From a virus, in the IMG/VR virus record IMGVR_UViG_3300044673_000103, positions 1 through 37,061 of that record: 37,061 bases of DNA. One strand, given 5' to 3'. A program made the position numbers and the translations under genes. Positions 1-37,061 of the stretch are shown here, piece by piece. Under the pieces are notes generated by a model. It searched no databases and was not told the origin of the DNA. It saw only the letters and a list, made by a program, of their open reading frames with translations. The stretch's first letter is position 1, and the number at the start of each line of letters is the position of its first letter.

Positions 1-16
1 ACCCCGGCGGGGGGGG

Positions 17-22
17 TATAAT
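17..22 (+). promoter_or_regulatory. Candidate -10 box for the rightward left-end gene
   Basis: A perfect TATAAT lies 38 bases before the ATG of the first rightward gene. A run of eight G (9-16) sits directly before it. A -35 at normal spacing would fall outside the window, so only half of the promoter can be seen. Confidence 0.45.
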
Positions 23-60
23 AGCCAGCGGTCATCGTTCGTATCTCCACCGGAGGCTCC

Positions 61-321
61 ATGTTCTTCCTTCTTCTCTTCCTGGCCTGCTCATCTCTCG
101 ACTCTACCGACACCACGGCTCCTGCGTCAAGTGGCGCCGAGGTCGTCTCCTGCGTGGACCACAAGGCCGAGCCAGCACCAACCATCCGAGACGGATACCC
201 GCTGGCGATGGACTGCGACGACTCGCGCTGTCTCCCTGCGACCTGGGAGAAGCAGTACGAGACAGGGTCCGTGCTCATCTCATGCCAGCGTTCGTGGGTT
301 GAGCTTCGCTGGATTCCGTAG
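61..321 (+). CDS. Small lipoprotein-like secreted protein (86 aa)
   Basis: The protein starts with a short hydrophobic stretch (residues 2-9) followed by FLACSS, which resembles a lipobox with Cys10 as the lipidated residue, although there is no positive charge before it. The rest is a Ser/Thr-rich linker and a small domain with four further cysteines (C31, C52, C57, C75), so disulfides are possible. GGAGG stands 4 bases before the ATG, and a TATAAT lies upstream. It is the only rightward gene outside the central switch, and its 3' end overlaps the end of the convergent neighbour. Such orphan genes in phages are often morons or outer-membrane spanins. Nothing here decides between these, and no family was recognised. 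Confidence 0.7.
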   Translation: MFFLLLFLACSSLDSTDTTAPASSGAEVVSCVDHKAEPAPTIRDGYPLAMDCDDSRCLPATWEKQYETGSVLISCQRSWVELRWIP

Positions 322-765
322 CCTCCCACGCCACATCGAACACCGCCTGGGCGATCTCGCCCTTCCTCATGGTCGTGGTCCACTGGACGCCAACGTGATC
401 AGCGAGGCACCGGAGCTGCTCCTGCTTGAGTTCCCATGGGTCCCACATCAGCCACTCGAACGCCCTCGCCCGATGCGCCTCCTGCTCCTCGGCGTGCTTC
501 CTGTTGGCCTCGGCGATCTCGTCCTGCCTCACCTGCCTGCGCCTCTCCTGCTCCGCCTCGGTGATGGCGAGAGGTCGGCGCCACGCCCAGTGTTGAACCG
601 GCGAAAGGTCGTCATACGACCTGTCCCACATGGCCACGAATGTGACGGGCTCCCACGCGCTCATGGCTTCGTACCCTTCCGGGCACTCGTCAGGCGGCCT
701 CGTTCCGATGTGGGTCTGCCAGAGGTCTACACGTTCCATGGTCATCTCCGGTCTGATGGTCAACT

Positions 766-772
<7 letters not shown>
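275..772 (-). CDS. Hypothetical protein, last gene of the leftward operon
   Basis: A 165-residue soluble protein with no recognised family. The N-terminal half is rich in Trp. Residues about 70-105 (EAEQERRRQVRQDEIAEANR) form a charged, coiled-coil-like helix, and the C-terminal part has a compact helical look. AGGAGG lies 6 bases before the chosen ATG. This ATG overlaps the last codons of the upstream methylase gene, so translation is probably coupled. A second in-frame ATG ten codons later also has a GGAG before it and could be used. It lies at the distal end of the replication and modification operon. Confidence 0.7.
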
Positions 773-1757
<985 letters not shown>

Positions 1758-1761
<4 letters not shown>

Positions 1762-2231
1762 TGTACGTGCCTCCACGTCTTTCCGTTGACTATGAACAGT
1801 ATCGTATGAAAATGGACCCCATACTTTTTCGCGAGGCTTCCCGACCCGTGCTTGCTTGATCCCCTGACGTATTCTTTTCGTATCTCTGAAACCTGCTCCT
1901 CGGTCAGGACGGAGTTCGCGTCTTTGGACCCCTTCGCGGATCGTCCCTTGCTTACCATATCGACGCTATTGTCTTTCACCGATCCAGTAAAGAGATGGTT
2001 CGGATTGCAGCACGCCGGGTTGTCGCACCTATGGAGAACACAAACATCCTTTGGAAGTTCTCCGTTGGTGAACTCCCACATCAGTCGGTGGACCTTCTTC
2101 GTTTTCCCAAGCATCCACACACACCCGTATCCATCGTTGTCTCTTCCTCTCGTCCATTCAAGACATCCTGATTCTGTCTCTTTGAGAAACGAACTCAGGT
2201 ATTCGAGATCGACGGTTCTTTGTTCTTTCAT
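1758..2231 (-). CDS. HNH homing endonuclease (HNH_3 type)
   Basis: Free-standing homing-type nuclease of 157 residues. The core runs from HRLMWEFTNGELP through VLHRCDNPACCNPNHLF to DNSVDMVSKGR (about residues 48-95), the classic HNH_3 pattern with the paired cysteines and the NPNH catalytic segment. The C-terminal part (about 107-157) looks like a helix-turn-helix DNA-binding tail: LTEEQVSEIR followed by SLAKKYGVHFHTI. The gene is visibly more A/T-rich than its neighbours, which fits recent acquisition. AAGGAG precedes the ATG, and the stop overlaps the methylase start (ATGA). It may have inserted between the methylase and the zinc-motif gene block. Its target is unknown. Confidence 0.9.
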
Positions 2232-2248
2232 GGCGCACTCCTTTCCTT

Positions 2249-2277
2249 ACGGTATCACGCCATATGGAGCATGTCAA
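2249..2277 (-). promoter_or_regulatory. Candidate promoter before the HNH gene
   Basis: On the minus strand a perfect TTGACA (2277-2272) is followed after 17 bases by TACCGT (2254-2249). Transcription would begin about at the ribosome site, giving a very short leader. That is unusual and lowers confidence. Confidence 0.35.
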
Positions 2278-2327
2278 TAAGGCCACCCGTGAGGACGCAC
2301 GAGAGGGCAGCGGACCCGGCGCATAGC

Positions 2328-2435
2328 TCAATCCAGGTTGTCATCGTCCTCATCCTCTCCCTCATCCTCGAACACCGTCCGATCCGCCATGCCGAGGATC
2401 GCCCGATAGATGGCCTCGCGTTCCTCGTCCGTCAC
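2328..2435 (-). CDS. Very short acidic protein (35 aa)
   Basis: The GTG start overlaps the stop of the upstream zinc-motif gene as GTGA, with AGGAGG 7 bases before it inside that gene. The product begins MTDEEREAIYRAILGM and ends in a strongly acidic tail (EDEGEDEDDDNLD). The tail resembles the acidic C-termini of DNA mimics and of single-stranded-DNA-binding proteins, but the protein is too short for any of these to be claimed. The site and the 4-base overlap make translation credible. Confidence 0.6.
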   Translation of the reverse strand: MTDEEREAIYRAILGMADRTVFEDEGEDEDDDNLD

Positions 2436-3079
2436 AGCCCCACCTCCTGTAGCCATGGCGTCGGGTCCTCTCTCTGGATCTCCCTGTAGCCCCTGACACG
2501 CCTTCCCTCGTCCGAGTCGGGCTGCTCGATCTCGATGGGTCCGTTTAGGTCGGAGCCCCAACTCACCCAGGTCTCGATGATGTCGCCCTCCATCCTGTAC
2601 CGCTCCTTCCTGTAGCGCCAGTAGGTGGAAAGCGCGTCGTGCCACCTGTAGCGCCCCTCGGGAGGTGGAGGGCAGGAGCAGCCGCACGCGCCGATCACGG
2701 ACTCGGCGTAGAGTCTCCCGCCTCTGTCGAAGATGGCGACGGAGCGCCTGACCTTCGTACCCCCGCAGGCATCGCACCCGCCTTCCGACATCTGCGCCCT
2801 GCTTGCCTCTCGGAGTACGGCGTCAACGTCGAGGCTCGGCACCCAGGAGGCGTTCGCGGCTCGACACTTCTCGGTGTAGCGGTCCAACGCCGCCTTGACC
2901 TGGCTCGGCTTGATGCCCGTTCCTCGGAACTTCTCGACCCATACTCGAGCGGTCGCCCTGCTCTCGTCCTCGGGCTGCGCTCCCCATCCGCGAGCTCGGC
3001 GCCAGTCAGAGAGGATGGAGGCGAAGGTGCCGATGGGGTCGGTCTTGGGTCGGTCGGCTGCGTCGGGGCGGTCCATCAC
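2432..3079 (-). CDS. Zinc-motif protein, possible helicase loader
   Basis: A 215-residue protein. The helical N-terminal part contains VWVEKFRGTGIKPSQVKAAL followed by ASWVPSLDVDAVL. This layout recalls lambda P-type loaders, in which a helical repeat precedes a WPPS-like segment. Next is a probable zinc site, CDACGG at about 102-107 and CGC-C near 132-135, and then an acidic C-terminal region. It is the largest gene downstream of the O-like initiator in the same operon, where phages often keep the loader that delivers host DnaB. The loader role is inference from position and weak resemblance. The GTG at 3079 overlaps the previous stop as GTGA, and the ATG at 3076 is an alternative start. Confidence 0.75.
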   Translation of the reverse strand: MMDRPDAADRPKTDPIGTFASILSDWRRARGWGAQPEDESRATARVWVEKFRGTGIKPSQVKAALDRYTEKCRAANASWVPSLDVDAVLREASRAQMSEGGCDACGGTKVRRSVAIFDRGGRLYAESVIGACGCSCPPPPEGRYRWHDALSTYWRYRKERYRMEGDIIETWVSWGSDLNGPIEIEQPDSDEGRRVRGYREIQREDPTPWLQEVGL

Positions 3080-3186
3080 TTCTTCCCCCCGTTCTTCCGC
3101 CGCGCCTTCTCGACGCGCTTTCGGGCGGCCTTCTTCTCGGGGCGGGCGGCGGATCGGCGGGCAAGGGAGAGAAGAGAGGGGATCAT
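3076..3186 (-). CDS. Very short basic protein (36 aa)
   Basis: The ATG overlaps the preceding stop as ATGA, and AAGGA lies 7 bases upstream. The product starts MIPSLLSLARRS and is then almost wholly Lys/Arg/Ala (RPEKKAARKRVEKARRK), predicted to be a basic helix that could bind nucleic acid or a membrane surface. The stop overlaps the start of the zinc-motif protein. No family was recognised. Reality rests on the coupled junctions at both ends. Confidence 0.55.
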   Translation of the reverse strand: MIPSLLSLARRSAARPEKKAARKRVEKARRKNGGKK

Positions 3187-3299
3187 CGAAGCATCCTTTC
3201 GGCCGCGTCCTTCACGAGACAGCAGCCCATAGCGGTCAGGGTAGCGACGGTTCCGAGGCTGTAGGCCAGGGCGAGGAGTGGATAGGCGAGGAGTCTCAC
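3183..3299 (-). CDS. Very short membrane protein (38 aa)
   Basis: A GTG start overlaps the upstream stop as GTGA, and the TGA stop overlaps the next ATG as ATGA. The product has one hydrophobic segment, from MRLLAYPLLALAYSL through TVATLTAMGCC, followed by a short charged tail KDAAERMLR. This fits a single-pass membrane peptide or a signal peptide. No family was recognised. The evidence is the double overlap and the clear membrane segment. Confidence 0.5.
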   Translation of the reverse strand: MRLLAYPLLALAYSLGTVATLTAMGCCLVKDAAERMLR

Positions 3300-3436
3300 A
3301 GCGCACCCCATCGCCGCAAAGCGCACTCGGCCGCCGTGGCTCCGGAGAACCCCGGCCCCTCCTGTTCCGCCAGCGCACGGCGGGCGGGGAGGGGGAGCGA
3401 GATGGAGGCAGCGATTAGGGAGGGAGTGGGGGTCAT
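3296..3436 (-). CDS. Very short protein (46 aa) with hydrophobic start
   Basis: The ATG overlaps the upstream stop as ATGA. The first 18 residues (MTPTPSLIAASISLPLPA) are mildly hydrophobic, followed by RRALAEQEGPGF and a short C-terminus with one cysteine. It could be a small exported or membrane-associated peptide. No homologue was recognised. It is one of five consecutive genes joined by 4-base overlaps. Confidence 0.5.
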   Translation of the reverse strand: MTPTPSLIAASISLPLPARRALAEQEGPGFSGATAAECALRRWGAL

Positions 3437-3618
3437 GGCTTTGTCTCCCTGGATTCGATCAAATACTGCAATACGTCCCACCGAACGGGAATCGTGGTTT
3501 CCGGAGCGTCATACAGGCTTCCACCAACAAAGCGCAAGGTGCGATCTTGCGCCTGGGCGTCTGCAATCTGCTCCCTTATCTTGGATATTCTTCTCTCCAT
3601 GACTACGTTTCGCTTCAT
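3433..3618 (-). CDS. Hypothetical small protein (61 aa)
   Basis: GGAGGTGA stands just before the chosen ATG, which overlaps the upstream stop as ATGA. The first 26 residues are charged and helical (ERRISKIREQIADAQAQDR). The rest looks like a small beta region followed by a helix (VRWDVLQYLIES). No family was recognised. An upstream extension in the same frame exists but would overlap the preceding gene deeply and has no better ribosome site. Confidence 0.65.
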   Translation of the reverse strand: MKRNVVMERRISKIREQIADAQAQDRTLRFVGGSLYDAPETTIPVRWDVLQYLIESRETKP

Positions 3619-3905
3619 GGCTTCACCTCCCGAACGGCGTGCGGGTCCAACCCGCACTGCGGGCACGGAACCCTGTCGCGCTCCGGCTGAATCCACCCGT
3701 CACCGAAACAGGTATCGCACATCTCTACCACACGAATCCGGATGGAGAGTAGGCGTCGAAGGGTCCGCACGAACTCGCGCCATCCACTGAATAGACTGAC
3801 TCTGAACGCGGGCCATCCGTTACCGTAGGTGATCCGCCACTTTCCGTCGAAGCCGCGTTCACGAATCACGATTCCGCATTGAACGATTCTGATTTCCTTG
3901 GGCAT
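3615..3905 (-). CDS. Zinc-ribbon protein (96 aa)
   Basis: The C-terminal third carries CDTCFGDGWIQPERD then CPQCG, two CxxC pairs spaced as in DnaJ-type or ribbon zinc fingers, so one zinc ion is probably bound. The N-terminal part is basic and beta-rich (IVQCGIVIRERGFDGKWRI). The ATG lies just after the previous stop, with GAGGTGA next to it. Such small ribbon proteins are common in phage early operons and usually bind DNA, RNA or a host protein. The partner here is unknown. Confidence 0.7.
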   Translation of the reverse strand: MPKEIRIVQCGIVIRERGFDGKWRITYGNGWPAFRVSLFSGWREFVRTLRRLLSIRIRVVEMCDTCFGDGWIQPERDRVPCPQCGLDPHAVREVKP

Positions 3906-3907
3906 TT

Positions 3908-4354
3908 TCACCTCATCACCTCCAGCCACTCCTCGACGAGCCGGCCGGGGTCGTTGCGGAGGTTGTTCCAGTATTCGAGGCGGTTCCTTTCCATGCGGTC
4001 TGTCGCTTCCACCTTGTTATCGTCAGACCCTCCAAAGTTACCGACCCAATGGCTTTTCTTGGCTTGGCCGACCCAGTACCAGGAGTATTCGCACCACTCC
4101 CTCTGAAAGACTCTCCACCTCCCGTCCGCCTCCATACCGCTCCTGCACATCCAATCCCGAGTCTCGGCGCGCTCGGGGTCGGAGAGGAGGCGGGCGAACA
4201 TCTCGGTATGGGCGAGCCTATACCCTGCAACCTCCGCGTCCCACGTGCGAGGGTCACGGATTACGGAGCACCGAATCTTGTGCCACTCACGCGCCAGCCT
4301 CTCCGCCTCCTTCCGGACGGCGGGATGGGCGAGGAGTCGGGGATCGGGGGTCAT
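3908..4354 (-). CDS. Hypothetical protein (148 aa)
   Basis: A mostly helical, Trp- and Arg-rich soluble protein with no recognised family. Aromatic residues cluster in its middle (WCEYSWYWVGQAKKSHWVG). The start overlaps the upstream stop as ATGA and its stop is followed two bases later by the zinc-ribbon gene. Its place directly after the initiator and coiled-coil genes suggests a replication-linked or host-takeover role, but this is only context. Confidence 0.75.
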   Translation of the reverse strand: MTPDPRLLAHPAVRKEAERLAREWHKIRCSVIRDPRTWDAEVAGYRLAHTEMFARLLSDPERAETRDWMCRSGMEADGRWRVFQREWCEYSWYWVGQAKKSHWVGNFGGSDDNKVEATDRMERNRLEYWNNLRNDPGRLVEEWLEVMR

Positions 4355-4638
4355 GGCTTCAACCCGTCCACCTTGTTGGCGTCGGCGGTTGCGTCCTGGT
4401 CGGCTACGAACGGATCGAGCGGAACATCCACGTATTCCTCTTCTTCATCTGGCCCGAAAATGGAATCAAGGAGCTTTTCTCTCCTCTGTTCCTCCGCGAG
4501 CGTGGCGCGGAGGGTCTCGTTCTCGGCCTGCAGGCGTTCCACCTCCCCGATGAGATCGCGGAGGTCGGTGTGAACCTGCTTCCACCTCTCCACGATGTCC
4601 AACCTCGCCTTGATCTCGTCCAGTCGTTCCTTTTCCAT
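4351..4638 (-). CDS. Coiled-coil protein (95 aa)
   Basis: Residues about 1-60 form one long heptad-like helix (IGEVERLQAENETLRATLAEE), a probable coiled-coil dimer. The C-terminus is acidic (DSIFGPDEEEEYVDVPLDP). AAGGAG precedes the ATG. It follows the replication initiator by 15 bases and may be its partner or an accessory subunit. No family was recognised. Confidence 0.75.
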   Translation of the reverse strand: MEKERLDEIKARLDIVERWKQVHTDLRDLIGEVERLQAENETLRATLAEEQRREKLLDSIFGPDEEEEYVDVPLDPFVADQDATADANKVDGLKP

Positions 4639-4653
4639 CTCGTCTCCTTCCGC

Positions 4654-5940
4654 CTAAAGGGCGATGTCCAGGTCAACTTCGACAGGTCGCCTGACCTGTC
4701 TCCGGGAAGCCCACACCGCCCAGCGCCGGGAGAGTCCGGGAAGGGTTGGGGCTTCGTTCGGCCACTCCCCGGACGACTTCCGGAGGTAGGTGGTCATCAC
4801 GTCCTCTAAGGTCGCGTCGTCATGGCAGACAGCGGCGATGTCCCGAGCTGCTCTCATGTCGTTGGAGCGAGGACCAAGGGAGAGGTCCCACGGGTACTTT
4901 CCCGACCGCTCCTCCTTCCACAGCGCGGCCCACGTCTCCCTCACCGTCTTCTCTCGGGGGTCGAGCGGCTTCGGGTCGTCCTGGGGGTCGTGGAGCCACT
5001 CCAGACCGGCCGTCCGTAGCGCGAGGTCCAGCGCCGCGAGCGTCTTGGGGCTGATGCCCGTCCACGCCTTCACGTCCCTCCGGAGGATGGTCGTGAGCTG
5101 CGCGAGGCTCGATACCTCGTGCTCCTCCAGCGCCGCCTTGCCCTGCCTCGAGAGGGTCGGGAGAGGCACTAGTGTCTGTTGCATCGAAGGCCCATCAGGT
5201 AGGTCGGTGGAACCTCGGGGAGCTTCACCGGCCAGTCCGCGTCCCAGTTCGGGGAGAGACGGTCGAGGATCAGGATCGCTTTCGCCTGCGCTACCTCGCT
5301 CGGGTTGTTGCCGTGGGCGACCTGGCGCAGGAGGCAGATCAGGGTGTCGAACTCGCTCGGGTTCATGGGGAGCGGTGGAGGTGCCTGGACGAGAGAAATC
5401 GTCGGGGGACGATCTGGAAGGCAGGGCTTCCGGCGTCGGGGCTTCTGGAGGGCGTGAGGCATGGTCGCTCCGTGTATCGAACGAGGGAGGTGTCTCTTCA
5501 TGATCCTTGGTCTGGATCCCTGGTCTGGATCCTTGGTCTGGATCGGCTGTCACGCTGACAGGGGTAGGGCTATCAGCCTGACAGGGGTACCCCTGTCTCT
5601 CTGATAGGGGTGTCTCTGTGATAGCCCTGTCACGCTGACAGGGGTGTCTCTCTGACAGGGGTACTTGGGGAGGAATATTCCCCCATACGATGTGCCAGTC
5701 CTGGCGCTTGTGGCCAGGCTTGTAGTCCCTCGCCAACCACCCGGATTCCATCGCCTGCTTGACCCGCCGCTGGATGGTCGCCTGGGAGAGCCCTGTGTAG
5801 AGAGGAAGCCCCGTCGAGTTTGAGGCCCACGACTCCCCGTCGTTCCCGTCCATGCAGTCAGAGATCGCGATCCCAATAAGCCGCGACTCGGGGTCGAGCC
5901 CGGAGCGAAGGAAGGCGCGGGTCCGATCCTGGGGCTTCAT
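4654..5940 (-). CDS. Lambda-O-like replication initiator with internal origin repeats
   Basis: A 428-residue candidate initiator. Residues about 1-90 look like a winged helix (TGLPLYTGLSQATIQRRVK, then a wing ending DWHIVW), as in phage O/DnaA-like initiators. Residues about 93-132 are encoded by six iterons, and 133-146 by three 13-bp repeats, so the origin would lie within the gene as in lambda O. A long Pro/Arg/Ser-rich linker follows. Residues 261-316 (LSRQGKAALEEHEVSSLAQL to ISPKTLAALDLAL) resemble the helix-hairpin-helix C-terminal domain of RNA polymerase alpha. The start overlaps the methylase stop as ATGA. With no phage helicase or polymerase seen, it presumably recruits host replication proteins. 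The O-like role is inferred from architecture, not from a clear match. Confidence 0.75.
   Translation of the reverse strand: MKPQDRTRAFLRSGLDPESRLIGIAISDCMDGNDGESWASNSTGLPLYTGLSQATIQRRVKQAMESGWLARDYKPGHKRQDWHIVWGNIPPQVPLSERHPCQRDRAITETPLSERQGYPCQADSPTPVSVTADPDQGSRPGIQTKDHEETPPSFDTRSDHASRPPEAPTPEALPSRSSPDDFSRPGTSTAPHEPERVRHPDLPPAPGRPRQQPERGSAGESDPDPRPSLPELGRGLAGEAPRGSTDLPDGPSMQQTLVPLPTLSRQGKAALEEHEVSSLAQLTTILRRDVKAWTGISPKTLAALDLALRTAGLEWLHDPQDDPKPLDPREKTVRETWAALWKEERSGKYPWDLSLGPRSNDMRAARDIAAVCHDDATLEDVMTTYLRKSSGEWPNEAPTLPGLSRRWAVWASRRQVRRPVEVDLDIAL
5502..5540. repeat. Three 13-bp tandem repeats beside the iterons
   Basis: GATCCTTGGTCTG occurs three times head to tail (5502, 5515, 5528), the middle copy with one change, and is followed by a further GATC. 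The repeats lie 6 bp from the iteron cluster. They could be a second binding site or an unwinding-linked element of the origin. Confidence 0.85.
5547..5662. other. Iteron cluster, probable replication origin
   Basis: Six direct repeats of about 19 bp begin at 5547, 5570, 5593, 5610, 5627 and 5644, spaced 23, 23, 17, 17 and 17 bases. The copies at 5547 and 5627 are identical (CTGTCACGCTGACAGGGGT) and contain the inverted repeat CTGTCA-CGC-TGACAG. The other copies keep most of the TGACAGGGGT half, some with TGATAG or TGATAGCCCT variants. The cluster lies within the initiator gene, and a GGAATATTCC palindrome follows at 5672-5681. This matches the lambda ori layout. Function as an origin is inference. 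Confidence 0.8.
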
Positions 5941-6623
5941 TCGCCACCCCGCATAGACCGGAACCTATGAAGCCTTCCAAGCGCCTCGGCGTGGCGCACG
6001 GGGTCAATCTCAGCCCCGACGTACCGCCTACACGTCCCGAGGCAGGCGCGGGCGAGTGGAGCCATCCCGGCGTAGAGGTCGAGGACGAGATCGCCGGGAG
6101 AGGTCCACGCAAGCACCCACTGGCGCATCCAGTCAACCGGCTTTTCGGAGTGGTTCGTGGGGCGGGAGACGTGGGCGTTTATGAGGTTCTCCGCGGGGCG
6201 ACCGCACGCGCCCTTGGTGAAGACCGCAACCGGCTCGGATTGCCCTCGCCAGTGGTAGCCGACCCCGAAGGTTCCGGTCTTCACCCACGCTCCTCCTGTA
6301 GTCCTCGCGCCCCACCTAGGACCAGCCCCGCCCGCAGCGTTCCACTCGGCGTCCTTGGGCCATGTGTACCAGACCGCGAGGCGACAGGCTTCGGAGGCGC
6401 AGTCGAAGGAGGCGGAGAGGTGGGCGGAAATCTCGGCTTCGGACAGGCAGGCGTAGATGTCATCGGATGACCCATCGCAGCCCTGATTGGTGTAGTGCCA
6501 CGGCGGATCAGCCACGATCAACCTCGCCCCCCTCACTTCGCGCAACACCTCGTCAACGCCGCAGCATCGGAGGTCGATCCCGTCGATGGAAGGGGGGACC
6601 GGATTCGGGAAAAGCTGATTCAT
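5937..6623 (-). CDS. DNA methyltransferase, DPPW (beta-class/MT-A70-like)
   Basis: Probable N6-adenine or N4-cytosine methyltransferase of 228 residues. The catalytic motif ADPPWHY is at about 38-44 and precedes the SAM-binding segment (SPGDLVLDLYAGMAPLA, about 175-191). This order is the reverse of the D12 enzymes and typical of the beta/MT-A70-like group. NHSEKP near 157-162 is also typical of this family. It heads the replication operon, and its stop overlaps the initiator start. Only a weak AGG lies before its ATG, so expression may depend on an upstream leader. Target specificity is not visible. Confidence 0.85.
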   Translation of the reverse strand: MNQLFPNPVPPSIDGIDLRCCGVDEVLREVRGARLIVADPPWHYTNQGCDGSSDDIYACLSEAEISAHLSASFDCASEACRLAVWYTWPKDAEWNAAGGAGPRWGARTTGGAWVKTGTFGVGYHWRGQSEPVAVFTKGACGRPAENLINAHVSRPTNHSEKPVDWMRQWVLAWTSPGDLVLDLYAGMAPLARACLGTCRRYVGAEIDPVRHAEALGRLHRFRSMRGGE

Positions 6624-6690
6624 GGTAGTGCCTGAACCAGAATGGGCGCCGTCTCAACCCGGGCACTACGTCGGGCGAGAAGCGGGATCA

Positions 6691-6711
6691 GCGCCCCCTT
6701 TCGGGCGGCGC
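6691..6711. other. GC-rich hairpin in the 129-bp gap between operons
   Basis: The arms GCGCC and GGCGC (6691-6695 and 6707-6711), then a one-base mismatch and CC/GG, enclose a small loop. On the minus strand the loop is GAAA. There is no T tract, so this may be an mRNA-stability or partial termination structure between the methylase gene upstream and the replication operon. The rest of the gap (6624-6752) shows no clear promoter. Confidence 0.4.
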
Positions 6712-6752
6712 CCTTCCTGGCGGAGAGAGGGATGAGAAGGAACACGACTAGT

Positions 6753-7517
6753 CTACCCTAGGAGGTGAGAGGGTGCAAGTGCTCCAAGAAGGTCAGTCTG
6801 CGTCCCCTCACCCGGCCACACGACCTCATGAGAGACGCCCGTTCTGCCCTTTCCCGGCGTGCCCTTGATGGTCGCCATAGGCACGAAGGGGAGCCAATCC
6901 GCCCCGGCCGCCTCGCAGACCATGACCTGACCTCGGAGGGTTCTGCACCACTCCCCGAGATCGGCATAGTCGCCCGGCTGGAGGTGGTGAGGGTAATGCT
7001 TCCCCATCACCTGATACGGAGGGTCAACCATCCAGGTAGCTTCGATGTGTGGCGCGTCTTGATAGGAGCCTTCGATGATGCGCCAGTGCCGGATTCTGGG
7101 GACTTGGCGGGCGATTCTTCTCCTGGGTCGCTCGTCCCATCCGATCATTCGAGAACCTGACCACTCTCGCGCCCACGCAGATTGAACCCTGCATGGGGAA
7201 GAGGTGGCGTTATTGCACCAAAACCCAGCCAGCCACCGCGCCTCTTGGCAGCACGGAAGATCGTCCACCGTACCGCCTTCGGGGATGTCCGGGATCGCGA
7301 GGATCTCCTCTGGACTCACGGCGATGAGGTAGCGCCAGATCCCGGCGATCACGGGTGACTTGTCGATCAGGGTGACTCGGTGATCCGGGTAGTGGCAGGC
7401 GTACCCGGCAGCGCCCGCGAACGGCTCGATGATGTCGGGGTAGCGCGGCTCCGGGTAGTGGCCAGCGGCGGCCCACTTGCCACCGAAGTAGCGCCAGAAG
7501 GGGCGGAGAGCGGTCAT
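6753..7517 (-). CDS. D12-class DNA adenine methyltransferase (second copy type)
   Basis: A 254-residue adenine-N6 methylase. WRYFGGKW (8-15) and the SAM site EPFAGAAGYA (31-40) are followed by the catalytic DPPY (165-168), the usual order for Dam/D12 enzymes. The size is near that of a compact Dam. It is clearly different in sequence from the D12 enzyme at the left end. The chosen ATG overlaps the stop of a 45-residue peptide gene as ATGA and begins the conserved FGGK region. The open frame upstream lies antiphase within the next gene and is ignored. It is the last gene of the long coupled operon. Confidence 0.85.
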   Translation of the reverse strand: MTALRPFWRYFGGKWAAAGHYPEPRYPDIIEPFAGAAGYACHYPDHRVTLIDKSPVIAGIWRYLIAVSPEEILAIPDIPEGGTVDDLPCCQEARWLAGFWCNNATSSPCRVQSAWAREWSGSRMIGWDERPRRRIARQVPRIRHWRIIEGSYQDAPHIEATWMVDPPYQVMGKHYPHHLQPGDYADLGEWCRTLRGQVMVCEAAGADWLPFVPMATIKGTPGKGRTGVSHEVVWPGEGTQTDLLGALAPSHLLG

Positions 7518-7651
7518 GGGGTTAATCTCGGGAGCCTGCAACCCCTCCCAGCGAGGCACCGGACGAGCCGATACCTCACCCACTCCTCCGCCTCGTACTC
7601 CCCGAGGCAACGAAGGCGGTAGCAGAGGCAGGAGAGGAGAGCGGGGGTCAT
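7514..7651 (-). CDS. Very short cysteine-containing protein (45 aa)
   Basis: Both ends are 4-base ATGA overlaps with the neighbouring genes, so the peptide fits exactly between them. It reads MTPALLSCLCYRLRCLGEYE and ends GCRLPRLTP, with five cysteines and many arginines. The first 12 residues are mildly hydrophobic. No family was recognised. Without it there would be an untranslated gap in an otherwise continuous operon. Confidence 0.5.
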   Translation of the reverse strand: MTPALLSCLCYRLRCLGEYEAEEWVRYRLVRCLAGRGCRLPRLTP

Positions 7652-8199
7652 CGGTGGCACCTGGAGGCCAGGTCCACGAGCCACGCGGCGAACGCTGGCG
7701 GGGTGAGGTGGCGTTGAGTCTTGGAGAGACGCTCAAGAATGCCCCTCGTCCTGCCAGGAGTCGGAGGAGCCTCGACTGGAGGAAGGTGCTCGGGAAAATC
7801 GGGGAGGTTCCAAGGTTTGCAGCCGACGATGTAGAGCCATGTCGCCTTGTCGGCTCGGTGGCCCCAATCGCGCTGGTAGACCTCGACGGTGTAGCCGCCC
7901 CATTCGTCAGGGAGGTGGCCGGGAAGGGGCATCCTGCACTCGCGCCACAGTTTCGAGTCGCGGGGGTGTTCCAGCACTCCACCAAACCGGCGGACCTGCT
8001 CGACGGCGATAGGGCCTGTATGCCCGTCGTCGTGGGCCTTCTGATGGTAGCGGCCCCAATGCCCGCACGGGGGATGCGCCACGACGGGCCACGGTCCATC
8101 GTAGGTCGTCGCGTCACGCTCGACGCCCCAACACTCGACGCCTTCCATCTTGGCGTAGGGGCCTCGCTTCACGTCCACGTAGAGGGCGGCGACGGTCAT
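7648..8199 (-). CDS. Conserved-type phage protein with HPPC motif
   Basis: A 183-residue protein containing VVAHPPCGHWG (about 38-48), GGVLEHPRDSKLW (about 71-83) and QRDWGHRADKATWLYIVG (about 108-125). The Pro-Cys followed later by an E-x-P-like segment (EHP) recalls the PC and ENV motifs of cytosine-C5 methyltransferases, but no SAM-binding FxGxG motif is seen, so activity cannot be claimed. I recall similar proteins in other phages without a known role. The start overlaps the previous stop as ATGA. It sits among methylases, so a link to DNA modification is plausible. Confidence 0.7.
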   Translation of the reverse strand: MTVAALYVDVKRGPYAKMEGVECWGVERDATTYDGPWPVVAHPPCGHWGRYHQKAHDDGHTGPIAVEQVRRFGGVLEHPRDSKLWRECRMPLPGHLPDEWGGYTVEVYQRDWGHRADKATWLYIVGCKPWNLPDFPEHLPPVEAPPTPGRTRGILERLSKTQRHLTPPAFAAWLVDLASRCHR

Positions 8200-8603
8200 G
8201 GTTCCTCCGGATAAGGCGCCCGCCAGTCGAGGATCAGCCCATGCCTCACGAGCCACCTACATGCGCGGGAGAAGGTGCCGGAGTGCTCGTCAACTCCCAC
8301 TGATGCGGCGAGAAGTCCCGGCGAGAGCGGCCTGCGCTGGAGCCAAGCGACGATCCGCACCTCCAGGTCTTCGGGTCGGCACCACCGCAGGCTACCTCCT
8401 TCCTGCGGGAGGAGCCCGACGATGTGGAGCGGGTCCCGGTCGTCGGGCACGAGGCGGTATGCAGCGGGGAGGAGGTGTCCCGACTGGCGGAGGCGGTCAA
8501 TCTGCGCCCGCACCTCGGCCACGGGCATCCCGAGGTCTTCCGCGAGTTGGGCGGGGGTGCGCTCGCCGGGTTCGGATCGGATCGCGTCGAGGAGGAGGCT
8601 CAT
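8196..8603 (-). CDS. Winged-helix-like protein (135 aa)
   Basis: Contains two helix-turn-helix-like stretches. The first is TPAQLAEDLGMPVAEVRAQI (about 16-35). The second is LSPGLLAASVGVDEHSGTFS (about 93-112), followed by WLVRHGLI, as in tandem winged helices. It is probably a DNA-binding regulator or an accessory protein for DNA metabolism. The start and stop are both ATGA overlaps. No specific family was recognised. Confidence 0.65.
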   Translation of the reverse strand: MSLLLDAIRSEPGERTPAQLAEDLGMPVAEVRAQIDRLRQSGHLLPAAYRLVPDDRDPLHIVGLLPQEGGSLRWCRPEDLEVRIVAWLQRRPLSPGLLAASVGVDEHSGTFSRACRWLVRHGLILDWRAPYPEEP

Positions 8604-8875
8604 GGCTTGTCCGGGTAGTCATAGACCGTGATGAGCAGCCGCCTACCCTTCCTCTCGCACTTCACGCCCATGGCCTTTCGGTTGGCGTGCTCCTCGTCCG
8701 TCTCGACGGTGAGGCCCTCGTCAATGCTGGTCTTCCCGAGGAACTCCACGAAGTCACGGATCGCATCGTACTCCTCGCCCGTGGGGTGGAAGCCGTCCTT
8801 GTCGTCCGAGACGAGCGCCTTGAGCCCCCGGTACACGGTCCGCGCCTTGTCGGCGGTGTAGTGGTCGGTCTTCAT
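8600..8875 (-). CDS. Hypothetical protein (91 aa)
   Basis: A small charged protein (MKTDHYTADKARTVYRGLKA) with a helical N-terminus and a beta-like, basic C-terminus (CERKGRRLLITVYDYPDKP). The start at 8875 overlaps the upstream stop as ATGA; the slightly longer frame is less likely. No family was recognised. Confidence 0.7.
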   Translation of the reverse strand: MKTDHYTADKARTVYRGLKALVSDDKDGFHPTGEEYDAIRDFVEFLGKTSIDEGLTVETDEEHANRKAMGVKCERKGRRLLITVYDYPDKP

Positions 8876-9189
8876 GGCCTCTCCATCCATTCCACGAGGT
8901 CAGCCCTCTTCATGCTCCCCACGAGGCTTTTGCACTTCTCGCGGATCGCCTCCTCCATGCACGCCCGAGCCATCGCCCGGAGTGACTCGCGCCACGCGGG
9001 GTCGTTGCGGAGCTCGGCGAAGGCCGCTACCACGTCGCCCACGAGAAGTTTGCTCATCTCGGGGGTGGCGCGGGTGATGGCCTCGTGGAAGGCAGAGGGG
9101 TTTCCGGTTCCGTGCCATCCCTCTCGGCGGCCAAACATGGCCTCCTCGACGGCGGCTTGCAGCTTGTCTTCCGGGATGGTGATGTTCAT
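8872..9189 (-). CDS. Hypothetical helical protein (105 aa)
   Basis: Starts MNITIPEDKLQAAVEEAMFG and is mostly alpha-helical, with several Trp/Arg pairs. The opening phrase I-P-x-x-K-L-x-x-A-x-x-E is common in small phage early proteins of unknown role. ATGA overlaps join it to both neighbours. No function is proposed. Confidence 0.7.
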   Translation of the reverse strand: MNITIPEDKLQAAVEEAMFGRREGWHGTGNPSAFHEAITRATPEMSKLLVGDVVAAFAELRNDPAWRESLRAMARACMEEAIREKCKSLVGSMKRADLVEWMERP

Positions 9190-9827
9190 GGCTCAACCCT
9201 CTTGAACTCGACGACCCAGACCCAGGGGCTCGAGGCCCACGGGGCGCGCTCGCCGTTGATGTGGTCCCAAAGCCGATGGAACTCGCCGCGGTGGTTGAGG
9301 TCGCCACCCACCGAGGAGTCCTTCACGCCCTCCTCCCTGGCATCCTCCTCGCTGATGTCCAGAAGCCGCTCGACGCGGACGGAGACTACCTCCAGGGTAA
9401 GGCGGGAGGCCCAGTGGGGCATGTGGATAGAGGGGAGCCAGCCAGGACGCCCACCCTGGTACTCCGCGCGCTCCCAGGGTCTGTCCTTAGAGTCGGCCAT
9501 GTAGAAAACGTCACCCGAGCACTCCCACCACGACTCCCTCACCCACAGTCGGTCTCCAACAGACCACTTCGGGTAAACGCGCTCACGGCAACCCTCGTCG
9601 CGGTCAGGTTCACCCGGCGCTCCCCGGTAGACGTAGTGGACATGCAAATAGGGTCCTGGCCAGAAGATGGTGCCTCCATCGTCGGAGAAGGCGTCGGATT
9701 CCCAACATGGCGCGGGAGTTGTCACCTTCGACGACGGGGGCTTGACGATCCGCCTCGTCTGCGTCTTGTGCCCGCCGAGGATGGCGAGGACCATTGGGGC
9801 TGAAAACAGGATCGGGTGCTCTTTCAT
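9186..9827 (-). CDS. ASCH-like phage protein
   Basis: A 213-residue protein with the pattern of phage ASCH/PUA-like proteins: HPILFSAPMVLAILGGHKTQ then TRRIV at the start, GDRLWVRESWWE in the middle, MPHWASRLTLEVVSVRVERL, DISEEDAREEGV, and PWVWVVEFKRV at the end. Members are thought to bind RNA or modified bases, but their job in phages is not settled. A role next to DNA methylases is possible. Its length and motif order are as usual for the family. Start and stop are ATGA overlaps, the stop leading into the next early gene. Confidence 0.8.
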   Translation of the reverse strand: MKEHPILFSAPMVLAILGGHKTQTRRIVKPPSSKVTTPAPCWESDAFSDDGGTIFWPGPYLHVHYVYRGAPGEPDRDEGCRERVYPKWSVGDRLWVRESWWECSGDVFYMADSKDRPWERAEYQGGRPGWLPSIHMPHWASRLTLEVVSVRVERLLDISEEDAREEGVKDSSVGGDLNHRGEFHRLWDHINGERAPWASSPWVWVVEFKRVEP

Positions 9828-10237
9828 GATTCCACCGCCTTTCGTACTTCGATCTCAACTCCAGGAGTCTCATGGTAGGTCTTCGCCACCGACAGGATCG
9901 CGACCTGGCCGTCATCGGTCCAGGCGATGCCCCGGAGGGCGTCTAGGATGGCCTTGGCGAGGTTGTCCACGTCGGGTCGGGTCGTGTGGTAGGTAGGAGC
10001 CGTCGACTTGAGCCCTCGCGCCCCGAAGTGGCTCTTGGGACGTGGGAACCGGAAGCGGAGATGGACGCGGAGGGCTCCCACCATCGGGGCCTCGACCACG
10101 GCCGAGACCTCGTGAGCGATCTGCGCCTTCCAGGCGTCGGCGTTCGTCGGGGTGTAGATCGCGGCGTGGCTCCCTCGGCGGGTGGCCTTGGCGCGGGGTT
10201 GGGGGACTGGGAGACCGGGGATGAAGAGGTCGATCAT
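9824..10237 (-). CDS. rusA: RusA-type Holliday junction resolvase
   Basis: Cuts four-way DNA junctions during recombination or before packaging. The protein has 137 residues, near the RusA norm. It starts with a conserved IDLFIPGLPVPQPRAKATRR and holds RPDVDNLAKAILDAL with Asp89, Asp91 and Lys95, followed by the acidic pair in WTDDGQV (108-109). This matches the spacing of the catalytic Asp and Lys residues of E. coli RusA. The ATG at 10237 overlaps the upstream stop as ATGA; the longer frame is shadow sequence. It works downstream of RecT and the Rad50-like gene in the same operon. Confidence 0.9.
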   Translation of the reverse strand: MIDLFIPGLPVPQPRAKATRRGSHAAIYTPTNADAWKAQIAHEVSAVVEAPMVGALRVHLRFRFPRPKSHFGARGLKSTAPTYHTTRPDVDNLAKAILDALRGIAWTDDGQVAILSVAKTYHETPGVEIEVRKAVES

Positions 10238-10599
10238 GGCGCAGCCTCCAGGGCAGAGACGAGGGCTTCGGATTCGGCGGGTCCGGTCCCTGCGAAGTTG
10301 CCCCACAGGTTCGCGACGTTCCACCATGGCTTGGACGGGTCCACCATCTTCACCGGGTAGAGACCGAGCAGCGGATCGCCCCACGCCTCCCTCACCAGCG
10401 CGAGGAGGCAACCGATGGTCGCGGGGTCGGATAGGTTGGGAAGGGCTCCGCGAGAGGTCCACGAATCGGAATCGTGTCCTCCGAGAAACTGGCAGGGCCA
10501 ACTTTCAAGCGTGCCAGGAAGCGTGATCATTCCTCGCACCCACCTCCACCGAGGGCAGGCGACGGCGCGGCGTCCAAGGGCGACGAGTTCGGGGGTCAT
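10234..10599 (-). CDS. Hypothetical protein (121 aa)
   Basis: Contains LPNLSDPATIGCLLALVREAWGDP (about 54-77), a phrase I associate with small phage proteins of unknown function, and the N-terminal WRWVRGM. It is soluble and looks mixed alpha/beta. Both junctions are ATGA overlaps. Function is not proposed. Confidence 0.7.
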   Translation of the reverse strand: MTPELVALGRRAVACPRWRWVRGMITLPGTLESWPCQFLGGHDSDSWTSRGALPNLSDPATIGCLLALVREAWGDPLLGLYPVKMVDPSKPWWNVANLWGNFAGTGPAESEALVSALEAAP

Positions 10600-10817
10600 T
10601 TCTCCTCCAGTCCCGCCACGTAGGCTCCGAGCATCTTGAGCGTGGCCTCCGCCTCCGCCTTGGCCTCATCGAGGGCGATGTTGAACATGGCGTTGACGTG
10701 CTCCCGCGAGAGGGGGACGAAGAAGGACTCGGCCCCGAGGACTGGGAGGTAGGCGCCCGCCCGGATGGACCAGAGGCCCGAGGGGAGGCGCTTGGCGTCG
10801 GTGCAGAAGCGGGTCAT
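10596..10817 (-). CDS. Hypothetical protein (73 aa)
   Basis: Starts MTRFCTDAKRLPSGLWSIRA at an ATG that overlaps the preceding stop. The C-terminal half is one alanine-rich amphipathic helix (ALDEAKAEAEATLKMLGAYVAGL). No family was recognised. The frame extends further upstream but only as antiphase sequence. Confidence 0.65.
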   Translation of the reverse strand: MTRFCTDAKRLPSGLWSIRAGAYLPVLGAESFFVPLSREHVNAMFNIALDEAKAEAEATLKMLGAYVAGLEEK

Positions 10818-11050
10818 GGGGACTCCTTCGCGGCGGGGTCGGGCCAGGTCGGCACGCACTCACCCGCTGGATCAACAAGACCGCACCATCCTTTCCTTGG
10901 TACGGGAGTCTGCCAGTTCTGGCACCACGCCGAGCACTCGGAGCCGATGCAGTCGCGTGGGTCCGGGATGTCGAAACCGCATTCTACCCTCCCGCTTTCG
11001 TGGACGATGTTGTAGGGAACGGACGGCCCGATGGTCAGGTGGCACTTCAT
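10814..11050 (-). CDS. Cysteine-rich small protein (78 aa)
   Basis: Seven cysteines and several Trp and Pro residues in 78 residues: MKCHLTIGPS, CGF, RDCIGSECSAWCQNW, GWCGL, ECVPTW. The spacing suggests zinc binding rather than disulfides, as there is no signal peptide. The start at 11050 overlaps the stop of the Rad50-like gene as ATGA. No family was recognised. Confidence 0.65.
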   Translation of the reverse strand: MKCHLTIGPSVPYNIVHESGRVECGFDIPDPRDCIGSECSAWCQNWQTPVPRKGWCGLVDPAGECVPTWPDPAAKESP

Positions 11051-12879
11051 GACCTGCTCCCGGTGTCGAGGAGGACGAGACGAGACTCCGTGGGCCACTT
11101 CTCCCCGTTCGGCGGGCTCCAGTCCTGCGCCCGGTCCACCCAGAGGTAGGATGAGGCCATCCCGAGGGCCGAGCGGAGCGCCGCCCGAAGGCAGACATCC
11201 CCGAAGACCCGCTCACCGTCCGAGGCCGACGACCACGCCCGACCCTTCCAGAGGACCTCGACGCCCTCGGCAGTCTCCTGGAGGGATACGGGGCCGAGGA
11301 GTCCGGTCGCTTCGATGGCGGCGATGGTCTTCGGGAGAAGCGTTGCGGGAGCCTCGCGGGCGACCTTCACGAGATGGCGGAGGCGTTCCGTCCTGACCTT
11401 GCACGCCTCCCAGCGGGCCTCGGCGGCCTCGACCTGGAGGAGCGCAGACTGCATCCTGTCCTCACGGTCGCTGGCGACCACCTCGGCGCGTTCGAGGTCG
11501 CGGAGGGCCTGCCGGGCAGCATCGAGGGCGACGGCGCCCGGCTGGGTGCTCGTCGGGGCGGTGGGCTCGGGTCCGGAGACGAGGGCGGACCACGCCTGTT
11601 GGGTGAGGCCACTCTGGGCGACGAGGAGATCGCGGCGCTCTCCCCACCGGGTCCACGCCTCGGCCTTGGCGCGGAGGGTGTCGAGCTCGGAGAACGCCTG
11701 GGCGCTCCGAAGGTCCGCATCCCTGCTCTCCTGCTCGGCCACCTCCAGAGCAGCGCGGGCCTCGTCCTCGATGGTCTTGGCCTTGGCGATGGCTTCGGCC
11801 CTCTCGGATTCCCACTTCTCGGAGGCGTCGAAGCACGCGGAGCGGGCCGCGTCGAGCTCCGCGAGAAGCGCTTGCCGCTTCCTGTCGGCGGCGATCCCTC
11901 CGTGTTCGCACGCCTCGCAGGCACCCATGAGGACCGGGGCGGGCTTGGCGGCCTGCGCCTCTAGCATCCTCACCGTGGCTCGGAGGTCCACCAGCGCGGT
12001 GGGCTCCCTCGGCGGTTGCCACGCCCGAGCCTGCGCCAGAAGGGCCATCCCGCCCGTCACCTTGGCGGCGGCGTGCTCGGCCATCCGGGAGGCCGACTCG
12101 TAGACCTCCTGCGCCGCACTGATGGCGGAGGCGCTGATTCGCGTTCCGCGCTCTCCAAGGCTCCTGGCGGCCTCCCAGGCGTCCCGGCGGGTGAGGTAGC
12201 CGCTCCACTCGTCCCCGGCCTCTACGAGCCTCCTGGAGGCCTCTGCGTCCACCTGGACGGGCGGGGCGAGTGCGGCGTAAGTCTGACGCGCCTGCTCCAT
12301 GGCCCCGAGGGCGATGTTCTCCGCCCGCTGGGCGTCCAGCCGCCGGTCGTCCAGCCGCTTCGGGTCGGTGGGGTCGCCGTCGAGGTAGAACTCCGAGGCG
12401 CGGATCGTGTCCTCGCAGAGAGATGCGGTCGCCCTCGCGATGGCTGGCTTGCCACCGTCCAGCGGGATGTCGCTGAACGAGGCGATCAGGAGGTCGCGGA
12501 GCTCCAGCGGGGAAAGCGAGGCATACCACGCGGTACGGTCGCCGTGAGGGGCCGAGACGAGCAGGAGGCGACCCGGATCGACCGAGCGCCATGAGGAGGC
12601 GCACTCGCGCCATTCGTTCATGGAGCGGCAGACGGTATCGCCCCACTGGCGGCGCTTGGCGTCGAGGTGGAGGACGGTGGAGCCGAAGGCCATCTCTACC
12701 GAGGCGCCCTCGGGAAGGTCGGCGGGCTTGCCCTGCTCGTCCTTGCCGATCATGAGGGCCAGGTAGGCGCGGAGGGCGGTCGTCTTCCCGGCGCCGGATG
12801 GGGCGCGGTAGAGGGTGACGCCGGGGAGGAGGTCGAGGGAGACGGGTACGGCAAGGCCGGTCGTGGTCAGGCGGGGCAT
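11047..12879 (-). CDS. Rad50/SMC/RecF-like ATPase
   Basis: A 610-residue protein of the ABC/SMC group. The Walker A motif APSGAGKTT is at 26-34. Long alanine-rich helical arms follow, with CEAC at 321-324 very near the middle, where Rad50 has its zinc hook. A signature-like SDGER is at 553-557, and a Walker-B-like hydrophobic strand YLWVD ends in Asp582 but with R-A-Q instead of the usual catalytic Glu. Such proteins bind or tether DNA in repair and replication. No partner nuclease like SbcD is seen; the gene before it is clamp-like. The ATG shares one base with the previous stop (TGATG). Missing Glu may mean slow hydrolysis. Confidence 0.8.
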   Translation of the reverse strand: MPRLTTTGLAVPVSLDLLPGVTLYRAPSGAGKTTALRAYLALMIGKDEQGKPADLPEGASVEMAFGSTVLHLDAKRRQWGDTVCRSMNEWRECASSWRSVDPGRLLLVSAPHGDRTAWYASLSPLELRDLLIASFSDIPLDGGKPAIARATASLCEDTIRASEFYLDGDPTDPKRLDDRRLDAQRAENIALGAMEQARQTYAALAPPVQVDAEASRRLVEAGDEWSGYLTRRDAWEAARSLGERGTRISASAISAAQEVYESASRMAEHAAAKVTGGMALLAQARAWQPPREPTALVDLRATVRMLEAQAAKPAPVLMGACEACEHGGIAADRKRQALLAELDAARSACFDASEKWESERAEAIAKAKTIEDEARAALEVAEQESRDADLRSAQAFSELDTLRAKAEAWTRWGERRDLLVAQSGLTQQAWSALVSGPEPTAPTSTQPGAVALDAARQALRDLERAEVVASDREDRMQSALLQVEAAEARWEACKVRTERLRHLVKVAREAPATLLPKTIAAIEATGLLGPVSLQETAEGVEVLWKGRAWSSASDGERVFGDVCLRAALRSALGMASSYLWVDRAQDWSPPNGEKWPTESRLVLLDTGSRS

Positions 12880-13397
12880 CAGTGTCTCCTCACGGGCATG
12901 ATGACCGCGAGGCGGCCCATTCCGTCTACGATCCGGACGGGGGCCAGCGGCGACTCCTGGGGGTACACGCCGATGATGGCTCGGTCCTTGTCCTTGCCCA
13001 TGGCTCGGAGGATGCGGTCGAGGATACCGACCGTGAGGCACACGGTGGAGTCTTTTTCATTGGGGACCACGGGCAGGAAGTCGAGGGAGGTGCCCGGCTT
13101 GTCCTCGGTGATCTGGACGACTCGGAACCCGCCCCGGCCATCGGGGAAAGCGTGGATTCCGGGGCGCATCGGAACGTCGAGGTCCTTGTCGAGCGCACAG
13201 CCCTGGAGCGTGATCCGGTAGGTCTCCGGTACCTTCTGCTTGTCGGGGATCGCGAGGAGACTGTTTCCGTCCGTGATGGCGGCGTACCCGTCGCGCCAGA
13301 AGATGACGCCGACGCACGGGCTACTCCATCCCTTCGTCTGCATGGCCTCCATGCGCCAGATGTCGGGGGTTAGGGTGATGGTGGGTTCGGTGGTCAT
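12879..13397 (-). CDS. Possible sliding-clamp-like (DnaN-like) protein
   Basis: A 172-residue protein. The final segment SPLAPVRIVDG then LAVIMPVRRH resembles the C-terminal end of beta clamps, where PVxI-strands end in VxMPxR. Before it, LTVGILDRILRAMG recalls the helix of the last clamp domain. The N-terminal part has a strand-rich look with YAAITDGNSLLAIP. It is about half the length of DnaN, so it would have to oligomerise more than usual. The ATG at 13397 overlaps the upstream stop. Its placement between RecT and a Rad50-like ATPase fits a recombination/replication unit. The assignment is a hypothesis. Confidence 0.55.
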   Translation of the reverse strand: MTTEPTITLTPDIWRMEAMQTKGWSSPCVGVIFWRDGYAAITDGNSLLAIPDKQKVPETYRITLQGCALDKDLDVPMRPGIHAFPDGRGGFRVVQITEDKPGTSLDFLPVVPNEKDSTVCLTVGILDRILRAMGKDKDRAIIGVYPQESPLAPVRIVDGMGRLAVIMPVRRH

Positions 13398-13735
13398 GAC
13401 GGGTCTCCTTCGATGGCCTTCACGCCTTCCGGCGTCACGACGGCCTCGGGCGCGGCGGCGACCTCGGGCGGGAGGATGGCCTGGGCTCCGATCCACTCTT
13501 CCAGCTTGTCCGCCAAGTCGCGGCGCTCCTTGGTGTAGTCGTTTCCAGTGGAGACGCTCGGCTTGAAGTCCGGAACCAGCTCCGGAGGCAGCGCGGGGAT
13601 GTGGTGGGGGCGGGAGGCGTCGGCGTCGAGCGTGCGAAGCACCACTTCGATGTCGCTCACCACGTCCCGAAGCGCGGGGACGAGGGCACCGATGGTTTGG
13701 AGTTCTCCGATGGCAAGCGCGGTGCCGGTTCTCAT
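13394..13735 (-). CDS. Hypothetical protein (113 aa) between RecT and clamp-like genes
   Basis: A helical N-terminus (TIGALVPALRDVVSDIEVVL) is followed by a charged stretch (TKERRDLADKLEEWIGA) and a Pro/Ala-rich C-terminus. It has no recognised fold. The ATG overlaps the recT stop as ATGA. By position it may be an accessory factor for annealing, but the sequence does not show it. Confidence 0.7.
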   Translation of the reverse strand: MRTGTALAIGELQTIGALVPALRDVVSDIEVVLRTLDADASRPHHIPALPPELVPDFKPSVSTGNDYTKERRDLADKLEEWIGAQAILPPEVAAAPEAVVTPEGVKAIEGDPS

Positions 13736-14529
13736 GGGGCCTCCTCGCCGTCCGTGGTCACGGGTTCGGTGGTGGGTTCGGGGTGGCGGCGGGTCGGGGT
13801 CGGCGTCGAGGGGATGTCGATCACGGTCGCGTCGATCAGCGCCTCGCGGGCGGTGGCCGAGGTGAGCGGGAGGATGCCGCGGGCCACGATGTAGTGAATG
13901 GCGGTCTTGAGCGCCATCGGGATCGGAGTGTCGGCCCACGGCCCGCTGTCGGGCATCTTGGACTTGAGGCGGTGGCTGTCGATGATCTGAACCGACACCC
14001 ACGGGCGGGCGATGTGCTTCCCGTCGCGCCTGATGGTGACGTACACGCCCGCGAGGTCGGCGCCGTTGACGGGATCTCCAGCGGTCGGGAGGTGCTCCAC
14101 GCACTCACCGAACTCGACCCGGTAGGAGTCCTGGACGTGGACGGCCACGGGGAGGATGGTGTATCCCTCCCTCGCCGCCACGACGGCGGCGCCGCGGTGG
14201 GAGAGCGAGTAGCGGGCCTGGACGGGCTCGCCCTTCCTCGGGGCCTGCGGGATGATCCAGGCGAGGGGCGAGGGGCCGCCGGGCATGATGTCGAGCTCGC
14301 TGGCCTGGACGACGACGGCGGCGAGGCTGGCCTTGCCCTCTGGGGTCGCCAAGAGGGCGTCCCACGCCTCGGGGTTGCGTGCGGTGGCGCGGGCGCCCAT
14401 GATGGCCTGGGAGATCCTCCCGGCGGTGCGGGCGAGCTCCTGCGGGCTGCACGAGGTCTGGAGGGAGACTTTGGCGATCTCCTGGGTGCCTCGCAGGAAG
14501 ACGAGGGGGGAAAGGGGGGCGGTGGTCAT
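13732..14529 (-). CDS. recT: RecT-family single-strand annealing protein
   Basis: Pairs complementary single strands in phage recombination. The 265 residues contain the family pattern AAVVVQASELDIMPGG (about 70-85), ARYSLSHRGAAVVAAREG (about 104-121), HVQDSYRVEFG, VYVTIRRDGK and the basic end segment ALKTAIHYIVARGILPL. The C-terminal tail is Pro/Thr-rich and acidic, as usual. No exonuclease of the YqaJ or RecE type is visible nearby, though these usually accompany RecT. The start overlaps the preceding stop. Confidence 0.9.
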   Translation of the reverse strand: MTTAPLSPLVFLRGTQEIAKVSLQTSCSPQELARTAGRISQAIMGARATARNPEAWDALLATPEGKASLAAVVVQASELDIMPGGPSPLAWIIPQAPRKGEPVQARYSLSHRGAAVVAAREGYTILPVAVHVQDSYRVEFGECVEHLPTAGDPVNGADLAGVYVTIRRDGKHIARPWVSVQIIDSHRLKSKMPDSGPWADTPIPMALKTAIHYIVARGILPLTSATAREALIDATVIDIPSTPTPTRRHPEPTTEPVTTDGEEAP

Positions 14530-15014
14530 GAGTTCTCCTTGCGCTTGGTGGTTCCGTGGTCGATGCCGACGAAGTGGTACCGGAGGATGTCCACGGACCT
14601 ACGATTCCAGATGCAGTCGTTCACGGGCTCGTCACAGTAGGTAAAGACGAGTCGGCTGGTCGGCTTCATGTCCCTGATCTGCTTCCAGGCCATGTCGAGC
14701 AGTTCGGCCATGGTGAAGCGCCCCGGATAGGTGCGCTCGGTCCAGTCCTTGGCTTCGTGAAGGTAGCCTTCTCGCACATATTCGATGTCCATCGGGATGA
14801 TGGCAGCCTTTGCTCGAGCCGCGGTGGCGCGGATCGCGTAGACATCGGCCATCGTCTTGAGGCCGTCTTCGGTGGAGCCGGTCGTGAGCTGCTCCTTGGC
14901 CTTGCCGAGGAGGTGCCTGATGGTGGGGTCGGCGGCGTCGTCCACCCGGTTGAGGGCGGGCTGGATGCCAGCGATGGCGAGGGACTCAAGGGTCGGAAGG
15001 GGATTTGGGATCAT
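14526..15014 (-). CDS. Hypothetical protein before recT (162 aa)
   Basis: A helical N-terminal half is followed by a region with EGYLHEAKDWTERTYPGRFT and a C-terminal SRLVFTYCDEPVND. It holds the position where an exonuclease partner of RecT often sits, but I see no exonuclease motif, so no function is claimed. ATGA overlaps join it to the neighbours. Confidence 0.7.
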   Translation of the reverse strand: MIPNPLPTLESLAIAGIQPALNRVDDAADPTIRHLLGKAKEQLTTGSTEDGLKTMADVYAIRATAARAKAAIIPMDIEYVREGYLHEAKDWTERTYPGRFTMAELLDMAWKQIRDMKPTSRLVFTYCDEPVNDCIWNRRSVDILRYHFVGIDHGTTKRKENS

Positions 15015-15172
15015 GAGTTCTCCGGGTGGTTGTCGAGGGTGTCGGCGGGGTCGTCGATGAGCTGGATCAGAGACTCACGGACGACGGCGAGGATGAAGAG
15101 GACCGCGACGAGGCCGACGAGCGCCGCGGAGTGGGGGAGGGTAGAGAAGAAGAAGAGAAGGAGGGCGATCAT
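15011..15172 (-). CDS. Small membrane protein (53 aa)
   Basis: MIALLLFFFS begins a hydrophobic segment that continues after a short polar break with LVGLVAVLFILAVV, so one or two membrane spans are likely. The tail is acidic (IDDPADTLDNHPENS) and probably faces the cytoplasm. ATGA overlaps at both ends. It could be a host-membrane effector or superinfection-related peptide; nothing more can be said. Confidence 0.6.
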   Translation of the reverse strand: MIALLLFFFSTLPHSAALVGLVAVLFILAVVRESLIQLIDDPADTLDNHPENS

Positions 15173-15555
15173 GGCCTCACCTCGTGAACCTGCTCCGGGG
15201 CGACCCGGAGGAGTTGGGTGATGTACTTGACGGAGTGGCCGTCGCGGACGATGTCGAGCACCTCGCACCACTCCTCCTCCTCGCCCGACTGGACGAGGAT
15301 GGAGCGCCCGACCTCGGGGAGGAGGTAGCCGCGGGCGGTGGCGGTCGTGGCGAGGGCGCAGCCGCGCTCCCAGTCGCCCTCGCAGTACCACGCCTGAAAG
15401 CGGTGGGGCGTGAGGAGGGCGGAGCGGTTGGGAGGCATCCAGCCATCGGGGCCTTCCTCCCAACGGCGCCACGTCGGGATCGAGACGCCGACGAGGGCGG
15501 CGGCTTGGGCCTGGGTGAGGCCCCTGGAGAGGCGGTAGCGGAGGAGGCGGAGCAT
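15169..15555 (-). CDS. HTH regulator leading the leftward operon
   Basis: A 128-residue protein with an N-terminal Cro/CI-type helix-turn-helix: LSRGLTQAQAAALVGVSIPT then WRRWEEG (about 9-35). The C-terminal two thirds is mixed alpha/beta and may form a dimer domain. It follows directly after the stop of the first operon gene (TAG-ATG). It faces the two XRE genes on the other strand, so it is a good candidate for the Cro-like arm of the switch. Confidence 0.75.
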   Translation of the reverse strand: MLRLLRYRLSRGLTQAQAAALVGVSIPTWRRWEEGPDGWMPPNRSALLTPHRFQAWYCEGDWERGCALATTATARGYLLPEVGRSILVQSGEEEEWCEVLDIVRDGHSVKYITQLLRVAPEQVHEVRP

Positions 15556-15789
15556 CTAGTCCTCGTCGTAGTTGTCGGTGTAGGTGAGTCCCGATGCCGT
15601 CGTGAGGTCCTTCAGCGCGATCCGCCTGGCGGATTCGATGGCCGAAGAGGGAGACGAGCATCCCCCGGTGGTTCCGACGTACTTGCCTTCGGGTGAGTAG
15701 ACCTTGGCGCGGTAGGGGCGGCGGTTACCGGACCACGACTCGACCTTGACGGTGTAGCCGTTTCCGATCTGCTTGTTGGTGGTGGTCAT
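15556..15789 (-). CDS. Small protein, first gene of the leftward early operon (77 aa)
   Basis: A beta-rich basic N-terminus (GYTVKVESWSGNRRPYRAKV) is followed by SPSSAIESARRIALKDL and an acidic end. AAGGAG lies 7 bases before the ATG. It is the first gene after the leftward promoter. The fold resembles small DNA- or RNA-binding domains, but there is no firm match. Confidence 0.75.
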   Translation of the reverse strand: MTTTNKQIGNGYTVKVESWSGNRRPYRAKVYSPEGKYVGTTGGCSSPSSAIESARRIALKDLTTASGLTYTDNYDED

Positions 15790-15843
15790 TGGGTTCTCCT
15801 TCGGGGTTCGTGTGCGTGTCTCTTTCTGTTTCCGTATACCTAT

Positions 15844-15872
15844 ACCTTACAGCCCCCCCGAGAAGGAGTCAA
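15844..15872 (-). promoter_or_regulatory. Leftward early promoter
   Basis: On the minus strand TTGACT (15872-15867) stands 17 bases before TAAGGT (15849-15844). The spacer contains a run of seven G. Downstream is a repeat GGTATA-GGTATA (15846-15835) that could be an operator. This promoter would start the long leftward early transcript. Confidence 0.65.
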
Positions 15873-15911
15873 GCGCCGTCTTACAAATAGTTGAAGAAAG
15901 TTAAGGGACGG

Positions 15912-15940
15912 TTGACCACATCCCGAATCGGTAGTAAGGT
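15912..15940 (+). promoter_or_regulatory. Rightward promoter of the regulator genes
   Basis: TTGACC at 15912-15917 and TAAGGT at 15935-15940 are 17 bases apart. The start would fall near 15947, about 16 bases before the ATG at 15963. The -10 box is identical to that of the opposing promoter. Confidence 0.65.
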
Positions 15941-15962
15941 ATCGCCATACAAAGGAGCCACG

Positions 15963-16196
15963 ATGCCTACCGATTCCCCTCTCAAGGCCCTTCGCCTTTC
16001 CCGAAACCTCTCCGTCTCCCAGCTCGCCATGATGGTCGGGCGGTCACGGGTCGCCGTCTATGGATGGGAGATCGGGGCGAACCGTCCGACCCGCTCCAAC
16101 CTTCTCGCCGTTTTCGACGCGCTGGAGGCCACCGAAGACGAGCGGGCGGCTATCCTGCGGTGGGTTTCGCTTCCTCTCCAGCCTGTTGCGGGGTGA
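15963..16196 (+). CDS. XRE-family repressor-like protein (77 aa)
   Basis: The compact helix-turn-helix domain covers most of the protein: ALRLSRNLSVSQLAMMVGRS then VAVYGWEIGANRPTRSNLLAVF (about 9-50). AAGGAG stands before the ATG. The frame continues upstream but lacks a site. It is the first gene of the rightward transcript and probably binds the shared operator region. Size is like that of small Cro/CI-type DNA-binding proteins without a cleavage domain. Confidence 0.85.
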   Translation: MPTDSPLKALRLSRNLSVSQLAMMVGRSRVAVYGWEIGANRPTRSNLLAVFDALEATEDERAAILRWVSLPLQPVAG

Positions 16197-16199
16197 GCC

Positions 16200-16421
16200 A
16201 TGTTTGGTGAATACGTCCTCCGCGCCCGCCTAGCCGCCCACCTTTCTCAGGCGCACCTGGCCATTCGAGCCCGATGCACCCGAGCCCAGATCGCCCACCT
16301 CGAGCACGGAAGGATGAAGCCTCCGCTCCTCCTCACCCTCCGCCTGTGCGAAGTCCTCGACCTCGACATCTCCGAGGTCGCGCATGAGATCGCCGCTGAC
16401 GAGGCGACGGTGACGGAGTAG
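16200..16421 (+). CDS. Second XRE-family HTH protein (73 aa)
   Basis: LRARLAAHLSQAHLAIRARC then TRAQIAHLEHGRMKPPLLLTLR (about 7-48) is a standard XRE helix-turn-helix. The C-terminus is short and acidic (EIAADEATVTE). It begins 3 bases after the first regulator's stop, with GGGGTGA as ribosome site, so both are made together. It may be an antagonist or partner of its neighbour. Confidence 0.85.
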   Translation: MFGEYVLRARLAAHLSQAHLAIRARCTRAQIAHLEHGRMKPPLLLTLRLCEVLDLDISEVAHEIAADEATVTE

Positions 16422-16439
16422 ACTGCCTGAGAGGCCCGA

Positions 16440-16697
16440 ATGGATACCCTCTCCTACATCTCTCTGATGACCCGGGTAGCGTCCGACATCTCGGTGATGG
16501 ACGATGGCGTGCAAGCCCGGATCGGTGCGCTCGCCGGCCGGAAGCGCGTGCGCGTCGAGGAGCTTCGGGAGACGCTACGTGAGCTGTCCTGGAGCCTCTC
16601 GACACAGAGCCTCATGGCGACGTCGGCGCTCTCCCATGCGGTGGCGCAGGAGGAGCGGCTGCAGGCCATCGAGGAGCGCCTGCGGGAGAAGGGCTAG
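16440..16697 (+). CDS. Hypothetical helical protein (85 aa) after the regulators
   Basis: Residues 30-85 form a likely coiled coil (RVRVEELRETLRELSWSLST and HAVAQEERLQAIEERLREKG). GAGAGG precedes the ATG. It is the last gene of the rightward unit and ends in convergent contact with the leftward lysis-region gene; the two stops share CTAG. It could be a co-regulator or antitoxin-like protein, but there is no match. Confidence 0.7.
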   Translation: MDTLSYISLMTRVASDISVMDDGVQARIGALAGRKRVRVEELRETLRELSWSLSTQSLMATSALSHAVAQEERLQAIEERLREKG

Positions 16698-16969
16698 AGC
16701 AGCCCGAAGCCCTTGCGGACGCCTTCCCTGTGAGCCATGGACAGGCCCATGAACCAGGTGCGGAAGGTTCCACCGATGGCGACCACGGCGTCCCCGAAGT
16801 CGTCGGCGTCACCGCTCGCGGCCTTCAGCGCCTCGTAGTCGCTCTGGACGATGGCGGGAGAGGTCGTCTCGGTGTTGTTGTTGCCCTGGTGAACCCGGAT
16901 CGTGCAGTCCTCGAAGGTCCCGTCCTGGCTGTGGGGCATCACGTAGATGTTTCCGACTCCGAAGCCCAT
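16694..16969 (-). CDS. Hypothetical protein (91 aa) at the end of the late operon
   Basis: A soluble protein with IYVMPHSQDGTFEDCTIRVH (about 8-27) and a C-terminal GGTFRTWFMGLSMAHREG. AAGGAGG lies 5 bases before the ATG. No membrane segment. It follows the lysis genes and may be part of that cassette. No family was recognised. Confidence 0.7.
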   Translation of the reverse strand: MGFGVGNIYVMPHSQDGTFEDCTIRVHQGNNNTETTSPAIVQSDYEALKAASGDADDFGDAVVAIGGTFRTWFMGLSMAHREGVRKGFGLL

Positions 16970-17149
16970 CTAGGCCTCCTTCCTGGTGATGAGGACTTCG
17001 CGCTTGCGCTCGACGTCCGGTGAGGGAAGCCGCTCGATGTCCTTTCGGCACTCGGCGGCGATGTCGGGGCGACCCATGGACTCGGCCGCCTTGGCGATGG
17101 TCCCGAGGAGGGAGGCCGCGAGGATGGCGGATTGGCTGGCGTGTCTCAT
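16970..17149 (-). CDS. Hypothetical small protein (59 aa)
   Basis: A helical protein beginning MRHASQSAILAASLLGTIAK and ending RKREVLITRKEA, soluble or weakly membrane-associated. The ATG overlaps the stop of the holin candidate as ATGA, and its stop is followed directly by the next ATG. The coupled junctions support it; no family was recognised. Confidence 0.6.
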   Translation of the reverse strand: MRHASQSAILAASLLGTIAKAAESMGRPDIAAECRKDIERLPSPDVERKREVLITRKEA

Positions 17150-17394
17150 GGCTTCGATTCCTCGGCGGTCGTGATCGCGGTGTTGACGCCTGGGAGGCTC
17201 ACGGCGCGATAGTAGCCAGTGGCCGCAAGGACGCCAACGAGGAGCGTGAACAGCCCCGCTATGGTCATGCGCTGGTTGTAGCGCACCTCACGGGTGAGGT
17301 TCTCCAGGTCGGCCGAGAGGGCGGCGTAAGCCCCTGCGGCCTGCTTGGTGGCCTCGAGGAGGAGCTCCAGGTGTTCGGAGGTCGCGGGAGGCAT
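17146..17394 (-). CDS. Holin candidate with one membrane span (82 aa)
   Basis: The N-terminal half is a helical/coiled part (ALSADLENLTREVRYNQR). Residues about 44-62 form one strong membrane span (TIAGLFTLLVGVLAATGYY), followed by a short polar tail. The layout, a cytoplasmic coiled coil and one C-terminal span, is like XhlA-type holin partners. It lies three genes after the endolysin. It could instead be an anti-holin. Start is two bases after the previous stop. Confidence 0.6.
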   Translation of the reverse strand: MPPATSEHLELLLEATKQAAGAYAALSADLENLTREVRYNQRMTIAGLFTLLVGVLAATGYYRAVSLPGVNTAITTAEESKP

Positions 17395-17396
17395 CG

Positions 17397-17582
17397 TCAG
17401 TCCACGATGGCCACGCCGATGGCGACGACGAGTCGCCCGGCGGCCTTGAGGATCTCGCCGAGCTCGGCGCGGGAGACCTTCTTCCCCTTCTCCCCGTCGG
17501 GGTCGAGGGAGGTTTGGATTCGGCGCACGAGGTCGAGAGCGGCTTCTGTGACGGCGGGGATGTCGGAGAGGGACAGCGGCAT
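17397..17582 (-). CDS. Small protein in the lysis cassette (61 aa)
   Basis: Starts MPLSLSDIPAVTEAALDLVRR, continues with a charged stretch (DGEKGKKVSRAELGEI) and ends in a hydrophobic LVVAIGVAIVD. AGGAG precedes the ATG. The C-terminal hydrophobic end may insert in a membrane. A lysis role is inferred from position only. Confidence 0.6.
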   Translation of the reverse strand: MPLSLSDIPAVTEAALDLVRRIQTSLDPDGEKGKKVSRAELGEILKAAGRLVVAIGVAIVD

Positions 17583-17590
17583 GGTGGCTC

Positions 17591-17674
17591 CTAGTAGCGA
17601 GGAGGAATCCGGGGGATGACGACAAGGCCAACGATCATGGCGAGGATCGCGGTAAGGAGAAGGAGGGCGTCCAT
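17591..17674 (-). CDS. Very short membrane protein (27 aa), small holin candidate
   Basis: A single membrane span almost fills the peptide: MDALLLLTAILAMIVGLVV then IPRIPPRY, with basic residues at the C-terminus. The ATG shares one base with the endolysin stop (TGATG), which gives coupling. Very small single-span peptides next to endolysins often act as holins or membrane-disrupting lysis proteins. It is below normal annotation size, so it needs evidence from expression. Confidence 0.5.
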   Translation of the reverse strand: MDALLLLTAILAMIVGLVVIPRIPPRY

Positions 17675-18180
17675 CACGACACCAGCCCGGCAGCGACCGC
17701 AGAGGCAACCTCCCGGATCGCGTCGTCGGTGGGGGTTGGGGAGACGGACCACAGTTCGAGGAGCACGCCACAGATCGGCCGCGGGCTGGCGGTGATGCGG
17801 GCGATGGTCCCGCCCGTGCGTTCGTATCCGGCGGTTCGGACGGAGAGCGGCACCGTGCAGTAGCACCGGGTATCGACCTCGTGGGCGATGCGGTAAGCCG
17901 CGTGGGTGCCCTCGGTACTCGTGGGGTTGTAGAAGGTCAGCCCCCTGGAGGCTCCCACGTTGGCGTGACAGGCGAGGTAGAGGGCGCTGGTGAACTCGTC
18001 CTCTCGGTCGAGGACCCACGACTGCGCCTCGAAGCTGTCGAGGGCGTCAGGCGTGCGGACGTAGGGTAGGCCGGCGGCGGTGAGGAGGCTCTCCAGCTCG
18101 TCCACGAAGACGCCTACCTGCCTCCACTCGTCGGGAGCGCCTCCATCGGTGCGGTGGCCGCGGTCGAGGTAGATCAGCAT
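17674..18180 (-). CDS. Endolysin, N-acetylmuramoyl-L-alanine amidase (Amidase_3-like)
   Basis: Likely cuts the amide link between muramic acid and the peptide stem of peptidoglycan. It is a single-domain protein of 168 residues. The zinc site is suggested by IYLDRGHRTDGGAP (His9), Glu18 nearby, and YLACHANVG (His72); the final glutamate is in GVLLELWSV. These are the usual Amidase_3 elements in order, with DRGH in place of DxGHGG. There is no signal peptide or cell-wall-binding domain, so release needs a holin. Small membrane genes follow directly. Confidence 0.85.
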   Translation of the reverse strand: MLIYLDRGHRTDGGAPDEWRQVGVFVDELESLLTAAGLPYVRTPDALDSFEAQSWVLDREDEFTSALYLACHANVGASRGLTFYNPTSTEGTHAAYRIAHEVDTRCYCTVPLSVRTAGYERTGGTIARITASPRPICGVLLELWSVSPTPTDDAIREVASAVAAGLVS

Positions 18181-18189
18181 GGCTTCACC

Positions 18190-19296
18190 CTACCAATAGC
18201 AGATCACGATTCGGCCAGATCCGCCGTTCGCTCCGGCACCTCCGACCGTCGTACCTCCGCCTCCACCTCCGCCGCCGCCACCGACGAGTCCGGTTCCTCC
18301 GGCGTAGCCGGTCCCTCCAGAATTCGTGGCGCCACCGGCTCCGCCGTCTCCGTCGAGAGACCCAGAAGCACCGTTCCCGGCCCCTCCAGCGGGTCCGGTC
18401 CCGGCGGTCACGGAACCCCTGTTTCCGCCGTTCGCGCCGTTGTGATCTACGTTGTCAGTGTTCAGATAGGCTCCGCTTCCACCACCGCCCGATGCCTCGG
18501 TGCTCGATCCTCCGGCGTTGGAATAGTTGGAACCGAACCCGCCGCCTCCAGCGCCTCCCCACTCGGAACACCCGCCGACGGCCTGATAACCACCAGTCGC
18601 GCCGGTTCCTCCGCTCACTGCGGCGCCCGGGGCGCCCGGCTTTCCGCCGGTCCCACTGTCCTCGCCGAGAAGTCCAGCGCTTCCAGTACCGCCGCCTCCA
18701 CCTCCGCTTCTGCTCCCGGTCGCGGTCATGCCGGCCTTTCCGCCCCCACCGCCATAGGCCGTGATGGGGCCGAAGGTCGTGTCACCGCCCGTCGTTCCGC
18801 TCGTACCGTTCGTCGCAGAGCCGCCGGGACCGCCCTGGCCAGCCGCACCGACGCTGTAGGCGACAGTCGCTCCTACGGCTCCGAGGTCGGCCCGCCGGAA
18901 GGTCTGTCGCTTCCGAGCGCCGCCTCCTCCACCAGTGCCGCTGCGTCTCACGGTTCCGGCGTTTCCACCGGCTCCACCGCCACCACCGCCACCAGCGCCG
19001 ATGATGTCCACGAGCACGAATTCGCAGTCTGGGATCGTCCAGTTTCCCGATCCGGTGTCATAGGTCGTGACCGTCGCTGTCGCTGGTGCAGCGCTTCCGA
19101 ATCCCGTACCGGAGTCGGTGAGGACGTTGTTGGCCGTGCCAGGAGCAATCTCGTCGTAGTCCCCCGACCCGTCCCTGACGATGGCAGCTCCAGCGGTTCC
19201 GCCAGCACGTGGGATGGAGGCGGCCTTGGCGGCGGCTTCGGCGGCGGCGAGGTCGGACCACGAAGGGAGGCCGAGGGGACGGATTGGGGTAGCCAT
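18190..19296 (-). CDS. Glycine-rich tail adhesin/fibre protein
   Basis: A 368-residue protein. The N-terminal ~90 residues are a helical, fibre-like base (SWSDLAAAEAAAKAASIP). After WTIPDCEFVLVDIIGAGGGG there is a long domain of Gly-rich blocks, ending in GGSGRIVICYW. This plan is known from glycine-rich phage adhesins, where Gly helices pack side by side and the tip loops contact the receptor. It lies between tail-fibre-like genes and the endolysin, as expected for a tail-tip component. The start shares one base with the preceding stop. Confidence 0.75.
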   Translation of the reverse strand: MATPIRPLGLPSWSDLAAAEAAAKAASIPRAGGTAGAAIVRDGSGDYDEIAPGTANNVLTDSGTGFGSAAPATATVTTYDTGSGNWTIPDCEFVLVDIIGAGGGGGGGAGGNAGTVRRSGTGGGGGARKRQTFRRADLGAVGATVAYSVGAAGQGGPGGSATNGTSGTTGGDTTFGPITAYGGGGGKAGMTATGSRSGGGGGGTGSAGLLGEDSGTGGKPGAPGAAVSGGTGATGGYQAVGGCSEWGGAGGGGFGSNYSNAGGSSTEASGGGGSGAYLNTDNVDHNGANGGNRGSVTAGTGPAGGAGNGASGSLDGDGGAGGATNSGGTGYAGGTGLVGGGGGGGGGGTTVGGAGANGGSGRIVICYW

Positions 19297-20036
19297 CAGA
19301 CGCTCCGACGAGGCAGGAGGATGACCACGCCGGTCTCGTTGATGTCGCCGGCGCCCGTGACCGAGTAACGGAGCCAGAGCTTCCCGGCTGCGTCAGCCTT
19401 GGCGGGCATCCCGAGGCCGCCATAGGGGTATGCCGCGCCGTCAGCGATGGCCGGGGCGGTCGGCTCTTCCCAGGCCAGATCAGCCGCTGCCCCACCCGTG
19501 GCCTCGTAGATCCTGCGCCGCCTCGCCGTCGCGGCCCCGCCCGTGGTCGCCGGTGTCGAGCGAACGGCTGCGATGACGTACTCGCCATTCGGGGTCAACC
19601 CCGTGATTTGGACCTCGCCGCCATCCACGACACCGACTGCCGCGAAGGTCTTGCGGAGGACCTTACCGTCAGCGTCGAGGTTCTGGACCGCGGTTTTGAT
19701 GTCGGACGCGGAGGACTCGACTACCGTGAGCTTGCCCGAAGCGTCAACGGCGACCTGCCGTTGGTTCGCACCCTCGATGCCGATGACCTTGGCCTGGAGA
19801 GAGCCGCCCGTCAGGGTTCCGTCGAGGGCGTAGCCGGTGGGACCGCCGCTCTTGATGTTGACGTCCAGGGCGTTGCCCGTCTCCCCGATCTTATCCCAGG
19901 CGGCCCCGCTCCACCCGTAGGCGTTCGCGTGGTTCGAGGAGCCCGACAGCACCGCCCCGATGCTGTATTGGAGGAGGGCGTCGTAGTCGGCGCCGAGGAT
20001 TTGCAGTTCGGTGTTTCGGAACGTTGGCAGTGGCAT
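19296..20036 (-). CDS. Tail tip/fibre-associated virion protein
   Basis: A 246-residue, Gly/Ala-rich beta protein. It opens with LPTFRNTELQILGADYDALL and contains GWSGAAWDKIGETGNALDVN, DASGKLTVVESSASD and TGAGDINETGVVILLPR. Such short repeats of polar beta strands are typical of fibre or baseplate-wedge proteins. AGGAGCTACC precedes the ATG. No enzyme motif. A role in receptor binding is inferred from its place. Confidence 0.65.
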   Translation of the reverse strand: MPLPTFRNTELQILGADYDALLQYSIGAVLSGSSNHANAYGWSGAAWDKIGETGNALDVNIKSGGPTGYALDGTLTGGSLQAKVIGIEGANQRQVAVDASGKLTVVESSASDIKTAVQNLDADGKVLRKTFAAVGVVDGGEVQITGLTPNGEYVIAAVRSTPATTGGAATARRRRIYEATGGAAADLAWEEPTAPAIADGAAYPYGGLGMPAKADAAGKLWLRYSVTGAGDINETGVVILLPRRSV

Positions 20037-20056
20037 GGTAGCTCCTGGGGATCAGT

Positions 20057-21571
20057 CTACAGGATGAGGAGGGACAGCGCAAGATCTCCGCGGTCGGATA
20101 GCGTGCGGGAGGCGACGAGGCAGACAGAAGCGTCGATGTCGGCCTCGTCGTCGGTGAGGAGAACGACATCGCCGAGATTGATGGGCAAGTACGATGTGAG
20201 GTAGAGAGAGACAGAGCGACGAGGAACCGAGAAGGCGTTTACCCGCCACATGGCTACCTGAACCGCGGCCCGTTCCGATGCGATACAAAGGGCCTCGATT
20301 GTCTCGGCCCTGACCCCGTCGTCGCCCACGAGGTCATCCCGAAGCGAGTCCTGGGAGAGTCGCGCCGCCTTGCACCCGTGCTGGCGGTCGTCATCCTCGG
20401 GGTAGCCGCAGACGGTGACAGACTCCTCGGTGTTCCCCGTGACGGCGTTTCGCGCATAGGTGACGGTGCAGGAGTTGATAGGCTCTCCCTCGTAGGTCAC
20501 GAGGTCGTCACGGATGACACCGGCTCCGACGCGGAGATGGTAGGTAGCCTGTTCGGCAATCGCGTCGAAGCGCCACGGGATCAGCCGAATGCCGCCGCCG
20601 GCCGAGACCACGGAGACGGGAAGCAGCGGGAGGATGTGATACGACACCCACTCCCACGGGCTCGTTTGCGCCTCGATGTCCACGACGACGATCAGCCAGT
20701 CGAAGAGAGGGGCGACGGTTCGAACCTGTCCCCAGTCCACCCGGATGCCGGATTGAGCCAGCGCCCATAGGATGACCTGGCCGGCGCCCTGGAGTTCCGC
20801 GCCGTCCGTGTTCGGGCGGCCTCCAGCGGTGGGCCACGCGATCCCGTATTCGTCCTCTGTGGCAAGCCCGGCCGCCGCGATGTTGAGCATGGAGCATCGG
20901 CGCTCCATCCCGTCGTCCTGCTCCGAGACGGCGACAGTTGCGGAGGTACCGGACGAGTCGTAAACCGTCACGCTTGAGGCGAGCACGCTATGACCAGCGA
21001 GAAGAAGGAGATCGGCGGCAACCTTCGGGGCGACTGAACCTGATATGTCTCGCTCTATCGCCGCCCTCCCGGTGATGTGCCCAGGAAGCCCGGCGATCTG
21101 CGGGTAGCATCGGCCCATGTTTCCGGCCGGCGCGGTGGGCCACGTCTCCAGCGAGATGAAGGCCGAGGCGTCAGGAAACAGGCGCGTGTCTGTGTAGGGC
21201 AACTCTTCGAGGCTCGCCCGCACGGGCTCGTCAGGGCCTCCGTACTTCGGCTCGTTTAGCCGGCCGCGGATGAGCACGAGGCGGTCCGCGTAGTCCGACT
21301 CCCCATCCCACAACGAAAGCTCCCCCGTGGCCGCGGCAAGGTCGTGACCACCGGAGACGAGTCGGGAGACGCCTGGACGAGGCCACGGGAGAGCGAGGGG
21401 AACGGATCGGAGTTCTGGGATCTGTTCGAGGATGGTCGTCGTCTCTTCGAGGTCGTCAACCTCGAGGCCGCCGAGGTGGGGCACCGGGGCCGAACCGTCG
21501 AGCGGGGTGCACGGCTCCGATGCCCACCTCCAGGTGGTACCGGCGTAGGCGAGGGAGAGGAGCCAGATCAC
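20057..21571 (-). CDS. Tail tip/baseplate-hub-like protein
   Basis: A 504-residue protein. It begins with a hydrophobic stretch (MIWLLSLAYAGTTWRW). Blocks such as GHDLAAATGELSLWDGES and a C-terminal region with SVSLYLTSYLPINLGDVVLL (GDVVLLTDDE) resemble hub or tail-tip proteins that sit below the tube. It follows the large tail protein, with a GTGA overlap. No catalytic motif was seen. Family assignment is by position and general look. Confidence 0.6.
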   Translation of the reverse strand: MIWLLSLAYAGTTWRWASEPCTPLDGSAPVPHLGGLEVDDLEETTTILEQIPELRSVPLALPWPRPGVSRLVSGGHDLAAATGELSLWDGESDYADRLVLIRGRLNEPKYGGPDEPVRASLEELPYTDTRLFPDASAFISLETWPTAPAGNMGRCYPQIAGLPGHITGRAAIERDISGSVAPKVAADLLLLAGHSVLASSVTVYDSSGTSATVAVSEQDDGMERRCSMLNIAAAGLATEDEYGIAWPTAGGRPNTDGAELQGAGQVILWALAQSGIRVDWGQVRTVAPLFDWLIVVVDIEAQTSPWEWVSYHILPLLPVSVVSAGGGIRLIPWRFDAIAEQATYHLRVGAGVIRDDLVTYEGEPINSCTVTYARNAVTGNTEESVTVCGYPEDDDRQHGCKAARLSQDSLRDDLVGDDGVRAETIEALCIASERAAVQVAMWRVNAFSVPRRSVSLYLTSYLPINLGDVVLLTDDEADIDASVCLVASRTLSDRGDLALSLLIL

Positions 21572-24500
21572 ACTACCTCCCGGATCGAGAGCGTCGGCAC
21601 CCTGACCACCTCGGTACTTCCCTCCTCTCCCTGGACGGTATCGACGGAGAGCTGAGAGACGACCTCACCCAGGAAGCCCTGCCAGCGGCGGTTGAGCGTG
21701 GCCGTCGTTCCGGCATACGGCACGCTCGGGAGGTAGGCCACGAGCTTCCCGGGTCCGGCCAGGGAGCGGACGAGGCCCTCGATCAGATAGGGGGTGTCTC
21801 GGTGCGAGGCGACGGCAACACCGGCCGCCATGTCGAGCAGGTAGTCCGGATCGCCAGCGAAGGCTCCCGAGGTGTCAACGCCGTCCGTCCACGACAGGTC
21901 AACGAGGCGTCGAGAGGGGGCGCGGGTCCGAACGGTGCGCGTCCAGTCGGCCGCCTCGGTCTCGTCCCGGTTCTGCTGCGTCTCGACCGAGCGATCCCAG
22001 GACGGCTCAAACCCGAGGACCGCCGCCCATCCAAGGAGCATCGTCCCGATCCTGAAGTCTCCGTCTATCGTGTCGTGGACTGGGATCAGGAGCCGATACC
22101 CGGTATAGTCTGCGCCGTTGAGCTTCACGAGACCGCAAACCCAGGTGGAGCGGATGGCGCCCGCGACACCTGAGGCAGGATCGGCGGGGTTGTTGACGCC
22201 CTCGAGGATGAGGCACGCCCGCTTGTGGCCTACGCCAAGGCTCCCCTCAGTGTTGTGGCTGATCCTCCGAATGGTCCCATCGTCAAAGACAAAGGACGCC
22301 CCGGCAAACTCGTCAGCGTGGATGTAGGGGCCGGCGGTCGTCCCGTCGCTCTGGATCGTGTTCCCGGTGCGCGTGAAGTGTAGCCCGGAAAGCCCGGAGT
22401 CGGTGTAGATCGTGAGGAGCGTAGTCCATGCGGCTCCGCTGTAGCCCTGGAGACGGACCTCGCGGAAGTTGACGCCAGAGAGCCATGCACCGATGATGTC
22501 ATTCCCGGGTCCGCTGTCGGCGGTGTGGTTCGGGTCGAGGCGGACGGCGATGGTCGCCTGCGTCGAGTCGTCCAGCGACCTCCAGCCGATGCGTGGGGAC
22601 GGCTCGATCTCGGGGAAGATGTTGGAGACGGGGTAGCCATAGGCCGTCGAGATGTAGGAGAGGTCTCCGAGCATTGTGGGGCCGGAGGAGGCGGCGATGG
22701 ACACGCCCTCGGCGACGTATTCGGGGGTCACGCTGTAGAGTCGTCCCTGGGTCCCGGTGACGTTGTTCTGACCTGCCGCCAGCGTCGTAGCCGCCCACGA
22801 ATCCGAGACCTCGCAGACCTGATACCACCTCGAGGTAACGGTCGCTCCGGTGACGTGCCCGAACTCGATCAGGTTCGTCCCTGCTCCGGCGGCTCCGTTG
22901 TCCGTGATGGTGGCTCCGTCAACGAGCTTCACCCAGGTCCGCTTCTCATCGCTCTGTGACCCGACGCGGTACCACGCCGAGCACTTTCCGCCTTGGATGG
23001 CGATCCTGAGAGCCACGCCCGAGGTGAGAGCGACCACGGCCGAGCCGATGGACCCGGTGGGCTCGTCCCAGACATCAAGGCCGGCCGCAGAAAGGTAGAA
23101 GGCCGCCTGATACCAGGAAGCGCCGTCGTCCAGCCGGAGGCGCAACACGCAGTCTCCAGCGAGGTTCGAGCCGCCGGAGATGACCTTGACGTATGCTTCG
23201 GCTTGCATCCCCTCCGCTACGCTGCCGGTGGGGTGTTGATGGTAGTAAACGGTCGTGGCGGGTCCAGCCGACACGAGGTTGAGGTACCCTAGGGCGATCC
23301 CTTCGGTACCTCCCGCGCTCGTCGTCGTCCAGCCGCAGTCACCGGGGAGGTCGAACGGAAGGTAGGTCAGCGACCACGACGCCTGATCGGGCCAGCGCCC
23401 CGCGGAGCCGATGTAGTTCTGCATCGTGCAGGCGGAGTAGCCTCCGAGGTAGGCACAGCAGAGGGAGTCGTCCTCGTCGCCAGGGTTGGCGTAGAAATTG
23501 TGGAGGACGGCGATCCGGCCGTGCTGCCAGGTGCCTGCGAGGTTGCGGGGGTGGGTGTCATCGTCGCACCATACCCACCACGCACCTATTGGAAGGCCAG
23601 AGGTACCTTGGGGTGCCACCGCTTCCCAGGTCCGTCCTCCGTCTCTGGAGTAGCCCACGACAGCATGGTCCTGATCGTCGGGATGGTCGATCTGACGCCC
23701 GAGCATATAGACCGTTCCGTCATCAGCCAGAACTAGGGATAGGTCTCCGTCTACCAGCGTTCCAGCGGACCATATACCCCACGACTCAATAGCCCATGTC
23801 GTGGCGGTAGCCGTCCAGTCGCTAATGTCGCTATCTGCGGACGGGATTCGACGGACAACCGGAAGCGTTACATCCCGAGGTACGATAACGACGAGGAAGG
23901 CAGAGTCCACCCACACAACGTCATGAAGCGCGGAGCCGTCCGTGCTCGTTGCGGTGAGAAGTCCAACACGGTCGAAGTTCACCCCGTCATCCGTTGAGCA
24001 GTAGTGGCTCAGGTTGTCGAGATCGACCGCGGGACCTGCATCAATGGTGGTCGCGAAGAGGGCGACCTGACCACGGCCATAGCAAGCCCGAAGGCGGCCG
24101 AGACCGAGCGATGAGGAGATCGCTACCCGAAGCCCATGCCTCGTCGCTACGCTCCAGGTCAATCCTCCGTCATCGGAGAAGTTGACATAGAGCTGCCCGG
24201 CCGCCTCGAGCCACGAATAGCACATGACTCGGCCGGAGGGAAGCAGGCAGAGACAGGGATAGAGCCCGTCCGTCACGCTGTCCACCTCACGGACCATGAC
24301 GGAGGAGACTACGCCTGTCGAGGCGTTCCGGCGGTAGGCCCTGACCTGGTAGGTCGTTCCTGGAGGAGCCGCCGTCCTCCACTCGACCTGTGCAACGGCA
24401 AGGATGGTTCCATCGGAGAGGGTGATCGCATGGGGATTGATGGCGGCACGGGCGCCTGACAGTGCGGTGCCGTCATCCCATGCCCACGCCTCCCACCCGG

Positions 24501-24792
24501 AGATCGTGATCGGCGTCTCCCACCCTTGGTAGAGCGTGTCGCTGTAGAGCTTCCACAGGAACGAGCCATCCCCACCGAGCCCCGGATCGACGGTGCGGAC
24601 CTGAACCTGTGTCGAGGCCGTCTGTACGCCCGATGCAGCCAGCACGAGGGCCGTGGCTGCTTGCGGCTCCGGTACCCCGGCGCGAGGGTCGGCCTGGGTG
24701 TAGGTGCTCTGTGCGGCCCACAGAGACGCCTCCGTGATGCGCGGGTCTTGGAGCAGGAGGCAGCGGAGAGTCGCGCGGGATACGTCGGCCAT
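21568..24792 (-). CDS. Large tail protein with sialidase-type beta-propeller repeats
   Basis: A 1,074-residue protein. Three Asp-box motifs (SxDxGxTW-type) occur: SDDGGLTW at 206-213, STDDGVNF (degenerate) at 266-273 and SRDGGRTW at 382-389. They mark the blades of a six-bladed BNR/sialidase propeller over about residues 110-460. A beta-sandwich, LamG-like region follows (about 500-690), then further beta domains and a tail-like C-terminus. It would sit at the tail tip and bind or degrade a host glycan. The catalytic arginine triad cannot be assigned from sequence alone. The start shares one base with the tape measure stop. Confidence 0.7.
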   Translation of the reverse strand: MADVSRATLRCLLLQDPRITEASLWAAQSTYTQADPRAGVPEPQAATALVLAASGVQTASTQVQVRTVDPGLGGDGSFLWKLYSDTLYQGWETPITISGWEAWAWDDGTALSGARAAINPHAITLSDGTILAVAQVEWRTAAPPGTTYQVRAYRRNASTGVVSSVMVREVDSVTDGLYPCLCLLPSGRVMCYSWLEAAGQLYVNFSDDGGLTWSVATRHGLRVAISSSLGLGRLRACYGRGQVALFATTIDAGPAVDLDNLSHYCSTDDGVNFDRVGLLTATSTDGSALHDVVWVDSAFLVVIVPRDVTLPVVRRIPSADSDISDWTATATTWAIESWGIWSAGTLVDGDLSLVLADDGTVYMLGRQIDHPDDQDHAVVGYSRDGGRTWEAVAPQGTSGLPIGAWWVWCDDDTHPRNLAGTWQHGRIAVLHNFYANPGDEDDSLCCAYLGGYSACTMQNYIGSAGRWPDQASWSLTYLPFDLPGDCGWTTTSAGGTEGIALGYLNLVSAGPATTVYYHQHPTGSVAEGMQAEAYVKVISGGSNLAGDCVLRLRLDDGASWYQAAFYLSAAGLDVWDEPTGSIGSAVVALTSGVALRIAIQGGKCSAWYRVGSQSDEKRTWVKLVDGATITDNGAAGAGTNLIEFGHVTGATVTSRWYQVCEVSDSWAATTLAAGQNNVTGTQGRLYSVTPEYVAEGVSIAASSGPTMLGDLSYISTAYGYPVSNIFPEIEPSPRIGWRSLDDSTQATIAVRLDPNHTADSGPGNDIIGAWLSGVNFREVRLQGYSGAAWTTLLTIYTDSGLSGLHFTRTGNTIQSDGTTAGPYIHADEFAGASFVFDDGTIRRISHNTEGSLGVGHKRACLILEGVNNPADPASGVAGAIRSTWVCGLVKLNGADYTGYRLLIPVHDTIDGDFRIGTMLLGWAAVLGFEPSWDRSVETQQNRDETEAADWTRTVRTRAPSRRLVDLSWTDGVDTSGAFAGDPDYLLDMAAGVAVASHRDTPYLIEGLVRSLAGPGKLVAYLPSVPYAGTTATLNRRWQGFLGEVVSQLSVDTVQGEEGSTEVVRVPTLSIREVV

Positions 24793-26642
24793 CAGAACCT
24801 CATGCCGGGGGGCTTCGCGGGCTTCGGTGGGTGGGCCTTATCATAGTCGGCTCGCATCTTCCCGTAAGCCCGGTGCTTGTAGACCTGCTCGACGTAGATG
24901 ACCTGCGACCCTCCGAAGCCTCGGTTGAGCGCATCAACGCCGGCTTCCCCTCCAGCGGCGTTCGTGCCCATGGAAGTGAGGACGCCCTCCTGCCTCGTGA
25001 GGACCGTAGCCATCTCGTCAGGAGCCATACCGCCAGAGTGCCGGGTGGGCATCTCTGTCGCGGCGATCTTGGCGACCTGGAGGCCCGTGGCAGCGATGGC
25101 GGTTGCGGCGGCGATGGGGGCTAGAACCGGCCCGACGACGGGGATAACCACCGTGGCGGCGTAGGCGGAGACGGCGGCCTGATAGCCCTGGACGAGAGCG
25201 GCGGCATAGGAAAACGACTTCCAGGCCTCGAAGGCCGCGACAGCGGCGGGCCCGGTGCCCTCGAGGCGCTCGGCTGCGAACTCGGCAAGGTCGGCCATTC
25301 CGCCGAACGCCTGCGACAGAACATCGGCCATCGCGTCCTGTTGGCGCTTGCGAAGCTCCACGGCGCGGGCGGCGGCTTCCTCGTCAGCCTTGGCGATGAT
25401 GTTGTGGGAGGCGATCTGGGCAGTGGTGTAGTCGCCGGTCTTTTCTGCGAGGTCGGCGATCAGGGCGAGTTGCTTTTCCCGCTCGGCCGTCTCCTTCTCG
25501 ATGGGCGTCAGTAGGTCGGTCGCGGCCGTCTCGGCGATGGTGGCGAGCTGTTCGGAGGCAGCGACCCACTCGTCAATCTGCGATAGGATGAGGGTTCCGG
25601 CCTCGCCTGCTGATCTGGCCTGGTTCCCGAGGGTCTCGGACAGGAGTTCATAGGAGCGCCAGAGGTCGTCTGTCGCCTCCTTCTCGTCCCTTGTTGCTCT
25701 GGAGTTCCCGCCCTTGGCCTTGGTTAGATCCTCGGTGGTCTTCTTGAGCTTCTTCTGGGTCTCGGCCGCCTTGGCCACGGCTCCGTCGAGGGCTCCAAGC
25801 TGGGCGTTAGCGTTCTCGATGTTGTCCGAAAACCCGGCGACGTAATCTATCCCGTCCTCGAGTACCTGGTTCAGCCCGACTGCTTCTGTCACGAGACCGA
25901 GCGGCGTATATTTGAGCACGTCCCTGGCGTCAGAGATTGAGGTCTTCCACGCCTCGTTGCTTTCGATGGTTCCACGGAGTGCCTTGCGCTGGTCGTCCTG
26001 CGCCGCGGCGAGGTCAAGGACCGCCCGCTGCGCCTTGTTGGCAGCTTCGATGGCCGCGCCCTGCTCTGCGGTGTATTGACCTGTTGCGACGGCAAGGTCT
26101 ATGGTCGCATCCTCTAGGGCGCGCACCATCGGCTCTAGGCTCTTGTTGGCCTGCTTCTGCGTCTCGGTTAGAGCGGCGCTCAACTCCTGTTCGCGGACGA
26201 GCTTCTGATGCCACACGAGGAGAGCGCCGAGAGCAGCGGCTACGGGGACCGCAGCGGCGGCGAGGAGACCGAGGGAGATACCCATACCGGATGCTGCGGC
26301 GGCTCCCGCCTTGACGGCCCCGGTCATCGCCCCGGCTTGCTGGACGAGACCGCCGATCTCCGGCGAGACAACGGTTAGCGCCGCGCCGAGTTGGCTGATG
26401 CTTTCCTTCCCGCGCCCGATGGCCTGCTCCGTCGCTCGGCCCGTAGCAGCAAGCGCCGCGCTGCTTTCCTTCGCAGCCTTCGCGGCGTCCTTAGCTGCCT
26501 TCTCCGCGGCCTTGATTTCTCGGGAGAGTTGGACGGCGAGCTTCTTACCCTCGCTCCCGGCAGTCGTCGGGAGGGTGGCCATCTCCTTCCGGAAGCCGTC
26601 CAGTTTCGCTACGATGTCGATTCCGACGACCTCGTTAGGCAT
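24792..26642 (-). CDS. Tape measure protein
   Basis: Fixes tail length and may help DNA entry. The 616 residues are mainly helical, with an Ala/Lys-rich coiled coil at about 30-70, a hydrophobic segment near 121-144 (GISLGLLAAAAVPVAAALGA), long helical arms, and a second hydrophobic region near 505-545. At about 0.15 nm per residue the tail would be near 90 nm. CGGAGG precedes the ATG, and the start overlaps the previous stop by 8 bases. It lies directly downstream of the chaperone pair and one further gene, as is usual in siphoviruses. Confidence 0.85.
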   Translation of the reverse strand: MPNEVVGIDIVAKLDGFRKEMATLPTTAGSEGKKLAVQLSREIKAAEKAAKDAAKAAKESSAALAATGRATEQAIGRGKESISQLGAALTVVSPEIGGLVQQAGAMTGAVKAGAAAASGMGISLGLLAAAAVPVAAALGALLVWHQKLVREQELSAALTETQKQANKSLEPMVRALEDATIDLAVATGQYTAEQGAAIEAANKAQRAVLDLAAAQDDQRKALRGTIESNEAWKTSISDARDVLKYTPLGLVTEAVGLNQVLEDGIDYVAGFSDNIENANAQLGALDGAVAKAAETQKKLKKTTEDLTKAKGGNSRATRDEKEATDDLWRSYELLSETLGNQARSAGEAGTLILSQIDEWVAASEQLATIAETAATDLLTPIEKETAEREKQLALIADLAEKTGDYTTAQIASHNIIAKADEEAAARAVELRKRQQDAMADVLSQAFGGMADLAEFAAERLEGTGPAAVAAFEAWKSFSYAAALVQGYQAAVSAYAATVVIPVVGPVLAPIAAATAIAATGLQVAKIAATEMPTRHSGGMAPDEMATVLTRQEGVLTSMGTNAAGGEAGVDALNRGFGGSQVIYVEQVYKHRAYGKMRADYDKAHPPKPAKPPGMRF

Positions 26643-27354
26643 TGATCCTCCGGGCGATCTCCGAGATCATTTCCTTCTTCATCTTGATGATCATCCGCTT
26701 CGTTGGCTCGTTGATCAGGAGGCGCACAAGGTTTCGGCCCTCCATGGCGCGAGGGTTCGGGACGCGGATGTAGTAGCGGCGCCGAGAGGGATCGGTGGCG
26801 TCGTGGGCGAGGTCTCTCCAGACTCGCTCCCAACCTTCCTCGGCCGATCCCGTGATGAACAGACCACGAGCAGGGCCGCGCATAATCTCGGGTGTCGCCC
26901 AGTAGGTCTCGGCGTCCACCTTCTCGAGGATGGTGGAGGTAGCAGCGGCCTCGTGGATGAAGGCAACTCGCCTTGTCTCCTTGCCCCTCATCTTCGGAAG
27001 GTCGCGCTTATTCAGCGTCGGTTCTCCGAGGGCTTGCCGAGCGGTGTTGATCCTCAACAGGGCCTTGTCGTATCCGACGTAGTTTACGGTGCTGTCATCC
27101 GTTGAACCCACCGACACCTTGACCTGCTCGGGCGTGATCGTCGTGATGACCTGGATGTCGCCGCTCTTGCCGGTCTCGCGCTGGACGTGGTTATACCAGT
27201 CTGCGCTGGCCATCCTCGCAACGTCCTCGGCCTCGGCCTCCATCACGTCGAGCGCGGCGGCGCCCGCCTTCCTGGCCGCGTCCACCACGAACCGCTCAAG
27301 GTCGCCCGAGATCGTGACCGTAACGTCGCCGTCTTTGTAGCGCCGAATGGTCAT
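26635..27354 (-). CDS. Virion-associated protein between chaperone and tape measure
   Basis: A 239-residue mixed protein with TVTISGDLERFVVDAARKAG at the start and helical charged regions (EAEAEDVARMASADWYNHVQ, KMKKEMISEIARRINA). No enzyme motif. Genes at this spot can be minor tail or tail-completion proteins. The ATG overlaps the stop of the -1 frame chaperone extension as ATGA, which supports both that frameshift and this start. Confidence 0.65.
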   Translation of the reverse strand: MTIRRYKDGDVTVTISGDLERFVVDAARKAGAAALDVMEAEAEDVARMASADWYNHVQRETGKSGDIQVITTITPEQVKVSVGSTDDSTVNYVGYDKALLRINTARQALGEPTLNKRDLPKMRGKETRRVAFIHEAAATSTILEKVDAETYWATPEIMRGPARGLFITGSAEEGWERVWRDLAHDATDPSRRRYYIRVPNPRAMEGRNLVRLLINEPTKRMIIKMKKEMISEIARRINA

Positions 27355-27895
27355 TTCTTCTTCTCGGTGCAGTGGGCGATCATGGTGACCTGGTCCTCTC
27401 GGGGTAGCCGCTCGAACCAGTGGATGTCGCCGTGCCCGTAGCGAAGGGAGAGCTCCAGGGCTACTCGGTCGGCTCCGCTGCGGGCGAGTCTTTTTTTTCG
27501 GCCTCCACTTCCACCTCTCGCGGATAGGTGGCCTCGGCGATGAGCAGGAGGATCGGGAGCGCCGCCTTCACGATCTCCTCGGGCTTGGCCTTGGGCGGCT
27601 TGGGGTCGCCCGGTTCAGCCGTTGGATTGACGGGAGGGTCACGCAACCAGGAGTAGACGAGCCCTCCATAGGCCAGGACATCGCACCGGCAAGCGGGGTA
27701 GGAGGCGCCCGATTCCCGGCCGATGCGCGTGCAAAGGCCGAGGGTGGCGCTGTAGACCCGCATGAGCCGGGCGGAGTTGTCCGCGTTCCTGGCCTCCACC
27801 CACGCGGAAAAGAGCTCCTCGCGGGTGGCGAAGTCGGGCAGCGTGACCGCGTGCTTGCGGCCGAGCAGGTCGATTCTGGTGGGGCTCGTCTCCAT
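27351..27895 (-). CDS. Tail assembly chaperone fusion (GT-like) made by -1 frameshift
   Basis: After the A8 run the -1 frame stays open for about 46 codons, reading RLARSGADRVALELSLRYGH, GDIHWFERLPREDQVTMIA and HCTEKKK, and stops at 27353-27351. This looks like the T extension of phage chaperones (Arg-Tyr-Gly, Trp-Phe, Asp-Gln). It would yield one protein joining the G-like part to this extension, as in lambda gpG-T. The extension carries no start or ribosome site of its own at its head. Its stop overlaps the next gene's ATG. The coordinate span covers both frames. Confidence 0.75.
27461..27895 (-). CDS. Tail assembly chaperone (G-like, unshifted product)
   Basis: A 144-residue protein with GAGGTGAGAG before its ATG. 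The N-terminal part (TRIDLLGRKHAVTLPDFATR, SAWVEARNADNSARLMRVY) is helical and the C-terminal part is Pro/Lys/Glu-rich (KAKPEEIVKAALPILL). It ends in the zero frame soon after the slippery run (AEKKDSPAAEPTE). It helps assemble tail tube protein on the tape measure. Its place between tube candidate and tape measure is the usual one. Confidence 0.8.
   Translation of the reverse strand: METSPTRIDLLGRKHAVTLPDFATREELFSAWVEARNADNSARLMRVYSATLGLCTRIGRESGASYPACRCDVLAYGGLVYSWLRDPPVNPTAEPGDPKPPKAKPEEIVKAALPILLLIAEATYPREVEVEAEKKDSPAAEPTE
27491..27498 (-). promoter_or_regulatory. A8 slippery sequence for programmed -1 frameshift
   Basis: The coding strand reads GCC GAA AAA AAA GAC, holding the efficient heptamer A-AAA-AAA in the right phase. 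A -1 shift moves into an open frame that ends at the next gene's start. Confidence 0.75.
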
Positions 27896-27907
27896 CTCTC
27901 ACCTCGT

Positions 27908-28414
27908 CTAGCTGACCGTCTCCCAGTCCGTGGACAGGGGGTAGTTCGTGCCCTTGATGCTGATCTTTCCGGGGTCTCCCTCGGAGAGGTCCGCCGTGAT
28001 GTGGACGTACTTGAGGGTGAAGGTGCTGTCGGAGGTCGCGCCGAGGTTCGTGCGCTCGCCCTGCCAGGTAAGGGTGACCAGCTTCGCGTCACCGTTCGCG
28101 GCGGGGAGGGTCGAGACGAAGGCGGCCCAAAGGCCCTTGCGACGGACCACGTCGAGGAGTTGTGCCGTCACGCCGTCTCCGAAGAGGCCGGTAAGGTGCG
28201 CGGAGAACGCGATCTCTTGCTCCTGGTCCTCGGTCTCGCGGACGCTGTAGGTCTTGCCGCGGCTCTTGTAGCTCTTGACCTGCATCTGCCCGGCGGAGAT
28301 TCCGGAGATGGACAGGTCGCCGTCTTCGTACCATCCGGTCAGGGAAAGCACGCCACCATCGGAGATCGTGATCTTGCCATCGCGGGGGATGAGTGGGGTA
28401 GCAGAGAGGGCCAT
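27908..28414 (-). CDS. Major tail (tube) protein candidate
   Basis: A 168-residue beta-rich protein: KITISDGGVLSLTGWYEDGD, SISGISAGQMQVKSYKSRGK, EIAFSAHLTGLF and a C-terminal KISIKGTNYPLST. Strands and short loops fit the tube fold, which forms hexamer rings. AAGGAG precedes the ATG; the longer frame is less likely. It precedes the tail chaperone, the usual order. No direct homologue was recognised, so the call is structural inference. Confidence 0.65.
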   Translation of the reverse strand: MALSATPLIPRDGKITISDGGVLSLTGWYEDGDLSISGISAGQMQVKSYKSRGKTYSVRETEDQEQEIAFSAHLTGLFGDGVTAQLLDVVRRKGLWAAFVSTLPAANGDAKLVTLTWQGERTNLGATSDSTFTLKYVHITADLSEGDPGKISIKGTNYPLSTDWETVS

Positions 28415-28424
28415 GGTTGACTCC

Positions 28425-28970
28425 TTAGGCCGAGCGGCCGAGAATGACGAGATCCCAGGAGTTGGTGTCGCCAACGACTGCGGAGCAGATGACGGAGAGG
28501 ATGTCGGCGGTCCCTGCGGTCACGGGAACCCCGATGGGGGAGTACATCACTGTCCACCCGGAGTTCTCGGCCACGATCTGACCGCCGCCCGCGCCATGAG
28601 CCGCGTTCCAGAAGCCCTTGCCCCCGGCGAGCACGCCGAAGCCGTTGGCGGTGTGGGGGCCGATGTCGATGACAGCGCCGGCAGTCGTGCGGGTGTTGCG
28701 GACGGCGATGAGGCAGACCTCAACGAATGTGACCACGTTCCCATCGATGTCGCGGATGGAGCCCGCGGCGAGATCGTACTGCGTGGTGGAAGAGGCCGCC
28801 TTGCCCGACTCGGAAACAACGTAGCCCTTGTCGATCTGGCCGTCTGTGGTCCCGAAGACGAGGTTGAGCTGCTCGGAGAGCTTGGCGGGGATGCGCCCGC
28901 CTCGGAGGTTCCCGGCGTAGAGTTCGGAGAAGATGATGTCGAGGACGACGTTCGCTTCGGGGCGGGCCAT
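28425..28970 (-). CDS. Virion structural protein (tail or head)
   Basis: A 181-residue protein with DIIFSELYAGNLRGGRIPAK, TQYDLAAGSIRDIDGNVVTF, CLIAVRNTRTTAGAVIDIGP and SGWTVMYSPIGVPVTAGTAD, ending DLVILGRSA. I recall similar beta-barrel proteins in other phages as virion components of unknown detailed place. AGGAG precedes the ATG. It could be a second tube protein or a tube cap. Confidence 0.6.
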   Translation of the reverse strand: MARPEANVVLDIIFSELYAGNLRGGRIPAKLSEQLNLVFGTTDGQIDKGYVVSESGKAASSTTQYDLAAGSIRDIDGNVVTFVEVCLIAVRNTRTTAGAVIDIGPHTANGFGVLAGGKGFWNAAHGAGGGQIVAENSGWTVMYSPIGVPVTAGTADILSVICSAVVGDTNSWDLVILGRSA

Positions 28971-28973
28971 GGT

Positions 28974-29411
28974 TCAGCTCCTGTAGTATCGGACGAGAAA
29001 GGTCGGGACGAGTTGGAGATAGTTGCCGTCAGGTGCGAGGACGACGGGGCGCGGGGTGCGCGAGTAGGTGACGCTGATTCCCTCTACCTCGTCAAGCTCG
29101 AGAGTCCACCGAATCAGCGAATCGGCGGCATCCCAGGCGAGGTCATAGTCAGTGCGAGACTCGGCGTTGCCCTGGTTCGGGCGCATTTTGAAGAGGAAAG
29201 GTACCTGCACCTCGATGGTGCAGAGGTAGGGGCTCGGCTTCGTTCCGCGCCCACCTGTCACGACCTCATCGCCAAGAGCCACAGTGAACGACTGATGAGC
29301 GACGACGATGGGATCGGCAGACCATACAGGGGGGGCGAATGGAGACTCGCGCCAGCCCGGAAGAGCTGCGATCCTGGTGACGAAGCAGCGGCGGACGTCG
29401 GAGGGGATCAT
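28974..29411 (-). CDS. Head-tail or tail-completion protein
   Basis: A 145-residue protein with a mixed alpha/beta layout (SDVRRCFVTRIAALPGWRES, SLIRWTLELDEVEGISVTYS, LQLVPTFLVRYYRS), typical for tail terminator or completion factors. The ATG shares one base with the previous stop, with GGGAGG nearby. It is placed between the connector-like and tail genes. No family was fixed. Confidence 0.6.
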   Translation of the reverse strand: MIPSDVRRCFVTRIAALPGWRESPFAPPVWSADPIVVAHQSFTVALGDEVVTGGRGTKPSPYLCTIEVQVPFLFKMRPNQGNAESRTDYDLAWDAADSLIRWTLELDEVEGISVTYSRTPRPVVLAPDGNYLQLVPTFLVRYYRS

Positions 29412-30145
29412 CACCACCTCCCGACAGGGCAAAGCACGGTAGGGGCGCGGGCAGAGTCTCGCTGGACCTCGGCGCCAACCTCGGCCGACTTGTCGATCTC
29501 GAACCGAAGAGAGCGCATACGGCTTTGATACTGGCTTTCGTAGTGGTCCGCGAGGTTGGCGTACTGCGGCGCGGTGACGGAGAACCCGCGGTATTTGCGA
29601 GCTAGCACGGCGGCGACGTGGGCACCAGCGAAGGCTCCCGGCTCACGGATCAGCCAGGGACGGCGGCCGGCGTCGAGGAGTTCCCGAAGAAGCGCCCACC
29701 AGGCCGTCTCGATGTCGTCCATCAGCGTGGTGTCCCCGGTCGCATACTGCTCCCGTAGGCTCGGCTGCTCATCAAAGAGGTCCTGGTCAGTGATGACCGG
29801 GAACGGGCGGCGCTTGACGACGGCGAGGTTCTGCCGGTGGGTCAGGACTCCATCGGCGTAGGTGAACGCGAGGACCTCTTCGTAGTCCTCGCCGTAGTCC
29901 AGGCTCGCGGTGTCGAGCGCCGCGAACGAGACGGAGGGAGGTAGGCCGGTGGTACAGGTGACGGCCTTCGTGAGGACGGCCGTCGTGCTGCCGTGGTACA
30001 GGTTCCAGGTCCCTGAAATCGGAACGTCCAGAGACCCGGAAGCGTTGTATACCGGCCACTCCAACACCTGCACGGCGCCCGCCTCCAGCATCTCCAGGTG
30101 AAGACGCTGGCGGATCGAGCGCGTGGAGGGGGAGCGGATGCCCAC
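29411..30145 (-). CDS. Connector-like or virion protein
   Basis: A 244-residue protein. The N-terminal half is beta-rich (SGSLDVPISGTWNLYHGSTT). The C-terminal half is helical (LLRELLDAGRRPWLIREPGA, LADHYESQYQSRMRSLRFEI). The start is GTG just after the previous stop, with a weak AGG. It could be a head-tail connector or neck protein; position is the main argument. Confidence 0.6.
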   Translation of the reverse strand: MGIRSPSTRSIRQRLHLEMLEAGAVQVLEWPVYNASGSLDVPISGTWNLYHGSTTAVLTKAVTCTTGLPPSVSFAALDTASLDYGEDYEEVLAFTYADGVLTHRQNLAVVKRRPFPVITDQDLFDEQPSLREQYATGDTTLMDDIETAWWALLRELLDAGRRPWLIREPGAFAGAHVAAVLARKYRGFSVTAPQYANLADHYESQYQSRMRSLRFEIDKSAEVGAEVQRDSARAPTVLCPVGRW

Positions 30146-30148
30146 AGC

Positions 30149-31366
30149 CTAGCTCTGGTGGGTGTGGGTCGTGGCGTGGGCGTGCGTGTGAGATCCGCCG
30201 TCGTGGGAATGCGAGGCGCCGTAGGGGTACATCGCGGCGTAGTTGCGGGCCGCGTTCGGGGCGGTCGTCGGGGTGACGCTGCCGTATGTCGCATTCCACG
30301 TTGCGGCCTCGCCCACGCCGTCACAGGTCAGCGAGCCGACCGCGGCAGAGGGAAGGTATGTCAGCCCGAGGGCGTTTCCAAAGCCGATGGTGGCGCCGTG
30401 GTTGACACCTCCGGCCCCGACGGACTGGTTGACCGCGCCCGTCACGGTCTTGAAGACCTTGACGCCGGAGACGAGCGAGCCGGGGTTGTCCGCGATGACC
30501 TCGGTGATGGCCGCGTCGAACTGGTCGGTACCGGAGACCGTCACGTCACCTCCGGCCCAGGCAGCCTCAAAGGTGATGGTGACGTTGCGGGGAATGGCAG
30601 GGGAGGTGAAGGCACCGACCCAGACACCGCCGGCCACGTTGTCCTCCTCGCGGGCCGCAACGCCGGTAGCGCTGGCCGCCGCAGGGGCGGTGTAGGTGTT
30701 GAATGGCGCGGTGCGGATAGAGGCGCTGGTCGATGCGACGACGCCGCCGGCATCGGTGGAGCCAGGGGCGCTGGCAGAGGTGGGTACGCCAGCCTGCACC
30801 ATGAGGGGAACGACGCGGACGACGGTACCGGAAAGGACCGCCATCACGATGTCGCCCGTTGCGGTGACGATGGAGGCGTCCCGCTGAGTGGAGATGTTGC
30901 CGCCACCGACCGAGGCGTCTCGGTAGGTGATGGCCTCGGCGCCGGTCACGAGGATCGCGATCTCGGCCGCGGTCATGCCGGAGATGGTGTCGAGGTTGTC
31001 GGCCGCCCCGGAGGCGCCCCGGATGGTGTGAACCGCCCCGGTCAGGGTCGCCGCGCCGCCACCCGTGATCGTCACGTCGGTAGCGGGGGCGAGTTGGAGA
31101 TCCGAGAGGGTGGAGAACCGAACCCAGGAAGACGAGGAGGGCAGGAGGACCCACAGCACATCTTCGTTGCTCGAGGCGTCGGCAGCGAGGAAGAGGCAGA
31201 GGTCGGTGGTAGCGGCGCCGACGAATCGCCCACTCGGGGTCCCGGTGCCCGACATGATGACGACCTTCGCGGCGGTCGTGAAGGTGTCGGTGGAGAGCAG
31301 AGCGAGGGCGCGGAGGAGCTTGCCAGAGCGCCAGATCTCGAGGAACGGAAGGGTGAGTGCAGGCAT
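30149..31366 (-). CDS. Structural protein with histidine-rich C-terminus
   Basis: A 405-residue beta-rich protein with Ala/Thr/Gly-rich repeats, including GGGNISTQRDASIVTATGDI and NVTITFEAAWAGGDVTVSGT. It ends with ASHSHDGGSHTHAHATTHTH, where paired His-x-His motifs could bind metal ions as in several phage spikes and fibres. GGAGAAG precedes the ATG. Its place among the head/connector genes could mean a decoration or fibre protein at the head or neck. No enzyme motif was seen. Confidence 0.65.
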   Translation of the reverse strand: MPALTLPFLEIWRSGKLLRALALLSTDTFTTAAKVVIMSGTGTPSGRFVGAATTDLCLFLAADASSNEDVLWVLLPSSSSWVRFSTLSDLQLAPATDVTITGGGAATLTGAVHTIRGASGAADNLDTISGMTAAEIAILVTGAEAITYRDASVGGGNISTQRDASIVTATGDIVMAVLSGTVVRVVPLMVQAGVPTSASAPGSTDAGGVVASTSASIRTAPFNTYTAPAAASATGVAAREEDNVAGGVWVGAFTSPAIPRNVTITFEAAWAGGDVTVSGTDQFDAAITEVIADNPGSLVSGVKVFKTVTGAVNQSVGAGGVNHGATIGFGNALGLTYLPSAAVGSLTCDGVGEAATWNATYGSVTPTTAPNAARNYAAMYPYGASHSHDGGSHTHAHATTHTHQS

Positions 31367-31396
31367 GGTATCTTCTCCGCTGTCCCTGGGTGGTTG

Positions 31397-32008
31397 CTAC
31401 TTCTTTGCCGAGACAGTGGGCGGCGAAGAAGCCTTGGGGAGGTGTTTCTCGATGCGTTCGGCCTCGCGAATTCCTGCGGGGCTGTTGGAGGTGCGAAGGG
31501 TATCGATGATGGACTGCGCCTTGGCCTCGGCCGCCTGCTCCGTGGAGGGATGCAACTTGCCGATCATGCGGTCACGGATGTCGCGGCGGAACTTGAGCCA
31601 TCCGTCGTAGTCGATTTCTGGAACGACCGTGCTGCCGAGGACGGCGTAACGGGTCCATACATCGTGGTAGTGCCACACATCTTTTCCGTCGTGGGTCTCG
31701 GCCACCTTGGTACGGGTCATGTACCCGGTGACCTTCTCGCCCCAGGCTTCGCACTCGAAGTCAAGCGGGACCTGGGTCTTGCCGTTCCGAAGCTGGTAGG
31801 CATAGGTGTTGGTCGAGTCACCGTTGGCCGGCGTCCCGAACCGACCCGGCCGCACGCGCACGAGGAACGGGAGAGGCAGCGCCTCCCCCGACTCCAGCGA
31901 GGCGAAGGCCGGATCGAAGAAGAAGGAGCCCATGGGCTCGGGGTCAATCTTGAGGCGGACGAATCCGGCTTTCGCCGGGTTCTGCTCCTGAAAGGTCTGG
32001 ATTCCCAT
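31397..32008 (-). CDS. Hypothetical virion-cluster protein (203 aa)
   Basis: Directly downstream of the capsid gene. A beta-rich N-terminus (AGFVRLKIDPEPMGSFFF) is followed by a helical C-terminus (STEQAAEAKAQSIIDTLRTS). It has no recognised family. GGAGACGAG precedes the ATG. By position it could be a head decoration, head-completion or assembly protein. Confidence 0.65.
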   Translation of the reverse strand: MGIQTFQEQNPAKAGFVRLKIDPEPMGSFFFDPAFASLESGEALPLPFLVRVRPGRFGTPANGDSTNTYAYQLRNGKTQVPLDFECEAWGEKVTGYMTRTKVAETHDGKDVWHYHDVWTRYAVLGSTVVPEIDYDGWLKFRRDIRDRMIGKLHPSTEQAAEAKAQSIIDTLRTSNSPAGIREAERIEKHLPKASSPPTVSAKK

Positions 32009-32038
32009 GGGCTCGTCTCCGTGTCGTCGGGGTCAGGA

Positions 32039-32974
32039 TCAGGTGAGGAAGGGGCGCTTGATGCCGGCGGCGTTGATGTGGATGGCGAAGTCCATCTCGT
32101 TGGAGGTGACGACGACATCCTCACTCTTGAGCGCGTCACGGCCGATCTCCTGCGCCCAAAGCGGGGTCCGCATGAGCTCGATGGCGGCGGGGCTCTTGGG
32201 CTTGGCGGCGGCGGTCCAGCGCAGGAACTCCATGCCGAACATCATGCCCACGGTGTCGCCCACGTTCACGTCGAGTTCGTCGGTGACGTAGACGTAGAGC
32301 TGGCCGTTCATGTAGGCTCCCTGGAACCCGTAGCCAGCCGCCTGCATGAAGGCGAGGGTATTGGGGTCCATCTGCACGGCGCCGCCGAGGGCAAGCGCGT
32401 CCTTCTGGACCTTGCCCCACTGCTTCGAGGTGGAGAGGAGGACATAGGGGCCGGCGACCTTCGCGGTGCGGAGGGTCAGCATGTCGTCGAACACGAGGCC
32501 CCAGGAGTCGTTGCCGCCCGTGTTGCCGCCGGTCGCGGAGATGGAACCGGCGAGGGCCGCGATGCCGTCCACCGCAGACTGCCCGAAGGCCCACTCACCG
32601 TCGCGGGCGAAGTTGATCCAGTCGAGGGCGTTGGGCTGGCCGGAGAAGAAGCGGGCATGGTCCGACATCTTGCGGGCAAAGCCGAACTCGGTCGGGGAGA
32701 GCGTGCTCTTGTCGCTGTCGAGCGTGAAGATGTCGTAGTTGCTGCCCTCGGTCTTGGCCGTCATCTTCGACATGCCCCATCCCATGGCGACCTTCTGGGT
32801 GCCATAGACGTTGAGGGCTTCCCAGTTCTCGAAGGCCGCTCCGATGGTGGGGTTGGCGAGGATGGAGCCGCCGGAACGGTCAGCCAGCATGAGCCCGAGG
32901 TACCGGGTCACGGCCGCGACGTTCAGGTCAGACGATGGGGTGTTGGCGATGTAGATGGGGTCATTGGCGCCCAT
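32039..32974 (-). CDS. Major capsid protein (HK97-fold)
   Basis: A 311-residue protein placed after a scaffold-like gene and portal. It is a mixed alpha/beta protein with TEGSNYDIFTLDSDKSTLSP, an E-loop-like region and a C-terminal AIELMRTPLWAQEIGRDALK followed by VVVTSNEMDFAIHIN. These features suit the HK97 fold, and the length is usual. GGAGTG precedes the ATG. There is no long N-terminal delta domain, in line with a separate scaffold. Confidence 0.75.
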   Translation of the reverse strand: MGANDPIYIANTPSSDLNVAAVTRYLGLMLADRSGGSILANPTIGAAFENWEALNVYGTQKVAMGWGMSKMTAKTEGSNYDIFTLDSDKSTLSPTEFGFARKMSDHARFFSGQPNALDWINFARDGEWAFGQSAVDGIAALAGSISATGGNTGGNDSWGLVFDDMLTLRTAKVAGPYVLLSTSKQWGKVQKDALALGGAVQMDPNTLAFMQAAGYGFQGAYMNGQLYVYVTDELDVNVGDTVGMMFGMEFLRWTAAAKPKSPAAIELMRTPLWAQEIGRDALKSEDVVVTSNEMDFAIHINAAGIKRPFLT

Positions 32975-33039
32975 GATGTCACTCCGAGGTCAGTGGAGGG
33001 GCGCCCGATACCCGGCGACGGTTTTTGACCTACTCGAAG

Positions 33040-33068
33040 AGGCTACCGTAACCGTGACAGCCTGTCAA
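33040..33068 (-). promoter_or_regulatory. Candidate promoter and operator before the capsid gene
   Basis: On the minus strand TTGACA (33068-33063) is followed after 17 bases by TAGCCT (33045-33040). The inverted repeat TGACAG-C-CTGTCA (33055-33067) overlaps the -35. A 10-base segment GGCTGTCACG is shared with the first iteron copy. This gap of about 90 bases is long for the otherwise packed operon. Confidence 0.45.
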
Positions 33069-33661
33069 GCCTTCGCGCCAGAAAGAGCCGCGATCAGCTC
33101 CTCGGGGGTCTTGGCTGTCTTGATGCGCGACGCGAGATCGGCCGGATGGGTGATGACGCTCTGCTCGGTGTTGGGCGGTGCCTCGGCCTGGACCTGGGCG
33201 GCGGGGAAGTGGCCCCGGAGGTCGAGGGGGATCGTCTCGGCCTTCTTCGGGTCCTTCGCGGCGGCCTGGAGCATGGCGGCATACTCGCCAGGCGTCTTGG
33301 GGCGGGACTCGGGAGGAAGCGAAGCGTAGACCTCACGGACCCGCTTGATGGTGTCGGGGTGCTTCACGCCGACCAGGATGAGGCTCTGCTCTTCTTGGTA
33401 GCCTGCCGCGATCCTCGCCACCTCGGCGGCCTGCTCTTCGCGAGACTTGGCCAGCGTCTTCTCGTGCTCCTTCTTCAACTCCTCGACATGGGTCTTGATC
33501 TCGGCCACCTCGGCGGCCAGCTTGCGCCTTTGCTCACGAACTCGGTCGAGTTCTCGGCGGACTCCTCGGAGGTCGGTAGGCTCGTCGTCGTCGTCCGTGG
33601 TCGTCTGGGTGATCATCGCCTTCAGGCGCTGGAGAAGGGTCTCGGTGTCGGTGTCAGGCAT
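33065..33661 (-). CDS. Scaffold-like capsid assembly protein
   Basis: A 198-residue protein with a strong coiled coil at about 33-90 (RRELDRVREQRRKLAAEVAE, KKEHEKTLAKSREEQAAEV) and a helical C-terminus rich in Ala and Lys. It lies between portal and capsid genes, where scaffolds usually are. No protease motif was seen, so head maturation may rely on a scaffold that exits whole. The ATG overlaps the portal stop by 8 bases. Confidence 0.7.
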   Translation of the reverse strand: MPDTDTETLLQRLKAMITQTTTDDDDEPTDLRGVRRELDRVREQRRKLAAEVAEIKTHVEELKKEHEKTLAKSREEQAAEVARIAAGYQEEQSLILVGVKHPDTIKRVREVYASLPPESRPKTPGEYAAMLQAAAKDPKKAETIPLDLRGHFPAAQVQAEAPPNTEQSVITHPADLASRIKTAKTPEELIAALSGAKA

Positions 33662-35105
33662 TGGTGGTCTCCGGTTCGAGGTCGTCGGCTTCAGGCTCTA
33701 CGGTTTCTGGGACTTCGGTTTCTGGGTCGTCCTCCACAGGTTCGGCGGGACGGGGCGCCGGCTTTACGGGTTCTGGCTTCGGCTGCATCGCGGCGATCTC
33801 CTCGCGGTACATGATGCCGGGAGAGAACTCCGGGATCTTGCGGCCACCGAAGCGACGGGCGACGATGGCGGCGTAAAGCAGGGAGCGCCAGTCGTGCTCC
33901 CGGCAGGCGGGGTAGAGCGTGCGGATGCGCGCCTCGATGGCCGCATCAATGCGGGCCAGCGGATCGCCGCCCGTGCTCGACACGTCGATAGAAAGGATCT
34001 GCCCCCAGAGGGCTTGTTCCCACGCTAGGATCGCCTCCAGGGTGAGCTTCGGATCTCCGCTTGGGGAGAGTTGCCCAACCTGAACCTGCTTGGCCTTCGG
34101 GTCGGCCTCGAACTCGAGGAGGCTGGAGAGGTCGTTCGGTACGCTGTTCGGAGCAAGCGCCTTCTTCGTCAGCGCATCCTTGATCGTCGCTGGCGTCTGC
34201 TGACCCGAGACGAGTTGAGCGCCAAGCACGAAGGGCCGAATCCATGACCCGTCCTTCAGGAGGTGGCCCCAGTGGGTGAGGTGGACTCCGAGGGTTACCG
34301 TCGCTTGCGTCAACTCGGAGCCCGACGAGCGATCCCATAGCCCGGCGTGGGGGTGGGAGTGAAGGACCGAGCCAGGGATGATCGGGTTTCCGTCCATGTC
34401 GCGCCAGGTGTAGGCGCTCCCCTTCCTGGCTTCCTTCGGCAAGACGACGTGGTTCGGGGCCTCCACGAAGAAGGCTTCATCATCCTCGATGCCCCAAACA
34501 TCGGAGATGTAGTAGGTAGGCGTACCGCGAAGATCCCAGATTTCCCAGGTGTCGCAGGTGTCATCCCCGACCTTGCGGGGGCGCATCCACCCGAGCGCCG
34601 ATGGCTGGCCTGGGTTCTGCGGGTCCTCGAGGCCACGAAGTACCGAGGGCTTCGCGACCTGCGGAACGACTCGGCCGGCCACAGACGCCCACGGGAACAT
34701 CACCGCAGACTCATTGCAGATGAGGGCATAGAGAAGGGCGCGGCTCTGAATCTCTGACAGTTTCGTCGGCATCGGAGAGCCACCGGCCTCGGCGTACTTC
34801 TTCGACGTGACGGGGCCGCTCCAATCCCCGAGGGCCTCGGTGAGCTCTGGCGGCATATCGGTGACGAGCGGGGTCGGGGAGTAGACCACGGAGAGACGAG
34901 ATGAGAGACGGAGCGCCGGGTTTCTGCTCATGTCGGGGGTGCCGACGAGGTTTGCACGGTCGGCCCCGAGTTGCCGGATCAACTCGCTCCAGAGGTCGGT
35001 ATACCAGAGACCTTCGATCAGCCGCTCACGGAACTTGATCTCTTCCAGCCCCGTTCGAAACGGGTTGGGCGGGGTGCCGTCAGCGATCTGAACTGGGTAG
35101 GTCAT
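33654..35105 (-). CDS. Portal protein
   Basis: Forms the twelve-fold ring for DNA entry and tail attachment. The 483 residues include NPALRLSSRLSVVYSPTPLV, SEIQSRALLYALICNESAVM, and the C-terminal QALWGQILSIDVSSTGGDPL then RIDAAIEARIRTLYPACREH. GGAGG lies 9 bases before the ATG at 35105; the open frame continues upstream but only as antiphase. The C-terminus is Pro/Glu-rich and acidic. The position after the large terminase is typical. Confidence 0.85.
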   Translation of the reverse strand: MTYPVQIADGTPPNPFRTGLEEIKFRERLIEGLWYTDLWSELIRQLGADRANLVGTPDMSRNPALRLSSRLSVVYSPTPLVTDMPPELTEALGDWSGPVTSKKYAEAGGSPMPTKLSEIQSRALLYALICNESAVMFPWASVAGRVVPQVAKPSVLRGLEDPQNPGQPSALGWMRPRKVGDDTCDTWEIWDLRGTPTYYISDVWGIEDDEAFFVEAPNHVVLPKEARKGSAYTWRDMDGNPIIPGSVLHSHPHAGLWDRSSGSELTQATVTLGVHLTHWGHLLKDGSWIRPFVLGAQLVSGQQTPATIKDALTKKALAPNSVPNDLSSLLEFEADPKAKQVQVGQLSPSGDPKLTLEAILAWEQALWGQILSIDVSSTGGDPLARIDAAIEARIRTLYPACREHDWRSLLYAAIVARRFGGRKIPEFSPGIMYREEIAAMQPKPEPVKPAPRPAEPVEDDPETEVPETVEPEADDLEPETTNA

Positions 35106-35122
35106 GGGGATACCTCCGAGGC

Positions 35123-35151
35123 AGGATACACTATCCGGCCGCTCGCTGCAA
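35123..35151 (-). promoter_or_regulatory. Possible promoter before the portal gene
   Basis: On the minus strand TTGCAG (35151-35146) stands 17 bases before TATCCT (35128-35123). The inverted repeat GGATA-CAC-TATCC (35124-35136) lies across the -10. Weak consensus. Confidence 0.3.
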
Positions 35152-36654
35152 GGCATCCTGGCTGTCCAGTAGGCCGATGGAGGCATACCGCCACGCATCG
35201 CAGGCGTCCTTCTCGGGGTCTGCCTCGCGGCCTCTCCAGTTGCGGATGCCTTCGAGCGTGTTTGTGCAAGCCGGGTTGAAGTGCATGAGCTTCTTGTCCA
35301 TCAATCCGTTGAGTTGATGGCCGGTGTCGAACACGGAGCCCGTCCACTTCGTTGGGGTCGTCAACTTGGAGAGCGTGCCCGGTAGCGTTCGGACAGCCTT
35401 GACGTATTCCTGATGGCGGGCGCTCGGCTTGGCGATCCCGAGGAGGCGGCAGAAGGCGCAGAGCAGGAGCCAATTGCTTTTCTCCCCGCCGTAGTAGTCC
35501 CCTGCGTGGTAGCGGTCTCCTATCCACACGTTCACCGACTCGATAGCCCGGCGTGGGTCTTTCTCTCCGGTGACTCGGTGGAGCATCGCCATGAGATCAG
35601 CTGCGTCCTTGTCCGCGTCGGTTCTTCCGTCGCTCGCCGCCTCTCCCACGACCCAGAACTCCGGGGTCGGCTCAAACACGCCGACGACGGCGCACGCCCG
35701 CTGACGACCGGCGCCCGAACCGTGGTCAATGCCTACCGCAAGCCAGTTCGGCTCGCGGAACCGAGAGGTTCCGATCAGGTCGTCACTGTAACAGGTGAAG
35801 AAGCGGTCGGTGAAGACGGGTATTCTCGACCGACCCATCCGCATCTCGCGCTCTGGTCCGGTCAAGGTGCGCTCAAACTTGATGATGTCGGATTGGCTCT
35901 GCCACGGGACCTCGAGGAGACCGCCTCGAGGAGTCACGGCGTCGAGCGTGAGAGGAACGGTGACTTGTCCGATCTCACCGTCGTCCACCTTTTTCCAGAA
36001 CCATCCGAGCTTTTCGCCTCTCTCACCTACGGCGCCGATCCGGGGCGTGAAGCCGAGGCGAAGGGTGCCATGGAGCCGGAAGAGGCGCGGGGTGAGCTCG
36101 CCGTAGAACGCCTCTGATAGGGGTTCGTCCTGCGCCCAGTGGTGAACCTGCCAGCCCTGGATAACGTCGGGGCCTTGCTCGTTAGTGGCGAGGCAGAGCT
36201 CCCCGCCCTTTCCGGGTCCGTCCACTACGTCATAGATCGCGTACCGCTGCCCCTTGAGTTGACCGCCCTCGTAGCGGATCGCCTTCCGGAACCACCGCGG
36301 GTCCACCGTGGCCCACAGCGCCTTGAGGGTCGCGGCCATCTGCGGCCAACTCTTGCCTCCGATGCCTACCCGGCATGGAGGGCGGTGGCGCTGGAGGGGG
36401 TGCCGGCCGATGAGGCGGAGGATCGCATCGTCCACCAGAAAGACCGTCTTCCCCACCTGATTCGCGCCCCAGAAGACGCCGAGGTCGTCGGGCATCATCA
36501 GCGCCTGGCGTTGCGGGTTCGTGTAAAGCCTCGTGTCGAGGGCGTGGCATCGCTTCCAGGAGGCGTACCCGTCCGCCGAAAGGGCCTCCTCCCGAAGAGT
36601 CTCCGCGATGGTCGCGTCAGCCGGTGCGCCGGATGACCTGGATTTCAGTCCCAT
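35131..36654 (-). CDS. Large terminase subunit
   Basis: Packages DNA by ATP hydrolysis and cuts it. The 507 residues contain Walker A GANQVGKT (63-70), a Walker B ending HHWAQDEP (Asp176, Glu177) and nuclease acidic residues beginning with AVGIDHGSG (Asp310). Length and motif order are usual. The start overlaps the small terminase stop by 38 bases with only a weak site, so a later start is possible but would cut close to the fold. No further packaging gene is seen. Confidence 0.9.
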   Translation of the reverse strand: MGLKSRSSGAPADATIAETLREEALSADGYASWKRCHALDTRLYTNPQRQALMMPDDLGVFWGANQVGKTVFLVDDAILRLIGRHPLQRHRPPCRVGIGGKSWPQMAATLKALWATVDPRWFRKAIRYEGGQLKGQRYAIYDVVDGPGKGGELCLATNEQGPDVIQGWQVHHWAQDEPLSEAFYGELTPRLFRLHGTLRLGFTPRIGAVGERGEKLGWFWKKVDDGEIGQVTVPLTLDAVTPRGGLLEVPWQSQSDIIKFERTLTGPEREMRMGRSRIPVFTDRFFTCYSDDLIGTSRFREPNWLAVGIDHGSGAGRQRACAVVGVFEPTPEFWVVGEAASDGRTDADKDAADLMAMLHRVTGEKDPRRAIESVNVWIGDRYHAGDYYGGEKSNWLLLCAFCRLLGIAKPSARHQEYVKAVRTLPGTLSKLTTPTKWTGSVFDTGHQLNGLMDKKLMHFNPACTNTLEGIRNWRGREADPEKDACDAWRYASIGLLDSQDALQRAAG

Positions 36655-37009
36655 CGGTCGTAACCAGCCTCAGGGTGGGGTGGCGGCGGAGGTACTCGGC
36701 CATGTAGATCTGGAGATGGATGTCTTCGAGCCCGGAGGAGCGCGTCTCCTCTCGCTCCCGGATTTGCTCGGGGGTCAGGTCGCGGGGGTCGTCTCCACTG
36801 TCTCCTTTGGCGTCTTCGATCCGATGACGCTCGGCGTCGAACTCGGCCCGGAGGGACTGGCGCTGACGGTGGAGGGCGGCGAGCGCCGACCACGAACCGG
36901 CCGCTCTCGCTTTTGTGGCGTCCTTGCCGACCTCGACCAAGGCACGTTCAAGCCAAGAAAGGCGAGCGGCCGATACGGTGCCTACTTCTACTCCTTTACG
37001 TCGTCCCAT
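36617..37009 (-). CDS. Small terminase subunit candidate
   Basis: A 130-residue helical protein. The middle is rich in Arg/Glu (ALHRQRQSLRAEFDAERHRI), then DPRDLTPEQIREREETRSS, and a short beta end (LRLVTTDGTEIQVIRRTG). AGGAGG stands 6 bases before the ATG. It is directly before the large terminase and has the size of a small subunit. No clear N-terminal HTH was found, so the DNA-binding part is uncertain. The call rests on position. Confidence 0.65.
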   Translation of the reverse strand: MGRRKGVEVGTVSAARLSWLERALVEVGKDATKARAAGSWSALAALHRQRQSLRAEFDAERHRIEDAKGDSGDDPRDLTPEQIREREETRSSGLEDIHLQIYMAEYLRRHPTLRLVTTDGTEIQVIRRTG

Positions 37010-37061
37010 TCATGGCCTCCTGGGAATACGGGCGCTCCGGGGGGTGCGCACAGCGAGAAAG

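Follow-up and report, generated by a model that had tools for sequence, protein, structure and literature searches.

A candidate lambda-O-type intragenic replication origin of a two-spacing subclass in an IMG/VR virus record

Introduction

The lambda origin is a textbook model, and both the rationale for the spacing of its iterons and the opening of adjacent DNA by the initiator are still debated. A helicase or loader gene is found next door in lambda, P22 and several relatives. In lambdoid phages, iterons (each an inverted repeat) and an AT-rich region lie in the middle of gene O and are bound by O dimers, and lambda O is a proven origin (PMC7466680).

The DNA analysed here, referred to as the window, is a stretch of 37,061 nucleotides (positions 1 to 37,061 of IMG/VR virus record IMGVR_UViG_3300044673_000103). 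A preliminary description had pointed out six direct repeats inside one gene, had likened them to lambda ori, which sits likewise inside gene O, and had proposed that they are the phage origin and that the encoded protein is its initiator. The likeness holds in the annotation, where the lambda iterons correspond to O codons 117-145. The gene, its repeats and homologous genes in other genomes were compared to evaluate this proposal.

Results

An O-like protein with an N-terminal winged helix

The gene and its domain are located as follows.

4654 to 5940, minus strand: putative initiator gene, 428 aa (open reading frame and translation, PHROG match, family HMM)
5689 to 5934, minus strand: winged-helix domain codons, residues 3-84 (AlphaFold2 model)
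5743 to 5790, minus strand: codons of the recognition helix and its N-cap, residues 51-66
5937 to 6623, minus strand: DNA methyltransferase gene (PHROG and Pfam N6_N4_Mtase), directly upstream with an ATGA overlap; context only

The ATG of the putative initiator gene overlaps the stop codon of the upstream methyltransferase gene. In a PHROG search, the 428-aa protein matches phrog_391, 'replication initiation O-like' (E 6.3e-5), and an HMM of 121 homologous initiators from the census described below, built without the window, ranks ORF 4654-5940 top among the window ORFs (4.3e-5). The match to Pfam HTH_36 is below the cut-off (17.8 versus 25 bits) and only suggestive. The winged-helix look of the N-terminal part, already remarked upon in the preliminary description, is reproduced by an AlphaFold2 model of residues 3-84 based on a 47-sequence alignment, with helices at 3-11, 17-28, 44-49 and 53-66 plus two wing strands (mean pLDDT 78). 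A single-sequence prediction for the full-length protein gave no usable model (pLDDT 39). Structural neighbours of the winged-helix model in the PDB are generic, MarR/Fur-like winged helices, and the best matches in a viral structure library are helix-turn-helix proteins and replication proteins of phages, one of them a replication protein O.

Sequence identity of the domain to homologous initiators is weak, at 12-29% over the domain. A homolog search with the C-terminal half detected none, and the full-length protein has no close relatives in viral contigs, species genomes, phages or plasmids. With the N-terminal domain as a tblastn query against the phage collection, the only match was gene 4 of Sphingopyxis phage VSN-002, which carries an array with steps of 30, 17, 17 and 22.

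An iteron array that runs through all three reading frames

The array and the sequence that adjoins it consist of the following units.

5644 to 5660, minus strand: iteron 1, 17-bp unit CCCTGTCAGAGAGACAC, closest to the DNA-binding-domain codons
5627 to 5643, minus strand: iteron 2, 17-bp unit, perfect 15-bp dyad
5610 to 5626, minus strand: iteron 3, 17-bp unit
5587 to 5609, minus strand: iteron 4, 23-bp unit
5564 to 5586, minus strand: iteron 5, 23-bp unit
5545 to 5563, minus strand: iteron 6, perfect 15-bp dyad, adjoining the proposed melting region
5506 to 5544, minus strand: proposed unwinding element, three tandem 13-mers GATCCAGACCAAG

Six dyad repeats of the form TGTC-N5-GACA span 5545-5660 (minus strand) within gene 4654-5940 and occupy codons 94-132 of this minus-strand ORF. 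On the plus strand the copies start at 5547, 5570, 5593, 5610, 5627 and 5644, giving the steps of 23, 23, 17, 17 and 17 bp reported earlier; in gene sense the steps are 17, 17, 17, 23 and 23. The 13-bp dyad (4-bp half-sites, 5-bp gap) is 88% paired in the window array. The two identical palindromic copies that had been noticed were recovered, as CTGTCACGCTGACAG occurs exactly twice in the whole record (5547-5561 and 5627-5641), and the remaining four copies are imperfect dyads.

The codon phases of the six copies are 1, 2, 0, 1, 2 and 0, and all three reading frames are used. Because the phases rotate, the repeat is a DNA-level one and the encoded protein is non-repetitive. None of 1500 synonymous-codon permutations with the same protein and codon usage reached six copies at the observed identity, and the array as first described thus stands. 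Ten other window genes tested with the same method have no significant array. The raw array statistic also picks out two antisense or low-complexity stretches elsewhere in the window, and the frame-rotation and permutation tests therefore matter.

It could be imagined that the repeats are a low-complexity linker that arose by tandem duplication and has no role at the DNA level, given that the iteron stretch encodes a Pro/Thr/Ser/Arg-rich linker and that the adjoining 13-mers are nearly identical, as after recent duplication. However, neither 17 nor 23 is a multiple of 3, which leaves the protein aperiodic; dyad symmetry is kept; and the census shows that genes with differing repeat sequences keep the same spacing classes in the same order. 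Such an explanation is hardly credible. A plasmid-type iteron origin (Rep_3, TrfA or RepA-like) in a phage-plasmid is also highly improbable. Iterons of 17 and 22 bp are frequent in plasmids, but no plasmid Rep family is matched in Pfam or NCBIfam, tblastn finds no match in the plasmid collection, and the location of the iterons, inside the gene and past the DNA-binding domain, matches lambda O.

Spacing and order are conserved among homologous initiators

A function-blind scan of 1166 ORFs taken from the fetched loci found 15 mixed-phase arrays, almost only in replication-initiator genes. The initiators among them are lambda O, the window gene and genes of loci L102, L083, L068, L051, L054, L031, L095 and L055. 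The L106 array is antisense to an O-like gene, and the L039 and L049 arrays, of four copies each, matched no PHROG family.

For the census, a winged-helix domain alignment that lacked the window retrieved 160 homologous genes, from virus contigs and from species genomes, which dereplication reduced to 150. An array was taken as significant if it had at least 4 copies and 0 of 40 synonymous shuffles were as good. Significant arrays are present in 121 of the 150 initiators, just after the winged-helix codons (median start at codon 82). This layout is seen in HTH_36-type 'replication initiation O-like / primosomal protein I' genes, among them those of Sphingopyxis phage VSN-002, of Pseudomonas phages MD8, LESphi3 and PseuP_224, of a Microcystis phage and of prophages of Sphingomonas, Pseudomonas and Burkholderiales.

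Steps between copies fall into a short class (16, 17 and 18 bp, seen 62, 176 and 13 times, respectively) and a long class (21, 22 and 23 bp, seen 37, 144 and 39 times), with few in between. All short steps precede the long ones in 87 of the 97 arrays that have both classes, and the reverse order is never found (0/97). The window has the same two-spacing layout, with 16-18-bp steps first and 21-23-bp steps after them in gene sense. The usual census unit combines half(4)-N5-half(4) with some 4 further bp, often CCCC. Half-sites have diverged (xGCA, xGAA, xGAC and xGTC), while spacing and order are kept. Common descent accounts for part of the conserved spacing order; the repeat sequences have nonetheless diverged.

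These data also bear on whether the array is instead an operator, by which the winged-helix protein or a repressor would autoregulate or silence the gene, the origin being elsewhere. Arrayed dyadic sites are typical of operators too, and the winged helix of the protein is of the generic, MarR/Fur-like kind. However, the sites are about 280 bp inside the gene and not at a promoter, the array and the AT-rich stretch after it are shared by 121 homologous replication-initiator genes (annotated or matched), and the identically laid-out array of lambda O has been proven to be an origin (PMC7466680). An operator in place of an origin is thus very unlikely, although the two roles are compatible and not mutually exclusive.

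Half-sites covary with the recognition helix

Covariation was analysed in 94 origin/initiator pairs with a clear half-site, with half-sites assigned by a heuristic and phylogeny controlled only roughly, by thinning. The half-site covaries with recognition-helix columns at all three thinning levels, and after thinning the columns that tell most about it cluster at window residues 51-58, where helix 53-66 begins. At the first recognition-helix position (Q53 in the window), Asp pairs with GAA and Glu with GCA (Fisher p at 0.7 thinning of 3e-5 and 1e-3, respectively). This indirect evidence suggests that the winged helix reads the repeats.

A separate rule, in which GTC half-sites would go with loss of the conserved recognition-helix arginine, was rejected, as L215 keeps the arginine with a GTC-like half-site.

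A repeat-based candidate melting region follows the array

The three-copy 13-bp tandem repeat directly adjoins the iteron array and was absent from the preliminary description. A further GATC is found beside it, at 5502-5505. The 13-mer region ranks in the least stable 1% of 50-bp stretches (99th percentile of instability). AT content is 45% in the 60 bp after the window array versus 35% in the whole gene; the lambda value is 68%. In the census genes, AT content in the first 30 bp after the array exceeds that of the gene by 14 points.

The motif AACC[AGT][TC][CA]A occurs within 90 bp after the array in 105 of 121 genes and at least twice in 82 of 121, with steps of mostly 10, 11 or 12 bp. In the control region 3 genes have the motif and none has it at least twice. 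Motifs of the AACC(A/G)TCA type are missing in 16 of the 121 members, and are thus common, but neither universal nor defining. As AACC(A/G)TCA repeats 10-12 bp apart, they are seen directly after the array in most HTH_36-type initiator genes (L123-L282). AACC(A/G)TCA is absent from the window, where the three 13-mers are in the same place. The 13-mers are nearly identical to each other and have an A/C-rich, T-poor strand bias, as in the motif region of relatives. They may do the same job as the AACC(A/G)TCA repeats.

GGATCC occurs only twice in the record, both times in the 13-mer repeat beside the iterons, against an expectation of 16 (Markov model) or 25 (shuffles). Several other 6-bp palindromes are likewise avoided genome-wide: CGATCG is found 0 times versus 27 expected, and GTCGAC once versus 18.

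Strand composition

A cumulative GC-skew test had been suggested along with the preliminary description. The minimum is at 5149, about 400 bp from the array, with the genes used all on one strand. To the left of the initiator gene the coding skew at third positions is +0.05, and to the right of it -0.22. Codon usage of the structural genes may be the source of this shift, and 154 of 5000 block shuffles have their minimum at most 500 bp from 5600. Skew is counted as weak support because codon usage confounds it and shuffles match it at this rate: the position of the minimum is consistent with an origin, but the test has little force.

Gene neighbourhood and related contigs

The record, which may be a fragment, has no DnaB_C match that would indicate a DnaB-type helicase. 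No helicase loader was recognised in it, and the downstream ORFs match none; the loader may be unrecognisable. Three DNA methyltransferase genes are present, one with a clear match (5937-6623) and two with weak matches (6753-8117 and 766-1776). ORF 11047-13041 (664 aa), possibly SbcC/RecN-like, contains a Walker A-like motif along with long, coiled-coil-like stretches of charged residues; it matches no family above the cut-off.

Terminase, methyltransferase and full-protein searches found no close relative that contains the array region of the window. Terminase led to one identical and one 70% fragment, neither of which reaches the origin, and methyltransferase to 19 loci, none with a homologous initiator. 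Viral contigs were also scanned for CTGTCA-N3-TGACAG pairs, and the six loci inspected showed no initiator homolog. In L025, CTGTCA-N3-TGACAG dyads are intergenic (9454-9482), just downstream of an ORF (8662-9432) that by eye resembles a DUF1376-type replication protein; this is a possible origin outside coding sequence. An independent IMG/VR contig, 3300044712_000521, shares 11.9 kb at 100% identity and starts 6 bases beyond the window end at 37061. Such a common end could reflect either a terminus of the genome or a break in the assembly.

Discussion

The reading of the 428-aa protein as a lambda-O-type replication initiator, and of the intragenic array as the phage origin, is given a probability of roughly 0.9. 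The original proposal to this effect is supported by the PHROG O-like match, the winged-helix model and the half-site covariation, and by an array at the same place in lambda O, P22 gene 18 and 121 of 150 homologous initiators. Points that count against it are that neither a DnaB-type helicase nor a loader gene was recognised in the record, that the AACC(A/G)TCA motif of the relatives is missing, and that the domain resembles the family only weakly in sequence.

Binding, melting and helicase loading at the window origin can be sketched from its anatomy and from lambda. Each dyad would be bound by the winged helix, probably as a dimer, with the half-site read by recognition-helix residues 51-58. 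The filled array would then wrap or bend the DNA such that the 13-mer region at 5506-5544 melts, after which the C-terminal part would recruit the helicase, with a loader from the host or an unrecognised phage protein.

On balance, many HTH_36-type phage initiators appear to share a polar origin grammar, in which a block of 17-bp steps beside the binding-domain codons is followed by a block of 22-bp steps beside a melting region of short repeats spaced by about one helical turn, and in which spacing is fixed while half-site and recognition helix change together. Under this reading, the window would represent a divergent member, one with a half-site and 13-bp melting repeats of its own. A literature search for the 17/22 spacing, intragenic phage iterons and the AACCATCA motif returned nothing relevant; its coverage was partial, and novelty is unproven. 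More than 100 natural pairs of origin and initiator, in which the spacing is constant, the half-sites vary and the melting region is built of repeats, provide a comparative data set for direct tests of helical phasing, of the recognition code and of what the melting repeats do. The layout also allows origins to be located in uncultivated phage genomes by sequence alone.

Comparison with known systems

The window is best classed as a probable lambda-O-type intragenic origin of the two-spacing subclass. Like lambda O, it has an N-terminal DNA-binding domain and, just after it, intragenic iterons that are each an inverted repeat; on the C-terminal side of the array it is AT-richer than the rest of the gene, but far less AT-rich than lambda. 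Lambda differs in having four 18-bp iterons with steps of 20, 24 and 23, no short-step block and another half-site, and its P helicase loader gene directly follows O, whereas none is recognised in the window. Gene 18 of Salmonella phage P22 also has an intragenic array, of 4 copies at codons 119-141 and annotated as rep_origin, but with a single spacing class (steps of 20, 24 and 23), and it is followed by a DnaB-like helicase gene. The HTH_36-type initiators share with the window the winged helix, an array from about codon 82, 16-18-bp and then 21-23-bp steps, the half(4)-N5-half(4) unit and an AT-richer stretch after it. They differ in their half-sites, mostly xGCA or xGAA versus TGTC in the window, and in having AACC(A/G)TCA repeats 10-12 bp apart where the window has its 13-mers.
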